Shown here piece after piece: positions 1 to 64,000 of a stretch of 64,000 nucleotides of DNA (position 1 is the stretch's first letter; every line of letters begins with the position of its first letter). The notes beneath the pieces are model-generated. The model had not been told where the DNA came from. It did no database searches and worked only from the letters and a program-made list of their open reading frames with translations. The DNA is from a virus: positions 62,001 to 126,000 of IMG/VR virus record IMGVR_UViG_3300037805_000644, one strand, 5' to 3'. The position numbers and the translations under genes were made by a program.

Positions 1-1228
1 CCAGGGCATCCCACTGAGTCACACCCGAGGTGCAATCCAGTTCCCTGATGCGGAGCATCAGGCCAACATCGTTGGCGGCGGGCAGCCGCTCACCTGGCGT
101 GGCGTGGACCACCCATTTCCCCAGGTCTGAGACGACGAGGACATGGTGTGGTCCTGGAAGCTCTGCACGGAAATGATCCGTGGAATACGGGATGGGGGTT
201 GGAGGTGCGTACTGGTACAGGAGCGGGTCGCCTGCATTCTCGCTGAAAGCATAGCCGGGATGCAGGCGAGCACCAAGGGGGTACTCCTCAGCCATCGGCC
301 AGAAATCACCCGTCAGGGCGGCTTTCGGGGGGAGGAAAGCGAACACCTTGTCGCCGGAGCCGGGCACGGGGGCCAGGCGGGCAGCCGCTGGCTTGATCAG
401 GGCAACCGCACGGATGACAGGGTTGGCACCGAAAGTGTAATAATCCGACAGCCGCTTCCCAGAGTCCAGGATCAGCGTATCGCCAGCGATATCCACCACC
501 CTGAAAATCTCGTACTTGGAGTTGCCGTCCTTGGGTGTGCCCGCATTGCGGGTGATCAGGTTGTCCTGACCCAAGGTGCCGTCACCTACCCCACCCCCCA
601 CAATCAGGGGGGTCTGTGTAACCAACTCACCCTCGGAGCCAGAGTCGAGAACATACAGATACAACCCCTCATTGGGGATAGCGGTGATCCCGTAAATGTC
701 TCCCACGGTGATGTAAGTCGGGGCCACGACCGTGTTGAAGGTTGAGTTGAAGGCCACCGTATCGATGGTCAGGGTGTCCTCGGAGGCACCGACGGTCACC
801 GACCATTGGTGATCCATGTTGGATTTGGTGGCCGTGTTGGTGCCTTTGAGTGTCGGGCCGACGAACTCAAAAGAGATGGGGTGGCCCAGCAAGGACGGGC
901 CATTGCGCCCACTCATCAGGGTGTGCTGATCGTAAGGCCGGAAGTTGATCTCCGGCCAACCATCATGCCCAAGCCGGTTGCGCTTGACCTGCACTGCGGG
1001 TGCAGCACCCGAGGCGACACTGCCGCCCGTAGATGCCGATTCCTCCAGAGCCCACTGGCCTGCCCAGGAACCCGCGAAACCTTTAAGGATCTCAGGGGCC
1101 TGGCTGGACTTGCCGGCGGGGACGGTCTGATAACGAGCAAAGGGCTCCTGCCACACCATCCGGTCATCGGAGGTGGCAGCGACCGCTGCATTGGCCTTGG
1201 CCAGCTTGTTCTTGGGGTCGATTGCCAT
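1..1228 (-). CDS. Large virion structural protein, N-terminal 409 residues (runs off the left edge)
   Basis: This is an open frame from ATG at 1228 to the window edge with no in-frame stop over 409 codons, so the gene is cut by the window. GGAGAG lies about 11 nt upstream of the ATG. The N terminus reads MAIDPKNKLAKANAAVAATS and the rest is rich in beta-prone, Gly/Thr/Asp-containing sequence typical of virion proteins. No enzyme motif is visible. It is the last visible member of the right-to-left tail and baseplate series, 57 nt downstream of the 1268-residue protein. That position suggests a peripheral baseplate or fibre component, but this is inference from context only. The family is not recognised. 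Confidence 0.8.
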   Translation of the reverse strand, partial: MAIDPKNKLAKANAAVAATSDDRMVWQEPFARYQTVPAGKSSQAPEILKGFAGSWAGQWALEESASTGGSVASGAAPAVQVKRNRLGHDGWPEINFRPYDQHTLMSGRNGPSLLGHPISFEFVGPTLKGTNTATKSNMDHQWSVTVGASEDTLTIDTVAFNSTFNTVVAPTYITVGDIYGITAIPNEGLYLYVLDSGSEGELVTQTPLIVGGGVGDGTLGQDNLITRNAGTPKDGNSKYEIFRVVDIAGDTLILDSGKRLSDYYTFGANPVIRAVALIKPAAARLAPVPGSGDKVFAFLPPKAALTGDFWPMAEEYPLGARLHPGYAFSENAGDPLLYQYAPPTPIPYSTDHFRAELPGPHHVLVVSDLGKWVVHATPGERLPAANDVGLMLRIRELDCTSGVTQWDAL

Positions 1229-1284
1229 GTCTCAGTTCTCTCCGTGCCTCTTCACCGTCAGCACTATAGCCAGCTCACCGGCCC

Positions 1285-4200
1285 TCACACCTCTGAGAGG
1301 CGAAGGACCTCCATGCGAACCAGCCCGCGCCGACGACCAAGAGAGGTGCCGGGGGTCGCTGCACCGACGAACGTCGCGCCGTCGTGCTCATTTTCCAGGT
1401 TGTACAGGTCGCCGCCCGATGTTCCTCGCATCGTGACCTTGACCAGCACAGGGACCTCATTTGAGGGGGAGTCGCCGCCGTCGTAGTTTCCACCGATGGC
1501 ACCGACATTCTTGAACAAGTTCACTGCCGGTCCGACATTGCACTTGACCTGGCAGTAAACCATACCCGAGGCGTCATCCACCCCGTCAAAGGTCTTGGGG
1601 CCTGCAACCTGGCAGCCGCCACCATCCAGTGCCACATCCTGCTTGGAGGGGCCTGCGCCATCGGCACGCCCAACATCCATCCAGGTCGTCAGACCAGGAA
1701 CCTTGAGGAGCACTGAGACTCTACCGTCTTCTTGGCCACCAGGGCCTGGTGCGGCATAGGTGAGATCTCGAAGCTGCACACCCAGAAGCTTGAGGTAGAC
1801 GAACGGCTGCCCGTCCACACCCACCTCCGGGGAAGCATCCTTGCTGAACGCGGCATCAAAGGTGCGCAGGTATGTCAGCACGTCGTCCACTGCGGGGAAC
1901 GCTGAGTAATCCGGCTGGTTGCCCGTGAAGTCCGTGCCCCCGTCCGTGTTGCCCAGCGGACGGGTGAGCGGATCCCGCAGATCGTCCTGCGGGTACATGA
2001 GCAGACCTGAGGAGGGGAACCGGGCATCTGCCGCATCCGTGACCGGACCATTGATGTCGGGCAAACCCGACACCTGGAGACCCGAGTTCTCACTAAAGGT
2101 CTTGAGGATCAGGGTGTGCATCCCTGTCTGGAGCCAGGAGATGTCCTCCCAGCTTGTGTGGTTGCCAATACGCACAGGAATCTCGACGGGGCCTCCCGCC
2201 CAGGCACCCAGACCGGGACCCTCAAGGGCCGGGCCTGCGAGGGCAGAGCCATATAGTGGCGCCAAGTCAGTACCGCTGATGAAGCTGTTGACCCGGTAAG
2301 TCTCGTCGAGGAACGACTCAGTCGTATCCTTGGAGCTGGCAAACTGCTCAGCGAACCCGACCGAAGGGAAAGCACCCAGGTGGCCGGCTGCGGTGAAGTT
2401 GCCGAACAGGCCGATCTTGTTGACCTCATCCCACCGGGTGGTGTGAAGCAAAATGGTCTCACCGCTGGTCTTGGCCAAGGCCACACCATGTCCATCCACC
2501 GCCGTGTACGGCAGTGCCGATCCCAGAGCCGTCAGGTGCCCTAGAGGGCGGCGGAAGTACGCACGGACCCCCGCGTCCTTGGAGAACGCTGAGTCGCTGC
2601 TATCGCCTTCCAGCTCCCAAGCTGAGATCAGGCCGTAATTCAGAGGATCAACCTCTGCGGGCCCATTGGCTGCGTTGTACTGACCCGAGCCGTTCGAGCC
2701 CAGGTACGTGAACGGAAGCTCAAGGCGATGATGCCGGACGTTGCGGACCTCACCCTCACCCACACCGGGGACACCCAACGGGAGGGTGATGGAGAGGCCC
2801 GAGCCGTTGGAGGGGTGGGCGCCGTACCCGAAAGCCTCCAAGCCCAAGAACATGGGGTTGGGGCTAGAGATCAGAGCCGGCGCCGCACTGCCTCCCGTCA
2901 GGGAGTCCGAGTCCACCCGGTAACTGGCGTCCCAGAACCCATGAGGGGCGTCCGAGGACACCTCCAAGGTGTCAATGAAGAAGTTTCTAGCACCCGTGAA
3001 AATGTTCCTGGGCGTGAAGTACGCCACGCCCGAGATGAACGTGATGTGCTCTGTACCTGCGCCCACCGCATTGGTGACGGACCACTCGAATGCCGTGGTG
3101 AAGGCCGGCAGGGTTGTCGGGTCATTTGGGTCGAGGAGGAAAGACGCCCGGAGCGGGTGGTAGCTGTCAGCACCCATCCCATAGCTCGGTGCGGGCCCCG
3201 CAGGGGCAGCGACGGTTGAACTCGTCTCCTGGTTGACCAGGTTGGCCTGGGCCTCAAAGTCAGTTGTCGAGATCAGGCTGGATCCGTAAATCTCATAACC
3301 ATCCGTGGCGTCCCAGGGCATGACCCCGTCACGCACGAATGCCTCGAAATCCTGCTCGCGCTTGAAATGAACCAGCCAGTAAGACCCGATGTCCTCTTTC
3401 TCGCCCACAGCCGCTGCTGACGGCAGCATGAACATGTGCCGGAAACGGGCAATCTGCCAGGGCCAGAAATCCTCGGTGAAAGGGTTCTGGTAATGACCAG
3501 CAGTGTCCAGGGTCGCGGGTACGGCTGTACCGTCCCGGAACGTGCCCGCAGAGAAAGCTGCTGGAGTGAAATACCGCGCTTTCTCCCGAGTCACCGTCGG
3601 GTCGTTACCCTGAGGGGTCCACTTGAGCCCATCAGTGGTGTAATCCTTGAGATACGGCAGACGGTACTGGAAGAAACCAGGAGCCTCCCCGAGGTTCGTC
3701 AGGATGACGGTATCACCCAAGTCGTTGGCGTTCTGGCCCACCGTTGTCTCCCAGCCCTCGGAGGGGTTGGGGATGTACGCGAACTGGGAGCCGCCGAGGA
3801 TGGGGATGCCGTAAGGCATCGCGGGGAATGCATACGTGCTGTTGGTATCCGCAGCCGGGTCTGTGCCCAAACGGACCTGGCCTGCACCAGGGATCTCACT
3901 GTTGATGTGCCTGGCGCCATCGCCGAGCCCCGTGAAGTCATCGAAAGGCGCCTTGAGGGCGTTGCCGTCGATGCTGTCGATGCCGCGATGGATCTCAGTC
4001 AGGTTGTACTGACCACCTGCCTGGCTGGGGTAGCTGAACGGGTCGTACTTACCATCCGCGTCCAGGCCCGGGGCAAACATGCCACCTGCCTCTCCGTCAC
4101 AGACGTGGGCGCCGCACTGGTCGTTGTGGATGCACTTGTCCCCAAGAACCCCCTGCCCGAGCAAGAGAGCAGCCACGACACGCTCACCTGGATCAACGGC

Positions 4201-5091
4201 CAGGAAATCGGCGGGGGTTGCTGCCACGGCCCGAATGCCCGCAGGCCAATGGATGAGGGCGAGGACACCTCGGTCTGCTGGGAACACTGCCCCAGACACA
4301 ACCACCTCTTGCCGGACAGGGAGACCTGTCCCAGGGCCTGCTACGGCCAAGGCAGCGGGTCGGGTGCCTACCCGCAGAGTTTCGATGACCGGGTCATCTG
4401 CACCGATGCCGTCACGGGTGAACCCGCCGGCGAAGACCTGGCCTCCGCCAGACCCCGCGAGGGTGGAACCCGTGTTGAACAGCCAGTCGGTATCCGGGTC
4501 GAGCCCGGGATGGGCGATGAACCATGCGGTGGCGTCTGGGGCCGTGACCTCATCCCACTCGGGGTCCCGATTGTCGAGGGTGGGTGAGGGCGCTTCCCAG
4601 TAATAGGGGAACATGTCCGCACCGGCCGTCGTCGTGCTACCGATCAGGCTTCGGGTCTCTAGCTCACCATCACCCAGCTTAGCCCAACCCCAGTCGGGGA
4701 TGGCCGTGAAGTGGGTCCATGCCTGCCACTCACCAAGGAGCGGTGGGCGTGGCGGGACTCGGCCTGTCAGCTCATCGATAGCCGCCTCCACATTGGTGGC
4801 GTACAGCGGGAGCGTGGGGTGGCCGTCGAGCGAGATAGCACTCGCCTCGTGGGCATTGTTCGGGGCGTCCGTGTGGCTGAACAGGCTACCGCCTGTTGCT
4901 TCGATCATAGCACGGATGTAATCCGGCAGATCCCGAGCAGGGAGGCCGGGGCCAGTCCACCCAGCGGTGCCCACCAGCTCCCCAGGGCCAACCATTCCGG
5001 TGCCGCTCAGTACGACCTTATTTGTCCAGGAGGCCGGGGCTTTCTTACCAGGTCCGGTCCTGAGATCAGCCGGGTTCTTGCTTACAGGCAT
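1285..5091 (-). CDS. Large baseplate/fibre-type virion protein (1268 aa), function unknown
   Basis: The ATG at 5091 is preceded by GGGAG at about 8 nt and lies inside the end of the upstream 1310-residue gene, overlapping it by 10 nt out of frame, which suggests translational coupling. The protein is long, soluble and beta-rich, with no transmembrane segment or recognised catalytic motif. Two cysteine-containing patches stand out in an otherwise Cys-poor protein. One is C320-x5-C326-x4-C331 (CIHNDQCGAHVC), and the other is near the C terminus (GGGCQVAG and MVYCQVKC). The first resembles the small disulfide-type C-N-C-C repeats of some secreted bacterial proteins. Placement after the J, gpI and tailspike genes suggests a peripheral baseplate or appendage role, which is inference. 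Confidence 0.8.
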   Translation of the reverse strand: MPVSKNPADLRTGPGKKAPASWTNKVVLSGTGMVGPGELVGTAGWTGPGLPARDLPDYIRAMIEATGGSLFSHTDAPNNAHEASAISLDGHPTLPLYATNVEAAIDELTGRVPPRPPLLGEWQAWTHFTAIPDWGWAKLGDGELETRSLIGSTTTAGADMFPYYWEAPSPTLDNRDPEWDEVTAPDATAWFIAHPGLDPDTDWLFNTGSTLAGSGGGQVFAGGFTRDGIGADDPVIETLRVGTRPAALAVAGPGTGLPVRQEVVVSGAVFPADRGVLALIHWPAGIRAVAATPADFLAVDPGERVVAALLLGQGVLGDKCIHNDQCGAHVCDGEAGGMFAPGLDADGKYDPFSYPSQAGGQYNLTEIHRGIDSIDGNALKAPFDDFTGLGDGARHINSEIPGAGQVRLGTDPAADTNSTYAFPAMPYGIPILGGSQFAYIPNPSEGWETTVGQNANDLGDTVILTNLGEAPGFFQYRLPYLKDYTTDGLKWTPQGNDPTVTREKARYFTPAAFSAGTFRDGTAVPATLDTAGHYQNPFTEDFWPWQIARFRHMFMLPSAAAVGEKEDIGSYWLVHFKREQDFEAFVRDGVMPWDATDGYEIYGSSLISTTDFEAQANLVNQETSSTVAAPAGPAPSYGMGADSYHPLRASFLLDPNDPTTLPAFTTAFEWSVTNAVGAGTEHITFISGVAYFTPRNIFTGARNFFIDTLEVSSDAPHGFWDASYRVDSDSLTGGSAAPALISSPNPMFLGLEAFGYGAHPSNGSGLSITLPLGVPGVGEGEVRNVRHHRLELPFTYLGSNGSGQYNAANGPAEVDPLNYGLISAWELEGDSSDSAFSKDAGVRAYFRRPLGHLTALGSALPYTAVDGHGVALAKTSGETILLHTTRWDEVNKIGLFGNFTAAGHLGAFPSVGFAEQFASSKDTTESFLDETYRVNSFISGTDLAPLYGSALAGPALEGPGLGAWAGGPVEIPVRIGNHTSWEDISWLQTGMHTLILKTFSENSGLQVSGLPDINGPVTDAADARFPSSGLLMYPQDDLRDPLTRPLGNTDGGTDFTGNQPDYSAFPAVDDVLTYLRTFDAAFSKDASPEVGVDGQPFVYLKLLGVQLRDLTYAAPGPGGQEDGRVSVLLKVPGLTTWMDVGRADGAGPSKQDVALDGGGCQVAGPKTFDGVDDASGMVYCQVKCNVGPAVNLFKNVGAIGGNYDGGDSPSNEVPVLVKVTMRGTSGGDLYNLENEHDGATFVGAATPGTSLGRRRGLVRMEVLRLSEV

Positions 5092-8000
5092 GTGCGGTCT
5101 CCCACCGTGAGCAGCAGGTTCCTCGTGCGGTACACAGCCGCCAGAGTGCGGTTGGCCCCCGTATCATCGAGGAAACGGACGTTGTTCTCATCATCCAGCT
5201 CAGCGAACCGAGTCAAGACCACGAGCACCAACTCCGACTTACGGAACAGAATGCCCCCGGCGACACCGGTCACATCCTCAACGGCCCGCACCAACATGGG
5301 TGCCATGACCTTGTGCCGGGTCGCCCCATGGAGCGGCTGGCTGAGGATGGTGGGCCGGTATGAGGACACATCGGCGTAAGGGTAAAAAGCTCGGAACTCA
5401 GCGTCCTTACGTGGCTTCTCGTCATTACCAGCCCCGCCGAAGCTGAGGATGTTCTGGACATCCCCCTGGACGAAGGGGTGGAGGGCAAGGAGGCCCGTGC
5501 TGGCGTTGAAGTCGTCAATGGCAACCATCGCCGAAGCGGCAAAGTACCACTCACGGACGGTGCCCGCTTGCTGGTTGATGTTGCCGGGATCAAGCGGAGT
5601 CCCATCATTGATGGGGATCTGGTCGAGCGGGACCGCATAAGGGAAGCCGTTGTGGCTCGCACCCACACCCACCTGCCCAGTCCATACATTTGGGCTCATG
5701 AGAAGGGGCTCGACCTGGAGCGTCGTCGGAAGGACGCCGTCCCCAGTGTTGCCGATGTCGCCTTCCTTGACGCCTGCCGTCTGGGGGGCGTTGGTGCGGA
5801 AATAAACGCCCACCTGGTAACCACCACCACTGACGCCGTAGTTGGGGACCGGGTCCTGAGCGAAATACTGGATGTCACACAGAGTCTGCCCGTTGCCGGA
5901 GAGCCCACTGTCCAAAACCACCAGCCGGCTGGAGCTGCCGAATTCCGTCAGGGTGTCGTCCACTGCCTGGGCTGCGGGAACCACCGCATCCACTACAGCC
6001 GTCTGGTTGGCCATCGGCCCCGCAGAGGTGCCGAAGACACGACGAGGGAACCGAAGGTTGAGGCGGTCCATGCTGACAAGCTGCTCGCCGGTGACTCCGC
6101 CGATGGGTGTCCCTGCCGCAGGGACACCATGAGCCACCGTGTCGTTGGCCACATATTCGACCTGGGTCTCGCGGTAACCGTTGCGGAACCGAGGGGCCAG
6201 AAGGCTCTCAAAGTCCGCCGGGCGCTGGCTCGTGGTTGTCTCGATGATGGGCCCTGGCCCCTGACCTGTGCCGTCGTAGACCACGGCTGATGGGGTCACC
6301 TCATGATCCGGGGTGTCTGTCAGACCAACCCCGATGGGGTACGTGATCTCCACCTCCACGAACACTCGCCGCTGAGAACCGAAATGCTCAGCCAGTGAGG
6401 GGACCTGGGCCAGGGTCGTGATGGAGGCTGTGAGATCGTTGGGCTCCGCCGTGAGGGAGTCCGCCACAATGAGCGTCAAGGTGCCTGCCGCTACGCCACC
6501 CACACCGATGGTGTACGTGCCGTTGTTGGCCGGGTTGGTGGCGGAGGCGATGACAAGCTGCATCCCATCGACGAAACCGTCCGCGATGAAGTTACCTGCA
6601 TCGTTTCGGGTGATGGTGTCGGGGTTGGTATCCGCAAACGTGAAGTCTGTCCCTGCGGGGAGGGACAACACCAAATCGCTACCGACCATGACCTGATCGG
6701 GGTTACCTGAGTCACCACCGTTGACCGCTTGCCCGTTACCGTCGAGGGTGATCTCCACCTTCTGGGTGCCGAGGCCCAAGATGGTCTTGGCCTGAACATC
6801 CTGAATGACCGCTGTCGTGTAGTGGCCGTCATCGTGCCACATCCCGAGGATGTCGGTGATGACGGTGCCTGGCGGAGCGAAATCAGTGAAGTTCGAGGCT
6901 GGGAGACCCGCCGCCGAAGGGCCGTCTCCGTCAAGTCCCTGCCAGATCCCACCAAGGGTGGAGGCATCAAACTCTTCCAGATCGAGAACCAGGACATCAT
7001 CCTCATACCAGGCATCCGTATCTACGGGGGTGCCAGGGATGTCCTCATGCTTAGTGGTGTACTTGCCCAGGTTCTCCAGGCCAGGTGCCACCGGGCCGCC
7101 CTGGGTGATGCCGTCCGGTCGGTCACCGGGGTAAAAGGCCACCACCATACGCTCCACGACCGGCTGGTCACCAAAACGGCGAGCAACGTGATCGAAGTTG
7201 CGGACAAAGGTGCCTCGGTCCGTATCACCAGAGAAGGGGGCGTTGCCGCCCTGGGCCAGCGAGCGGCCGATCTCGTTGCACACCAGGAAACGGGTGCTCA
7301 CATCACCGGAATCACCACCAAGGGTCTGCTTGTCTGCGGCATCCACCGACCAGCTCCGCAGGGAGCCGTCAAACAGGCTTTGCATCTGGTACTGGAGTTC
7401 AGCAGCCAGATCCATGCCTGGGAATACCACATGGCGACGGAGGTCCAGCAGGTTCTCCTGAGTGATGACATCGCAGAAATGACCGTCGGGTCGATCCGAC
7501 TCACCAGCAGCAATGACACCGAGCGGGCCGTTGTACCCGGCATGATCGTAGGTGGGTGCGCCGTTGGCGTTGTTGACCGGGTCGAAACCTTTGAACCCCG
7601 CCAGAGAGTCCGAGACGTTGTTGTGCCGGTGGACGAAACACACCGGGATGGCGTAAACGAAACCGTCTACCGCGCCCAGGGCCTGAGCGGCGGCCTCGGA
7701 GCCGTCACCCGCAATCCAGAGACCATCGTCCACGATCTCGAATACCGAAGCATCCGAGTCGAGCCAGGTCGCCACACCGTCCGCCTTGACAAAGGGGTAA
7801 GACAGGGTGTCGCCGTTGGCGTTACCCGCATAGACCCCCATATCCCGGTTACCTTGGCCAAAGATGGAGGCGTCGTTGGGACCACCGCCAGACCGAAGAC
7901 TGCTGAACCCATCAGGGTGCTTCTTGTAGCCGACCTGCTCAGTCACATCCGTTGCACGGATGCGGTACTGGAGCTGGATACGTTGGCTACTCTCGGCGTC

Positions 8001-9014
8001 GATGATCGGGTCAACAAGCTCATCATCCAACCACACGAGGCTGGGGCTCAACACGTTGCCGTGGCGGAAAAGCTTGTCTTGCTCGGAGGGCTTGTTGGGG
8101 CGGTCGGAACCCCCCACCAAGTTCGGGCCAGAGGCGAGCATGGCGCCAATGGTGGCCACCGTAACACTCAACGTGATGTAGTTGCCCGTCAGTGGCGGCC
8201 CAAGAGGGTCCCCGTCACCAACATCAACCGACTTGATGGTCACGATGTCCACAGCAGAGGTGGCAGACACCACCGCTGCGAAGCTGTTGGCAATGGCGTT
8301 GAGCGCGATGGCGATGTTTGAGGCCGTGGTGGCCTCGTTGGCGCCGATCTGGAACTCGTCTACTGCGGGGGCTCCTGCAACTGCCGTCAGAGGTGTGCCG
8401 TTGATGTCGATGGTGTCACCGACATTGAGGTCAGCGTTGGACACGATCTGCACGAACCCACTGGCTCGGGGGCTCGGGGCCACAAGGGCCTTCCAGACCT
8501 CCAAGAACACGAAATCAGTACGCTTCACCGTGGTGTTGGTGCCGTCGTAGATCGTGGCGTCCGAGAGACCGACAAGGTTGTAGCCCTTGGTCCCCGTATT
8601 CGTGTACTCAACCACTACGGGCCTGCCCGCCACATGGGCAACCAGCCGGGGAAGAACGAGACTGCTGACGAGGGTGTCATCTGCATGAACGAGGTCACCC
8701 CCGTTGTCGTCAGTGACCCCGCCAGGGGCGGTTCCCAAGGAGTAATCGCAGTACCCGTCAAGGTGCGTACGCCCTCGGACCCAGCCGGAGGGGGCCTGCT
8801 GCTGACGCAACAGGTAACTCTCCATGAACTGGGCATCTGAGTGCAGATTCAGCTCAGCGTCCAGCACCGGCTTCCCTGACTCAGACACGATCCCCGTGAA
8901 AGCCCGATCTCCCGTCTTGGCGTGCCGAGACACGGTGTTGGGAACCTGGAGATCAGCCGGCGTGGGGGCCACCTGGAGTCCAGGGAAGTGCTTGTTGTGA
9001 TCCTTCAAAGCCAT
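5082..9014 (-). CDS. Large baseplate-type virion protein (1310 aa) with an inserted beta module
   Basis: The ATG at 9014 has AAGGAC about 9 nt upstream, and this SD overlaps the stop codon of the preceding 230-codon frame. Residues 34-60 contain GDRAFTGIVSESGKPVLDAE, which resembles the 'x-QGRVxLDADxNE' type opening of some phage and contractile-system baseplate-associated proteins. This is a family-level impression, not a search result. The segment TDFVFLEVWKALV (about 166-178) is separated from NKPSEQDKLFRHGNV (about 308) by a 120-residue Ala/Val/Thr-rich module containing DTIDINGTPLTAV and ATTASNIAIALNAI. That module looks like an insertion into a loop. No enzymatic motif is seen. Ten bases overlap the next gene downstream. 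Confidence 0.82.
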   Translation of the reverse strand: MALKDHNKHFPGLQVAPTPADLQVPNTVSRHAKTGDRAFTGIVSESGKPVLDAELNLHSDAQFMESYLLRQQQAPSGWVRGRTHLDGYCDYSLGTAPGGVTDDNGGDLVHADDTLVSSLVLPRLVAHVAGRPVVVEYTNTGTKGYNLVGLSDATIYDGTNTTVKRTDFVFLEVWKALVAPSPRASGFVQIVSNADLNVGDTIDINGTPLTAVAGAPAVDEFQIGANEATTASNIAIALNAIANSFAAVVSATSAVDIVTIKSVDVGDGDPLGPPLTGNYITLSVTVATIGAMLASGPNLVGGSDRPNKPSEQDKLFRHGNVLSPSLVWLDDELVDPIIDAESSQRIQLQYRIRATDVTEQVGYKKHPDGFSSLRSGGGPNDASIFGQGNRDMGVYAGNANGDTLSYPFVKADGVATWLDSDASVFEIVDDGLWIAGDGSEAAAQALGAVDGFVYAIPVCFVHRHNNVSDSLAGFKGFDPVNNANGAPTYDHAGYNGPLGVIAAGESDRPDGHFCDVITQENLLDLRRHVVFPGMDLAAELQYQMQSLFDGSLRSWSVDAADKQTLGGDSGDVSTRFLVCNEIGRSLAQGGNAPFSGDTDRGTFVRNFDHVARRFGDQPVVERMVVAFYPGDRPDGITQGGPVAPGLENLGKYTTKHEDIPGTPVDTDAWYEDDVLVLDLEEFDASTLGGIWQGLDGDGPSAAGLPASNFTDFAPPGTVITDILGMWHDDGHYTTAVIQDVQAKTILGLGTQKVEITLDGNGQAVNGGDSGNPDQVMVGSDLVLSLPAGTDFTFADTNPDTITRNDAGNFIADGFVDGMQLVIASATNPANNGTYTIGVGGVAAGTLTLIVADSLTAEPNDLTASITTLAQVPSLAEHFGSQRRVFVEVEITYPIGVGLTDTPDHEVTPSAVVYDGTGQGPGPIIETTTSQRPADFESLLAPRFRNGYRETQVEYVANDTVAHGVPAAGTPIGGVTGEQLVSMDRLNLRFPRRVFGTSAGPMANQTAVVDAVVPAAQAVDDTLTEFGSSSRLVVLDSGLSGNGQTLCDIQYFAQDPVPNYGVSGGGYQVGVYFRTNAPQTAGVKEGDIGNTGDGVLPTTLQVEPLLMSPNVWTGQVGVGASHNGFPYAVPLDQIPINDGTPLDPGNINQQAGTVREWYFAASAMVAIDDFNASTGLLALHPFVQGDVQNILSFGGAGNDEKPRKDAEFRAFYPYADVSSYRPTILSQPLHGATRHKVMAPMLVRAVEDVTGVAGGILFRKSELVLVVLTRFAELDDENNVRFLDDTGANRTLAAVYRTRNLLLTVGDRTCL

Positions 9015-9025
9015 CCGTCAAGTCC

Positions 9026-9682
9026 TTAGAACGTGAGCCGCCAGGTGATAGAGAGCACCGCCGTGGCAGGCTTGGTCACGACGGAGAACGTCAGGTAGTT
9101 GACCATGAGGTCGAAGCCACTCACATCAATGGACGAATCGTAGTTGGTCGGTCCATTGTTGATCGGGTTCGTAACCGTCGGGTTCAGTGACGCCGTGCTC
9201 ATCAGCCCCATCTCATTGAGGGGGCCAACCGCTTCGGACTCTCCGTAAGTGGTTGTGAAGTCCACGATGTTGGTGGGGTACGAGACTGCCACCCCAGATC
9301 CGTTTCGGAACGTGGTCGAGGCAAACGTCTTGCGTGCGATCTCATTGTTCAGCTTGCGCTGACCAGCCTGAGGGGCATCGGGGGATAGCAAGTTGCCTGT
9401 CGCCCCCGTGCCCACTGCCAGCATTGTCACGCCGTTGCTCTGGATGGCACTGGGGTCGAGGGAGTTACGGAACAGCCGTGCCGCCAAGATCCCTGCATCA
9501 TAGGTGATGATGTTGTCCAATTCCTCATGATGCAGGATCTCGCCCGTCTGGGCGTCCCGCATGTCGATGATGAACCGGCCCTTGGCCTTCCCCACAAGCC
9601 CGACAGCATCGGAGTGGTTGAGCCCGAGCCCAAGTTTCACTGCCGAGCGGGTCCTGTTGAGCTTTTCCTGGTGGATGGACAT
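9026..9682 (-). CDS. Small virion/tail-fibre-type protein (218 aa)
   Basis: The chosen ATG at 9682 (MSIHQEKLNRTRS) has GCGAGG 7 nt upstream. An upstream in-frame ATG at 9718 would add 12 basic residues (MGRQKKKLRGSY), but its GAGAGG is only 2-3 nt away, so it is less likely. The core holds NIITYDAGILAARLF followed by a segment containing MLAVGTGATG and then NNEIARKTF. That arrangement (helix, then 'aVGTGt', then 'L..E..R') recurs in small phage fibre or appendage proteins with a beta-sandwich C terminus. It lies between two giant structural genes and abuts the next one at 9014, so it is very probably a virion component. The exact role is not determinable. Confidence 0.82.
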   Translation of the reverse strand: MSIHQEKLNRTRSAVKLGLGLNHSDAVGLVGKAKGRFIIDMRDAQTGEILHHEELDNIITYDAGILAARLFRNSLDPSAIQSNGVTMLAVGTGATGNLLSPDAPQAGQRKLNNEIARKTFASTTFRNGSGVAVSYPTNIVDFTTTYGESEAVGPLNEMGLMSTASLNPTVTNPINNGPTNYDSSIDVSGFDLMVNYLTFSVVTKPATAVLSITWRLTF

Positions 9683-9733
9683 GTACGAGCCTCGCAGTTT
9701 CTTCTTCTGGCGGCCCATAGCCTCTCTACCGGA

Positions 9734-12700
9734 CTAGGGGACGTGTAGAATCGTTTCTGTCACGACACCGGCAGGCAGCACACTACCTCCGAGTGCCACC
9801 ATACCCAGCAGCGAATCGTGCTGACCGTTCAAGTCCACCGACCCAGCCCCTCCGTGGAGCAGAGAAGACTGGAGAATCTTGGCACCCCCCGAGAGGAGGG
9901 AGATGGTGGTCACGCCATGCACGAACGGGATTGTCCCGAGCAAGAGAATACCCCCTGCTCCTGTAACTCCCCGAAGCCCGACATAGACCCCCTGGGCGAC
10001 CACTTCTTGTGCTTCCAGCAAGACTGCGAAGTTCCCAGCCCAGGTCAAACCTGCGGTTGCAGCAGAGAACCAGGGGGAGGTGATGGCGTCCGCCATGATC
10101 GCAGCAGCCAGGTCCACATGAGGCTGGGGTGCCACGGCGAAATCCCGTGGGCCGACAGGAACAGCCTTGGCGGTGAAGATCTCCGGCAAAGCGATCCCGT
10201 TCTTGTACACCTCGACGGTGTCTCCGTCCTGGAGGGTGTTGCGGAACTCGATGTAAGCGTCATCACGCCGAGGGGAGAGGCTGTCTAGGCCACCCCAGGG
10301 CCCATAACGGCTGTAATCCCCAGCACCCTCCATGAGGGCAAAGGCTGCCCCGTCGAGGTAACCAACACCATCCGGGTTGATCAGCGCGGTATGGGGCTCC
10401 GAGGGCGGAGCGGCGTCGGAGAACAACCCGAGTGCCGAGAAATCCTCCACCAGGTCCTGGGTGTCAGCCGCCTCAATGGGGGCTCCATCCGGGACGTTGA
10501 TGACCACAGACTCCAGCCGGATGTACCAGTCGGTTCGCTGGTAAATACGGCCTTCTCCCCGACCCCGTTGAACCCCTGGAGACTGAGCGGGGTACGAGGG
10601 CCAGAGAACCGCAGATCCTGGGGCCAGGGTGCCGCCCAACGGGTCATTGCCGTTGATGATGGCCCCTGAGCCGTTGACGGTCGGCCCTACAAACCCACCG
10701 CCCGAGGCGTACAGGTAACCCTTGGGCATCCCACCCTTCTGCGGGAAAGCAGACGACTGCGGGCCCATCTTCTGCTCGGTGAACTTGGTTCCCGACAGCT
10801 CCAGGACGTGGCCGCCGAAAGCACGCCCCGTGAGGGTCCCCGTGTCCGTGTGGTTGGCGCTGGCACCCACACCGCCGAGGGCAGCCCCAGCACCCCCAAC
10901 CTCATAGATGGGGTCGCCTTCCTGATCCGTAAACCCGCTGATGCCGTCCAGCTCGGTAGCCTCACAGGGGAACTGGATGAGTCCCGTCTCCCCGCCGTTG
11001 TCCACCTCGAAGAAAGACATCTGCTCGTAGTACGTGTCCAGGTCGCCGTTGCCGGGCACCCCGTGCCCAAGGAACCTGTCAGCATCCGCCAGCACATTAG
11101 CTGCCAGGACTGCGTCCGGGTCATCCAGCTCCCGGAGGTCGTTGGCGACGGCTACCCGTTTCTCGGTCTGGGCAACCTGGCTCTTGGGATACGCGGGAGT
11201 GCCCTCATTGAGGCGGGTCAAGCTCTGCAACAGCTCCTGGCTCTTGAGGTACGTCTCGGTAACCGGCTTACCAGGAACGAAAAGCACCGTGACCTTGGCG
11301 TGATCCGCCGAGAACGTGCGGGGGTTGCCCTCACTGTCCGGGGTCAGGGTCAGGGTCTGGCTGCCCGTGTCGAAGTCCCACATCTCATCAGTGAGGATGG
11401 GCTCTATCAACCCCGAGTCTACGACCTTGTAGACTCGGCTGGCGTAAATGTGGAACGGCTTGAGGGTGAGGCGCCGGTTGTCCAGCGTCTCGGTCTCGAC
11501 CGTCTCCATCACCTTGTCTTCACCCAGCTCAGCCGAGGTGATGATGTTGAACTTGTTGAGAACCATCCCCTCCGGCTGCTTGAGGTCGTCTTTCCAGTGG
11601 CGGTAAATCTCGTAGCTCAGCTCAGCCCACCGGGTCTGCCCCACTTTCTGGGCCAAGTGCCCGAAAAGAACCGATCCGAACCGGCGGCGATCCTTGGGCA
11701 GGTTGCCGTACTCGACGTTAATCCAGGCCGCCGAGGGCTCTACCTTCCGAGTATGGAAGCCGGTACCGGGGGTGCCTGCGTCCTCAGGGGTGTAACCCCC
11801 AGGGAGTGCCAAGTCCGGCCGAAGCACCGAGAGACCCCACAGAGGGTCCAACACCATGCGGACTTCCATGTTGTTTCGCCAGTCCCACTCGACGAGGACC
11901 GCCGAGGTAGAGCTGTTGGGCACAGAAAGGCCGTCCGTACGAGGCACCACAAAATCGTTGATGCTGACCGCTGAGTAATCGCTGGTGGGCAGGCGGAGCG
12001 CCACACCCAGAGCCCGCTTGATCGTGCTGAGGGGTGAGGTCTCCACGGAGACTGCACGCCATACCACGGTAGCAGAGATCGCAGCATCGTCAGCCCCTGC
12101 GAGATCCGTCCCGAAAGAGCCAACCGAGCAGGCAGTATTGCCGGAACCCGCTGAGGTAAACAGCGTGAGATCCAGGGTGGCCTTCAATACGTCGTCCACA
12201 TACACCAGCACTGTGTCCGTGGACGCATCCACCACACAGCGGTAAAGGTGCAGCTCCCCCCCTGTCCAGTCAAAGTCAAACTGCCCGACAATGGTTGACC
12301 CGCTGATCGCCCGAACCCCCGGCGTGACGCCACCCCTGAGGGTCAGCGTAACCGCACGGTACGTCCCGATCCCAACCTCAGCCGTCATCTCAATGCCGGT
12401 GTCGCCATTGACGTTGGCGGTGAAGGTGGGGACCGCAATGTGCAGCACCATCACCCGACCGCCGCTATCTGCTGCGGTGTCCAGTGGGATAGCTTGCTGG
12501 TCCAGGTAAGAAATCCACCCGCCTTCTCCCGAGGTGGTGAAAGACTGCTGGCCGAACGTCTTGTCCAACACGCCGCCTGCCTCCACCCAGCTTTGGGCGG
12601 AGGGGTTGAGAATGCCGGTGAAGGAGGCCGCCGACATCGAGACGTAACGGTTCTCCCCTGCATCCTCGGCGTATAGGATCGTCTCAAGAGAGGCCATGCG

Positions 12701-15700
12701 CTGGCCGTTGAACAGGGAGACCTGGGAGGTGCCGCCGGAGCCAAACTCCTGGCGGTAAGTGGTCCTCAGATCGACCCCTGCCTGAGGAGTCAAGAAAGGC
12801 TCACTCCTGGCGTAAGCGAAACCGCCACCTGGGAAAGCAGAATCAGAGGCGGCCGTCATCAGGAGGCTGCCTCCAGACAGCATCTCCTGGCCGAAACTCC
12901 CTGTCCGCCACCAGCCGTAACTTGCATCCTCATCGGGAAGGTTGGCGGTGAAATCCGGGGAAACTGTCTGGACATGACCGCGCACGGAGGACGCGTCTGG
13001 GGTGACCCCATACCGGAAAAAGGACCACTCGGCTTGATTCGATGCCTGGCGGCTAAGGGAGCCCCAAAACACCTTGCCATGAGTGCTCGCCACATTCGAC
13101 TTGGCGCCATCCAGCACCACACCCTCGTCAGGCAGGGCCAGGGAGGTCTCTGCCCAGGTCGGGAGGAGATCAGGAGCTGTACCATCCACCTCGGTGAGGG
13201 TTGCCGTGCGGTCACCAGACATCTGGAGCACCGCCACCTCTTGGGTGGGGTCTGCCGTCAATCGGTACGTGGCGGGCTTACCCGACCACTTCGTCTCAAA
13301 GATAGCAACGGGGAACTTGTTACCCCAGAGGTCGTGGAACTCGGGGAACTCGGGGGAGACCCCGAGCGTCGAGGTTCCATTGGTCTGGTGGACCACGCTG
13401 GTCAGGGTGTATGCCCCTGCCTGAGTGCCCTCCAGGATTTGGAAACGGTCGCCCACCGCCACATCCTGAGGGATCTCTGCGGTCACTGCGCCACAGGCGC
13501 CTTGCCCCGCGTTGACCGTCAAGGTGGTCTGGGGGCCGATCTGCCAACTACCCACCAGGTCAGGGGAGTCGGGGTTGAGCAGCAAGCCGACATGCTCCAG
13601 CTCATTCACCAGGAGGGCACCAGCCAGGTACATCTTCACGTCGTCATGGAAACCGAACCCGATGCCCGTCCAAATGCCGTCCGGGGTCGGCGTGGTGTCC
13701 ACCGTGAATCGACCGACCACGAACATGGAGGCGGGGAAGCTGAGATCGATGTCACGATGATACACTGCGACAGGCTCTACACCCGTGGGGTCAGGGTTGC
13801 CCGCAGTATCGATGACCGTGTAGGTCCCTGCCCCAGGGTTCTGCTGCCCCGCGTCCGACCCGAACAGCTCCCAAGCCTGGGGAGCTGCTTGGGGTGTGGT
13901 GTCCCCCGCGAAGGCCACCGAGGCCGCCACGGTCTGATGGGCGAACCCCGCGACCTGAGACCGATGGGGGTGGTTGTTCAGCCTCAGTGTGGTGCTGCTG
14001 TTCAACAGGGCACTGTAAGCCCTCTCAAAGCCCATGTAGCGGTGGCCGATGAGCTTGGGGGTGGGGCGGCCCTTGGGGGGGCCCAGGAGAATGGTGTACG
14101 GGTAACACTGGGTTGGCGCCGAGCCCTTGGGGTGGTCCGGGAGGTCTTGGTTCTCCTGACCACGGCCCACAGGGTTGTGGTGTCCCCGAGGGTTGTCGTA
14201 CTTGTTCAGCACGACACCCTTGGTGTTCAGCCCACCCATGTACATCCGGGGGCTGGCCATCCACTGGTAATCCACCGCCACATCGATCTGCCCTGGGGGC
14301 ATTCGAGGGATGGGGATGCTCACCTCAACTCGGCCGGTATAGGGGTTGACTCGGTTGACTGCAACCTCAACCCCGTTGACCTCAACCGTCACGTCCTGCT
14401 TGCTGGCAGGGGTCCCGTCACCGTGTCCCTTAACCAGGGGGCCTCGGAAAGTCTTGAGCCAGTCCTTAGTCAGGGCCCCTGAGCCCGTGAACTGGGCGGT
14501 TTTCTCGTGCAGGAAGTTCCAAGCCCCTGAGTACACCGTTGAGCTTGCGGTCAGGTGCAGGCGGGTGGTGTCCAGGGTGAGGGTGCCTGCCAATGCAGAC
14601 TGGTCCACAACCACCTGAGCAGTGCCGCCCGCCAGGGCCACCGGAGGTGCCACCAGGTTGATCAGATCGGTGGAGTAAACCGGAAGCTCATCGAACATCC
14701 AGACCGCTTTGTCCGATTTCTGGTTCATCACCAGAGAAAGGGTGTGAGATCCGGCCGTCCAATCGTAACCCGTGAGCTTGACGCTGATCCCTGCCAGGCC
14801 CGAGATCACCCAGAGTGTGGGCACCCCACCAGGGCCATCCCAACCACAAACCAGGCGCATCTCAAAGAGAGCCCCGAAACCATAGGCGAGCCCGAAAACA
14901 CCGGTGTCTCCCACAGGTGCAGTGAACGAGACCTGGTTGAAATCCAGGTCTACCCGGACGGTGGCTCCATCAGCAGCGTTACCCGTCTGGTCCAAGAAAT
15001 CTAGGCTGACCTCGCCGACACCAGGATCTACCGCCAGCCGGTACACCGATCCCGTGATGACGCCTGTGATGGCGCCCGTGAGCCCGGAGACGTAGTCCGC
15101 CGACACGAGGGAGGTGGGGTCACCCTGGGAACTGTCCCAGTCAGATACGAACGAGGGTGAAATCCGGCTCCGGTACAGGATAGAGGTTTGCCCGAGGGTG
15201 GTGACCTCTGCCTTGGTGTTGTCTCCCTGATAGGGGAACTCCACCGACTGGGCCGTCAGGAGTACGGGGTATGCTGGGGTGATTCCCCGGTCATCCTCGA
15301 AAGCCCACTCTTCCGGGTCCTCAATGGTGAGCCGAGCATTGTCTGCTGGGGTTGTCGGGTATGCCGAGGGGTCCAGCATGGGGTGCTCAAAGGTCACCAA
15401 GAGCTTGTCACCCGCACTCGGGGTGATGGTGTGGGCCGGGGCCTCTCCTCGCGTGAGGATGGAGACATCGCTGGCCTGCATGGCGTTGCCACCCAGGTCG
15501 CGGGGGCCGTCCCCCCTGATCGTGTATGTGCCCCCCAGCGTGGTGCCGCTGTGACGGAGGATGACCGAGGTAACCTCAGCCACGGTGTCGCCTGCGGTGA
15601 CATCCACAGAGCCCACCGTCTCCACGGTGACGCCTGTGAGAGTGGCGGGGGCCGCACCACTCACAGGGATGAGGGTGTAGCTCGCCGGGTCAAGCAAAGC

Positions 15701-16060
15701 GGGGTCATCCGGCTGCATGCCCTCAGAGAAAAATACCTCGATCTCGTACCCACTCAGGCTCAACGCCGAGCTGATTTGAGGGCCCACGGCATCCGTTGAA
15801 CCGTAAGGGCCCAGGCCGTAAGGATCCCCACCATAGCCGCCGTCAAGCGCCACGGGACTGGACGGCCAATGGGAAGAGCCACCATAGCCCGCCAGCCCGA
15901 ATCCGGTGCCGCCTTGCTTGGTGTCGTGGGGGCCATAGCCGACCCCCCCGTAACCGGCACCCGGGGGGTGCGGGACACAGGGGAGCGTTCCCCCTTCAAC
16001 GGGGAAGGGGCCGAAGCCAAAGGGGCTTTGGCTAAAGCAGACGCTGGGGTCGGTGCTCAA
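9734..16060 (-). CDS. Giant multidomain virion protein (2108 aa) with Ig-like and LamG-like regions, TTG start
   Basis: The start is TTG at 16060, preceded by GGAGG with 8-nt spacing; no better ATG or GTG fits. Residues 15-87 are a Gly/Tyr/Phe-rich repeat tract (GFGPFP, GYGGVGYGPH, GFGLAGYGG, GGYGGDPYGLGPYG). Residues 92-270 contain two tandem Ig-like segments with the 'F-S-E-G-M' and 'VTFEHPM' signatures of bacterial Ig/SbsA-type domains. Around residues 390-470 and 1270-1330 are jelly-roll-like stretches (VWMFDELPVY, LHLYRCVVDASTDTVLVYVD) that resemble concanavalin/LamG folds. A small module with GDRFQILEGTQAGAYTLTSV (about 866-905) recurs in two other baseplate proteins of this window. A glycan-binding or appendage role is likely but inferred. 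Confidence 0.85.
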   Translation of the reverse strand: MSTDPSVCFSQSPFGFGPFPVEGGTLPCVPHPPGAGYGGVGYGPHDTKQGGTGFGLAGYGGSSHWPSSPVALDGGYGGDPYGLGPYGSTDAVGPQISSALSLSGYEIEVFFSEGMQPDDPALLDPASYTLIPVSGAAPATLTGVTVETVGSVDVTAGDTVAEVTSVILRHSGTTLGGTYTIRGDGPRDLGGNAMQASDVSILTRGEAPAHTITPSAGDKLLVTFEHPMLDPSAYPTTPADNARLTIEDPEEWAFEDDRGITPAYPVLLTAQSVEFPYQGDNTKAEVTTLGQTSILYRSRISPSFVSDWDSSQGDPTSLVSADYVSGLTGAITGVITGSVYRLAVDPGVGEVSLDFLDQTGNAADGATVRVDLDFNQVSFTAPVGDTGVFGLAYGFGALFEMRLVCGWDGPGGVPTLWVISGLAGISVKLTGYDWTAGSHTLSLVMNQKSDKAVWMFDELPVYSTDLINLVAPPVALAGGTAQVVVDQSALAGTLTLDTTRLHLTASSTVYSGAWNFLHEKTAQFTGSGALTKDWLKTFRGPLVKGHGDGTPASKQDVTVEVNGVEVAVNRVNPYTGRVEVSIPIPRMPPGQIDVAVDYQWMASPRMYMGGLNTKGVVLNKYDNPRGHHNPVGRGQENQDLPDHPKGSAPTQCYPYTILLGPPKGRPTPKLIGHRYMGFERAYSALLNSSTTLRLNNHPHRSQVAGFAHQTVAASVAFAGDTTPQAAPQAWELFGSDAGQQNPGAGTYTVIDTAGNPDPTGVEPVAVYHRDIDLSFPASMFVVGRFTVDTTPTPDGIWTGIGFGFHDDVKMYLAGALLVNELEHVGLLLNPDSPDLVGSWQIGPQTTLTVNAGQGACGAVTAEIPQDVAVGDRFQILEGTQAGAYTLTSVVHQTNGTSTLGVSPEFPEFHDLWGNKFPVAIFETKWSGKPATYRLTADPTQEVAVLQMSGDRTATLTEVDGTAPDLLPTWAETSLALPDEGVVLDGAKSNVASTHGKVFWGSLSRQASNQAEWSFFRYGVTPDASSVRGHVQTVSPDFTANLPDEDASYGWWRTGSFGQEMLSGGSLLMTAASDSAFPGGGFAYARSEPFLTPQAGVDLRTTYRQEFGSGGTSQVSLFNGQRMASLETILYAEDAGENRYVSMSAASFTGILNPSAQSWVEAGGVLDKTFGQQSFTTSGEGGWISYLDQQAIPLDTAADSGGRVMVLHIAVPTFTANVNGDTGIEMTAEVGIGTYRAVTLTLRGGVTPGVRAISGSTIVGQFDFDWTGGELHLYRCVVDASTDTVLVYVDDVLKATLDLTLFTSAGSGNTACSVGSFGTDLAGADDAAISATVVWRAVSVETSPLSTIKRALGVALRLPTSDYSAVSINDFVVPRTDGLSVPNSSTSAVLVEWDWRNNMEVRMVLDPLWGLSVLRPDLALPGGYTPEDAGTPGTGFHTRKVEPSAAWINVEYGNLPKDRRRFGSVLFGHLAQKVGQTRWAELSYEIYRHWKDDLKQPEGMVLNKFNIITSAELGEDKVMETVETETLDNRRLTLKPFHIYASRVYKVVDSGLIEPILTDEMWDFDTGSQTLTLTPDSEGNPRTFSADHAKVTVLFVPGKPVTETYLKSQELLQSLTRLNEGTPAYPKSQVAQTEKRVAVANDLRELDDPDAVLAANVLADADRFLGHGVPGNGDLDTYYEQMSFFEVDNGGETGLIQFPCEATELDGISGFTDQEGDPIYEVGGAGAALGGVGASANHTDTGTLTGRAFGGHVLELSGTKFTEQKMGPQSSAFPQKGGMPKGYLYASGGGFVGPTVNGSGAIINGNDPLGGTLAPGSAVLWPSYPAQSPGVQRGRGEGRIYQRTDWYIRLESVVINVPDGAPIEAADTQDLVEDFSALGLFSDAAPPSEPHTALINPDGVGYLDGAAFALMEGAGDYSRYGPWGGLDSLSPRRDDAYIEFRNTLQDGDTVEVYKNGIALPEIFTAKAVPVGPRDFAVAPQPHVDLAAAIMADAITSPWFSAATAGLTWAGNFAVLLEAQEVVAQGVYVGLRGVTGAGGILLLGTIPFVHGVTTISLLSGGAKILQSSLLHGGAGSVDLNGQHDSLLGMVALGGSVLPAGVVTETILHVP

Positions 16061-16114
16061 AGGGGATTCCTCCAGTCCTACCGTACCGGACTCATACGGA
16101 GACCGGCGGAATCA

Positions 16115-19100
16115 TCAGACGATGAACCAGTTAGTTCCGTCCGAGTACACCGTTGCCGAAGCCCAGTCTGCAATGAGCACCAGAGGCGCTACGGCCCCGT
16201 CGATGGTCTCTGCCGCAGGAACCTGGATGTTGACGGCGTGGGTGGCAGCGTTGCCGACCTCGTCCTTGATGGTCACCCGACGACCAGCCGAAGCTGCGGG
16301 GAGGGTGATGTCCAGGGGGGCTGCCCCTGTGGCCGTGTCCACCCCGATGATATCCTCGGTGGTGATCACCAGGTTGACTACGGTGTGGGCATAAGGGGGG
16401 CTAACCGAAGCGGAGAGGGTGCCTGAGACAACCACATCCCCATCGAAAGTGATCTCCCCAGATGCGGAACACCGGAAGGTGCTCACATCGGGGTAAGCAC
16501 CGGGGACCTCAACGGCACCTGAGGCGAGACGCAACTCCCCCAGGGCAATCAGAAGGTCTCCAGGTGCCCCCGCCGGAACATTGTCCCCCACAACCATCAG
16601 GGCAGAAAGGGTACCCACACTGCCCGAAGTCAGCCGGAGGGTGCCGCCATTATCCGAAGCCACGATGTGGCCGGCAGAAGCTGTCGTGATACTGGATTGC
16701 ACCGTGGCGTAGTTGGTCCCGTCCGGGATGCTCACCGCAATGATGGAGCCGTCAGCAGCCTGGAGGAACAAGGTCCCCCCCGAGTTCACGGGGATGTTCC
16801 CGGGGAAAGGGTTGGCCGCGTCCAAGGTCATGGACGTGCCCGTGTCGGGGCACGCCACGATCACGACACCATGGTTGGCGTTGGCAGCGTAGCCCGGCGC
16901 CAGCAAGAGATCCCCTGCCTCACCTACCAGGTCAGTGGCGTCCATGTGGTCACCCGCACGGACCACGGCATCACCGGCAGTTCGGGCGGTTCCGGCTGCG
17001 GTGTCCAGACGTGACCCACCTGCCAGAATGGCCGAGCCCAGTTCGCCTTGGTTGGCGTCTCCGAGATCCCGGGACCCTACTTTCATGTTGTAGGCGTTGA
17101 GTTCAGTGGCTGTGCCAAGCTGAGGGCCCGCAATGACCCGAGCCACGGCATTGACCGAGGCAGCCGCGCCGTATCCGGGCGGGTACACCGTACGCCCAAA
17201 CCGCAAGATCGGACCCCCACCCCAGGTGTTGGGGTCGAGGGTGATCTCCGAGCCTTTGCCGTCCACCCCGAACGACCCGACATCAAGCTGACCTTCCACC
17301 TGGAGGCCGCCGTTGAGGTCGGCGTCAAACCCAGTGGTGAAACCGACAGGACTGCTTGCCCCGGTGATCTGCACAGCACCATCATCCGCCAGGATGGATC
17401 GCCCCAGCCCAGCGCCCAGGGTGAGGGGGCTCGGGTTTGCCAGGCCGTTGTAGGCTGTGGTGAGGCTCCAGAAGGGGGAGATGCCCAAAGGCATCACCAG
17501 ATTCAGCAGGATGTCAAGAACATCCTGGACATTCTTGTTACCCACCTGGGCCGTCGCCGGCACTGCGGGAGACACGTCTGTGCCGTCCCACCCTTGCCAG
17601 TCCCCGTCATAGCCCAGGGAGAACGCCCGGAGGGTGTGCTCCATGGTTGGGGTGCCCGTGGTGAGCAGGAACGGTGAAGGGGGCGTTGCATTGCGGGGCA
17701 TCGTGAGCCCCGAGGTGGTGACGGTGACCGCGCCCACAGCCTGGATATCATCCACCGTGATCTGGCCTGCAAGGACCACATTGGTGAGGGATACGGGAAC
17801 GCCCCCAGGCTTTGTGGCTGCACCTGCACCGAAGCCGTCCAGGACGAGGCCCTGGGCTGCGGTAGCACCCTGGAGGACGCCACCCGTGAACTGAGCCGGA
17901 CCATACACCCGAGCTGCAATACCATTGGAGGACACCAGGTCACAGTCCCGGAGGGTGATCTGGGCAGCCGGCATCTCAAAGAGGGATGCGTTGACCTCAA
18001 AGGCAGTGCGGACCGCCTTGAGATCCACGTCCACCAGCTTGACAGTGGTGGCATTGAGGTCAATCTTCAAGGCCACGTCGGTGTCAGCGTTGTCCTGGTA
18101 GCTCACCACGGAACTACTGAACAGGAGCAGGGAGGCGTAGTTGGCTCCCGTTACCGAGAGAGCGGCACCAGGCCCGATGGCCGTTGCCATTTGGGCGATG
18201 ACACAGCCCTCGGCTCGGAAGACCCCCCGATCCACCAGGAGCACAGGAGCCACAGCAGCGGCGTCAGTGTTCTCCAGACGGAGGTTCATCAGGTGGACCT
18301 GATCCGTGTCGGCCGAAGGCTGGAACCGGTGAGACTGACCCGCAGCGTTGGCCGTGCGGAGCACCACCTCGTGTGAGCCCTCAGCCGGAGTCGATGCCGA
18401 GGCCCACTGAGCCGTGCCCTCACCCATGAGGTGGATCCAGGGCTGGAAAACCAGGTCCTCAGAGTACAGACCCGGCTTGATCTTGATGAGCCAGGGCTCT
18501 CCCTGAGAGGGGGCGGGCTCACCTCGCCCAACCGAACCGGCAGCGTAAGTGATGGCCTCGCCGACGGTAGAGAAATCCCCATGCTTCTCAGCAGTGATGA
18601 TCAGCTCGTCTGCTGTACCTGAGGTGTCGGACCCAGGCAGCTCGAACGTGTTGGTCGCGTCGTCAGAGTTGGCCGTGCGGTCACGTCCCCGGTTGGAGTC
18701 CACGTACAGGACTCGACCCGAACTGGCCGTTCTGCGCATGATGCCCAGAATGCGCTGGATGTTCTCGTTCTGGATGCCGCTCCACCCCTTGGCAGACGCA
18801 TCGACCGGAATGGTGCCGGTCTCATCACGCCGCTCGCCCGCAGCAACCATCAAGATGTTGCCGAACTTGGTCTTGTAAGCGGTGCGGATGAACTGGGTGC
18901 TCTCCGTCGGCAGGCCCTGATCAACGACCAGGCGGACAAGGTAAGCACCTTCATTGTCCACGATGAAGCGGGCCGTGGAGGTGTTGGAGTTTTCGGGGGC
19001 CAGGAGGGCTGCCACTGAGGCGGTGCCGTCCGGCGCATTCGGGGTGTCGGCCAGAGTCCAGGCGTAAGTGGTTGCGGCGTCCAACGACTCCAACACCACC

Positions 19101-19204
19101 TCATTGCCCTTGCGGAGGTCCGCACGACTAACTTCCGAGAGGGGCGCCCCTACCTGGACGCCACCCGGGGTCTCATTTACTGTGCTGCGGATACGAGCGG
19201 GCAT
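16115..19204 (-). CDS. Tailspike/fibre protein with Ig-like N terminus, beta-helix centre and trimer-type C terminus (1029 aa)
   Basis: The ATG at 19204 has GGAG 5 nt upstream. Residues 35-110 look like a PKD/Ig-type domain (TTYAWTLAD, DNEGAYLVRLVVDQG). Residues about 205-505 begin with DFSTVGEAITYAA and continue through IKIKPGLYSEDLVF and WIHLMGEG, the typical opening of a pectate-lyase-like right-handed beta-helix. After that come regular short beta rungs with many Asn, Val and Gly residues. The last 95 residues (LDITLPAASAGRRVTIKDE, ending YSDGTNWFIV) match the common C-terminal domain of trimeric phage fibres and spikes. The protein is probably a receptor-binding or depolymerising spike. 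No catalytic residues can be assigned by eye. A 52-nt hairpin-bearing gap separates it from the gpI-like gene. Confidence 0.87.
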   Translation of the reverse strand: MPARIRSTVNETPGGVQVGAPLSEVSRADLRKGNEVVLESLDAATTYAWTLADTPNAPDGTASVAALLAPENSNTSTARFIVDNEGAYLVRLVVDQGLPTESTQFIRTAYKTKFGNILMVAAGERRDETGTIPVDASAKGWSGIQNENIQRILGIMRRTASSGRVLYVDSNRGRDRTANSDDATNTFELPGSDTSGTADELIITAEKHGDFSTVGEAITYAAGSVGRGEPAPSQGEPWLIKIKPGLYSEDLVFQPWIHLMGEGTAQWASASTPAEGSHEVVLRTANAAGQSHRFQPSADTDQVHLMNLRLENTDAAAVAPVLLVDRGVFRAEGCVIAQMATAIGPGAALSVTGANYASLLLFSSSVVSYQDNADTDVALKIDLNATTVKLVDVDLKAVRTAFEVNASLFEMPAAQITLRDCDLVSSNGIAARVYGPAQFTGGVLQGATAAQGLVLDGFGAGAATKPGGVPVSLTNVVLAGQITVDDIQAVGAVTVTTSGLTMPRNATPPSPFLLTTGTPTMEHTLRAFSLGYDGDWQGWDGTDVSPAVPATAQVGNKNVQDVLDILLNLVMPLGISPFWSLTTAYNGLANPSPLTLGAGLGRSILADDGAVQITGASSPVGFTTGFDADLNGGLQVEGQLDVGSFGVDGKGSEITLDPNTWGGGPILRFGRTVYPPGYGAAASVNAVARVIAGPQLGTATELNAYNMKVGSRDLGDANQGELGSAILAGGSRLDTAAGTARTAGDAVVRAGDHMDATDLVGEAGDLLLAPGYAANANHGVVIVACPDTGTSMTLDAANPFPGNIPVNSGGTLFLQAADGSIIAVSIPDGTNYATVQSSITTASAGHIVASDNGGTLRLTSGSVGTLSALMVVGDNVPAGAPGDLLIALGELRLASGAVEVPGAYPDVSTFRCSASGEITFDGDVVVSGTLSASVSPPYAHTVVNLVITTEDIIGVDTATGAAPLDITLPAASAGRRVTIKDEVGNAATHAVNIQVPAAETIDGAVAPLVLIADWASATVYSDGTNWFIV

Positions 19205-19220
19205 GGTGTCTCCATCGGGT

Positions 19221-19259
19221 TAGTCGGCCCTCACCTCACAGGTGGGTATAGGCCAACTA
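19221..19259 (-). promoter_or_regulatory. Strong RNA hairpin between the gpI-like gene and the tailspike gene
   Basis: On the minus strand, a 9-bp outer stem (TAGTTGGCC with GGCCGACTA, one T-G wobble) encloses a 5-bp inner stem (CACCT/AGGTG, 3-nt loop). The left arm begins in the TAG stop of the gpI-like gene, and the right arm ends about 8 nt before the GGAG ribosome binding site of the tailspike gene. No T-run follows, so it is not a classical terminator. It could be an RNA-processing site, an attenuator or an mRNA-stability element. Confidence 0.45.
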
Positions 19260-20687
19260 CAGGAAGAACAGGTTTGAGGCATCCTCAGCCGCAATTCCCT
19301 TGGGTTCTTGTATGCCAAGGCGGTCCACCTCGACATAATAGCTTTGCCCGGTCACCGACTCAGGCATTCGGCTATCCAGGCGCAGGATGCTGGGTGCCAC
19401 ACGCACTCCGGTCGCAGGGCCTGATGCAAACCCTACCCGCCCACCAGCAGCACCCAACACCGTCTTGAGACGATAGCTGCCTGCATTTGCCCCTGTGGCG
19501 AACGTCAGCACCTCCCCCTCAGCAGCAAGGGCCCAGTCTTGACTGGAGTCCGTGATGTCGTCCCCGCTCACTGTGGCGGACCCTGAGAGCCCTGTGGGGC
19601 TTGTGGTGTACGCCCTGGCGGTACTGTCGTCCCCCCCAGGGAACACGATGCGCTCCACCACTCGATAGCGACCCAGTTCCCGGCGGTCTGTCGAGGCCAC
19701 TGTCCCCTCTTGACCCCCGGCATGGATGCCGTTTGGTCCCGAGGTGACCACCAGAGGTGCGGCTGCCGAGATGTTGGAGAAGTCCCGGTTCACGTCCTGG
19801 AACAAGCTCCGATCTGACAGGGTCTCCCCTTGAGTGCCGGATACGCTCTTGGCGCCGTGGCAATAACGCCGGAAATCCTCGTAGTAATACGAGTGCATGT
19901 CCCAGCTCAGGGTCCCTGCAAACAGCTCACCGAAAGTCTCCGTGAATTGATGCCGGTACTCATACAGGGTGTGGGCCGGCTTCAAAGCCCTCATGACAAT
20001 TCGGACGTTCTCCATCAGGATGAAAGGATCCTCAGGGAACCGCTCCAGCCCTGACCCTGCATCGAGGTAATTTGCGCTGACCTCAAAGCAAAACTGATCG
20101 TCGAGCCCCCAAGCCGAACCTGAGCCCAGCTTCCGGGCCTCGACGGCTTTCTCCAACACCGTGTAAGCGATATCCTGAACCAGCCCGGGGTTCTCACACC
20201 TCGCCAACCCCTGGGTCGCCCTACCAACCTCAGCCAGGGACTCCTCAATGGTCCCCTTGGTTGCCCCCTGCAAGAGGAACCGGACCATGCTCTGGAGGAA
20301 CTGACGGTAAGTCAGGTCGCCCTGGAGGTCGGGGTATCCATCGGTCTGGGCATCCGGGAACACGAGCTGGCCCAGCATTTGGAACAGGAACTCCGACCGG
20401 GTGTAATCGTACATCGTATCCGCCCAGACCTCCTGAGCGGTGATCTGGAATTCTGCGATCTGTTCAGCGGCGGCCTGGAACTGGAGGGTGTAAAAGGGCC
20501 CCGTCACCTGCGAGATGTAGTTGCTCGGCAGGAGCTGGAGGAACACCTTCATGATGTTGTCCACCTGGTCTCGGACTTGCTGCTTGTGCTCCTGGGACCC
20601 TTGGGCTTTCTGATCCGTATGGACAGGGGCAGGGTTCTGGGCTACGAGCCCAGGGAGGAGGTTCTTGTTGACGGGCTTGTCTGCCAT
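19257..20687 (-). CDS. Baseplate wedge protein, gpI-like (476 aa)
   Basis: The ATG at 20687 shares one base with the TGA of the preceding gene (TGATG), so translation is coupled. The N-terminal third is helical and contains LQLLPSNYISQVTGPFYTLQ (about 50-69). Residues 225-250 read VRIVMRALKPAHTLYEYRHQ. A 'LLP' start and a 'v...lKPAHT' element are what is expected for the P2 gpI/tail-protein-I class that bridges the J protein to the fibres. The C-terminal 150 residues are extra beta-rich sequence including GEVLTFATGANAGSYRLKTV (391-410), a module also seen in the 2108- and 3755-residue proteins. The order J, GNAT-like, gpI-like, tailspike supports the assignment. The family call is by motif and order, not alignment. 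Confidence 0.72.
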   Translation of the reverse strand: MADKPVNKNLLPGLVAQNPAPVHTDQKAQGSQEHKQQVRDQVDNIMKVFLQLLPSNYISQVTGPFYTLQFQAAAEQIAEFQITAQEVWADTMYDYTRSEFLFQMLGQLVFPDAQTDGYPDLQGDLTYRQFLQSMVRFLLQGATKGTIEESLAEVGRATQGLARCENPGLVQDIAYTVLEKAVEARKLGSGSAWGLDDQFCFEVSANYLDAGSGLERFPEDPFILMENVRIVMRALKPAHTLYEYRHQFTETFGELFAGTLSWDMHSYYYEDFRRYCHGAKSVSGTQGETLSDRSLFQDVNRDFSNISAAAPLVVTSGPNGIHAGGQEGTVASTDRRELGRYRVVERIVFPGGDDSTARAYTTSPTGLSGSATVSGDDITDSSQDWALAAEGEVLTFATGANAGSYRLKTVLGAAGGRVGFASGPATGVRVAPSILRLDSRMPESVTGQSYYVEVDRLGIQEPKGIAAEDASNLFFL

Positions 20688-20699
20688 CAGTTACGCCCC
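20684..20699. repeat. 16-bp direct repeat, copy 1 (stop end of the GNAT-like gene)
   Basis: The sequence CCATCAGTTACGCCCC on the plus strand covers the last codons and stop of the GNAT-like gene and the start codon of the gpI-like gene. An identical copy lies at 21253-21268. On the minus strand it reads as a G-rich ribosome-binding stretch, a stop and an overlapping ATG. Confidence 0.9.
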
Positions 20700-21256
20700 C
20701 ACACCAAGAAACCCTCATGGGGGTACCTGCGGCGAATCGAGTTCCAAACCCTAAAGGCGGCAGGCTTAGTGGGCTCCCCTGCACATACCCCAGGCCCAAT
20801 AGCCGCTCGGTGCTTGGTGGCCATCTGAATGATCTCTGCATAAAACAGATTGCCCAGACCTCTCCGCCTCAGCTCAACATCCAGCATGGTGTGCCCGATG
20901 AACCAAAGGTTCTGGATCTGGGGGTGCTTTGAGGTCAGGGTATCGAAATCTGTGCGGCACTGGCTTGTGGTGTAGGACGCCCGCCGCCGGCGAGGCAGCG
21001 GGGGGATGCCAGACCTCACCTGCTCCATCGCATGATCGTCTTTCTCCTGGGAGGTCATATGCAGATCGGTAGCATACACCCACCCCACTGCCCGCCGACC
21101 CTCCAAAATCTTCACTACCCCTCCCTTGGGGGAGTCCTTGCGGAATACCTTGAAGTCCCGATCCAACTCCTCCGCAATCTGAGCAACTACCTGGTCAAGT
21201 TCCGCGCCCGCTTGGCGCTGCAACCACTGCCCCGCAACCCGTGTGACTGAATCCAT
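20687..21256 (-). CDS. GNAT-like N-acetyltransferase within the baseplate operon (189 aa)
   Basis: The ATG at 21256 overlaps the TGA of the J gene by one base. Residues 47-65 form a beta-hairpin-like stretch (VVKILEGRRAVGWVYATDL). Residues 117-148 (LWFIGHTMLDVELRRRGLGN and following helix) match GNAT motif A, with the acetyl-CoA pyrophosphate loop R/Q-x-x-G-x-G at R130-R-R-G133-L-G135. Residues 152-178 (IGPGVC, then TKPAAFRVWNSIRRRY) fit the motif B strand and helix. GNAT enzymes transfer an acetyl group from acetyl-CoA to an amine; the substrate here is unknown. The gene separates the J and gpI-like genes, which are normally adjacent, and is bounded by a 16-bp direct repeat, suggesting a cargo-type insertion. 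It could instead be a degenerate GNAT fold used structurally. Confidence 0.7.
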   Translation of the reverse strand: MDSVTRVAGQWLQRQAGAELDQVVAQIAEELDRDFKVFRKDSPKGGVVKILEGRRAVGWVYATDLHMTSQEKDDHAMEQVRSGIPPLPRRRRASYTTSQCRTDFDTLTSKHPQIQNLWFIGHTMLDVELRRRGLGNLFYAEIIQMATKHRAAIGPGVCAGEPTKPAAFRVWNSIRRRYPHEGFLVWGRN

Positions 21257-21268
21257 CAGTTACGCCCC
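21253..21268. repeat. 16-bp direct repeat, copy 2 (start end of the GNAT-like gene)
   Basis: This is an identical copy of CCATCAGTTACGCCCC. It spans the last codons and stop of the J gene and the overlapping start codon of the GNAT-like gene. The two copies are 569 nt apart, and the register is the same relative to stop and start codons. Confidence 0.9.
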
Positions 21269-24200
21269 TGTACCCGAGCCAAGAAATCGGTGTCCTCGTC
21301 AAAAGTGAGGTCGATCTCACCAATCTCCAGGTATTCCGTGGGACCCGGCTCAATGTTCTTGACTCCCGCATCACCCTGCACCTGGTAAGTCACCGTGTAC
21401 TGGTGATCCAGAGGGGTGTCGTCCTTGGTCAGGGACACCAAGATCCGGTTGGCTGTGATCTCCCGACGTTTCTCGATGATCTCCGCCCCGGAGGCAAACG
21501 GGTAAGCCGCCTGGAGGGTGGCGTCGTCAGAAAAACCGGGGATCTCCAAACCCTGGGCACCGATGATGAAGGCAGAACCGGACCCGTTGAGCATGGGCAC
21601 CCCGTTGATGTTCGGAGCGATCACCTTGTTCTCCAGCAGATCCTCATCTGCGAAAACGCCCCGGAACTTGGTCTCCTCACCACCACTGTCGATGGTGGAT
21701 GCCTCCAGGGGGTTCTTGAGCAACCACACGTTGACGGCACCTGAGGTGGCGTTCCAGGTATCCACAGCAAACACGTCTGAGGACTGGGTGGTTGTGATGA
21801 ACTCCCGCACCACCAGGGCACCGTCTCCCTTGGACATCTTGGTGAGGGGGACGACGGGGTAAGCTACGCCGGACACGTTCTCGATGACCCCAAGAACATC
21901 TGCCTGTCGGACGGGCTCCCCAAGCACCAGTGCGCCAAAGTAGCGGTCCAGAGCCGTTCGGATAGCCCCATCCACGGTGTCCACGGACACCCTGCGTTGG
22001 TTGGCATTCTCCAAGACCACTGTCACCGTGAGGTCCACGGGCACGTTGACCGCCTCCTTGGCGACCACATCAGCGGTGATGTGGCGATCCGGGTTAATGG
22101 CGCTCTCCGTCAGGGACACCAGCGCATTGGTGGTGTACAAAACGGTGAAGTTCTCATCGTACTTGTAGCTGATGAGCAAGGTCTGCCCCTCAGAGATCGG
22201 TGAGCCCGAGGTCACCTGGATACCCAGAGGGGTCGCGGAGTCGCCGGTGATGATGGTGTACTCAGGGGTCAGTGAGGCGAAGGGGCCAACGTAAGTCGTC
22301 GCCCCGGTCTCATCCGTGACGACCACAGAGTAAGGGTTGGCCCCGAGGCGGTTAACATACTCAACGCCATCCAGGATCACATGCTGCTCACCGGTCACCT
22401 CAATGGGCGTCCCACTCGGGATGGTATCCCCGGCATCCGTCAGGGGTTCCGTCACCTGAACATAGTCCCCAGCTTCGGTCGAGCGGCCCAGCTCCAACGG
22501 GTCGCTGGCCTGGTACAGGTCGAAGATATCTTCGTCCAGCTCACCGCTGACCTCTCCAGTCATGTCCCCCACAGAGCGGACAGGCTGCCTAGCAAAGGTG
22601 TGCTTGTTGCTTGTCCGGTAACGGTAACTGCCCTTGACCACGTCCAGCAGGCCCAGGATTGCGGGGTCATTGAGGGCGGTGTCAAGCTGGATGACGTTGT
22701 AAGCCACCACGGTGGTGTTGGTCAGGTCAAAGGTGGCGCCCTTGGTCTCGTTGACCAGCTCAATGTCGAACTCAGGGTAATCCAGCATCTCAATGATGGG
22801 GTTGTCCTCAGAGAGGCTGGGGTCAACGGCCCGGAGTCTGAGATCCTTGGGGTCCCCAACCGGCTCGAACTGCACGCCCGTCTTACTCTCAAAGGAGAAA
22901 GCAAAACTGTCCGTGACTGTGCTCAGGTTCTCCCCTCTCAGCCAGATATCCACCTTGCCGCCCACATGGCGCCCGCTCTCGTTGCGGTCTCGCTGCATGA
23001 GGGGGTGGCCGGCGTCCACCACATTGACCTGCTCGACCCCAGGGACATCCACGGCATTCTTCACGTAACCCCGGAGAGTGCCAGAGTCCACCGAAGACAG
23101 GGCGTTCATGCCCCGGGCTGCCAGGTCTCGGTTCGACTCCTCAGTCAAGCCGCCACTGATAGCCGAGTCGTTGGTGACCTCGACGCCCACGGGAGCACCC
23201 GAGACGGTGCCGTTCTGGCCTGGGGCCAGGTTGCTGCCCAGCCCCACGTCCTCAGCCTGCACGAAGGCTGTGGCAGAGTAACGGCCGGTGATCGGGTTGA
23301 AGAAAGAACCTGCACCTGAGCTGGTGATAGATACGGAGCTGGTGAGGCGGTAACCCACACCACCCAGCACCACCCTTGTGCCGATGCCGAAGCTGAGGCT
23401 CGTGGTCGGGCGGGAGCGGGTGTAGATGGTCACAGATCCTCGGGCTCGGCGACCACTCCGCCGTGTCTTCCCGTAGTTGCTCGCCAGCTTTTCAAAGGTG
23501 TTGTCAATGAGCTGCTGAACCGAGCTGGTGCTCTCCAAGAAGAACGCCTGCTTGAGTGCGATCTTGTAGTCCGACTGCTCAACCGGAATGGACACCCCAG
23601 ACAGGCTGGGGTCGTCGATGGGGAGCAACGTGGCGAAGCTGCCGGCGCGATGCAAGAAATCGATGATGAACCGCTGGCGCTCCGCCTCCGTGGAGAAGGG
23701 GTCAATGAATGTGTCCCGCAATACAGAGCCGGGCTTCACGTCAATCTGAGGCTGAGCCCGGAAAATGCTAAGCACCGTGTCACGCACGATATTCTGGCGG
23801 CTCACCGCAGGGAATGTACCGACGTTGGGGACCAACTCCAGAGGGGAACCCGACAGCTCGGGGCTAAACGCGGTCTCGTACTCGGTGCCCTCGGTGAAGT
23901 AAACCGCCGTCACCACATAGTAAACGGGATCTGACTTGGGGATGGCGTTGAAGGCCGCGTTTGGGATGGCCGGGTTGGTGGGTGAGTTGAAGCTCGCCAG
24001 CCGGTCGTGGACGAAGCTGTACCTAGAAAGGCTCCGCACTGCCTCCACCGAGATGGTTGAGCGGACTCGGGTGGTGTTGTCGGGGATCTCCAGAGCCTGA
24101 TCGAAATCAGTCTGGAGGACCGTGTCGTCCTGGTCCTCCTGGGTGGCCTTGTAGACCATGAATAGGGGGTCCGCCGCAGGGGAGCCGTCGTTGAGGGTGG

Positions 24201-24768
24201 CCACGTTGGCATCCACCGTCAGCTCCGCCAGGGTGGTCAAGTCCTCGATCTGCTCACCCGAGATAACCAGGGAGGGGTTGATGCGGGAATAGCCCTCAGC
24301 CCCACCACCGGGCTGGGTTGAGGCATAGAAGTTGTACCCGATGACCTCAGAGGCATCGAGACCATCCACAGTGACCTTAATGGCCTCGTTGAACCGCTCA
24401 AGGAACACGCCGGTGGGCTCGTCGAGGGACACTCCAAGGTCACTGTCCTGCACAAGCCGGGCAGTGATGCGGCTCGGCTTTGAGACCGTGCCGTTGGAAA
24501 AGACCGCCTTGACCTGGATGTCGTTATCTCCAGCCAAGAGCTGGATCCCGTCAGGGAAAGCAGAGGGGTTGGGCACCACGAAAGTCGTGCCCTCAAAAGC
24601 GATCAGGTCTGGATCGGAGGTGAAAGCCGCGCCACGGACAGACACCTGCATGTCCACCGTGTCCGCGTCCATCTCCCCTGAGAAGTGCCGGGAATCAATA
24701 GTAGTCGAGAAGGTGTAATCCTCTCGGAGGACTGCATCAGGACCCTCAAACTTGGGCAGGGTGGGCAT
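21256..24768 (-). CDS. Baseplate wedge protein J / gp6-like (1170 aa)
   Basis: The central segment at residues 539-600 (GGLTEESNRDLAARGMNAL, then SGTLRGYVKNAVDVPGVEQV) is the hallmark of the Baseplate_J family, whose members dimerise to form the inner ring of contractile baseplates. The region about 440-540 (SFGIGTRVVLGGVGYRLTSS) is the preceding beta domain. A C-terminal element containing VDLTVTVVLENANQRR and then VDTVDGAIRTALDRYFGALV is the usual J-type end domain. The first 300 residues and the 600-900 region are Ig-like or beta-rich additions, which make it two to three times the size of P2 gpJ. It begins 3 nt after the gp25-like gene ends, and its stop overlaps the start of the GNAT-like gene. 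Confidence 0.9.
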   Translation of the reverse strand: MPTLPKFEGPDAVLREDYTFSTTIDSRHFSGEMDADTVDMQVSVRGAAFTSDPDLIAFEGTTFVVPNPSAFPDGIQLLAGDNDIQVKAVFSNGTVSKPSRITARLVQDSDLGVSLDEPTGVFLERFNEAIKVTVDGLDASEVIGYNFYASTQPGGGAEGYSRINPSLVISGEQIEDLTTLAELTVDANVATLNDGSPAADPLFMVYKATQEDQDDTVLQTDFDQALEIPDNTTRVRSTISVEAVRSLSRYSFVHDRLASFNSPTNPAIPNAAFNAIPKSDPVYYVVTAVYFTEGTEYETAFSPELSGSPLELVPNVGTFPAVSRQNIVRDTVLSIFRAQPQIDVKPGSVLRDTFIDPFSTEAERQRFIIDFLHRAGSFATLLPIDDPSLSGVSIPVEQSDYKIALKQAFFLESTSSVQQLIDNTFEKLASNYGKTRRSGRRARGSVTIYTRSRPTTSLSFGIGTRVVLGGVGYRLTSSVSITSSGAGSFFNPITGRYSATAFVQAEDVGLGSNLAPGQNGTVSGAPVGVEVTNDSAISGGLTEESNRDLAARGMNALSSVDSGTLRGYVKNAVDVPGVEQVNVVDAGHPLMQRDRNESGRHVGGKVDIWLRGENLSTVTDSFAFSFESKTGVQFEPVGDPKDLRLRAVDPSLSEDNPIIEMLDYPEFDIELVNETKGATFDLTNTTVVAYNVIQLDTALNDPAILGLLDVVKGSYRYRTSNKHTFARQPVRSVGDMTGEVSGELDEDIFDLYQASDPLELGRSTEAGDYVQVTEPLTDAGDTIPSGTPIEVTGEQHVILDGVEYVNRLGANPYSVVVTDETGATTYVGPFASLTPEYTIITGDSATPLGIQVTSGSPISEGQTLLISYKYDENFTVLYTTNALVSLTESAINPDRHITADVVAKEAVNVPVDLTVTVVLENANQRRVSVDTVDGAIRTALDRYFGALVLGEPVRQADVLGVIENVSGVAYPVVPLTKMSKGDGALVVREFITTTQSSDVFAVDTWNATSGAVNVWLLKNPLEASTIDSGGEETKFRGVFADEDLLENKVIAPNINGVPMLNGSGSAFIIGAQGLEIPGFSDDATLQAAYPFASGAEIIEKRREITANRILVSLTKDDTPLDHQYTVTYQVQGDAGVKNIEPGPTEYLEIGEIDLTFDEDTDFLARVQGRN

Positions 24769-24771
24769 GGT

Positions 24772-25884
24772 CTATCGACCTCCGAGGAACAGGCCGTTCG
24801 AGCCCATCAGAGCGACGACCTCGGGAACCGTGAACACGGTGTTGAGTTGAATAGGTTCGGATGAGGCGTTCTGGACCCACACATCCACGAGGAACGTCGT
24901 CAGATCTTGCTCATGGGGCAGTACCTGGATGCTGAGCACCGCATACAGGCGCTCCTTGGGGCTGACCGGCTGTACCTCAGCCTGTGCCTTCTGGAGCCGC
25001 TGGTAACGGGTCAGTGCCCGCCGGATGTCATCCTGGAGGGCGGCGGCCACATTACCAATGGCCTTGCTCCCAATACGGGAGCGGATGGTGGTCCCGTACC
25101 AGTTGTGGTACGGGTTTGAGCCCCGATCCGTCAGAATCACCTTGAGGGCCGCCTGCTGGAGCAGATCCTCGTCGTCCACAAAGACGGGGTTCCCGTCCAC
25201 AGAGAACCGGATATCGTTCTCGACGTAAGTGGCGCGGCATCGAAGACACCGAGAGACCGGCACCGAGTAAGTCACCTTGATGGTGGGGTTGCTCCTAACC
25301 CTCGAAGTGAATTTGGGGGCCCTGTTGGTGATGGTGTCCGGTCGGATCTCCAGGTTCCAGGAGGGGTACAGGCGGCGTCCTCGGGCAGACCTTTGCCGGG
25401 TGTTGCCTGTGGCACCGAAACCCAGACTCTCAGCACCAGTGCCCGAGATCCTGACGAAACTATCGGGGCCCACCGTGTTGGTGTCCGAGATGAGCAGATG
25501 GCCGTTGATGTTCTCCGCCAGGGCGAGCTGGCTGGTTAGACCTTGCCGCATGAGCTTCTGAATGACCTGGTCAGCACCCCACCGGACCTTACCCGTGATG
25601 CCGAGGGAGGCCGTGAAAGACCCTGCGGGTGTCTCAATGGTGAGGGTGTCCTCACCTTGGGTGAGGGTGAACGGGCCGGAGTCGGTTGAGAAGATCTGGG
25701 CCACCGAGGAGAGCCCTGTCTGGGGGATCACCAGGCCCGGGTCATCATTGAGCATAACCCGCACGGTCCCCGCCGTCGCCACGGGCTGACGGGTCAAGAG
25801 CGTTCTGCGATCCGTGTCCAGGCGCACCACTTCCTCCACCGTCAGGTGAGGACACGCCCATCCCAGTTGAAAATCTTGGCTCAT
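24772..25884 (-). CDS. Baseplate wedge protein with C-terminal gp25-like domain (370 aa)
   Basis: The C-terminal part, residues 250-360 (TDRGSNPYHNWYGTTIRSRI, then the helix NVAAALQDDIRRALTRYQRL and strands ending TFLVDVWVQ), follows the gp25/gpW wedge pattern of 'LltdrG..p.yGt.l...i'. The N-terminal 180 residues are a separate beta-rich domain. A CxxC pair (C213-L-R-C216) followed by YVENDIRFSVDGN, together with C11-P-H13, may bind a metal. T4 gp25 is about 130 residues, so this is an expanded form. It is the first gene of the leftward wedge cluster, with a divergent intergenic region upstream and the J gene 3 nt downstream. Confidence 0.83.
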   Translation of the reverse strand: MSQDFQLGWACPHLTVEEVVRLDTDRRTLLTRQPVATAGTVRVMLNDDPGLVIPQTGLSSVAQIFSTDSGPFTLTQGEDTLTIETPAGSFTASLGITGKVRWGADQVIQKLMRQGLTSQLALAENINGHLLISDTNTVGPDSFVRISGTGAESLGFGATGNTRQRSARGRRLYPSWNLEIRPDTITNRAPKFTSRVRSNPTIKVTYSVPVSRCLRCRATYVENDIRFSVDGNPVFVDDEDLLQQAALKVILTDRGSNPYHNWYGTTIRSRIGSKAIGNVAAALQDDIRRALTRYQRLQKAQAEVQPVSPKERLYAVLSIQVLPHEQDLTTFLVDVWVQNASSEPIQLNTVFTVPEVVALMGSNGLFLGGR

Positions 25885-26012
25885 GCAGGTCTCCGGGGGG
25901 CCACCAAGCGCCGCTTCATTCTACCGAACCTTATAGGCTGCGAATCGGGCAACTTTCCGGGTAACGATCTGACGGCAGGTGGTAGTTAGGGTGAGACACA
26001 AGGAGATCCAGC
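25885..26012. promoter_or_regulatory. Divergent intergenic region, likely back-to-back promoters
   Basis: These 128 nt separate the leftward gp25-like gene from the rightward small-gene island and are one of only two divergent starts in the window. On the minus strand, AT-richer steps CTATAAGG and TAGAAT lie about 35-50 nt upstream of the gp25-like start and are candidate -10 elements. On the plus strand, AAGGAG precedes the ATG at 26013. No convincing paired -35/-10 could be fixed by eye, so promoter positions are inference from gene orientation. Confidence 0.4.
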
Positions 26013-26276
26013 ATGTACCGAGACGTTGAGGGTGTGGCAGAAGACTGGGGAACACGCGGGAGTGGGACCCCCTCCAAGAGGATCGCCGACGGGGTGTTCC
26101 AGATGGTCACCGACGCAGGAGCGCCCAACCTCACCACGGTGGAGGTGGAGACCCCGGAGGATGCCCTGGTCCTCATCATCGAAGCGAAAGTGTTCGAGTT
26201 GAAGTACCCCTTCGACGATGACGACATCCAAGACAAGATCAACGCCTTCCTCGACGGTGAGCCCGGGGACCGCTAG
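26013..26276 (+). CDS. Small acidic hypothetical protein (87 aa), first gene of the plus-strand island
   Basis: The ATG at 26013 has a clear AAGGAG site 7-8 nt upstream. The product is acidic, with a predicted helix (SKRIADGVFQMVTDA) and an Asp/Glu-rich C terminus (PFDDDDIQDKINAFLDGEPG). No family is recognised. Its TAG stop overlaps the GTG start of the next gene by one base, so the island is translated as a coupled unit. It lies opposite in orientation to the surrounding baseplate genes. Confidence 0.8.
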   Translation: MYRDVEGVAEDWGTRGSGTPSKRIADGVFQMVTDAGAPNLTTVEVETPEDALVLIIEAKVFELKYPFDDDDIQDKINAFLDGEPGDR

Positions 26277-26545
26277 TGGGTCTGCAAGGCCGGGTTGCAG
26301 GCATCTGCACAGGTTGCGGGTCCCGGCCCGGTGATCCTCCGATCACTTGGGGCGGGGGTGGTGTATTCTGTGCCTCCTGCGTGGACCTCTTTGGGGGAGC
26401 CGATCTAGCCAGACAGCGGCAAAAACAGAAGCGGGAAAAAGCCTTGAAATGGAGATCCGAAGGGCTCTCTTACCGCAAGATTGGAGATAAGCTGGGGATC
26501 AGCCTCCAAGCCGCCGCCCAGCTCATCAAGCGAGCTGGCGGGTAA
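26276..26545 (+). CDS. Zinc-ribbon plus helix-turn-helix protein (89 aa)
   Basis: Translation starts at GTG 26276, sharing one base with the previous stop (TAGTG). Two CxxC knuckles (C11-T-G-C14 and C32-A-S-C35) separated by a Gly-rich loop form a likely zinc ribbon. A basic linker (RQRQKQKREKALKWRSEG) leads into residues 58-87 (LSYRKIGDKLGISLQAAAQL), a sigma-region-4-like helix-turn-helix. The protein therefore probably binds DNA and may regulate the island or the late genes. That role is inference; the domain reading rests on visible motifs. Confidence 0.82.
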   Translation: MGLQGRVAGICTGCGSRPGDPPITWGGGGVFCASCVDLFGGADLARQRQKQKREKALKWRSEGLSYRKIGDKLGISLQAAAQLIKRAGG

Positions 26546-26559
26546 CTGACAGGAGAACC

Positions 26560-26964
26560 ATGGATCGCCGTACCTTACGAGATAAAGACCCCGACATCAA
26601 AGATGCAGCCCTTGCGGCGGCACTGGGTCGGGATGCGGCTGTCCTTGCGGTCGGCCCACCCCCCCAGGCAAGCCAGGACATCCCTTGGGAGGACACGGCC
26701 CGGCTGACCGACAACTTCATCGGCACCCTCCGTGGGCTGTTTGGTTTTGTGGGCGTCAAGATGCTTACCGAGGGGGAGGGCGGTGACCTCCTCATTGATC
26801 GGGTTGAGGGGATGCTCCAGGAGGCTTACCTGCTTGGGGTGAAAGCAGCACAGAACACCCGGCTCGATTATGACATCGCCCAGAGCAAGGCATCTACCGC
26901 CGGGATCTTGAAGGGCCTTCTCGGCAACATAGGCGAGGATTCTGAGGATGACGGAAACGATTGA
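26560..26964 (+). CDS. Hypothetical protein (134 aa)
   Basis: The ATG at 26560 is preceded by AGGAGA about 7 nt upstream. The product is largely helical, with an Ala-rich N-terminal helix, a Pro-containing linker (VGPPPQASQDIPWED) and a long helical stretch (VEGMLQEAYLLGVKAAQNTR). The C terminus is very acidic (NIGEDSEDDGND). No domain is recognised. It overlaps the following gene by 17 nt in another frame, and the SD of that gene lies within its acidic tail. Confidence 0.8.
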   Translation: MDRRTLRDKDPDIKDAALAAALGRDAAVLAVGPPPQASQDIPWEDTARLTDNFIGTLRGLFGFVGVKMLTEGEGGDLLIDRVEGMLQEAYLLGVKAAQNTRLDYDIAQSKASTAGILKGLLGNIGEDSEDDGND

Positions 26965-27190
26965 TCGGAAACTCAATCAGATGATCCCGGGTGCCCGCGT
27001 GTTTGCCCGGGGTGATGCGGATGACCTCGGAACTGTCGTGGCTGGCAAGCACGGGGAGCCCTGGGTTATCTGGGATTCGGGGGAGCATGATGCTCTCACG
27101 GGGTGTCAGTGTGACATCGGGTGCCAGTGCTTCGGGGACGTTCAGACTTCTTTCGGGATCAAGGTGATCCCAACCTCGGAGGACCCATGA
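26948..27190 (+). CDS. Small cysteine-cluster protein (80 aa)
   Basis: The ATG at 26948 follows GAGGATTCTGAGG, giving a good ribosome binding site inside the preceding gene. The N-terminal half resembles a short beta-barrel (ARVFARGDADDLGTVVAGKH). The second half has a tight cysteine cluster, C-Q-C-D-I-G-C-Q-C (four Cys in nine residues), that could ligate a metal. No known family is recognised. Its stop overlaps the ATG of the last island gene (ATGA). Confidence 0.77.
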   Translation: MTETIDRKLNQMIPGARVFARGDADDLGTVVAGKHGEPWVIWDSGEHDALTGCQCDIGCQCFGDVQTSFGIKVIPTSEDP

Positions 27191-27348
27191 CCGAGGCTTG
27201 GACATTCGCGTGGGCCTGTGGGGGTTACATCTCCACGCTGTGCGCTGATTTCGACACCCTTTTCATGGAGCTTGTCGCGCAATACGGAGCACCCGATAGC
27301 GTGACAGCCAGCACCGCCGCTATGCCTCAAAACGTGACCAAGGGCTGA
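27187..27348 (+). CDS. Small hypothetical protein (53 aa), last gene of the plus-strand island
   Basis: The ATG at 27187 overlaps the preceding TGA (ATGA) and has GGAGGA directly upstream. This start is preferred over an in-frame GTG at 27121 inside the upstream gene. The N-terminal half is aromatic and hydrophobic (WTFAWACGGYISTLCADFDT), and the tail is Ala/Thr-rich. No family is recognised. Its TGA directly abuts the stop of the convergent minus-strand gene within a perfect palindrome. Confidence 0.65.
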   Translation: MTEAWTFAWACGGYISTLCADFDTLFMELVAQYGAPDSVTASTAAMPQNVTKG

Positions 27349-27355
27349 TCAGCCC
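27342..27355. terminator. 14-bp perfect palindrome formed by abutting convergent stop codons
   Basis: The sequence GGGCTGATCAGCCC is self-complementary, and its centre TGA|TCA supplies the stop codons of the plus-strand island and of the convergent 289-residue gene. A hairpin could form in both transcripts, but there is no U-run on either side, so it would be at best a weak bidirectional terminator or mRNA 3' protector. Confidence 0.35.
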
Positions 27356-28218
27356 AGCGGGATCTCTTCGGGTTCATCCTCGAATGAGAAATCCAAAAAC
27401 CCCACCTTGAAGCCGGAGCGGAACGCGAGAACTTTCTCCGGCCCTTCCATCTCAAACAACATGTCGTAAAAATCGTTGACCAAGCTCTGCACCGTCAGGC
27501 CCGGGTTGAAGCGTTCTGCATCCAGCACAGGTGTCGTATCTGAGGAGCCGCCGAAAGCCTGGGTGAGGACACGGTCCCGCTCCTGCTCAAGTTGCTCTCT
27601 CAGGTCCATCTGCTTGATGATGCGCCACTCGATGTCCTGGAGCTTGTGCTTGATGGACTGATTGGCCCAGTCCCGCATCTTCCGCATCGCCTTCGCCGTG
27701 GTGAGATCTTTCTGGGTGACTCGGCCGCCCAGCCGGGCTGGGTAATAGCGGGAGGTGTTGAGGTAGCCGCCCTCATAGCTCTGGTAACCCGTGCCCTGCG
27801 GGTCCTGCGCGGGGTTGTTGGGCTCCACACTCTTGGGGGCCACTACACCCCCGAACGGGTAAGTCTCGCCCACCCGGGCCTCCCCGCCGTCGCTCATGTC
27901 CATCACGGTGCTCTGGTCGGGCATCCAGAAAGGGCTGATGTCCAGGGGGTTGCCCCCGTTGGCGACATACGCCTGAACCAGCTTCTCCAGGGTGGACTTG
28001 GGGGTGACGCTCACCCCCATGCGCTCTTCGGTCACGTAATAAGAACCGTCGGGGTTTTGGGCCTGACGGTAAGCCACCGTGACAAACCCGATCCGCTCGA
28101 TCTCAGCGTTCATCACGTTAATGCGGCGGGACAGATCCCGCTTCTCCCGCAAGAGCCAGGAGCTGAACACCCGGAAATAACCGGAGGGAAAGAAACTCAT
28201 CTTGGAGAAAGAAGCCAT
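27349..28218 (-). CDS. Hypothetical virion-associated protein (289 aa)
   Basis: The ATG at 28218 lies 8 nt after the stop of the ParB/Srx-like gene, and only a weak GAGTGAG ribosome site precedes it. The N terminus is basic and helical (WLLREKRDLSRRINVMNAEI), the middle is Gly/Pro/Tyr-rich, and residues 165-215 form a helical, charged segment (KHKLQDIEWRIIKQMDLREQ) that could coil. The last 15 residues are acidic. No family is recognised. It ends the leftward sub-operon that begins with the 3755-residue gene region, so a structural or assembly role is a reasonable inference from location. Confidence 0.8.
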   Translation of the reverse strand: MASFSKMSFFPSGYFRVFSSWLLREKRDLSRRINVMNAEIERIGFVTVAYRQAQNPDGSYYVTEERMGVSVTPKSTLEKLVQAYVANGGNPLDISPFWMPDQSTVMDMSDGGEARVGETYPFGGVVAPKSVEPNNPAQDPQGTGYQSYEGGYLNTSRYYPARLGGRVTQKDLTTAKAMRKMRDWANQSIKHKLQDIEWRIIKQMDLREQLEQERDRVLTQAFGGSSDTTPVLDAERFNPGLTVQSLVNDFYDMLFEMEGPEKVLAFRSGFKVGFLDFSFEDEPEEIPLG

Positions 28219-28226
28219 GGCTCACT

Positions 28227-29084
28227 CTACCGAGAGGGGGTGCCTCGGAGCACAGGGAGCAGGCTCGACCGGAGTTCGGGGTGCTGATGGGCCAGGCGGG
28301 TCAGGTCTTCCCGGAAAGCTTTCTTGAAGTCAGGGCTCCAGTCCACCTCACCCCTCTGCAAGGATTTGGCGGCTGCGGGCACCTCTCCGGGGTTGATCAC
28401 AGGCATGTCGGGGCGGGCCGGGGCCCAAGAAGGGACGGACTTGGTGATGAGGTCGGCATTTGACGAAATCTCGGCGATACCTGCCTCAACCGTCCCAAAG
28501 GACGACTCCAAGACCGACTTCACATCCTCAGGCTTCCAGGGGAACTGCCCCGGGATCCCCTCAACCGTGAACTTCTGGAGCATTGCACGGGTTTTGCTGG
28601 GGGTGTAACCCGAGAGGGATCCTGACCCCGCGTTCCCTTTGTTCCTCTTGAACTTCCCCACGGTGAGGACATTCAGAACTTTGAGCAAATCCTCACCACG
28701 AACCCGAGCCATGTAACCGCCTACCTGAGCAGACTTCCCGCCAGCCAACACGGCAGCGGACCAACGGTGGTGGCCGTCCATGATGTAATTGTCGGCAGAG
28801 ATCAGAGCACCGAGGTCACCACCCACCTGGCCTTTCTTCAACATGAAAAGCGCCATCCCGAGGGACTTCGCCAAGACCATCGTGGTCTGGGAGGGCTTGA
28901 GTCGGCTCGCAGGGATGGTTTTCTTGGAGACCTGGATCTTGTCGGTGTCGCCGTTGCCCGACTCGACCATTTCCCTGGCGATTGCGGGATCAACCTGGCT
29001 GAGTTGATTCGCCTTTTCCATCTGCTGCTCGTGAATACTGCGAGCTTTCGCCCACATACGCCTCATCTGGTCAACTTGGTTCAT
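28227..29084 (-). CDS. ParB/sulfiredoxin-like domain protein (285 aa)
   Basis: The start is set at ATG 29084 because AAAGGAGG lies 7 nt upstream; an in-frame ATG at 29129 would add 15 residues without a comparable site. Residues 103-112 read DGHHRWSAAV inside the context ADNYIMDGHHRW. This is the signature loop of the ParB N-terminal/sulfiredoxin-like fold, which binds or hydrolyses nucleotides in characterised members. The preceding segment with PASRLKPSQTTMV matches the usual 'l.PsQ' element. The C-terminal third is Pro-rich and unassigned. Such domains occur in chromosome partition proteins, nucleases and several phage proteins; which activity applies here cannot be told. Its location between virion genes suggests a virion-associated or assembly role. 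Confidence 0.75.
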   Translation of the reverse strand: MNQVDQMRRMWAKARSIHEQQMEKANQLSQVDPAIAREMVESGNGDTDKIQVSKKTIPASRLKPSQTTMVLAKSLGMALFMLKKGQVGGDLGALISADNYIMDGHHRWSAAVLAGGKSAQVGGYMARVRGEDLLKVLNVLTVGKFKRNKGNAGSGSLSGYTPSKTRAMLQKFTVEGIPGQFPWKPEDVKSVLESSFGTVEAGIAEISSNADLITKSVPSWAPARPDMPVINPGEVPAAAKSLQRGEVDWSPDFKKAFREDLTRLAHQHPELRSSLLPVLRGTPSR

Positions 29085-29125
29085 GTGACCCTCCTTTACT
29101 AGAGAAACTGCCATAGACAGAAAAT

Positions 29126-32100
29126 TCAAAGGACATCGGGCTCATCATCCGGTGGGGGATTGTTGGGGGCTTCCAGATTCTCCAAGCCAAACAGTGGCCC
29201 TGGGGATGTGACACTGGCGTCCTGTTTGGGGTCACTGTCTTGCCCCATTGCCACTTGCAGCAACTCGATCAGAAAAGTCGGAGCACCACCCGCCAACACC
29301 GCCACCCCTCCTCCATAGGCGGCAAGCTCACGCGCTTCATCGAGCATGGTCTGCGTGACGGGTGCGCCCACCGCGGGGTCAAGCGCGGCGGCCTGCTCGA
29401 CAGCGATGCGCTCCGCCTGCTCGCGCTTCCCTCCTCCATAGGCGAGGGGGCTGTCTGAGGGCTTGTTGTCCGCCGTGATGAACTGCCGGGTGATGTCGTC
29501 AGTGCCCTGGCCCACCAGCAGCAACCCCGAGCATTGGGGGATCCCCACGGTGAACCCAAGGATGCTCTGAATCAGGGAGTTCAACCTACGGATCAGGTTC
29601 TGCAACTCGACGATGCGGTCCTCCACGAACTCGATGTACTGGACAATGGCGTCCGTCACCGACTTGATGGACTCCGCCAAGGCATCAAGCCATTGCTGGA
29701 GGGTTTCAAAGAACCCGTCCAGAGCAGGGAAACTGTCGAGGAAACGGATAGCGATCCACTCCCCGTCTTGGGGGTGGCGGAGTCCCGCAGCAGCGGCCAC
29801 ACCCAACACCAAGGCCGACTGGGAGTACAAGAGGCCACCCTCCCACTCCCGGAACATGGTCCGCAGGTACCGGGCGCCGAACGCGTCCTGAACATTAACG
29901 GGGACCACCCCCGTTTGGGCTGCCGCCCTCATCTTGTCCGCCCCGAAATAGAACACTGGAGACAGGTCCGCCGAGCCGACTTTCCTCTCCTGGGCCGCCA
30001 AGGCGTCCATGTAGGACAGGACCTTGGTGGGCACCAGGATGGAGCCGTCTGCCTGGAGGTACTTCTCGTAAAACATGCGGAGGGAAGGTGGGGAGTCTGC
30101 AAGAACTTGGAGCGCCGAACTCGCTGGAATCTGGCCCTTCACCTCCCAGTCAGCCACGTCTGCCGGGGTGACCTCAATGAAGTCGCCTTTGCGGCCTCGA
30201 ATAACATCGGGGATCCCTGCCGACATCAGCTTGCCCACCAGGGCCTCAGGCACCTCCATGCTGTAAGGGTTGGGGGCGAAACCGATGCTTCGCCAGGCCC
30301 CGAGCTGGGGGGCTGGCTCTGTGGACAAGTTCGGGAACTCAGGGGGCTTATCCACTGAGGCCGCCAGATCGTTGTTCCGTTGCTTCAAAGCCAGCGTTTC
30401 AGTGTCCAGCTCAGTGCTCAGGGCAGCAAGCAGCAAGAAATCAGCAGAGGCATCGTTCATGCTGGGAAGGTCGGAGATCCGCCTCATCTCCTTAATGGCT
30501 CCGGTCTCCCCAACCCCGAGGAGCAAAGCCTGCACGCTGGCTTCGTTTCGCATCTCCAGAGTGTTCTGGGCGATGAACTCATGAAGCTCGGGACGGGCAC
30601 CAAGTTTGTCGCACAGCTCCTTGGCAAAACCCCGCACCCGGGTCAGCAGCTCCTGGCGGAACCTCTGTGGGTTTTGACCCTTGGTCTCGATGAACTGCTT
30701 GAACCCTCCGGGGAACATCTGCTCCAGAAGGCCCTTGTAAGGCTCCAAACCCGTGGCCAGGAGTGCCACCCCGGGGATGAGCTTCTTGTGCTCCTTAGCC
30801 AGCTCAATAGCCTCCTCTGGCCACCCCTCCACCTCGTCGATGAGGGGGAGATCGGAACGGCTCAGGACCAGCACCATCAGGGCAATCGACACAGCGTCGA
30901 GGAAATCTCCGGTGTTGGAGTTAGGGATGGTGGCCTTGAATGCGGGACTCCAGGCTGACCTCTTCGCCTGCCCCTTTTGGGGGATACGGAACAGCTCCCC
31001 CGGGTTGTTTCCCAGGTCCCGGACCTTAGAGAAATCCAGGGCATAACTCTTGCTGATCGTCCGATCTCCGAGTGGGGTCGCCAAGGTGTACTCTGCATTA
31101 TCGGTGGAGGCGATGCGGACATAGTAAGTGCTCAGCCGGCCGAGGTCCCGGACAGTGACCTGGCCGGTCAGGTTGTCCACTTTGAACTCAGCATCATGAG
31201 GCAGGTCATCGAAATTGAGGACCAGGCTGTACTCCTGCTTGACCCAGGCACTGATCTGCCCGGGGTCCACCGCAAAGGTCCGTTGGAGCAGGTAAGGGTT
31301 GTCGATGTCCTCACCCTCTCTGAGCAGATCGAGATCGATGACCTCCCCCGAGGCGCGGCTCTTCAACCCATAAACGGCGGTGTGGCCGTCCCGGAACTGG
31401 TTTGGCCCCTCAACAACACTGTTCCAGGAGTGCTCATCCAGGGGACCGTCAAGCATATCGGACCCACCGTACAGGATGTAAGGCTGACCCTTCCTGTCGA
31501 GGACCTTACCGGCCTCCCGTGAGGACCGGCGTGCCGTGTCACCACCCTCGGGCTCTCTCTTCTTGGCGTCGTTCTCGGGCCGGTTGAAGGCAAGGGGGAT
31601 CCCCTCCTCCCGTGTGCCGACGGTCACCAGGAATCCCTGAGGCCCCACCGGAGGGAACGGGTTGAACGGGCTCGTCAGGTTGGTCGGCTGGACTTTCCAG
31701 GTGATCTTCACCTTCTCAGGTGGGGTGTCCTCAAAACGCACCAGGTTCTCGAACGAGTCAAAAACATCACCGTTGGCCTGGGTCCCAAACTGGATCCCCG
31801 TGACGATGGGCACCGGGGGTGTGCCTGAGGGGTTGAAGCTCTGATTGAACAGGTCCAGGAGTTGTTCAACGAACTGCACCAGCCGGGAGATCCCACTGTA
31901 GTCTACCGAGAGATAAAAGAAAGCCCCGAGCACGGAGGCGTTGCCTGAGATGTCGGGTCGGGTGGGGTCGGTCTTGTCGGTGAGGCGGGCGATCATCCGC
32001 CGCTCGTACTCCGAGTAACCACCCCGGAGATCCTGATAGGGGCTCTCCAAGAGAGCCCAATCACCCGTGATGTAGATCCCCAAGTTTTGGAGATCTGCCA

Positions 32101-32314
32101 GCAAAGTGCTGACCTGGTCGATGATCGCCTGGACAAGGGCAGCAATGGGATCAAGGGACCCCACTGCAAAGGCTTTGAGGAGCTGGAGGGCGGACAAGGC
32201 GATGTCCAAAAACTCCAGCAAGAACTCTGCGACGCTGTTGATCGACTCCCGGGTGTCCTCCAGGAAATCAGGCAGCTCGAAACTGACTGTCCCCCACTCT
32301 CCGAAATCAGACAT
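29126..32314 (-). CDS. Large virion structural protein with amphipathic helical ends (1062 aa)
   Basis: The start is ATG 32314, which overlaps the stop of the 78-residue gene by one base and has GGAGG 6 nt upstream; an in-frame ATG at 32380 lacks this. Residues 17-80 are strongly hydrophobic-helical (SVAEFLLEFLDIALSALQLL, then ALVQAIIDQVSTLLADL). A similar helical array lies near residues 890-945 (IVQYIEFVEDRIVELQNLIR and SLIQSILGF). Between them is a mixed region with an Ig-like stretch around VKITWKVQPTNLTSP. The C terminus is acidic and Pro-rich. No enzymatic motif is seen. It is probably a baseplate or tail-tip component, possibly membrane-interacting, by inference from the paired amphipathic segments. 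Confidence 0.8.
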   Translation of the reverse strand: MSDFGEWGTVSFELPDFLEDTRESINSVAEFLLEFLDIALSALQLLKAFAVGSLDPIAALVQAIIDQVSTLLADLQNLGIYITGDWALLESPYQDLRGGYSEYERRMIARLTDKTDPTRPDISGNASVLGAFFYLSVDYSGISRLVQFVEQLLDLFNQSFNPSGTPPVPIVTGIQFGTQANGDVFDSFENLVRFEDTPPEKVKITWKVQPTNLTSPFNPFPPVGPQGFLVTVGTREEGIPLAFNRPENDAKKREPEGGDTARRSSREAGKVLDRKGQPYILYGGSDMLDGPLDEHSWNSVVEGPNQFRDGHTAVYGLKSRASGEVIDLDLLREGEDIDNPYLLQRTFAVDPGQISAWVKQEYSLVLNFDDLPHDAEFKVDNLTGQVTVRDLGRLSTYYVRIASTDNAEYTLATPLGDRTISKSYALDFSKVRDLGNNPGELFRIPQKGQAKRSAWSPAFKATIPNSNTGDFLDAVSIALMVLVLSRSDLPLIDEVEGWPEEAIELAKEHKKLIPGVALLATGLEPYKGLLEQMFPGGFKQFIETKGQNPQRFRQELLTRVRGFAKELCDKLGARPELHEFIAQNTLEMRNEASVQALLLGVGETGAIKEMRRISDLPSMNDASADFLLLAALSTELDTETLALKQRNNDLAASVDKPPEFPNLSTEPAPQLGAWRSIGFAPNPYSMEVPEALVGKLMSAGIPDVIRGRKGDFIEVTPADVADWEVKGQIPASSALQVLADSPPSLRMFYEKYLQADGSILVPTKVLSYMDALAAQERKVGSADLSPVFYFGADKMRAAAQTGVVPVNVQDAFGARYLRTMFREWEGGLLYSQSALVLGVAAAAGLRHPQDGEWIAIRFLDSFPALDGFFETLQQWLDALAESIKSVTDAIVQYIEFVEDRIVELQNLIRRLNSLIQSILGFTVGIPQCSGLLLVGQGTDDITRQFITADNKPSDSPLAYGGGKREQAERIAVEQAAALDPAVGAPVTQTMLDEARELAAYGGGVAVLAGGAPTFLIELLQVAMGQDSDPKQDASVTSPGPLFGLENLEAPNNPPPDDEPDVL

Positions 32315-32550
32315 CAGGAACCTCCACCGTGCTTGATGAGGGCGAGTTTCTGCAACGCCTCCGCCTTCTTGCCCTCCCACTCTGCAAGCTGCTGCTGGAG
32401 GATGCTCCGCATGGCCAACAGAGCCTGAGCCTGCTCATCGGCGAAAGCCGGGCGGATCTGCTTGTTGCTTCCGGCGGGAGACCAGGTGCCTACGTCTCTG
32501 CCGGTCTCGGCCAGCAACTCACCAGCTTCTTTGGGGGTCAAGGGCTTCAT
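32314..32550 (-). CDS. Small helical protein (78 aa) coupled to the 3755-residue gene
   Basis: The ATG at 32550 overlaps the TGA of the giant gene (ATGA), with GGAG 5 nt upstream. The product begins KPLTPKEAGELLAETGRD and has a charged helix (ALLAMRSILQQQLAEWEGKK) that resembles a short coiled coil. The C terminus of the upstream giant protein is also a charged helix, so the two may interact. That idea is inference; no family is recognised. Confidence 0.78.
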   Translation of the reverse strand: MKPLTPKEAGELLAETGRDVGTWSPAGSNKQIRPAFADEQAQALLAMRSILQQQLAEWEGKKAEALQKLALIKHGGGS

Positions 32551-35500
32551 GCGTTCTCCGCTGCCTCTTCCAGGCGTGCTGCCCGCTCAGCCTCCGCCAG
32601 GCGCTTGGGCAGATCCTGGTCAAACAACTCAATGCGGCGCAAGGTGCCCTGAATTGTGTTGGTTCGGTAAGCCAACCAGGCATACCGAGCCGGGCGGAGC
32701 TGATCCTCAGTGTCCTGGATGATATCAACCCGCTCAGGCAGCACAGGGCGGACAGCCTCACCAGAGGTGTCCGAATATGCGGTGTAAGGGCCCCCCGCAA
32801 GCGGGAAGGCCGGGTCTGCACCCGAATCGAAGGTCCGGTAACCGATGTTGCTGTCAGGCACGAGCGAGTCCAGCCTCCGGTCGAGGATCCAGAACCGCCT
32901 GTCTAGGATCGACAGGCAGTCCGAGGTGTTCATGAACGGGGAGGTGTTGGTCTCTCCGATCAAGCTCTCCACGGTCACATTACCCAGGACCCCGAGGCCG
33001 TCGATGGGATCGCTGGGCGATCCAATGTCACGGCAGTGCTGTTCGTCCTGGAACACCCAGTAAGTGCCGGACTTGTTGCCACTCATGATGACCCTCAGCT
33101 CCTGAATCCAGGAAAGGATCCGCTCTCGGTTCATCAGCACCAGGTCCACCGCATCTTCTGAGAAGAGTTGGCTTGGTCGAATGATGCGGTAACCAAACGG
33201 GCGGATAGAGTGCGTGTCCCCCGTGTATGTGTCGGCACCCGCGATGTTCTCCCGCTTCTTGGTGGGCCGGAGGTCCATCTGACCCTCCCGGCTGTCCGGT
33301 GTGAGCACCGAGCCAGAAATGGTTGGCATGATGCTGTACCCCAAGGTCGCCTGAAATGTCGGGTCCTCGGGGAACACCACGTCAGAGGTCGCCCCACTGA
33401 TCCGGGCACCCGCCAAGGTGTTCAAGCCGTCTACCACCAGAACCGCAGGGCTCACGCTGTCGTCGATGTCAACGACCCTGTAAAACCCACGGTTGTCATC
33501 CAGGGAGTTGGGCTCCCCTGCGGAATGCCCTGCACGCTGCGGGCCCGAGGACAGGAAAGCGCCGATGTCCCCGATAGGTCGGGAGCCCCGCTCACCCGTC
33601 TGAGAGATCGTGGGGGTCGGATCTACAACCACGATGTCACCGCGCTGTACGCCCTTGCCACCCCAAGTACCCGGGTTGGCATCGTCCGACATGCGGTTGA
33701 CCACCGAGTCGTAGTCCACAGTGATCTGGTTGACATACCCGCCCGTCTCAGTGGCGTAGTCTGCTTTGGTCTCAGTGACCGTTTTGAAGGTCACCAGCTC
33801 CAGGAGCTGTTCATTGCTCTGCTCATGGGGGACAGGGGCCTGGCGAAGCCAGATCTCGAACCGCATCCCCGAGTTGGACTCCAGGGTCGCCTTGGGGGTC
33901 TGGAGCCCGGGGGCCTCCAACTTGACCTCCGAGGAAGAGGTCGCCCCGACAATGGCTACCTGCTCCAACAGGTTCCCGTCCTCATCCAAGAGGCGGAACA
34001 GATCACCGGCATTGATGTTCACATCGAGGTTATCGAATGGCCCCAGGTTGGTTCCGATGAGGCCCACCTCACCCGTGTTCCATACATCCGGTGCCAAGGG
34101 TGCTGCACCCCAGTCGTTATTGAAGTCCATGTCGAAGCCGTTGGCCTCCACAAGACCGAACTGCTTTGCCGTGGCGGTGTACTGGGTGATGCGCCCACGG
34201 CGGATCTCATAAGCGAAACGCAGCGGGGCGAACTGAGCTGAGATGTCGTCAAGCAGTCCGTGGAAGCGGCGGATGCGTCGAACCTCGAACTCCACCGGCT
34301 CGGGGGTCGTCACCGCAACACCACTGGTGTTGAAGGCGGCGAAGTCCCGGGCTCCGATGTTGGCGTAAGCTGCTGCACCTTGCTCTACGACATTGGCTTG
34401 GCCTGCGTCGTACTGCTCAACGGGGGTGGGGAAGCTAGGCTCCAGGAAGATACCCGCTTGTGCCCAGAACCCGCTGGTGGGCCCCACGGGGTCACCCAGG
34501 GTGACCTCTGTGTTCGGCAAGAGAGCCGCCACCCACTGGGGGGCCGCCGAGTGCCCATTGGGGTCATTCAGTGTGGCCCAGTCGGCATCGGGCACATTGG
34601 CGATGTTGATGGCGACGGGGACGTGGTCGTACACCACCGGATCCTCATCCGGGTTGTACAGGGTGTTGTTGATAGGGGTGCCTTCATCCACCTCAACCTG
34701 ACCGCCGCCACCAGGCACGGTAATCTCACCAGCGGTCGCATCGTACAGGACGGGGGCGCCGGGGCCTGCTGCACCCTCGAAATTGATCAGGCGGACCCCA
34801 TGGATCACCTCGGAGCCCAGGGTCAAGTCATGATGACCAACCACGGACCAGGAGTCTGGCAGGTCACCGCCACGAACACCCACCACCAGCGAGTCCAAGC
34901 CCGCCACCGGCAAGCCCACCCAGGGCTCCAAGTCCCCGAGGAGTGCGGGCGCTCCCGTGGCGTCCAGGAGGTTATTCAGGGTGAACGTGGTGAGCGTCAT
35001 GCCAGTTACGGCACCAGACCAGAACGCAGTGGCGTACTCCGCAGCCGTGGCGGCTGTGAGCTTGGACAGGTCACGGCAAATGAAGACCCGGTTACCCACA
35101 CCAGGGAACCCCGAGGTGCTGGTCACCGTCAGGGTGCTTCCGTCGAAACGCACCACCTCGGGGAACGTCTGCATGATCCAGCCGTTACCCCCACCCACCA
35201 CACAGGTTTGGGTGGTCTGGAGGGTGTGGCTCAGGGCATCATTCTCTGCAATGGCGTGCTTGACCAGGTAAGTCCCCGCCTTAGTGCAGGCATCATGCGC
35301 GGCGTCTCCTGACTTCTTGATGGTCAGGATGTCACCAGGTTCCACCTGCCCCACCAAACCGGCTGAAACCACCGGCTCGGTCACCCGGTCGTCCGACAAC
35401 AAGGCCACGGCGGCAGGGATGTCCCCATTGGCCTTGGACTCCATGAGCCCCGACCCTTGGCAGATGACACCCGAGGGCCCGTTAGGCGAAGAGGGGACAC

Positions 35501-38500
35501 CTGCAAACCGCACGTCGGTGCCGGGAAGGTTGACGTTCAGATGCCCCTCCAAGGCTACTGCCTTGAGGGATCCCCCTGCCGGAGAACTCCAAGCTCCGCT
35601 CGCCAGCTCATTGCCCACATCCGCTGCTGTGCGGCCGATGAACGTGAGGGGGTCACCGCCGTTGATGCGGTTGACTGAACTGGCGGTGTTCGGCGCACAG
35701 GTGACCTCCTCCACGAGGAGCCGTGTCTCCAGCACTGTGCCCGCTGCTTGCGGGTGGGTGCTACCCCTCTGGCGAGAAAGGCGGAAATCAAGAACCTCAT
35801 GGAAAGTCAAACGGTCCCCTGCAACATACGCGGTGTCACTCTCACCCCGAGGAGCAGCGTTGTTGTAAGTGTCCACATCCACAGAGAAATCGTAACTGTA
35901 AACCGTCTCCCGCTTGTACCCCGGCGCTGCCAGGTTGGTCTCCACGTAAGGCACGAACCATTGAGCCGGTGTAGGGCCGGGCCAGATGTGCCCGCCAATG
36001 CCGAAGCCTGTGATCACGATGTGCTTGTTCGCCGCTGGGCTACCCAGCGGTGCTGGGTCATTGGTGCCGAACTCGACATTGGTCACCACCACCGTGGTGG
36101 GCGCATTGCCGGACACCGTATCAGTGATGGTGACGTTGAGACCCTGGATTTCGATGCTGAACAGCTCGGTGCCCGGTGCCGCCATGGGGTTGGCACCCGG
36201 CGTATCCACCACACCGACATCATCCCGGGCCCAACACCGGAGGGTGATCCTGTTGTTGGCCTTGGAGCCGGCTGCGCCCCAGATGTCATTGAGGTTACCC
36301 GCAGCCGCCGCTACGCCGTCGTTGAGTGCAATCGAACCCAAGTCCACGAAAGAGAGGACTGTGGTGTCGAGGGCGGCATCACCGCTCTGGTCATATTCGT
36401 ACAGGCGAACCCCGCTCGGCTGATCCACCGTGGGGTCATTGCCCAGGTACCCATCCACATGAACCAGGGCGTTGTCAAGGACATACCGAACAGGGGAGCC
36501 TGTCGGGCCACCTGCAACTGCGGGTGCCGTTGTGGGGGTGATAAACCGAGGGGGCTCGATGAAGCCCACCCCGCCCGCTTCTTGTCGAACGGCACCCACA
36601 TTGAGGAGCCCCTGAGCACCTGCATTGATGCCACTCTGGCCACACTCCACCAGGAGGAGATCAAAGGGCTCAAGGCTTTCCTGACCAACCCCAACGGGGA
36701 ACGGGTCCTGGAGGGTCATGATAACCCCAGCCTCTTTGGTGGCTCCACCTGATCCAAAGGGATCACCCACATCCGAGAAATCGTGATTGATTCCATCGTG
36801 GGTGTCGATGACCTCCCCATCCAGGGCCACAATCTCGTCAGGGTAGGTGTACAGGCCCCCATTCTGAGAGAACACCCCGAACAGGTTGGACATCAGGGTG
36901 GGGTCCCCAAGGCGATCCAGTTCTGTGTTGCCAGTCCTCAGGTAAGGGATGCTGTAATCCCCGTCGTCGTCGGTGACCTGGCCCAGGAGGGCCGGGATCT
37001 CCAGCGGGAGGGGGTTGGCATACACGAACTCAACCGGGCCCTCGATGCCGCTCAGCGGGTCGGGAGCCTTCTGGCCGAAAATCTCTTTGAGCCCGTAAGG
37101 GTGCGGGTCATTGAAACTCGGGAGCGTCTGGTCTAGCACCCGGCCGTCAGGGCGGATGGAGAGGTCGAACCCATTGCGGTACACGTCGATGGAGCTGCCC
37201 ATCGCCCTCAGCTCACTGATGGTTGGGGGATCCGAGATCTCCACACCTTGCCCAAGAGACGGGATAACCAGGATGGTGTCCCCCTGGCTCAGCGGGAAAT
37301 CCTGGAGGGGGGTGCCGCTTGCGGCCCCTGTCCCGACCAGGATGCGGCTTGGATCATCCAACAGGGAGCCTTGGCTGTCCGCGAATCGAACGACGCAACC
37401 GTACTGCACATCAAGCACATGCAGGCTATCCAGCAAGGGGATGCCGAAAACCGTGAAGCTTTTCTGGCTGTGCGCCTGGTAAAGGCTTCCGTCAGGCTGG
37501 CCCCAGGAGAGTTGGTCACCGGGGGCAAAGCCCGGGAGGGCCAGCTCTGGGTCACCCGCCTCGGCATCCGCGATCTCCCCGCCCTGAGAACGGAGCTTGG
37601 ACACATCGACGAACCCGGTATCAGGGTGGACCGGAACCTCCGAGAGGGGGGTCTGCACCACGATCATGCAGGGTTCCAGGATAGCTGCGGGGGGCACCGC
37701 ACCGAACACATTGGCGGCCAAGCCGTCTGGGAAATAGCCCCAGACCCGGGCTCGGGCTCGCCGGGGGGTCAGGGCAGACTCGCTGATGTTGGTGATACCG
37801 CCCAACACGGGGTTGCTCACCGATGCGATCTCGGACTGGTTGGTGCTCTTCCGCTCTCCATCGACCGTGCGCCCCCAGGTGTAAGAGCCGGGATCCCCAG
37901 TGGCCTCGTCTGCCCCGATACCCGGGAAAGTCAAGAAAAATGCCTTGGCCTGGGTTGGGTAAATCCGGCTCAGGGCATGGCTGTCGGCCATCCGCTTGAA
38001 GTCGGCCAGGGCCTGGATCGAGAAAAACGGGGACACAGGTAGGAATTTGACGGTCGGGCGCTGCTTTGAGGTTACGACAAGGTCATCGACATCGTTGGTG
38101 ACCAAAACCGCCTGACGGGCGATGAGCTGCTGGAGTCGATCTGCGGTTGGGAACACCCCCGCCAGAACGCCACCCGCCAAGGTGGCCGAAGTGGGCTCCA
38201 CGAGAGGGTCCGCCTCCAAGAAAATGAGGTCATTGGCGGGGTTGGCCTCATTGACCACCATGCTCCACAGGTTCTTGGGCAGGAGGTGCCCTGAGATCTC
38301 ATCCTCATAGCCAGGCGTGGGCCACTCAAGCCCTTTGCCGATGAAGAAACGGAACTTGCCATCTCGGTCGCCAACGAATCGGCCGTCAATGGTCTCGTTG
38401 ATCTGCTCGAAAGCAACAATGGCCTGGTTGTAGAAATCAAGGAAAGTCCGGGAAGCCCGGTCCTTGTCCATCAGGTGTCGGCGCTCCCAGATGAGGCCCG

Positions 38501-41500
38501 TACTGCCTTGATCCCAGTTGTCCTCACCGGGTGTGCTGATGACCATCGGCCCGTTGCCGGTCTGCTGAGCCTGGATGTCCTCCACGGCCTCCTGGATGGC
38601 CTCGGCCAGGAATTGAGTGAGGGTTGGGATGCGGAAATAAAACGTATCTGGGCTGCGGAAGGTGTAAGTGGCCTGGAGGAGCGCACCCTCCAACCCGTTC
38701 TCCCCATCCGGGATGGTGTTGTACAGGTAGGTGGCAAATGCTCGCGGCTCATTGACCACGCCATCCCGAATGCTCGGGCTGAGGGTCCGGTTGCGGGTGT
38801 GGCTGAGCACGAGGCGCTGCCCTGCACCCAAAGGCGCCTGGTTGGGCTCCAGAAGCTCGATAGACCCCGAGGCAGGGTCCAAGCTGTACTCGACGCTGGG
38901 CGTCAGTGTACGGCCCGCCAGGGCCGCCCCAGAGGCGTCCTGCTCCCCGAATAGGACCAGCTCGAAGGGTTCGGTGCTTACCATCGGCCCCAGCGGCAGG
39001 AACGACCGTACACTTGGTGGGTAAACCGGTCGGTAGCTCAGCTTCACCGAAGTCACGGTGTCCATGGACACCCCCGTACGGAACGGGGCCGTGAGGGTGA
39101 TCTTGGTGTAAGTCCCTTCGGGATTCAGCTCAGACCCACTGATCGTGAAGGGGTAACCCCCGACCTCCATGATGTGGCCGGGCACGGCAAACGTGGTCAG
39201 GTCCCCTCGGAAATTGACGGTCTTCTGACCCCGGTTGACCGGCTCAAAGGGAAACTCTGTCAGCGGCACCTCTTGCATGAACCCGGCGGGGGCCCCTGTT
39301 GCAGTCGGGCTGGCCCCTTCGGGATCCACCACCGTGGTGAGAGCGCCGGCCGAGATGACCGTCAGGACATCATGACCCGGGGCTCGGGAACCCACCTCCC
39401 GCACCGTTGAGGGGAAAAGGTGGATCTTGGTGACGTTGCCCGCCTTGACGATGGGCTTCGCTGGGTTGAGGGGGTTCTTCTCTTCGAGAGGGGTAACCCG
39501 GGTTGGGAAATACTCGACCTCTCGCACATAGAAACACTCGGCGCCCAGGCGGATGATCTGGCCGGGGAGGAAGTCCCCGGTCCGGTCACCCTGGAGACCG
39601 AAACTGTCTGCACCTGCCTTGAGGAAAAACGGCGGGCGGTAAACCGGAGTGGTCGAGACAGTGTATGACCGCTCCCCACCGTTCGCCTCGAAAGCAGCAA
39701 AGCTCACCTTGACGGTGACGTGGTCAGGGATGACCTTGGAGAGGAACTGAATGGTGAAAGGCTGAGTTGGATCAGCAGGCGCCTCCAAGACGTAGTCCTG
39801 GACCTGGAAGTTCTGGATCATTGCCCCAATGAACACGGTGGGGGCAATCCGGGTGTCTACATTGCGCCCGTCGTTGTTAAACGTGAACGTGAAATGGTTG
39901 ACCCGAGTGGCCTCAGCCTTGGTCACGAACACCGGCAGGAACTCTTGGATCAGCTCCCCCTCTTTCCGGCCTTCGAGATCCGCCTGGTGATAGCACACCT
40001 CGACCGACTGACCCTCCTGGAGGGGCTGCTGGAACCCGATTGCCCCTGCGAGTGGGTTCATTGACACGTCGAGGGTATTCTCTGAGATCATGCGCTCGGT
40101 GAAATAAACCACCTTGCCCGCATGGGCGGCCTGGTCCGCAGTACCAATGTTGAGGTCCCCGGTGTCCGGGTTGTACTCCACAGCGCCGGCCGCCACGTCA
40201 GTGGCCCCCAGGAACTCTTCCTGGTAGGTCACGGTGGCCTTGGCGTAGTCCGCCAAGAGGTTACCCCCGAATTGAAGGTTCCCGGAGGGATCCACCTCGA
40301 CGGTATCAGGATCCTGCGGCGAGGAGAACACCGCCACAGGGATAGGGGTGAGCTTGTCTGCACCCACCCGGAGAGAGTAGGCCACACTGGTGAACCGGGT
40401 GGAGCCGGCATCGGGAACAACCAACAGGCCGTTGGCCACGATCCCCAGGGTTGCCCGAGTCAGGGCAACCAGATCTGCCGAATTCGTGTTGTCCTCATGT
40501 GCCAGCCCATACCGGATGGAGGTGGCCCGACCTCGGGAAACAGCACCCTCCACCGATGCCGCCAACGTGACATCGGGAGTGCCCAGAGGAGTGAGCACGT
40601 TGACCTTGAACGGCTCCTCGGGGAGGTGGTTGAAGTTCAGGTAAACCTGGTCAGCCACGACGGCCGGATCATACACCTCTGCGGTGAACCCCCGGTACAT
40701 CTCCCAAGGGGTCGAACGGAGGGCATCACCCAGGAAAGGAGGATCGACCGCCAGTTCGGTGGCGCTGTTGACTGAGGTGATGAGGTAAGAGCCGGCCTCC
40801 TCACCCGACAGAAGCTTGATCCGATAGCCCTCTTGAGCCACAGGGAGATAAACGGGCTGCCCGCCAGAGAAAAGAGGGTTACCGTCCCCATCAAGGGCCT
40901 GCTCTTCGGAGGGTGCTAGGAAGTTGGCCTCGGGATCCTGGAATGCACCCCCAACCGTGTACGTCCCTCGACCACCAGACAAAACGCCATCGCCGTAACG
41001 CCGGATGAGCACCACATTCCCGGAAATGCCGTCCTGAGGCAGGAGGTAATCGGTGTCCAATTCCTGGAATTCAAAGGCACCCCCATCCGAAATGAGAAGC
41101 CCTCCGCCAATGCCTGGTGCGTTGAGCAAGGAGTTGCCCGCCACAGAGGGCTGCCCCAGCCCAATGGTCGTCACAGGCTGCTGGAAGGGGGTACTCAGAG
41201 AGCCCGCATCCAACCAGAGGAACCGCCGCTCCGCAAAATCGTGGAGGATGTCCTCGTAGTGCTCCAGCGGCTTGTTCACGATGAGCACACCATCAGGGTC
41301 CTCAATGACCGTGACGATGTTGAAGAACACTCCCTCGTCGTATCCTGCGATGTCCTGGATCGGCGGGTTCTGGAAGAACACGAACGGTGCAGGCTGCACG
41401 GATCCCTGGAGGATCACATCCTCAACCCGGCTGTATGCCTTGAAGTCGGGAACTCCGGTGACCCGCTGGAGGTTGCGAGGGCTTCGGTACAGACCAAGGC

Positions 41501-43814
41501 TCACACCTGAGTCTACCACCCAGTTGTCCGACCCACCAACCACACGCCAGCCTGGGAGGAATCCCAGCTTCTCGGCACCCGAGAGGTCCTTGGGATCCCC
41601 ACCCCACCCGATCTCAACCATGCCGACCGCAGAGTCTGCCGCCAGAACCACTGACCCGTTCAAGGTGGTGGCAGAGCCGACACCAGGGCCCGCGTCGATG
41701 GCCAACTGAATGGAGGCGGCCACCTCCTCGGGGGTGAAAAACTCGTTGTCGGGGAGGGCAGCGAGGAGCGTGTTGGAGTCCCACTGGTAGCTGTTGCCCT
41801 CGATGTCGAAGTACAGGGTCTCCCCGCCATCGAACCGGAACACGAACCGGGTCTTAGAGAAAAGCTTGGCCTCCGCCGTGAATGCTGCCGGGGTCAGGCT
41901 GCTCTGGAGGAAATAAGCCGGGTCCGAGCCCTTGTCCTTGAGGTCCGCCCGTCCGATCTTGAGCACGGATCCTGTGGCGTCGCTGTACTCCCGGGCAATG
42001 TAACAAACCCCTTTGGGGATCTTGTGCTTGTCCGTGGGGAGATCTGCCTCCAGGTCGACCACAATGACCGACATGGCGCCCTTGCGGGTGAACACCATCG
42101 TGTCCGACACGCCATCAACCACCTGGCGGATCCGCCCCTTGGTGCTGGCCGCAAAGGTGTCCCCACCTGGCCGCACGTCTGCCTCACCTGCACCACCGGG
42201 GATGGCACCAGTGCCGTCAGGGGCATCAAGGATGCCTGAGATGGCCAGAGGCAGGGTCTCAGCATTGGGAATGTACAGCTTGCCATTGGCCTCAATGACC
42301 TGCACGGGCTCAGTGGAAGCCTGGGGGCGGCCCGACAGACTCACACCATCATAAACCACCTTTGAGCCTAGGTAATGCTTGTTGAAATCCTGATGGTCAG
42401 GGTCTGCCTTTGCGAGGAGCCCTGCCGAGAACTTGATCTTGCCTGTGGACAGGGAAACACCCACCTGACCCTCAGCCACCACCAGCTCACCCAACCCGCC
42501 AGGGCCGTCCTCACCGGGAGTGAGCACCGGGCTGAGGTACAGCCGAGAACCTACTCGGAGAAGGGGGCGGTCTGCCGGCCCTGGGATCGGCGAGAGGTAC
42601 AGGTCTCCCTGGCCCAACTCCCCTACGATCCCGTCACTGTCCGGGTTGAAGTCCCGGTTGGCGTACCAGATATCTTTCCCCGCGTGCTGCTCGATGTAAG
42701 CAGGGTTGAACACCAGGAGGCCATTGGTCATCCCAACAACCCCAGCCAAGCTGGGTTCGGTGGAGAAATCGAACCCCTCCTCCACCTGCTTATCCGAGCG
42801 AACCCCGACCCCAGAGAAAGTACCGTCAGGGGCCACCGCTGTGCTCGTGAAGCTCGGGGCGGACCCCAGCCGGATCATCGAGTAACTATCTGCGGTGAAA
42901 CCGTCCCCAGGCAGGGTGAAGCCGATCTTGAGCCCTCGGGGCTTCGGGTCGAGCTGGTACTGTTCATCGAAGCTCAGGCGGCCCAGGTTGAGGGTGTGAG
43001 CGCCTTTGTAAGGCCCCCACCGCTGGTTGGCACCATCCCACCCAAACCGGAGCTGGTAACGGTCGTTGCGGGTCCAGAAAAACCTGGGTGCCGCAACCGT
43101 GTACCGCGCATCCCGAATGCTGTCTCCCCGAAGCTGGCTCAGGCCGCCCTCAAGGCTTGCTGCAACGGTCGTGGCGATCAGGCTGCCAGAGGTAGCTGTG
43201 AACAGGTTGCTGTCGGTGACCGTGGCCAGGCCAGCGGCTGCATCAGAATCACCACCTTGGAGCTGAACCACCAGGTAAGGGCGGGAGCCCTCTCGGCCCT
43301 TAGTGGGGTCTTCTGAGTCGGTCCAACCCGCATCGTCATACCCCGACTCGTCACCCCGAGCCACCACCAGGAACAGGATGGATCCGATGCTGCGGAACCC
43401 TTCATCCTTCACCACCACATTGAGGGTGCCGTCCGTCCGGGTGCCGTAACCAGGAGGTGCCGGCTGACCCGCTGGGAGAGGGTCAGGGTCGTTGTCCGTA
43501 ACCGTCAGGGTCCCTTGGGGGATGGTGCCTGCACCCGTATCCGTCCACCAGGTGAGGTCATCCACGAGGGCAAGGTTAGACGTGTTGTCCGCCCAGAACA
43601 TGTACTCGACAGGTGTGGTGCCCGGAGCATTGGAGATCGACGTGCGATACTGGTCGCCTCGGGCATCCACAAAGGGGGGGCTGGCGAGAGCGTAAATGCC
43701 AGGAAGGGCATCCGCAGTGCGGAGCACCCCGCTGCCAGCATCCGCCGTCTGGGGGGAGTTCGTCGGTGCCGTTCGGGGGGCCCGGAGTACGTGTCCTGAA
43801 AAATTGAAAGCCAT
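32547..43814 (-). CDS. Giant virion protein, 3755 aa (11.3 kb uninterrupted frame)
   Basis: A single open frame of 11,268 bp starts at ATG 43814, 6 nt after the upstream gene. It is almost entirely beta-rich and Gly/Pro/Asp/Thr-rich, with no transmembrane segment or recognised enzyme site. Small repeated barrel-like units are visible. DFLPGQIIRLGAECFYVREV (about residue 1411) and FAVPGHIMEVGGYPFTISGS (about 1541) share a pattern, and GYRIKLLSGEEAGSYLITSV (about 995) matches modules in two other baseplate proteins. The last 40 residues form a charged helix (RIELFDQDLPKRLAEAERAA). Location next to the spike and hub genes argues for a baseplate scaffold or long appendage. It is too beta-rich for a tape measure, which is encoded separately. 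Confidence 0.85.
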   Translation of the reverse strand: MAFNFSGHVLRAPRTAPTNSPQTADAGSGVLRTADALPGIYALASPPFVDARGDQYRTSISNAPGTTPVEYMFWADNTSNLALVDDLTWWTDTGAGTIPQGTLTVTDNDPDPLPAGQPAPPGYGTRTDGTLNVVVKDEGFRSIGSILFLVVARGDESGYDDAGWTDSEDPTKGREGSRPYLVVQLQGGDSDAAAGLATVTDSNLFTATSGSLIATTVAASLEGGLSQLRGDSIRDARYTVAAPRFFWTRNDRYQLRFGWDGANQRWGPYKGAHTLNLGRLSFDEQYQLDPKPRGLKIGFTLPGDGFTADSYSMIRLGSAPSFTSTAVAPDGTFSGVGVRSDKQVEEGFDFSTEPSLAGVVGMTNGLLVFNPAYIEQHAGKDIWYANRDFNPDSDGIVGELGQGDLYLSPIPGPADRPLLRVGSRLYLSPVLTPGEDGPGGLGELVVAEGQVGVSLSTGKIKFSAGLLAKADPDHQDFNKHYLGSKVVYDGVSLSGRPQASTEPVQVIEANGKLYIPNAETLPLAISGILDAPDGTGAIPGGAGEADVRPGGDTFAASTKGRIRQVVDGVSDTMVFTRKGAMSVIVVDLEADLPTDKHKIPKGVCYIAREYSDATGSVLKIGRADLKDKGSDPAYFLQSSLTPAAFTAEAKLFSKTRFVFRFDGGETLYFDIEGNSYQWDSNTLLAALPDNEFFTPEEVAASIQLAIDAGPGVGSATTLNGSVVLAADSAVGMVEIGWGGDPKDLSGAEKLGFLPGWRVVGGSDNWVVDSGVSLGLYRSPRNLQRVTGVPDFKAYSRVEDVILQGSVQPAPFVFFQNPPIQDIAGYDEGVFFNIVTVIEDPDGVLIVNKPLEHYEDILHDFAERRFLWLDAGSLSTPFQQPVTTIGLGQPSVAGNSLLNAPGIGGGLLISDGGAFEFQELDTDYLLPQDGISGNVVLIRRYGDGVLSGGRGTYTVGGAFQDPEANFLAPSEEQALDGDGNPLFSGGQPVYLPVAQEGYRIKLLSGEEAGSYLITSVNSATELAVDPPFLGDALRSTPWEMYRGFTAEVYDPAVVADQVYLNFNHLPEEPFKVNVLTPLGTPDVTLAASVEGAVSRGRATSIRYGLAHEDNTNSADLVALTRATLGIVANGLLVVPDAGSTRFTSVAYSLRVGADKLTPIPVAVFSSPQDPDTVEVDPSGNLQFGGNLLADYAKATVTYQEEFLGATDVAAGAVEYNPDTGDLNIGTADQAAHAGKVVYFTERMISENTLDVSMNPLAGAIGFQQPLQEGQSVEVCYHQADLEGRKEGELIQEFLPVFVTKAEATRVNHFTFTFNNDGRNVDTRIAPTVFIGAMIQNFQVQDYVLEAPADPTQPFTIQFLSKVIPDHVTVKVSFAAFEANGGERSYTVSTTPVYRPPFFLKAGADSFGLQGDRTGDFLPGQIIRLGAECFYVREVEYFPTRVTPLEEKNPLNPAKPIVKAGNVTKIHLFPSTVREVGSRAPGHDVLTVISAGALTTVVDPEGASPTATGAPAGFMQEVPLTEFPFEPVNRGQKTVNFRGDLTTFAVPGHIMEVGGYPFTISGSELNPEGTYTKITLTAPFRTGVSMDTVTSVKLSYRPVYPPSVRSFLPLGPMVSTEPFELVLFGEQDASGAALAGRTLTPSVEYSLDPASGSIELLEPNQAPLGAGQRLVLSHTRNRTLSPSIRDGVVNEPRAFATYLYNTIPDGENGLEGALLQATYTFRSPDTFYFRIPTLTQFLAEAIQEAVEDIQAQQTGNGPMVISTPGEDNWDQGSTGLIWERRHLMDKDRASRTFLDFYNQAIVAFEQINETIDGRFVGDRDGKFRFFIGKGLEWPTPGYEDEISGHLLPKNLWSMVVNEANPANDLIFLEADPLVEPTSATLAGGVLAGVFPTADRLQQLIARQAVLVTNDVDDLVVTSKQRPTVKFLPVSPFFSIQALADFKRMADSHALSRIYPTQAKAFFLTFPGIGADEATGDPGSYTWGRTVDGERKSTNQSEIASVSNPVLGGITNISESALTPRRARARVWGYFPDGLAANVFGAVPPAAILEPCMIVVQTPLSEVPVHPDTGFVDVSKLRSQGGEIADAEAGDPELALPGFAPGDQLSWGQPDGSLYQAHSQKSFTVFGIPLLDSLHVLDVQYGCVVRFADSQGSLLDDPSRILVGTGAASGTPLQDFPLSQGDTILVIPSLGQGVEISDPPTISELRAMGSSIDVYRNGFDLSIRPDGRVLDQTLPSFNDPHPYGLKEIFGQKAPDPLSGIEGPVEFVYANPLPLEIPALLGQVTDDDGDYSIPYLRTGNTELDRLGDPTLMSNLFGVFSQNGGLYTYPDEIVALDGEVIDTHDGINHDFSDVGDPFGSGGATKEAGVIMTLQDPFPVGVGQESLEPFDLLLVECGQSGINAGAQGLLNVGAVRQEAGGVGFIEPPRFITPTTAPAVAGGPTGSPVRYVLDNALVHVDGYLGNDPTVDQPSGVRLYEYDQSGDAALDTTVLSFVDLGSIALNDGVAAAAGNLNDIWGAAGSKANNRITLRCWARDDVGVVDTPGANPMAAPGTELFSIEIQGLNVTITDTVSGNAPTTVVVTNVEFGTNDPAPLGSPAANKHIVITGFGIGGHIWPGPTPAQWFVPYVETNLAAPGYKRETVYSYDFSVDVDTYNNAAPRGESDTAYVAGDRLTFHEVLDFRLSRQRGSTHPQAAGTVLETRLLVEEVTCAPNTASSVNRINGGDPLTFIGRTAADVGNELASGAWSSPAGGSLKAVALEGHLNVNLPGTDVRFAGVPSSPNGPSGVICQGSGLMESKANGDIPAAVALLSDDRVTEPVVSAGLVGQVEPGDILTIKKSGDAAHDACTKAGTYLVKHAIAENDALSHTLQTTQTCVVGGGNGWIMQTFPEVVRFDGSTLTVTSTSGFPGVGNRVFICRDLSKLTAATAAEYATAFWSGAVTGMTLTTFTLNNLLDATGAPALLGDLEPWVGLPVAGLDSLVVGVRGGDLPDSWSVVGHHDLTLGSEVIHGVRLINFEGAAGPGAPVLYDATAGEITVPGGGGQVEVDEGTPINNTLYNPDEDPVVYDHVPVAINIANVPDADWATLNDPNGHSAAPQWVAALLPNTEVTLGDPVGPTSGFWAQAGIFLEPSFPTPVEQYDAGQANVVEQGAAAYANIGARDFAAFNTSGVAVTTPEPVEFEVRRIRRFHGLLDDISAQFAPLRFAYEIRRGRITQYTATAKQFGLVEANGFDMDFNNDWGAAPLAPDVWNTGEVGLIGTNLGPFDNLDVNINAGDLFRLLDEDGNLLEQVAIVGATSSSEVKLEAPGLQTPKATLESNSGMRFEIWLRQAPVPHEQSNEQLLELVTFKTVTETKADYATETGGYVNQITVDYDSVVNRMSDDANPGTWGGKGVQRGDIVVVDPTPTISQTGERGSRPIGDIGAFLSSGPQRAGHSAGEPNSLDDNRGFYRVVDIDDSVSPAVLVVDGLNTLAGARISGATSDVVFPEDPTFQATLGYSIMPTISGSVLTPDSREGQMDLRPTKKRENIAGADTYTGDTHSIRPFGYRIIRPSQLFSEDAVDLVLMNRERILSWIQELRVIMSGNKSGTYWVFQDEQHCRDIGSPSDPIDGLGVLGNVTVESLIGETNTSPFMNTSDCLSILDRRFWILDRRLDSLVPDSNIGYRTFDSGADPAFPLAGGPYTAYSDTSGEAVRPVLPERVDIIQDTEDQLRPARYAWLAYRTNTIQGTLRRIELFDQDLPKRLAEAERAARLEEAAENA

Positions 43815-43820
43815 GCTTAT

Positions 43821-44417
43821 CTACACCACCACCGAGGTCGTAGTTGTCCCTGCCGGAGAAGGGCCTGGGACACCCACCACATTACCGAACCCGAACCCTA
43901 GAAGGACGCACCGGGCAATTCCGTTCCCCAAGCCATTGGCCATCTGAGCCAATGCGGGGCCCCGCCCTGAGAAAGCTGCGAGGTTTGAGATGAGCAGGGC
44001 CACCAGACTCGGGGCGTTGCTCAGCACCACCTTAGCCACATCAGCCCCCACCCCTACACCCGGGGACACCCCCACATACATCCCTGAGGTACTGAACGTC
44101 TTAGGTACGGCGATCCCCACGATGGTCCCGAGAGATATCGCCAAAGGCCCCACCATGCCCGCAGCGTTCAAGGAAGCGATCATCACCGCTGGATTGGGGG
44201 GGATCACCAGCTTACCTGTGGGCACCACCCCCCCGCCAGTCGCCCCAGCGGCAGCTCCTTGCAAGAGCACATTCTGGGGCTGTCCTGCTGCCCATAGGTG
44301 TACGGCAGTGGCGATCCCGAGGGCCATCCGGTCGAACTGCACCCCTGCCATGGGGAAAGGTGCAGCCGTCCGAGCGGCCACTAGGTCAGCGTAAAACAGA
44401 GCGGGGGTCAGCGGCAT
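43821..44417 (-). CDS. Small hydrophobic Gly/Ala-rich protein next to the spike (198 aa)
   Basis: The ATG at 44417 has GAGGAAC 5 nt upstream, 7 nt after the spike gene ends. The protein is rich in Gly, Ala and Val with long apolar stretches (SLNAAGMVGPLAISLGTIVG, about 82-101; LVALLISNLAAFSG, about 137-150) and a Pro/Thr/Val C terminus (VPGPSPAGTTTTSVVV). It could be membrane-interacting or packed inside the hub. Position between spike and giant protein suggests a tail-tip or baseplate part. The family is not recognised, and a holin role is not supported because no lysis genes are nearby. Confidence 0.72.
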   Translation of the reverse strand: MPLTPALFYADLVAARTAAPFPMAGVQFDRMALGIATAVHLWAAGQPQNVLLQGAAAGATGGGVVPTGKLVIPPNPAVMIASLNAAGMVGPLAISLGTIVGIAVPKTFSTSGMYVGVSPGVGVGADVAKVVLSNAPSLVALLISNLAAFSGRGPALAQMANGLGNGIARCVLLGFGFGNVVGVPGPSPAGTTTTSVVV

Positions 44418-44424
44418 GGGTTCC

Positions 44425-46821
44425 TCAGCCGGGGGTGATTAGATGGCCTTTAGCCCCCAACCCCCAGGTCAGGTAAGGGAGGTTGGTGAAAGGTTCCCGA
44501 GTTCCGGCGCAGAGGATCGGCCCCAACTCGCCACCATAAATGGGGCCGCTCAATGCGACCCCCAAGGCACCCCTCACAATAGCTACTCCCGCATCGGCCG
44601 AAATGTATACCCCCGCAAGAGCAGTCATCGAAGCGGTACCTGCGGGGGCACTCAGGCTGACGTTGCCAACCAGAGCTGTTCCGGTGATCCCCGTGGGGCC
44701 CACCTCCACCGTGGATGTAGTGCCCTTGAGGGTGACCGTCCCCACAAGGGACTCATAGGTCTGGTCCCCGATGAGGATGGTGGTTGTGTGGTTGCCCAGG
44801 TTGAACCGCTCTTCCCGGTCCCCGAACGTGAAATTCACCCGCTTCGCCACGATGCCTGGTGCGCTGGGGGTGTACGTCTGGGAGTGCAAGGGTGCATTCG
44901 TCAGCCTGAAACCCTTAGGCCCACTGTACTCCTCGGTGGCCTTGGCGGTGACCACCAGCTCCAGAGTCTCTGCGGTGGTCCTGATCTTCTTGGCTGTTGC
45001 CAACTCGATGAGGTCATGGCCCTTGATGCGGGTCGTGGTGGCCTCCACGTCAATAGCAGCCCCCTTGACAAACACCTTCTTGGTGGCCTTGAGCCGCATG
45101 TTGGTGCGGGCAACAATATCCACTGCGGGGAGATTGTCGTTCTTCTCACCCCGTGACTCGGGGCCGTCCGAGGACCCCCCACCGAAAATCGTGACAGGGC
45201 CCTTCTCGGACACCAGGTTAAACGAGCCTCGGCTCTTGGTGCCGAGGGAAAGACCCCCATCCAGCATGAGCTGGAGGGCCCCTGCCACCTTGAGTTTGAG
45301 GCCCCCCGCGAGAGCCAGCTCCACCGAGTTTTCTTTGAGGGGACCTCCGATGAACCCCCGGAACTGACCTTTCTTGTTGACACTCCAGAATGTGGGGCGC
45401 CCGTTGTCCAACGGGTTGAGCTTGAACAACGTGGCAGCGTGGTTCTCAAGGGGCTCAGGGGATGCGCCCCGCCCTTCCTCCGCAGCCAGCCCGACTGGCT
45501 CAAGGCGGGGGTTCGGGGCATCCCCGTCGAAGATCTTAGGCACCAGGGGCCGCCCGTAAGCCAACCGGCCTCGGGGGCTGAACGGATCATTGCCGATCAC
45601 CGAGCCCATTACCCACTCGATGAAGGGGGCATTGTCGGAACCACCTGGAGCCTCGAACCCGCTATCAGGGAGCCGGTCCGCATCGAACATGTCGGTCTGT
45701 TCGGTCACCGGCAACCGGCCATCCGAAGTGTGGGTGATCTCCAGCCGGTGCTCCGTCAGCGTGGGGATGCTGGGATCAAGTACCGCGTTTTTCCTGCTCT
45801 GGGCAGCTACTCGGTAAACTGGCTTCCCGCCGTAAATGGCGTCTGCCTGATGGAGATCATCCTCCGCCATACCGGAGGCGTCGATGAAACCACCTCGGAT
45901 CAGGAACAGGAAAGGATCGATGTTCTCACTGAACTGCAACCCTGTCTTGCCGGGGTTGCCGTCCTCGTCAAAGTCCCGACCGAACGGCCTTGCCGGGGTG
46001 AGGAACCCCTCGGGGGATTCTTGCCCAGTACGCTCCAGGTCTCCCTCAGACAGGGGGACACCGTTGAGGACCACCTGCTTGCCGTCCCACACCCGCCCGT
46101 CAGAGAACATCTGGGTGGCCAGGAAAGTGGCATCTCGCTGGACCATCCCGCTGTAAATCCGAGTCCCTGCCAGAGCATCGAACCTCTGGAGAGCCCGGAG
46201 CACCGCAGCCTGGTCCTGATCCCTCAGGATGAACTCGTTACCTCGTCGGTTGGAGAGCTGCACACTCTCGTCAAGCACCAGGTCAGAGCCCTGAGAGGAA
46301 CTGGCCAGGATGCTTCCGGGCTGCATGTGCCGGAGCTTGTGCCTGATGCGGGGGAGCACCCCGCCCACCACATCATGCTGGTACTCCGAGCCGAAATCCA
46401 TCTCATCGTTGGTGAAGTTGGCAGTGGTCATCCACTCCCGACCGGGCCATACACCTGGAACAATCCAGTTGAGGATGACCGGCGTGCGGTTGCGGGGGTT
46501 TGAGGACTCCTGGGGCATCCAGCCGACCACACAGTAATCACCTGCCTGGGGCAGGGCGCCGAACATGTGACGAGCCCCTGCACCCGGGAACGAGAGCGGG
46601 ATGGGCACACGTTCGGAATCACCACTACCACCCACCAGGATCTGGAGAGTGATCAGGAACTCTTCGTAGTCTACCTCAACCACACGGCCGACTCCGAGCC
46701 CCCACTGGGTCTCGGGGTCGGAAGCGCCGATCTTCGCCTTGGCGAACATCGTCGAGTTGCGGATAGCACCCGTCGAGATCGCAGACAAGGCACTGACGGG
46801 CCTACGCCCTTCGCTGGCCAT
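44425..46821 (-). CDS. Baseplate central spike, gp5/gpV-like OB-fold plus repetitive beta C terminus (798 aa)
   Basis: The ATG at 46821 overlaps the hub stop by one base (TGATG), with GAGGA 7 nt upstream. Residues 40-125 (LGVGRVVEVDYEEFLITLQI, then PIPLSFPGAG, PQAGDYCVVGWMP) form the OB-fold of gp5/gpV/VgrG-type spikes. Residues 150-480 are an insertion or linker. From about 490 onward short valine- and glycine-spaced strands repeat (VELALAGGLKLKVAGALQLM, then GITGTALVGNVSLSAPAGTA), consistent with an intertwined triple-stranded beta-prism or helix that pierces the outer membrane. It functions with the adjacent hub protein at the tail tip. No lysozyme domain is present; the lytic domain seems to sit in the hub instead. 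Confidence 0.85.
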   Translation of the reverse strand: MASEGRRPVSALSAISTGAIRNSTMFAKAKIGASDPETQWGLGVGRVVEVDYEEFLITLQILVGGSGDSERVPIPLSFPGAGARHMFGALPQAGDYCVVGWMPQESSNPRNRTPVILNWIVPGVWPGREWMTTANFTNDEMDFGSEYQHDVVGGVLPRIRHKLRHMQPGSILASSSQGSDLVLDESVQLSNRRGNEFILRDQDQAAVLRALQRFDALAGTRIYSGMVQRDATFLATQMFSDGRVWDGKQVVLNGVPLSEGDLERTGQESPEGFLTPARPFGRDFDEDGNPGKTGLQFSENIDPFLFLIRGGFIDASGMAEDDLHQADAIYGGKPVYRVAAQSRKNAVLDPSIPTLTEHRLEITHTSDGRLPVTEQTDMFDADRLPDSGFEAPGGSDNAPFIEWVMGSVIGNDPFSPRGRLAYGRPLVPKIFDGDAPNPRLEPVGLAAEEGRGASPEPLENHAATLFKLNPLDNGRPTFWSVNKKGQFRGFIGGPLKENSVELALAGGLKLKVAGALQLMLDGGLSLGTKSRGSFNLVSEKGPVTIFGGGSSDGPESRGEKNDNLPAVDIVARTNMRLKATKKVFVKGAAIDVEATTTRIKGHDLIELATAKKIRTTAETLELVVTAKATEEYSGPKGFRLTNAPLHSQTYTPSAPGIVAKRVNFTFGDREERFNLGNHTTTILIGDQTYESLVGTVTLKGTTSTVEVGPTGITGTALVGNVSLSAPAGTASMTALAGVYISADAGVAIVRGALGVALSGPIYGGELGPILCAGTREPFTNLPYLTWGLGAKGHLITPG

Positions 46822-49800
46822 CAGCCGTCCTCCTCATCTGTGATCCCCTGGGCTGCCCGGTTGGCCTGCTCAATGGCGTTGTTGAAGTTGGTCACTGCCT
46901 GCTTTTGACGCTGACCTTCCCCAGCCAACCCCTGTGCCGCATCTCTACGGAGGTCCTTAAAGGGCGTCCGCACATTACTGCTGGCTCGCTCCATTGCCGT
47001 ACCGCGAAGGGCATCCTGGCGTTGCTTCCAGGGGACCGATTTCGCCATGGCCTGGTTGGTCAAGAACTGGGTGGCCTTGTCCTCAGCACCAGTGCCGTAA
47101 CCCTGGGGGAGGAGGGCACCGGGTGCGGCGAACTGCAAGAATTCAGAATCCACAAAAGCGTCCAAGAGCAAATCAGCCTCTGCTGCCTTGCACGAGCACA
47201 CCCGTCCGTCTTGCTGGTCATTGAGGTCAGCTAGGGTAAATGCAGCGTTGTTGACCGGCAGCTTGTGGACCCCTTCCTTGTTTCCGTCAGAGAACCAGTT
47301 GCTCAGGTTGAGCTGGAGCAGGTTGGGATCCTTTGAGTTGGGGATTGCCAACCCCAGGTCCAGAATCTGCCTGTCCGTCAGGTTGCGGCGGAGCTGGTTG
47401 AGAGCCCTTTTCTCCACGTCTCTGACGGCCTTCTCTCCCTGGAGGGGCACCTGAACCTTGATCTTTTTCCCGCCGTTCACGGTCTCCTCACGCTCAACCA
47501 GGATCCTCTTCCCTGAGATGATCCCGTCCACGATGTCCTCAACGGTCTTGCGATCCAGGAATTGGAGGGGGTCCTGCTGATGCAACGAATCCCACACACC
47601 GCCGGGCTCAATACCCACATCCCGCCCGTAACGGTACGATCCGATCACCTCGTAACCCCGGGCATCGGAGACCGGGAAAACGGGGCTCTGTACTTGGCGC
47701 TTGATTGCCGACTTGTTCTCAGACCGAGTCGTGCTGGCACCCTTGACCGAAATCCGCCACCGTGCGGCCAAGGCGGCGTTCATCTCCGACATGATCTGCT
47801 CAATGTGTACGTCACTGTAACCACCGACGGACTTCAAACGAGTGCGCCAGTTACCCCGCATTTCCTCGATACGCCTCAGCATGATCGAGGTCAGCTTCGT
47901 GCCCATGGTGTTCAGGAACTCCCCAAGACTGCTCTTGGCCCACTTCCCGCCCAGGCTTTCCACACCATCAGTGCCCTCCAGCTTGTAGGTCCCCACTGCT
48001 ACGTCTGTGGGGACAACCTTCCCCTTGCGGAGAGGCAAGCTCTCAGGGAACCCCGGCAAAGAGTCGGGGAGGGGCATGGTCTTGGTGCTGTCCAGGTCCC
48101 GAGCCTTGCGGTCAGCCGCAACGGCGGAGTGGGTGATGTCCCCCAGGATGCTGCCCCAGGCCCCCAGGAAGAAATCGTGGATGGACTCCTCAGGTTTCGG
48201 GGTCTTCCCCACCGACTTGATGTTGAACCGCTGATTGAACCGCCACCGAGGCCCGTCCCCGAGGGATATGGGCTTGTCATCGGCGGAGCTGTCTGTGGTC
48301 CCCTTGGTCTGGGTCACATCCTGGACAGCGAACATCAGCTCCCGAATCTGAGAGGTCGGGACAATCTCCCCATTGGGCTTCGCCGGGTTTGAGGTGAGCA
48401 CCCGCACACCACGGGTTGGGCGCACATCCCCCAGCTCAGCCTCGGGTCGTTCCGCCCCTGGGATGCTTGCTGTGGGCGTCTGGAGAAAGCCCTGAACCAC
48501 AGTGCCTTGCCACTCAGCGTCGAGGAAGCTGTTCTTGCGGATGATTTTCGGAGCCTCGCCGTCTGGCGGGTTGCTGTAAGCCACCACGTCTTGGCCCTGG
48601 TGGCTGGGGTCCGGGTGTGAGGCCGAGTAATATCGGTACTCGCCGGGCTGTGTGCCGTTAGACAGGATCGCCTTCTTGTCCGACAACATGTCGAGCAAGC
48701 TGTGCGTCTCGGGGATGCGGCGAAGGTCTTGACCACCGCTCAGGAAATGCCTCTCACCAATGGTCTTGATGAGCAGGCTGAGCTGGTACACCCCATCCTG
48801 CTTGTCCTCCTGGAACGACGCCTCCGTCTCAGCCTTGGTGGCTTCCACCTGCTTGTTGACCTCTGCGATGCTTTGGTCCAGGAGAGCTTTCTTGGTGCGA
48901 AGCTTGTCTTTCTTCGCATCATCAGAGGCACGCAGGATCTGAGCGGTCACCGCGACGAGCTGGCGCTGGAGCTTCACGATCTCCTTGACTTTCCCTGCGA
49001 TCTTCTCGTTTGCAGCGGTTTTGCGGCTGGTGTAAGTCTCCCCCGCCGCAATGATGTCCACCGTAGTTTTAGGGATGCTCTTGGGCTTCCCCTTGCGTCG
49101 ACTCTTCTGCCTCTTGATCTTTTCGGGCAGCCGGGTGTCGTCTGAAAGGTAAAACTCTACGGTATCTGCCTTGTCCTCCCCATCCTCGCCGACCTTGGTG
49201 GGCAGCGTGAGGGTGTACCGGCCCTTACCGTCATCCCGGATGACGCCAATGCCTTTCTGGGACCCCATGTGCAAAAGGTTTCGCAAAACAACAGGGTCGT
49301 CCAACCGCTCAATGTCGGCACCCACCACCCAGAACATGGGGTTGATGGCGAAAGGATCCAGGGCCATCACCACATTGGGGAACCCGGCCAGCCGGGGGTG
49401 CCCATCATGGCCTGCCACTTGGAGAGGTCGGGCCGGCAAGATGGTGTTCTTGAGGTCAATGGCGTCGATGCCCTCCTTGCGAGGATGGCCTGGCGCGTAA
49501 AACTTGGCACGCTTCCCCACGAGCTGGAGGCTCGTAGTACACTGCCCCCCTACGCTGTGGCTGTGGCCAAAACTGTTGCAGTAATAGAAAGCGTCCAGGT
49601 ACGGGATGTAGACAGGGTACCCGGGCCTCAGCTCGGCCCGGACGGGGATTGTCACTGACGCCGCCTTGCTTGGGGCGTTCATGATGTCCAGCCGGTTGAT
49701 TGCCGAGAAAAACATGGACTTGGGATCGTTGAAATAAGCCGTCTCGTACTGAACAGGACGCCAACCGTACTGGGCCACCAGCCGGTAATCAATGTACTGA

Positions 49801-52016
49801 CCCTTGGCGCCCCACTCATTCTCGACGCCGGTACCCTGAATGGGGCCGAAATGGCTGCCCTTGACCGTGGCGTAGGTGGCCTGGGGCTCCTTTTCATCCG
49901 TAGAGATGCTGATGAGGTCGATGTCCTCGATCCGGTAAATACGAGAGGTGGAGGTGTCCAGGTTGTACATGGGTGGCTTGAAGACAAAGTCCCCGTCCAC
50001 ATCCTGGTAAAACTCGAACCCTGTGACCTCCATAACTTTTTGGGCAATATCCAGCTTAGACTCGTACACCGACTCGAAAAAGGCGGGCTGGCCCCAGTTG
50101 CCGATGTTGCTGACGAATGCCTGCATCTCGGCCAGGTTCAGCTCGAACTTGGTCTTGCCCTTTGACCCCGTGTTGCCATTGGTGCTTCGGGCAAACAGCA
50201 TCGCCTCCAGCTTGCGCAGGTTGAAGAGGCCCATCGAGATGGCATCTTCCATGATCCCCTTGGCACCGCCCCGACGGGAGCTGGGGTCCGAGAACCTGTG
50301 ACGTACCAACTGGGTGAGCGAGTCACTGCTGTTGCGGCCCAGGAAAGTGCTCTGGGCTGCCGAGAACAAGGTGCCGCTCGCACCGTGCATCCGCAGCTTG
50401 ACCATCCGCTGAGAGAACCGTTGCTCCCAGTACCTGATGTTGAGGCTGAACAGGGACTCCCCTGCCACCTCGGATGCCGCTGACTGGTTCGTCTTGCTGG
50501 AGAGAGCCCAGCCTACCCCACCGGCTGCACCCACCATGTCGTGATGCAGCGTGTACATGATCTGGTAAGGGTGCATCCCTGTAAAGTTGTGGCCCACCAT
50601 TGAGGTCTTGAGCTTGGAGTTGGTCGGGCGGGAACCGAACACCGAGGCATTGGTGGAGATCGTGTGGTACTGCCAGAAATGCAGCATCGAGACGGCATTG
50701 ACCGTCACCGAGTTAACCCCGCCAGACCAGGCATGGGAAACCTGGGTCACCACCCCGTGGAAGACGTGGTAATAGGGGTAGCTGAGCATGTTCTCGATGC
50801 CCTTGCCGCCCAGACCATACTGGTCCAACAGGGAATCGCCGACCGGGATGTCGTGAGCCAGGGGAGGCTCGCCCGAGGTCCCCACCTCAACGCCGATCCC
50901 CTGAGAGCGGTACTCCTCGGATCGCCCGCCACCCAGATGTTTTGACCAGGGGCTGACGGTGCTGTCGGGGTTGGGGAGGCCGCCGGGGCCGCTGATCCGA
51001 CCCTCCAAACCAGACTCCCACGCCTCCTTTTCCTCCCTGCTCACAGGCTCCCCACCTGCCCACACCCAACTGCGCTGGTTACCGTGATCAATGTGGGGGA
51101 CATCACTCCACACGGGGTCAGAGTTGGGTGCCTGACCTTTTTGGAGGTACATACCCACCCCACCCGGAGGGAGATGGCCTGTGCGCTGGAGCTTGCGGGC
51201 GGAAGCCCACACCGTCGTGCGGTTCACGGGCCTCCCGTTGGAGGTCACGAACACATCAGCAGCGGACCCCGTGTTGTGAGACGAGTGGCGGACCCTGGAA
51301 TCAGGGGCTCGGGCAGCCAGGCCGCCGTTTCCGGTGACCCTGATCCGCACGTTCGTGAAACCTTGCTGCTCCAGGTACTGGTGCAGGGTATTCAGGACGG
51401 CGGCGGACTTGTCGAGGTTGTCCCCAAGCTGTTCCCGGCTCACCCCTGTGGAGGCAACCCACTTATCCGTCATGTGGGGCGGCTTCTGGCCGGGCTCGAT
51501 GTCGCCACCTGCCCGCAAGTCTGAGATGCCCCGGGATCCGAAAAGGGCTTCTCGGGTGTACCCGGGCCCAGGAACCCCACCTTTTTTCTCAGCGGAGAAC
51601 TGGGAAGGGTTGGCCCCGGCGGCGTTTGCCTGGGTGCTCCCTGCCACACCCAGCTCTCCTGCCAATGGAGCTTCGGCCAGGTTGCGGAACATGCCCCGAA
51701 CAGGGAAATAGCCCCGCATGTAAACATGGATCTCCAGACCGGGGGTCAGGATGAACTTGGCGTCTCGGGCGAAACTGTCGGTGTGGTGCAGCGGGATGCT
51801 GAGGGTGAAGCTCGCAGAGGCACTACCGGGATCCGTCCCCGCATCAACGCTGACCTCGGTGATAAATTTCTGGATGTCGATCCGACCGTTACATTTCGGG
51901 CAGCCCGGGAGCGTGGTGTCCCCGTTGACGTACACCAAAGCGTCAGGGGTGTGCTGCACCAACTCTCGGCTGTCCAGCCGCCAGGTGCCCACATAGGGGC
52001 GATTCTCAATGCTCAC
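46821..52016 (-). CDS. Baseplate hub, gp27/gpD-like, with inserted M15-type peptidase domain (1731 aa)
   Basis: The GTG start at 52016 overlaps the preceding TGA (GTGA). N-terminal strands (KFILTPGLEIHVYMRGYFPV, about 87-106) are continued only after residue 410 (YYHVFHGVVTQVSHAWSGGV), the usual first hub barrel split by an insert. Within the insert, residues 205-320 carry an M15_3-like metallopeptidase: SSHNTGSAADV gives H247 and D254, GGVGMYLQ is the conserved strand, and VPHIDHG gives H308. These are the expected zinc ligands of a murein D,D-/L,D-peptidase. Residues about 795-840 (LRPGYPVYIPYLDAFYYCN) match the final hub barrel. A coiled coil spans about 1000-1072. CPKC (39-42) and a late CSC may bind metal. 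The 700-residue C-terminal extension is unassigned. Confidence 0.82.
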   Translation of the reverse strand: MSIENRPYVGTWRLDSRELVQHTPDALVYVNGDTTLPGCPKCNGRIDIQKFITEVSVDAGTDPGSASASFTLSIPLHHTDSFARDAKFILTPGLEIHVYMRGYFPVRGMFRNLAEAPLAGELGVAGSTQANAAGANPSQFSAEKKGGVPGPGYTREALFGSRGISDLRAGGDIEPGQKPPHMTDKWVASTGVSREQLGDNLDKSAAVLNTLHQYLEQQGFTNVRIRVTGNGGLAARAPDSRVRHSSHNTGSAADVFVTSNGRPVNRTTVWASARKLQRTGHLPPGGVGMYLQKGQAPNSDPVWSDVPHIDHGNQRSWVWAGGEPVSREEKEAWESGLEGRISGPGGLPNPDSTVSPWSKHLGGGRSEEYRSQGIGVEVGTSGEPPLAHDIPVGDSLLDQYGLGGKGIENMLSYPYYHVFHGVVTQVSHAWSGGVNSVTVNAVSMLHFWQYHTISTNASVFGSRPTNSKLKTSMVGHNFTGMHPYQIMYTLHHDMVGAAGGVGWALSSKTNQSAASEVAGESLFSLNIRYWEQRFSQRMVKLRMHGASGTLFSAAQSTFLGRNSSDSLTQLVRHRFSDPSSRRGGAKGIMEDAISMGLFNLRKLEAMLFARSTNGNTGSKGKTKFELNLAEMQAFVSNIGNWGQPAFFESVYESKLDIAQKVMEVTGFEFYQDVDGDFVFKPPMYNLDTSTSRIYRIEDIDLISISTDEKEPQATYATVKGSHFGPIQGTGVENEWGAKGQYIDYRLVAQYGWRPVQYETAYFNDPKSMFFSAINRLDIMNAPSKAASVTIPVRAELRPGYPVYIPYLDAFYYCNSFGHSHSVGGQCTTSLQLVGKRAKFYAPGHPRKEGIDAIDLKNTILPARPLQVAGHDGHPRLAGFPNVVMALDPFAINPMFWVVGADIERLDDPVVLRNLLHMGSQKGIGVIRDDGKGRYTLTLPTKVGEDGEDKADTVEFYLSDDTRLPEKIKRQKSRRKGKPKSIPKTTVDIIAAGETYTSRKTAANEKIAGKVKEIVKLQRQLVAVTAQILRASDDAKKDKLRTKKALLDQSIAEVNKQVEATKAETEASFQEDKQDGVYQLSLLIKTIGERHFLSGGQDLRRIPETHSLLDMLSDKKAILSNGTQPGEYRYYSASHPDPSHQGQDVVAYSNPPDGEAPKIIRKNSFLDAEWQGTVVQGFLQTPTASIPGAERPEAELGDVRPTRGVRVLTSNPAKPNGEIVPTSQIRELMFAVQDVTQTKGTTDSSADDKPISLGDGPRWRFNQRFNIKSVGKTPKPEESIHDFFLGAWGSILGDITHSAVAADRKARDLDSTKTMPLPDSLPGFPESLPLRKGKVVPTDVAVGTYKLEGTDGVESLGGKWAKSSLGEFLNTMGTKLTSIMLRRIEEMRGNWRTRLKSVGGYSDVHIEQIMSEMNAALAARWRISVKGASTTRSENKSAIKRQVQSPVFPVSDARGYEVIGSYRYGRDVGIEPGGVWDSLHQQDPLQFLDRKTVEDIVDGIISGKRILVEREETVNGGKKIKVQVPLQGEKAVRDVEKRALNQLRRNLTDRQILDLGLAIPNSKDPNLLQLNLSNWFSDGNKEGVHKLPVNNAAFTLADLNDQQDGRVCSCKAAEADLLLDAFVDSEFLQFAAPGALLPQGYGTGAEDKATQFLTNQAMAKSVPWKQRQDALRGTAMERASSNVRTPFKDLRRDAAQGLAGEGQRQKQAVTNFNNAIEQANRAAQGITDEEDG

Positions 52017-53365
52017 CGACCACTCCTGAACGGCTCTGGATCAGTGGCCAATGCCACTGAGGTTTCCGTCTCCTCAGCAGATGCCTGGAACCCTGCCCTC
52101 CCTTTGCGGGGGGGCGGGGCAGCACCCTGGGAAGCACCCAGGGTCTGAGAGGACGCCTGTCCTCCCCACCTGCGGGGCTTGTTGCCGGGGCCGAAGAGCC
52201 GGTTATCCACACTACCGTCGAGACCCACACTGAGCGTCCCTTCCCGGTTGAGATCACCCCTCTGAGCCAGACGGAAATCAGAGAGGCTGCGGGTGGGGGA
52301 CTTCATGGGGCTGACCACAGGGCTGGCCTTGGAGGCGTCCACCATGGCTGAGACCTTGAAGCTCATCTCAAACACCATGCCGCCAAGCTGGTTCTGCTCA
52401 TCGTAGGCGTAAGAGAATGTCTCCATGTTGCCGTAGTAAATCCAACCGTCATAGTGGATGCTGAGTACACCCACGAAATGGTGGGCCTGGGACTCCCCGA
52501 CGGTGTCGTAAATGTAACCGTTGTTCCTGTAAAACGTCAGCGCGTTCATCAGGTTTTGCCAGCTTGCAGAGTCCCGCTTGCTTGCGAACTGCACCCCTCT
52601 CTGACCTGAGTAAAAGGCGCCACACTTGGCACTGATGTTGAGAGTCGGCTGCTCCTCACCCCATGCCTGGAACACGAACCCAGATCGAGTCCGATCCGCG
52701 AACTGCTGGATCTTGTTCATGCCCATTTGCAAGGAAGTAGGGTTGATGAGGAGGACCAGGGGCGGGGTGTTGAGGGCCGCCTGGAGCTGCATCGAGATGT
52801 CCACCGCCGTGTACAGGTCTGCGATGGCAGGGGCACCCATCGAATCAGGGGCCGTGCCGTCCACCGTGATGCGGTTACTGGGGTCACTGCCAACCTGGGT
52901 GTCTTTCCCCGAAGGGTCCTTGATGGGGCGTCCATTCTTTGAGATGAAGCCGGATGCCGTCGCTGAGCTGCCCATGTCTCCGAAAGCAAACTGGCGGCCA
53001 ATGGCCCCTCGGGCGCTCTCGAAACCCCGAGAGGAGCGCATGGCGTTGGAGTAGGTGCCCACACCCTTGTCGTTGGCCTGGTCAATGAACGCGGGATCAT
53101 TGGCAAACACAAAGGGGGGTTCGACCCGAAACACAAAGGGGCTGAGACTTCTCAGGAGCTGATTTGAGCCGTCCACTGGGATGGTGGTGTTGGGCTCGTA
53201 CTCGATGTTGAGCCGAGGACCTACCTGCAACCCCTCATATGCCATGGGGGGCGGGGGGTTGCGGAGGGCCTTGTCCTCTACGATCTTCGGCTTAAAGTTG
53301 GCGTGCCCAATGGTGGGGTTGGACTGCCCCTGGGACCTGGCTGCCTTGTCTTTGATGATGCTCAT
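52013..53365 (-). CDS. Hub/tail-tube-initiator type protein, paralogue 1 (450 aa)
   Basis: The ATG at 53365 has GAGGAAC 8 nt upstream, formed by the end of the previous gene. The conserved core is residues 201-345: LLINPTSLQMGMNKIQQFAD, then SGFVFQAWGEE, NLMNALTFYRNNGYIYD, LSIHYDGWIYYGNMETFSYA. The same order of elements is found in the 257-residue protein immediately upstream, so the two are tandem paralogues. Proteins with 'NP..i....q...TrgG.V...WG' in this position, between tape measure and hub, are baseplate or tail-tube-initiation components in myoviruses. The first 200 and last 100 residues are low-complexity, Ser/Gly/Asp-rich extensions. Confidence 0.75.
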   Translation of the reverse strand: MSIIKDKAARSQGQSNPTIGHANFKPKIVEDKALRNPPPPMAYEGLQVGPRLNIEYEPNTTIPVDGSNQLLRSLSPFVFRVEPPFVFANDPAFIDQANDKGVGTYSNAMRSSRGFESARGAIGRQFAFGDMGSSATASGFISKNGRPIKDPSGKDTQVGSDPSNRITVDGTAPDSMGAPAIADLYTAVDISMQLQAALNTPPLVLLINPTSLQMGMNKIQQFADRTRSGFVFQAWGEEQPTLNISAKCGAFYSGQRGVQFASKRDSASWQNLMNALTFYRNNGYIYDTVGESQAHHFVGVLSIHYDGWIYYGNMETFSYAYDEQNQLGGMVFEMSFKVSAMVDASKASPVVSPMKSPTRSLSDFRLAQRGDLNREGTLSVGLDGSVDNRLFGPGNKPRRWGGQASSQTLGASQGAAPPPRKGRAGFQASAEETETSVALATDPEPFRSGR

Positions 53366-53368
53366 TGC

Positions 53369-54142
53369 TCAGTTCCTCGATGACCCGTCAGGGTTCACCA
53401 ACTCCTCTGCGGCACCCCTGATCCTGTCTGTGCGGGCCACAGTCTCGTCAGGGTTCACAGAGTCAATGGTGCCGTCCAGGTTCCGCACACCAAACACCTC
53501 ACCCCGCCCTGAAACACTGGGCTGCCGGTTCGGGGGGTTGTAGGGCATCGTGCGAAGGCGCAGGATCTCATGGCTGATGGTGAACTCGGAGGAGAGGTCA
53601 AACATGAAAGGCTTCTCCGCAGACTCCTCCACGTTAAACGTGTTGAACCACCCGAAATAGATGCCGCCGTCGAAGGTGATCTTGATGATGCCCTGGAAAG
53701 CGATCTGACCGTTCTGATCGTACACCGACCCGTTGTTGTGGAACAGGGCCATCATGTCGAGGTATTTGTCGTAAGCAATGGTTTCCCGACGAGTACCCCC
53801 CGTGTCGACCCCCCCACCTGTGACATTGCTCAGCCCCGTGTAAAGACGTTTGAAGCCTCCGGTGACCATCTGGAAGCTCACCGTTCGGGCACCATCACCC
53901 CAGTGCTGCTCAACCCACCCACCCTTAGTCTGGATCCGCTCGATCTGCTTGGAGTAACTAAACGAGATCTGGGAGGGGTTGACGTGCAGAACCATCTTGA
54001 CCCCTTCGGGCAAGATGGAGGTCTCCAGATCTGGCGCCAGGATGTCAAACACCACGGGCCTTGTTCCCAGGTTGGGATCAAACTCATCGTCTGGGCTGCG
54101 AAACGCAGATTTGAACACCGGGATGGGGGCTCGGTTGGCCAT
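53369..54142 (-). CDS. Hub/tail-tube-initiator type protein, paralogue 2 (257 aa)
   Basis: The ATG at 54142 lies 5 nt after the tape-measure stop, with a GGGTGA stretch upstream. Residues 49-197 hold the core shared with the following 450-residue protein: VLHVNPSQISFSYSKQIERI, GGWVEQHWGDG, MMALFHNNGSVYD, IKITFDGGIYFGWFNTFNVE. It is the compact version of the pair, with short flanks. Location directly downstream of the tape measure gene and upstream of the hub fits a protein that joins tape measure, tube and hub. It could correspond functionally to T4 gp48/gp54 or a LysM-bearing equivalent; no LysM motif was identified by eye. Confidence 0.75.
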   Translation of the reverse strand: MANRAPIPVFKSAFRSPDDEFDPNLGTRPVVFDILAPDLETSILPEGVKMVLHVNPSQISFSYSKQIERIQTKGGWVEQHWGDGARTVSFQMVTGGFKRLYTGLSNVTGGGVDTGGTRRETIAYDKYLDMMALFHNNGSVYDQNGQIAFQGIIKITFDGGIYFGWFNTFNVEESAEKPFMFDLSSEFTISHEILRLRTMPYNPPNRQPSVSGRGEVFGVRNLDGTIDSVNPDETVARTDRIRGAAEELVNPDGSSRN

Positions 54143-54147
54143 CTAGA

Positions 54148-57100
54148 TCACCCACCCAAACCCGCGAACACTTGGCGGAACCGCTCCAGGTTGTTCATCC
54201 AGCCTCGGGTGTCATTGTAGTTGTGCATGTGGACCTCCACCTTGCCCGAGGCGGCCTTGTCAGGCTTGGTGGTCCTGGGCCAGGCACCTGTCTGCTCTGG
54301 GGCGGTGACGCGCTGACCCGTGGCGGCAGTGGATGCAGTGTAACCAAGCACGGGCATTGCACCGCCAAGCCTTTCGATCACTGAGGATTTGCCGGAACGA
54401 AGACCGTACTTACTGCGGATCGCCTCGGGCATCACGCCGGTCTGCCGGTACTCCGACGCGAGACCCTTGGCCTCCTCCATGGACACATCCACATCCGCAC
54501 CACCAAGGACCGACTTGAATTTCCTCCCGAGGTCCAGGGTACTCATCCGCTCCAGGACTTTCTGGATCTCCGCTGCCGATGCCTTGGGTGCCTTGCCGCC
54601 CGTGCCATGCAGCTTCTCCTGGTCTCCCAGGTCTTTCTTTTGGTAAGCCTCAAGCGCCTCGTGGTATTTCTTCTCCGCCTCGACACGAAACGGGCGCATG
54701 ATGGTCTCTTGAATCTCAGGAGAGGCCCAGTCCAGGGTGCTTTTCTTCTTGTCGTGCTCGCGGTAAGCCCTCGACCGGATCTGGCTCTCGGCCTCAGAGC
54801 TGATAGCACCTTCACCAACCAACCGGCTGCCCAAGGCTTTGCTCGACACCCTCGCAGCGTTGGCCCGCTCGAAATCCGCGCTCGTGCGGTCAGTCCAACC
54901 GGAAGTGTTGTCTCTTCGCATCTCCTCAAGGATCAGAGTCTTGTGGGCTTTCAGTTTCTGGATGCCGAAAAGTTCGGACTCAGCCTTTGCCAGCCGCCGT
55001 TGGGCCTTCTCTCGATCCATGCCGGTAGAGGAAGACACCTCTGCCCCAAGGGCAGAGACCTCACGGGTCTTTCGCCGCTCTTGCCGTTGCAGGCTTCGGA
55101 TCTCCTTGGCGTACTGACCTACGGCCTGGCCCTTGGCGATTTTCTCATCCCCAGAGAGACCCCCCAGCATGCCCCGGATGTCTTGCACCGCTGAGTTGAT
55201 CTGCACAAGCCAATACTCCACCCCCTGCTCAAGAATCTTGTTCATGTCCGTCGTGTTGGTGGCGATCTGTGTGGCGAGCTGGATGTCCGCCGGGACACCA
55301 TCCTTGGCAGCTTTACGGAAAGTGTCCCCCTGGGTCTGGAGGTAGTCTCCAAAGTCCTTGATCTCCTTACCGAAATCGAGATACCCGTCCTCAGTGATCC
55401 GAGCGGACACGATCTGACCATCCTTGATGGTGACACCGAGCTGTTCCGCCAGGTTCCTCTGCTCTTTGTCTGAGACGCCCTTGCTCGCCAGGCGCTGAAG
55501 CATATTGAAGTCGCCAGACATGGCCTCCGAAAGACGGGCACGCTCCTCTCGTCTCTCGCCCGTGACGCCCGTCACACTCTCGTATGCCATGGTCTCCTTT
55601 AGGGATAGCATGTGCAGTTCTTTGCCGAAAATAGTCTGAGCCGCTGCGAGCTGGGCCGCGAACTTGCCCCCCATGTCAAGAGAGCCCATCCGCATGGCCT
55701 GCATCCCCTTGCCGCCGGCGGCACCCTGAGACACATCCGTCAGGTTGGCCAAAGACCGTACAAGATCATCCTCACCCGAAAGACGGGCGTTGGCGAGCAT
55801 GGACTCCCGCTGGCCCGCCCCCATCCCCCCCAGGTGGCCTGCCAGCCCCTTACCGCCCATACCCTGAACCTGTTTCTCGCTGAGTCCCATTGCTGAAAGG
55901 ATCTGGGCTCTCTTGCCGGGATCCTTCACGCCTCCCAACTTACGCAGAAAATCGTCACCGATGTTGGTGGCCGACCGACGGAAAATGCCCTTCATGCCCT
56001 TGGTGTGCATGGTGCGTTTATACCGCTCCTGCATCCCTTCGCCAGAGAACCCCTTGGTGAGCTGCTGGAGGAAATCCCCACCCACCTTGGCGCCCAGGAT
56101 CTTGCCCAGTCGGATGAGCAAGCTGCCTGCCTCTTCGAGCCGCACGTTGTACATCGACATCCCGGAGGTGGCCTGAAGCACCATCGAGAAGAAACGCTTG
56201 ACACCGAACCCTGAGTCCCGGGCGGCCATCGTCACCGCAGAGAGCCCCTGCTGGACTCCGTTGATGTTCTCGCCCAGGTCCTCCATCCAAGAGGCCATGT
56301 TGCCCGCAAGCTCCTGAGCGGAGACACCGAGGAGCTTTGAGTAAGCAAGGGCTGCCTGGGTGTGGTCCCGGAGCTGTTTCATCTCCATCTGGGCGTTCCG
56401 GGCCCCGGCGGTCATCTCCTTGAGGGTCTGGCCGGCTTGGGCATAGGCACCCAGGATCTGAAGGTGATCCTTGGCTGTGGTGCCCCAGATGCGGTTGAAA
56501 GCAAAGGCCCCCTGCCCGTTGGTGAACGTGCGCTGCACCTTCTCCATGATTTTGTGGGCATCCCCATAACGACCAACCAGGTCTGCCCCGGCCACCCCAC
56601 TCTCCATGAGGGTTCTGTTCAGCTCCTTGAACTTACCATCCGCCATGATAACCGCAGAGACCAGGACGCCGATGGCGCCCATCAAAGCACCAACGGCCAG
56701 AATCACGGGACCAAGGGCCGACATGAGCTTCCCGATGCCGGCTAGGGCCTCACCCATCCCTCCGCCTTTCTGCCCACCCTTTAGGGCTGCCCCGCCGGCG
56801 GCTTGGGCCCCTTTGCCGATCCCCCCAAGCACACCGGCTAGGTCACCACCCTTGAGGGACCCGAAGGCGCTCTTGAGACTCTTGGCAAAACCCTCAGCGA
56901 TCTCTGCCTGGTTCTTCCCCTGCCAACGGCCTGCCTCCTTGAGGGCCGCCATCCGCCGCTTGTTGATCTTCCCGACCTGATGGTTTTCCTGCTTGAACCG
57001 CTTCTCCAGCCCCTGGAGGTGGATCTTGGAGGCAGCGGTCGCCCCATCCTTCTGTGCCTCTTCAATCTTCTTTGACAGATCGGCGTAAGCATTGGTCAGA

Positions 57101-57327
57101 CCCCGGAGATTCTTGGACGACACCCCCATCTTGAGGGCATCCCTGATAGTCTCCCCGAAAGCGGAGCCTGCCTTTTTCTGTACACCCTTCCACTTCGACA
57201 GGAAATCGTTCGCGTCGAACTCAATCGAGGCGTCCTTGGTGAGCTTCTGGATCTGCTTTACGGCCTGGGGCAAGCCAGCAAGCTCAAGGTCCGCAAGTAC
57301 GCGAATGACTGTGTCGTTAGTGGACAT
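54148..57327 (-). CDS. Tape measure protein (1059 aa)
   Basis: The ATG at 57327 overlaps the preceding TAA (TAATG), and GGAGG lies 9 nt upstream. The protein is predominantly helical and charged, with a Gly-rich stretch at about 155-200 and one strongly hydrophobic segment at about 203-228 (LGPVILAVGALMGAIGVLVS). This is the normal tape-measure arrangement. Position between chaperone-like genes and hub genes confirms it. It sets tail length and is ejected first during infection. At about 0.15 nm per residue a tail near 160 nm would be expected (inference). The C-terminal third has Lys/Glu-rich helices and ends in a Pro/Lys segment. No embedded peptidase motif is visible. Confidence 0.9.
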   Translation of the reverse strand: MSTNDTVIRVLADLELAGLPQAVKQIQKLTKDASIEFDANDFLSKWKGVQKKAGSAFGETIRDALKMGVSSKNLRGLTNAYADLSKKIEEAQKDGATAASKIHLQGLEKRFKQENHQVGKINKRRMAALKEAGRWQGKNQAEIAEGFAKSLKSAFGSLKGGDLAGVLGGIGKGAQAAGGAALKGGQKGGGMGEALAGIGKLMSALGPVILAVGALMGAIGVLVSAVIMADGKFKELNRTLMESGVAGADLVGRYGDAHKIMEKVQRTFTNGQGAFAFNRIWGTTAKDHLQILGAYAQAGQTLKEMTAGARNAQMEMKQLRDHTQAALAYSKLLGVSAQELAGNMASWMEDLGENINGVQQGLSAVTMAARDSGFGVKRFFSMVLQATSGMSMYNVRLEEAGSLLIRLGKILGAKVGGDFLQQLTKGFSGEGMQERYKRTMHTKGMKGIFRRSATNIGDDFLRKLGGVKDPGKRAQILSAMGLSEKQVQGMGGKGLAGHLGGMGAGQRESMLANARLSGEDDLVRSLANLTDVSQGAAGGKGMQAMRMGSLDMGGKFAAQLAAAQTIFGKELHMLSLKETMAYESVTGVTGERREERARLSEAMSGDFNMLQRLASKGVSDKEQRNLAEQLGVTIKDGQIVSARITEDGYLDFGKEIKDFGDYLQTQGDTFRKAAKDGVPADIQLATQIATNTTDMNKILEQGVEYWLVQINSAVQDIRGMLGGLSGDEKIAKGQAVGQYAKEIRSLQRQERRKTREVSALGAEVSSSTGMDREKAQRRLAKAESELFGIQKLKAHKTLILEEMRRDNTSGWTDRTSADFERANAARVSSKALGSRLVGEGAISSEAESQIRSRAYREHDKKKSTLDWASPEIQETIMRPFRVEAEKKYHEALEAYQKKDLGDQEKLHGTGGKAPKASAAEIQKVLERMSTLDLGRKFKSVLGGADVDVSMEEAKGLASEYRQTGVMPEAIRSKYGLRSGKSSVIERLGGAMPVLGYTASTAATGQRVTAPEQTGAWPRTTKPDKAASGKVEVHMHNYNDTRGWMNNLERFRQVFAGLGG

Positions 57328-58691
57328 TAACGATTACCTCCGAACACGTCTGGATTCACAAGCCCGTCTACGCTGGCCTTTTCGGCCAGACGTTGCTGGT
57401 TCTGGTGGTAGGCCCGGACCTCAGGGTTCGGGTGGTTCAAATGGGGGTGCGGAGGTGCAGCGGGGGCAGTCTGAGGGGCTTCCTCTGCACTCATCTGAAC
57501 CTGCCGGGTCTCCAAGGTGTCCTGGAGGCTCTGGTGTCTGGTCACGGCGTTGGGGTCGGCGTCCAGGACGCGACCCTCCCGGTCCTTCTTGAGCTGGCCC
57601 CGACGCTGTTCCTTGACGAGGAAATTGGTGACATACCGCTCGGTCTTCCCACGGGAGTCGTCGTAAACACGGCGACCTCGCCCGGACCCTGCCTTACGGT
57701 CAGCCAGGATTTGAGCAAGCTGGTCCGGGTGGTAAGCCACCATCTGCATCGGCTCCATGTCGGCATCCTCCCGGCGGGTCAGCTCTTCCTGTAGGGCAAC
57801 ACGGCGTTGCTCGCGCTCCAGGCCCTCAGCCTCACGGCGAGCCGTGATCTGATTCTTGTAGTTCTCGACGATCATATCGTGCTGGTCCTGGTCACCCTCA
57901 ACCCACCGACGCATCTCGTCAGAAAGCTGATCCGCCGTCTTGGGCTGGTGGATGACTGCACCCTCAAGATCACGGTTCCGATCCTTCCGGTAGCCTTCCT
58001 CGTCTACCAACCCCGCCCGATAGTAGTAGTACCGATCCATGACCGACTGCCGGCGAGCATCCTCTTCCCGAGATCGCTGCTTGTCCTTGGTGTCCATTTT
58101 CTGGACACCCTTAGGTGCATGGGTTGAGGCAACCAGCTTGAACCCGTCCCACTGCCGCTCGGAAGCAAACCTTTCATCCTCAACTTGATTGAAGGCTGTC
58201 CAGATTTGTTGGACGAAATTCGAGCCCAAGGACTCGGATCCGGGCACCCCCAGATGTGCACCAAATTTGGTCTTGCCCATCATCCGCCAACGGGACCGGG
58301 AGCTTTCCTCGTACAGGTAAGATTCCACGCCCTCCCCTGCCTTCTCGGCCCGGGAGAACAAACCGATGACGGTACTGTACAGGATGCGGCGGACTTGCCG
58401 GGGGAGCCGCCGGACCATGTCATACAGGCGGGGGGTGTAATTGCGCTCTTCGAGGAGGTTGTACCCGTCTACCATCCAGATGGAACTGGCGATGGCCCAG
58501 TGCTGCCAGTCTCCCTCAGGGAGACCGGATGCCCGCGACTTGAGGAGGAACAGGTCACCTGGGGACAGCGTCCGCAACGCAATCCGAGTCCCCCCCACTG
58601 ACATCGTGGCGGAGATGAACCCCGGATTGAGGAGAGCCCCTACATCGTCGTAGTTGACTTTCCGCTGAGTTGCGGTCGTGTGCTGGAGCAC
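57327..58691 (-). CDS. Probable tail assembly chaperone, second of a pair (454 aa)
   Basis: The frame opens at GTG 58691, the first possible start after an upstream in-frame stop; GAGG is about 10 nt away. Residues 25-45 (ISATMSVGGTRIALRTLSPG) form a beta-hairpin followed by an acidic helix. The first 170 residues are compact and helical, and the remainder is long, charged and probably coiled (EREQRRVALQEELTRREDAD) with a Pro-rich tail. The hairpin pattern GTRIALRTLSPGD parallels GTSFTLRVLLPEE in the preceding 409-residue protein. Position just before the tape measure fits a chaperone that coats it. There is no overlap or slippery frame with the preceding gene; they are separate cistrons 12 nt apart. 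Confidence 0.62.
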   Translation of the reverse strand: MLQHTTATQRKVNYDDVGALLNPGFISATMSVGGTRIALRTLSPGDLFLLKSRASGLPEGDWQHWAIASSIWMVDGYNLLEERNYTPRLYDMVRRLPRQVRRILYSTVIGLFSRAEKAGEGVESYLYEESSRSRWRMMGKTKFGAHLGVPGSESLGSNFVQQIWTAFNQVEDERFASERQWDGFKLVASTHAPKGVQKMDTKDKQRSREEDARRQSVMDRYYYYRAGLVDEEGYRKDRNRDLEGAVIHQPKTADQLSDEMRRWVEGDQDQHDMIVENYKNQITARREAEGLEREQRRVALQEELTRREDADMEPMQMVAYHPDQLAQILADRKAGSGRGRRVYDDSRGKTERYVTNFLVKEQRRGQLKKDREGRVLDADPNAVTRHQSLQDTLETRQVQMSAEEAPQTAPAAPPHPHLNHPNPEVRAYHQNQQRLAEKASVDGLVNPDVFGGNR

Positions 58692-58703
58692 TTCACATCA
58701 CCC

Positions 58704-59933
58704 TCAGCGATTGTCGCCGCTGAACCGAGGGTTGCGGGAGCCGCCCTGCTTGGGGTTGAGGGCGGCCTGACCTGGGACATGGCGCCGTCCGGGGTTCTGC
58801 TCGATGACCTGGGGAGTCTTCGGACGGAACACCGGGGCATCCCCGATGGTGCCCACCTGGGTGTGCTGGGCCTCAGCAAGGGCCTCTGTCAGTTGCTCTT
58901 GCGGGCGCACTTCATGGTCCACCCGTCGAGCGGCATGATGCGGTGCGGGGCGGCGGCCCATGCCTGCTTGGCGAGCCGCAGATAGGGCGGAGCCGTCCGG
59001 GTTGAGCGGGTCCACGTTGTGCATGGGCAGCCCGGATTGGGCTCGCCGCTGAGCCAGGCGGGCATTTTCAGCAGCTACTGCTGAGGCGAGCCCATCCGTA
59101 TCACCCGGGTCCACAAACGAGTTCTGCACCTGAGGGAGGAGGTCTACAGGCTCATCACCCTCCTGGGGGGGTCGAGCCTGTCGCTGTGGGGGGGGTGGCG
59201 CTGCCTGCTGGGGCACTGCCGAACGGCGAGGCTGAGGCTCCTCGGGGGTGTACGGGATGAACTCTTCCACCGTCTCTTGTGCCGGTGCTGCCTCAGCAGG
59301 GGTTTCCATCCTCTCAAGGTTGCCTTTCCGCTCCTCGTCGCTGGAGAGGTTGAAGTCTGCCATGCGCTCGACGCGCTCGGCGAAAGGAGCTTTCTCAGGG
59401 CCTGCCTTTTGCTGGCGCTGCGCCTCACGCAGCTCCGACAGCCGGCCCTCCAACCGATTGATCTCGGCGTCGAGATCCACCGGCTCGAACACGATGGCTG
59501 CCTCAGCATCTTTCTCAACCTTGGCCAGGAGTTCCGCATACTTACGGAACACGCCCGTCAGGAGATGTCGGCCCCATTCGCGAATGAGGCCCGTGAGGGC
59601 ATCTGGCTTGGGGATCTTGACGGGCTGCCCATTGGGCAAAGTTTCGCCTGTCTCGATGAACTTCTCATGCCGGAGATCCAGCTCATTGAGCTGGATGATG
59701 GCGTGGGAAAGCAGAGAGGTCTGGAAACGGTCCATGAAAGACATGGCCGTATGCTGCTCTTCCTCGTCTCCCGTGCTCAAGGCTGTGGCCGCATACTTCT
59801 GAACCTCCACCTCCTCCTCAGGGAGGAGGACCCGAAGGGTGAAGGAGGTGCCGTGGATGGTGAAAGAGTGCTCACCTTTACCCACCTCTTCGACGGCGGA
59901 GAGAGCCTTTTCCAGTGCAGCGAGATTGATCAT
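58704..59933 (-). CDS. Probable tail assembly chaperone, first of a pair (409 aa)
   Basis: The ATG at 59933 has GAGG 6-7 nt upstream. Residues 20-40 (EHSFTIHGTSFTLRVLLPEE) are a beta-hairpin followed by helices up to about residue 165, the layout of tail assembly chaperones of the gpG/gp24 type. From 150 to 205 a charged helix (DAEINRLEGRLSELREAQRQ) follows. The C-terminal 190 residues are disordered-looking, with Pro/Gln/Glu/Arg-rich tracts (PQQAAPPPPQRQARPPQEG). Chaperones of this class bind the tape measure during tail assembly and are absent from the mature virion. The assignment rests on fold pattern and position between tube and tape measure. Confidence 0.65.
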   Translation of the reverse strand: MINLAALEKALSAVEEVGKGEHSFTIHGTSFTLRVLLPEEEVEVQKYAATALSTGDEEEQHTAMSFMDRFQTSLLSHAIIQLNELDLRHEKFIETGETLPNGQPVKIPKPDALTGLIREWGRHLLTGVFRKYAELLAKVEKDAEAAIVFEPVDLDAEINRLEGRLSELREAQRQQKAGPEKAPFAERVERMADFNLSSDEERKGNLERMETPAEAAPAQETVEEFIPYTPEEPQPRRSAVPQQAAPPPPQRQARPPQEGDEPVDLLPQVQNSFVDPGDTDGLASAVAAENARLAQRRAQSGLPMHNVDPLNPDGSALSAARQAGMGRRPAPHHAARRVDHEVRPQEQLTEALAEAQHTQVGTIGDAPVFRPKTPQVIEQNPGRRHVPGQAALNPKQGGSRNPRFSGDNR

Positions 59934-59991
59934 GCGGTTCCTCGGTGAAGATTATGTCCTCACCTTACCCGGAAAGGTTCGGGAGGTGCCG

Positions 59992-60309
59992 CTAGGTGTG
60001 GTTGCTGAGGCGGGCTTGCTTCCAGATCTCACGCATCTGCTTGATGCTTGCACGGGGTCGCATAAGGCGGACACGCTTAACGGGCTCTGCCACCAGGGAC
60101 ATGGAGACCTTGAAGAGGTCAACCACCTGACGGGATTCCCGAGTCAATGCCTCAAACTCCCGGGGGTGTGGCATCTGCCGGAGCAGATTCGCATAAGCCT
60201 CCTCGAAAGCTAGGATGGCACTCAAGAGATGCCTGTGGCCCGCTACATCTTCTTGACGCAAGGGGCCTTCGGTCATCTTTTTCAGGTATGCCTTGGCGCG
60301 TTCCCGCAC
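59992..60309 (-). CDS. Small helical hypothetical protein (105 aa)
   Basis: The frame starts at GTG 60309, 4 nt after the tail tube stop, with no obvious ribosome site. An internal ATG at 60276 (MTEGPLRQED) is an alternative. The protein is helical and basic (VAEPVKRVRLMRPRASIKQM near the C terminus), with a Leu-rich central helix (HLLSAILAFEEAYANLLRQM). No family is recognised. Location between tail tube and chaperone-like genes suggests a small assembly factor, as inference only. Confidence 0.7.
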   Translation of the reverse strand: MRERAKAYLKKMTEGPLRQEDVAGHRHLLSAILAFEEAYANLLRQMPHPREFEALTRESRQVVDLFKVSMSLVAEPVKRVRLMRPRASIKQMREIWKQARLSNHT

Positions 60310-60313
60310 TGGA

Positions 60314-61144
60314 TTACACGTTCAAGCTGACGGCACCACCGCCACCAACACCGTTACCGACCGAAGCCGAGGCGGCGAAGGGGTTGCCAGCCTCGATGGC
60401 GTTCTCCGAGAACCGGATGGACCCGAGCTGGCCGATGGTCGGGTCGTTACCCGTGGCCAGGAACTCGCCGTACACGCTCGCGAAATCGTGGACATCGGAG
60501 ATCATCACGTCCCCGCTCTCCATGATCATGCCGCTGTCCTTGGCGAAAGTCGTGGACCAACTCGTGAACCAGCAGGCTTCATAGATGGTGATCACTGCAC
60601 TGTGGCCTCGGTTGGTCGGGAACCCGGAGTTGTCCGGGGTGACCTCGGGGAAACCAACCTTGCTCACGCCACCATCAAACTGGCCGGGGGTCCCGCCGAT
60701 ACCGACGTTGGCAGCCTGGAGATCCGCATCCACGAGGGTGCTGAATACGAGCTGCTGCTCAATATCGAAGGGCCAACGGTGGTGCTTGAGCGAACGCACA
60801 GGGCCGTCCACGCCTGAGGCGTAACCGGTGGCCTGCCACAGGTTGCACAGGTACAGGAGGGCACGCTCGAAACTGGCGGTCATCGGCTCAGTCACACCGG
60901 GAACCAGCTCAGCGACCTGGTCGCCAAAGCCAACGCCACGCACAGGCTCGACCGTCCGGGATTCATTCGGGTTGAAGCTGGAGACCACGCCCATCTGGTG
61001 CAGGGCGGTCGAATCTCCGTAGGCCGGGGTCAGAAGGCGCACCTTCTGAGACACAGCCGTCCTCGTGTTCGGCGAGGTGCCGAAATCGTAGACGTAGCTG
61101 GTCCCCTGGAGCCCATTCTGGGGGTTGTTGTCGAGGTTCGGCAT
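60314..61144 (-). CDS. Tail tube protein, gp19-like (276 aa)
   Basis: The ATG at 61144 has GGAGGA 6-7 nt upstream. Residues 67-115 (VRGVGFGDQVAELVPGVTEP, then MTASFERALLYLCNL) and residues 185-220 (SAVITIYEACWFTSWSTTFA, then MIMESGDVMISDVHDF) follow the gp19/tube pattern. In that pattern a 'G.tep...s.er..ly' element leads into a helix, and an 'i..yeaw..s.s......s...i.e' strand pair follows. The protein polymerises in hexameric rings to form the inner tail tube. It is longer than T4 gp19 (163 aa), with extra N-terminal and Gly-rich C-terminal segments (SASVGNGVGGGGAVSLNV). It is the first gene of the leftward tail module in this window; the sheath normally paired with it is not present nearby. 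Confidence 0.82.
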   Translation of the reverse strand: MPNLDNNPQNGLQGTSYVYDFGTSPNTRTAVSQKVRLLTPAYGDSTALHQMGVVSSFNPNESRTVEPVRGVGFGDQVAELVPGVTEPMTASFERALLYLCNLWQATGYASGVDGPVRSLKHHRWPFDIEQQLVFSTLVDADLQAANVGIGGTPGQFDGGVSKVGFPEVTPDNSGFPTNRGHSAVITIYEACWFTSWSTTFAKDSGMIMESGDVMISDVHDFASVYGEFLATGNDPTIGQLGSIRFSENAIEAGNPFAASASVGNGVGGGGAVSLNV

Positions 61145-61266
61145 CTCAGTCCTCCACGAGGGGTAGTATGAGCACGGCGGCTCTGCTTAGTATTGGGGGG
61201 CTATAGGATCCGAACCGAGAAACGTCTACCTGACTTGAATGAGTGTTCCCCCAGGGTGAATTTCCG
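61145..61266. promoter_or_regulatory. Divergent intergenic region between tail tube and tandem-HTH genes
   Basis: These 122 nt separate the leftward tail operon from the rightward regulatory-type genes and so should hold promoters for both. On the minus strand, the AT-richer steps CCTATAGCC and AATACTAAG lie 30-65 nt upstream of the tube ATG and are candidate -10 elements. On the plus strand, AGGGTGA precedes the ATG at 61267. No clear -35/-10 pair can be fixed by eye. The adjacent tandem-HTH protein could act here. Confidence 0.4.
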
Positions 61267-61701
61267 ATGCAGCCCCTCAAAACGGGACAGCCTCCAGGAG
61301 AGGCCCACCCCAGTGCAAAGCTGACTGAGGCCGAGGTCCGGGCCATCCGCCGCCGCACAGCCGCAGGGGAACGCCAAAAAGACCTAGCTGCTGAGTTCCA
61401 CGTCAGCCCCTCCTCCATCTCCAAAATCGCCAACGGGAAATCTTGGGCCCATCTTGGCCCCACCCCCGGGCCGCTGAAAGCCCGAGGCAGTGACCGCCCC
61501 GCATCCAAGCTCACTGAGGGCGACATTGCACCTATCTGCCAGGCCATCAGGAGAGGGTTGGGGGTTCGGGCCGTAGCCCGGCACTATGGGGTGAGCCCCG
61601 CCACGATCTCCAAGATCTGGTCGGGCCTGACCTGGACACATGTACCCCGACCAGGATCCCCGTCTGAAAGCCCGCCCCGGAAACGGGTGTGGGAACGCTG
61701 A
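61267..61701 (+). CDS. Tandem helix-turn-helix protein (144 aa)
   Basis: The ATG at 61267 with AGGGTGA upstream is preferred; an in-frame GTG at 61243 would add eight residues without a better site. The protein is an internal duplication. Residues 16-63 (SAKLTEAEVRAIRRRTAAGE to ISKIANGKSWAHL) and residues 79-126 (ASKLTEGDIAPICQAIRRGL to ISKIWSGLTWTHV) have the same order: KLTE, helix, 'DLAaefhVSpssISKI' HTH, then a G-x-x-W-x-H turn. Single copies of this unit are common in phages, alone or attached to HNH endonucleases; no HNH residues occur here. It is likely a DNA-binding regulator recognising a repeated or long site, possibly in the adjacent divergent promoter region. Confidence 0.85.
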   Translation: MQPLKTGQPPGEAHPSAKLTEAEVRAIRRRTAAGERQKDLAAEFHVSPSSISKIANGKSWAHLGPTPGPLKARGSDRPASKLTEGDIAPICQAIRRGLGVRAVARHYGVSPATISKIWSGLTWTHVPRPGSPSESPPRKRVWER

Positions 61702-61827
61702 AAAGCAGGGAGGCCCCGAAATAAGGGGGGTTCCTTAGCTTCTCTTGAGGGTATCCTGCCGGAAAGGTTCCTGGCTCGACTTCCTGTCCCTGCCTCTGAA
61801 CCTTCACAACTAGGCAAGGGTCCGGTC

Positions 61828-62733
61828 ATGCCCGAGAGAAAAGATAACAGCCGAGTCAGCTCAAATGAGTTCGTCATCCTCCACCACATCAACCAAATGG
61901 CAGGCGGGACGGCTCGCCCCATCGTGGTTGAAGATCTTCGGGTGGCCTGTGACGTGGGTCCTTACTTTGACGCCAACCTCACCACACTGCATGAGACTCG
62001 GGGGGTCATCCACCTGGTGAACGTGGAGGGCGGGACCACCTGGGTCAACCTGTCCGACCAGGGTCGAGAGATTCTTGGGAATTATGGTCCGGGTTGGGAT
62101 CCCACAGCGCACTTTTACCAGGGCCACATCGGAACCGCTGTAGTGATCTGCGATGTCCTCCGGGAATTGGGCCGTGAGACCGACCTGGAAGAACTCGTCA
62201 GGCTGACGGGCTGGAAAACGGTCGGCAGCAAGATCAGAGACTGGGAGCTGGATCACGCAGGCGTTGTCCTCATCGGGAAAAAGAACACCGGACGCTGCCT
62301 CACCTACCAGCTTATCGGGAACCCCACCCCCCAGGAAGCTTACGCCCGGATCGACGCCCAGCGGGAGATTCGGAAGGCTCGGAAGGCGGCGAAGAGGGCG
62401 GCAGCAGAGGCTTTGGTGATCGAGGCCGACACCCCGATCACCAAAGCCTCCGCCCTATGGGCCGCCCAGCTCTGGAAAACGAAACCAGCGGGCACCGAGA
62501 CGAAAGGGGAGGAGGATCTGGATCTCCTGGTGAACTCCCTCCCGGATAGCCCGGAAACTCTGCACACCTCTCAGGGGTACAGCATTCAGGTTCTCCTGAC
62601 CCGAGCCGTCCGTGTGGAGGGGGTTCATTTCACCACTCCGGCCGGCACACCCCTTTTGGCAGATAACCTGTCGGAGAAAGAGGCCCGCTCCCTACTTGAT
62701 GTTTTTCGGGAAACCCTGAAAAACATCAAGTAG
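61828..62733 (+). CDS. Putative winged-helix-type DNA-binding protein (301 aa)
   Basis: The ATG at 61828 has AAGGG about 7 nt upstream. Residues 12-85 (NEFVILHHINQMAGGTARPI, then VVEDLRVACDV, LTTLHETRGVIHLV, TTWVNLSDQGREIL) look like a winged-helix domain with a wing and terminal helix. Residues 95-165 (GTAVVICDVLRELGRETDLE to YQLIG) may be a second, similar unit. A basic helix (AREIRKARKAAKRAAAEALV type, about 173-195) follows, then an acidic segment and a short beta region. No catalytic motif is visible. A regulatory or DNA-binding role is inferred from fold pattern and from its place downstream of the tandem-HTH gene. Confidence 0.72.
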   Translation: MPERKDNSRVSSNEFVILHHINQMAGGTARPIVVEDLRVACDVGPYFDANLTTLHETRGVIHLVNVEGGTTWVNLSDQGREILGNYGPGWDPTAHFYQGHIGTAVVICDVLRELGRETDLEELVRLTGWKTVGSKIRDWELDHAGVVLIGKKNTGRCLTYQLIGNPTPQEAYARIDAQREIRKARKAAKRAAAEALVIEADTPITKASALWAAQLWKTKPAGTETKGEEDLDLLVNSLPDSPETLHTSQGYSIQVLLTRAVRVEGVHFTTPAGTPLLADNLSEKEARSLLDVFRETLKNIK

Positions 62734-62751
62734 GGGGGCCCACCCCCCCTA
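62731..62751 (+). terminator. G/C hairpin overlapping the stop of the 301-residue gene
   Basis: TAGGGGGG and CCCCCCTA form an 8-bp stem with a 5-nt loop, starting in the TAG stop codon. No T-run follows, so it is either a weak or factor-dependent terminator or an mRNA-stabilising hairpin. Confidence 0.4.
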
Positions 62752-62804
62752 TCGTAGAGTAATCCCCAAACCCGGGCTCCGGCCCACCCCAAAGGAGCAA
62801 CGCC

Positions 62805-63008
62805 ATGAGCGTGCAAAGCGAAGTTCAGGACCTCATCACTATCCTCACCAACTCCCTGGAGGACGCAGGCAAGGTGGACCTGGGGGTCAAGGCCGCCTCC
62901 CCCCGCCTCCGCAAGGAGCTGGCCTATGTCCGCGACACCTGCCAGGAACTGCGGAAAGCGTCCAGTGACGCCACCCGGAGCGTGAAGAAAGAAACTGTCG
63001 CGGACTGA
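62805..63008 (+). CDS. Small helical hypothetical protein (67 aa)
   Basis: The ATG at 62805 has AAAGGAG about 8 nt upstream. The product is two likely amphipathic helices (SEVQDLITILTNSLEDAGKV and RLRKELAYVRDTCQELRKAS) with a Lys-rich C terminus. No family is recognised. A very strong intrinsic terminator begins 13 nt after the stop, so this is the last gene of its transcript. Confidence 0.8.
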   Translation: MSVQSEVQDLITILTNSLEDAGKVDLGVKAASPRLRKELAYVRDTCQELRKASSDATRSVKKETVAD

Positions 63009-63021
63009 GAACCCCAAGCCG

Positions 63022-63069
63022 AAAAAACAAAGCCCCCGTCTGGTCCTCCAGGCGGGGGCTTTGTTTTTT
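63022..63069 (+). terminator. Strong intrinsic terminator
   Basis: A 22-bp stem (63022-63043 with 63048-63069) has only one G-U wobble and a 4-nt loop (TCCT). The GC-rich core is GCCCCCG/CGGGGGC, flanked by an A6 tract on the left and a T6 tract on the right. The A and T tracts make it usable in both directions, although only a plus-strand gene ends here. Confidence 0.95.
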
Positions 63070-63095
63070 CTGACCCTACACCAGAGGAGACAACA

Positions 63096-63308
63096 ATGGA
63101 CCAGCAAACCCGAGACCTGCTGAACGCAGCAATCAACGGAGCCCGAATGGCGGCTCGACGCGCCCGTCAGCCATTCGAGGGGCAGCGCAATGATCAGGCC
63201 CGTATCGCAAACGCTGCGGCCACCCAAATTGAGATGGCAGGGCTGGCCCTAGCCGGCCTGCGAGAGCAAGCCGATGCGGGGCCCGACCTTTTTGAGAATA
63301 GGGGGTAA
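63096..63308 (+). CDS. Small helical Ala/Arg-rich hypothetical protein (70 aa)
   Basis: The ATG at 63096 has GAGGAGA about 7 nt upstream, directly after the terminator. The sequence is helix-prone (DLLNAAINGARMAARRARQP, then ARIANAAATQIEMAGLALAG) and ends in an acidic tail. No family is recognised. It may be read from a promoter within the 60 nt around the terminator or by read-through; no promoter could be fixed by eye. Confidence 0.75.
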   Translation: MDQQTRDLLNAAINGARMAARRARQPFEGQRNDQARIANAAATQIEMAGLALAGLREQADAGPDLFENRG

Positions 63309-63352
63309 CAATCCGGCTTTCGGTAGTAGGTGAGGTGAACGAAGGAGGCCAC

Positions 63353-64000
63353 ATGAGCCAGGACACCACCCGCTGCTACACCATCCCAGCCCACAATGAG
63401 GCCGAGTTGCAGAAGCGCCTGAACCTCATGGGTCGACGGGCGGCCAAGCTCGGTCTCCCTGCCCCCACGGCAACTCAGACGGCAGTCGAGTTCCGCCCCG
63501 TTCGGAAAAACGGCAAGCCCGTCCTCACCAGCTCGGGTGAAGCCGTCACCTCCAAGTGGCTCACCTTTGAGGTGAGCGCGGCCATTGTCAAGCTGGCCGG
63601 TTGGACCTTCCTGGGCACCGTCGAGCACACCCCCCATGGGAACATCCTCCGGGCCACTCCGGCGGGTGGTGACCTGGACCTCACCAAGTTCCGCAAGGAC
63701 AAGCCCACCTGCGACCACTGCAACACAAACCGGCAACGCAAGGACACCTACCTGGTTCTCCACGAGACCGGGGAGATTCGGCGAGTTGGCAAGAGCTGCA
63801 TCCAGGCGTTCCTGGGCAAGGATGCCCTGTCCAGCCTGACCTATGAGATTCAGCTCGATGATCTCGATGAGCTGGAAGAGTTCGGCGGGTTCGGGCGCTG
63901 CACGCCCTTCTACGGCATTGGGGATGTCTTGAGCACCACTGCCACCACCATCCGCCGCTTGGGGTGGGTGCCCCGCAGCAAGGCAGATGAGGGCTCCTGG
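63353..64000 (+). CDS. Phage CxxC zinc-binding-type protein, N-terminal 216 residues (runs off the right edge)
   Basis: The ATG at 63353 has a strong GAAGGAGG site 4-5 nt upstream, and the frame is open to the window end. Residues 1-110 form an N-terminal domain (FEVSAAIVKLAGWTFLGTVE). Residues 117-155 read KPTCDHCNTNRQRKDTYLVL and then RVGKSCIQAFLG. The C120-x2-C123, R-x-R-K-D-T-Y and V-G-x-x-C149-x-x-x-F-L-G elements form a conserved zinc-binding-like module that I recall from many actinobacteriophage and plasmid proteins of unsettled function. After it comes an acidic helix (LDDLDELEEFGGFG). A nucleic-acid-metabolism role is plausible, but the sequence shown does not prove it. Confidence 0.83.
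   Translation, partial: MSQDTTRCYTIPAHNEAELQKRLNLMGRRAAKLGLPAPTATQTAVEFRPVRKNGKPVLTSSGEAVTSKWLTFEVSAAIVKLAGWTFLGTVEHTPHGNILRATPAGGDLDLTKFRKDKPTCDHCNTNRQRKDTYLVLHETGEIRRVGKSCIQAFLGKDALSSLTYEIQLDDLDELEEFGGFGRCTPFYGIGDVLSTTATTIRRLGWVPRSKADEGSW

Follow-up and report, generated by a model that had tools for sequence, protein, structure and literature searches.

A GNAT-like gene framed by a 16-bp junction repeat in a high-turnover slot between baseplate genes of a huge phage

In a group of very large phages, the junction between the baseplate gene J and the gpI-like gene is a slot where accessory genes turn over at a high rate, and in the virus studied here it holds a single acetyltransferase-like (GNAT-like) gene. 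The virus is represented by a 64,000-nt stretch (hereafter, the window) covering positions 62,001 to 126,000 of the IMG/VR record IMGVR_UViG_3300037805_000644. The GNAT-like protein is homologous to part of a multi-enzyme, polyvalent protein of the same phage, shares with it a tag (RVAxxW) that is enriched in such proteins, and its gene is framed at both junctions by a 16-bp repeat that is unique in the record. We lean toward a reading in which these features belong together: the gene would be a solo cargo of the slot, kin to the polyvalent GNAT and bearing the same tag, the repeat would stem from its gain or from replacement of an earlier cargo, and the product would travel in the virion. The GNAT-like protein is probably a solo, virion-delivered effector in an exchangeable slot; its delivery, its enzyme activity and the function of its tag are what we infer.

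Results

The baseplate neighborhood and its extra gene

The features are collected in Table 1. J matches Pfam PF04865 Baseplate_J with 55.4 bits (cut-off 21.1), and the gp25-like gene matches PHROG baseplate wedge families (best E 6.7e-06), with Pfam PF10934 below the cut-off (27.3 bits; cut-off 32.9). The gpI-like gene has zero Pfam or PHROG matches at E 0.1; its name is positional, taken from an earlier, sequence-only reading of the window, and the gene stays beside J in relatives. In LR745208.1 (L023:5938-11229), the gpI-like protein is the beginning of a 1,763-aa ORF.

Table 1. Features at the J/gpI junction (window positions).
Feature	Position	Strand	Remark
Sheath-initiator / gp25-like baseplate wedge gene, 370 aa	24772..25884	-	upstream of J
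Baseplate J gene, 1170 aa	21256..24768	-	ends ...VQGRN (stop)
16-bp repeat, J-side copy	21253..21268	.	J end, TGATG overlap, GNAT-like start; probably older
N-terminal tag RVAGQWLQR, residues 6-14 of GNAT-like protein	21215..21241	-	
GNAT-like accessory gene, 189 aa	20687..21256	-	R130xxG133xG135 motif
16-bp repeat, gpI-side copy	20684..20699	.	GNAT-like end, TGATG overlap, gpI start; probably derived
gpI-like gene, 476 aa	19257..20687	-	after J in relatives

Direct profile matches of the GNAT-like protein are weak (Acetyltransf_CG, 12.7 bits, cut-off 30): it missed the curated GNAT profile cut-off, gave no Pfam or PHROGs match at E 0.1 and found no GNAT among NCBIfam models. Its sole match among solved structures was a weak GNAT (E 0.75), and a single-sequence structure prediction reached a mean pLDDT of 36.6, too low for use. 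The label 'GNAT-like' draws support from homology with a GNAT domain encoded at another place in this phage, namely residues 605-695 of a 2,346-aa ORF (30% identity over 91 aa; blastp 5e-11 and phmmer 1.4e-11 as a single comparison, 4e-10 genome-wide), where Acetyltransf_1 scores 22.1 bits, above the Pfam cut-off of 20.7. GNATs carry an acetyl-CoA loop motif, R/QxxGxG/A; in the window protein it is present as R130-RR-G133-L-G135, and R130, G133 and G135 are found in the 2,346-aa ORF as well.

Searches by short patterns and tblastn, which distant kin may escape, found no relatives by sequence in viral contigs, genome contigs, phages or plasmids, and the stretch 18000-25884 has no DNA similarity to phage records. 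Foreign composition was considered and rejected, the GC content, GC3 and codon use of the gene falling within or near the values spanned by 17 other ORFs of the window. A self-mobile element was likewise rejected: the insert is one 189-aa frame without a recombinase gene, and 10 inverted-repeat pairs were detected, none with arms at both insert ends.

Kinship with polyvalent proteins

The 2,346-aa ORF (G000:185672-192712; L022:1673-8713, minus strand) combines a topoisomerase I core with the GNAT domain and a phosphoribosyltransferase below the cut-off, and the adjoining 1,012-aa ORF (G000:192709-195747; L022:8710-11748, minus strand) combines 2'-5' RNA ligase and ART-PolyVal domains, both above the cut-off. 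This is the architecture named polyvalent proteins in the sections of PMC5512222 that describe them. In a 402-kb relative, a single 1,706-aa ORF (L027:5364-10484, minus strand) joins 2'-5' RNA ligase and topoisomerase I domains; their distribution over two ORFs in the window's phage and one in L027 is a case of domain reshuffling. Polyvalent proteins hold several disparate domains; the GNAT-like protein, with 189 aa and one recognizable domain, is not itself of this type.

In the relevant sections of Iyer et al. 2017 (PMC5512222), polyvalent proteins are inferred to be injected, GNATs occur within them, two GNAT families are given, and a solo mycobacteriophage GNAT adjoins late structural genes. 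In its passage on such GNATs, a jumbo-phage review proposes that they alter host proteins, for example RNA polymerase (PMC7824862).

A short tag shared with the polyvalent ORFs

The motif RVAxx[WYF], picked after these proteins had been seen, was counted in three polyvalent ORFs, two from the window's phage and one from the 402-kb relative, with 10 occurrences in 5,064 aa (shuffled mean 0.40; 0/300 shuffles as high). Its reversed form occurs once in the same three ORFs, and 21 other window ORFs (19,021 aa) contain no RVAxx[WYF]. A narrower form of the tag lies within the first 45 residues of 8 of the 1,052 distinct ORFs of the loci covered by this count (reversed form, 1); the window gene is one of the eight, and at least two others (L157, L010) may be tail genes. 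Tagged ART-type or ART-PolyVal frames were seen a few genes past J in L174 and L181, the ART reading of L174 being made by eye without a Pfam match, and most slot genes are without the tag. A degenerate DNA pattern for the tag gave 13 matches against 7 for the reversed control in 4 records, which is not decisive.

As a tentative suggestion, which we rate as doubtful, RVAxxW could be a modular virion-loading or release tag in a large huge-phage group, marking solo effectors and separating the domains of polyvalent proteins, with the J/gpI junction as one exchange site at which the tag stays. Neither such a junction repeat nor such a tag was found in the literature examined, the tag letters themselves not being among the queries. 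If the preferred reading of the gene is right, a short shared tag would serve as a sequence handle predicting which of the many unknown huge-phage proteins enter the host. The tie between slot cargo and polyvalent proteins, made by homology and by the tag they have in common, offers the more useful lead.

The J/gpI junction as an exchangeable slot

Relatives were surveyed by alignment-based scans covering the best 80 of 311 J and the best 80 of 125 gpI matches together with earlier loci; loci without both genes, those with a J match below 900 residues and duplicate junctions were dropped. Among the resulting 90 non-redundant junctions (near copies L150 and L166 both counted; L226, a later find, outside), 20 were occupied (gap of 150 nt or more), one was a remnant and 69 were classed as other, being empty or short; 'empty' denotes a gap below 150 nt, which here takes in gaps of no more than 101 nt and overlaps of no more than 104 nt. 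The J tree requires at least 16 slot changes; for 'occupied', well-supported branches force 15 of them. The slot labels are mildly clustered (44/500 shuffles as low for 'occupied').

The five rows of the window's own clade (support 99) show five states: the GNAT-like gene, a scar, a protease-like frame (L007), a 94-aa frame (L112) and an 84-aa frame (L115). L180 and L177 have near-identical J genes, yet a 2.1-kb insert with a methyltransferase-like frame (below the cut-off) is found in L180 only. Other occupants include a TnpB-like gene (L138:4661-5863; OrfB_IS605, E 2e-28), a family of small frames, with three related members in tandem in L137 (4411-5306) and single kin in L139 and L060, and a frame weakly like ParB in L226 (16.1 bits, cut-off 23.6). 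No relative of the GNAT-like gene was found at the J/gpI junction of the other rows. The survey supports the view that the gene is an accessory insertion at this junction. If this is right, the junction would be a mapped slot where related phages swap cargos while their tail genes remain unbroken.

The nearest relatives are two IMG/VR records of 402,383 bp, with 79% identity in J and 80% in the gpI-like gene, the values for L005. Both lack the GNAT-like gene; J and the gpI-like gene are separated by 95 bp with a frame of 27-28 aa (MGKDAAIRVARGYLARKDSENLALEMM). In L007 (59%), the slot holds a 273-aa frame with HELTH, to which the frame of L071 is 49% identical; neither has Pfam matches, and both are called protease-like here by their HExxH motif. 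The short L005 frame resembles the N-termini of the L007 and L071 proteins (0/1000 shuffles as high each). At the DNA level, shuffles scored as high for its 5' part in 0/300 cases against L071, 49/300 against L007 and 26/300 against the GNAT-like gene, and for its 3' part in 15/300 against L007 and 99/300 against L071; the 3' part also has an 11-bp exact match to L007 at the corresponding end. With moderate confidence, we regard the 95-bp stretch of L005 as the probable scar of a protease-like cargo. The GNAT-like protein matches the scar less closely (25/1000 shuffles as high), and its N-terminus resembles that of the protease-like protein of L071 (0/1000).

Origin of the junction repeat

The sequence-only reading had placed one 16-mer at both stop/start overlaps bounding the GNAT-like gene, and its coordinates and layout are borne out. 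The sequence CCATCAGTTACGCCCC, which on the coding (minus) strand reads GGGGCGTAACTGATGG in both copies, comprises at each site the end of one gene (GRN and stop), a TGATG overlap and the start of the next gene, J ending in ...VQGRN and the GNAT-like gene in ...VWGRN. The ungapped match between the copies is 16 nt, with no similarity beyond. A 16-mer that was a common junction sequence elsewhere in the genome would have counted against that reading; the 222,939-bp record contains no third copy, and none appears when one mismatch is allowed.

The same reading had proposed that the cassette was gained by duplication of the junction, so that excision between the copies would leave J and gpI coupled as in other phages. 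A one-base stop/start overlap (TGATG or TAATG) was found in 25 of the 41 compact junctions (gap of -5 to 10), and deletion between the repeats would therefore give back the commonest compact form, as anticipated. The proposal holds insofar as the gene is an accessory insertion and empty junctions usually couple J directly to gpI. The expected empty site with one intact 16-mer did not turn up: none of the 41 compact junctions has it, and the longest common stretch is 9 nt (L129). The exact 16-mer is also present in 37 IMG/VR stretches, none of which encodes J, gpI or the GNAT-like protein; in 29 of them the ATG of the 16-mer opens a frame of two codons only.

The two junctions of each of the other 18 occupied slots have 5-8 nt in common, which is within the shuffle range, and nine aligned insert/empty pairs show no comparable repeat, just short sharing of the GATGGC type. 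Since the window's slot is alone among 19 occupied slots in having a 16-nt flanking repeat, such framing is peculiar to this genome, and, given the 5-8 nt of the others, long junction duplication is not the usual way in which the slot is filled. The J-side copy resembles the end of J in L005 (GGG...AAC...TGATGG, with a 3-nt insertion), the gpI sides differ, and the match of the GNAT-like protein to the 2,346-aa ORF stops at residue 187, before the final RN. The gpI-side copy thus appears to be derived and the J-side copy older, although the repeat is known from one genome, so that mechanism and direction rest on a single case.

Local duplication is a plausible but unproven way for the gene to have been gained; that it replaced an earlier cargo bearing the tag is a serious competing reading. 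Because the nearest relative is scarred and the four other rows of the clade are occupied or scarred, an older cargo may as likely have been replaced here as a first cargo gained. In its specific form, which we consider unlikely, an ancestral HExxH protease-like cargo was swapped for the GNAT-like cargo by recombination with another phage, one crossover falling within the tag region, the second within the donor's J-end/gpI-start, so that the repeat would represent two related J ends without any insertion duplication. The L005 scar and the intact protease-like gene of L007, both within the five-row clade, speak for such a swap, as do the tag region common to different cargos and the similar J-end/gpI-start sequences of compact relatives such as L129 and L119; however, 16 nt of identity without similarity outside fits a local copy better, and the donor was not found.

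Selection of the same translation-coupling sequence at both junctions is an improbable source of the repeat. Compact J/gpI junctions often contain TGATGG, and at least two contigs with neither J nor gpI (L216, L218) have the 16-mer at the stop/start of two longer frames. Among 22 gene-start contexts that we picked from the window (231 pairs), however, the repeat pair has 16 nt in common and the runner-up 9, and the other occupied slots stay at 5-8 nt.

Slightly less probable still is a role of the GNAT-like protein as a fixed part of the baseplate in its lineage and not as an effector: the gene does lie between baseplate genes and is coupled to them, but the J/gpI junctions of the other rows lack it, and its homologous domain sits in a multi-enzyme ORF.

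Exact 16-nt direct pairs number 4 in the window, against 0.85 expected (20 first-order Markov simulations), and 2 at distances of up to 2 kb, against 0.05 expected. A second close repeat of this kind, CCCTCCTCCATAGGCG, occurs at window positions 29306 and 29429 within a long minus-strand ORF. Finding some 16-mer pair within 64 kb is unremarkable; finding two nearby copies at matching gene junctions is remarkable. Coincidence is accordingly a very remote prospect: 0.85 such pairs are expected somewhere in 64 kb, but 0.05 within 2 kb, and the copies stand in register at both ends of one inserted gene.

Discussion

Under the preferred reading, the GNAT-like gene was gained or took the place of an earlier cargo with a tag, and in that event the final bases of J, together with TGATG, would have come to stand at its 3' end as well. 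J would thereby keep the end native to it, and the start context of gpI would still look native. The gene would be translated late, together with the baseplate genes, and its product would be carried in the virion by means of its tag, to acetylate a host target early in infection.

The arrangement can be set against three known systems. Like a phage moron, the GNAT-like gene is a single extra gene between conserved genes, sporadic among relatives, whose neighbors are intact. Morons, by definition, have their own promoter and terminator. No promoter-like site was found at the GNAT-like gene with a sigma-70-type consensus, the only one used, and a single terminator-like site, on the plus strand, compares with 0.7 expected by chance. 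In these two respects the gene differs from a moron; it is, moreover, translationally coupled to its neighbors and framed by a 16-bp junction repeat.

With the solo GNATs, as treated in the pertinent sections of Iyer et al. 2017 (PMC5512222), the gene has in common its kinship to the GNAT of a multi-enzyme phage protein and its place among late structural genes; it differs from what is described there in occupying a slot with unrelated cargos and in carrying a short tag common to large proteins.

The third comparison concerns how such a protein might enter the virion. Alt and the internal proteins of T4 have capsid targeting sequences, and in what the source relates of them these resemble the present case in being a short N-terminal sequence common to different proteins thought to be carried in the head (PMC5694885). 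Unlike them, the RVAxxW tag is also found inside large proteins. The T4 capsid targeting sequence is not known to resemble the tag. By analogy, the tag may nevertheless play a role like that of the T4 sequences, as far as this role is set out in PMC5694885.
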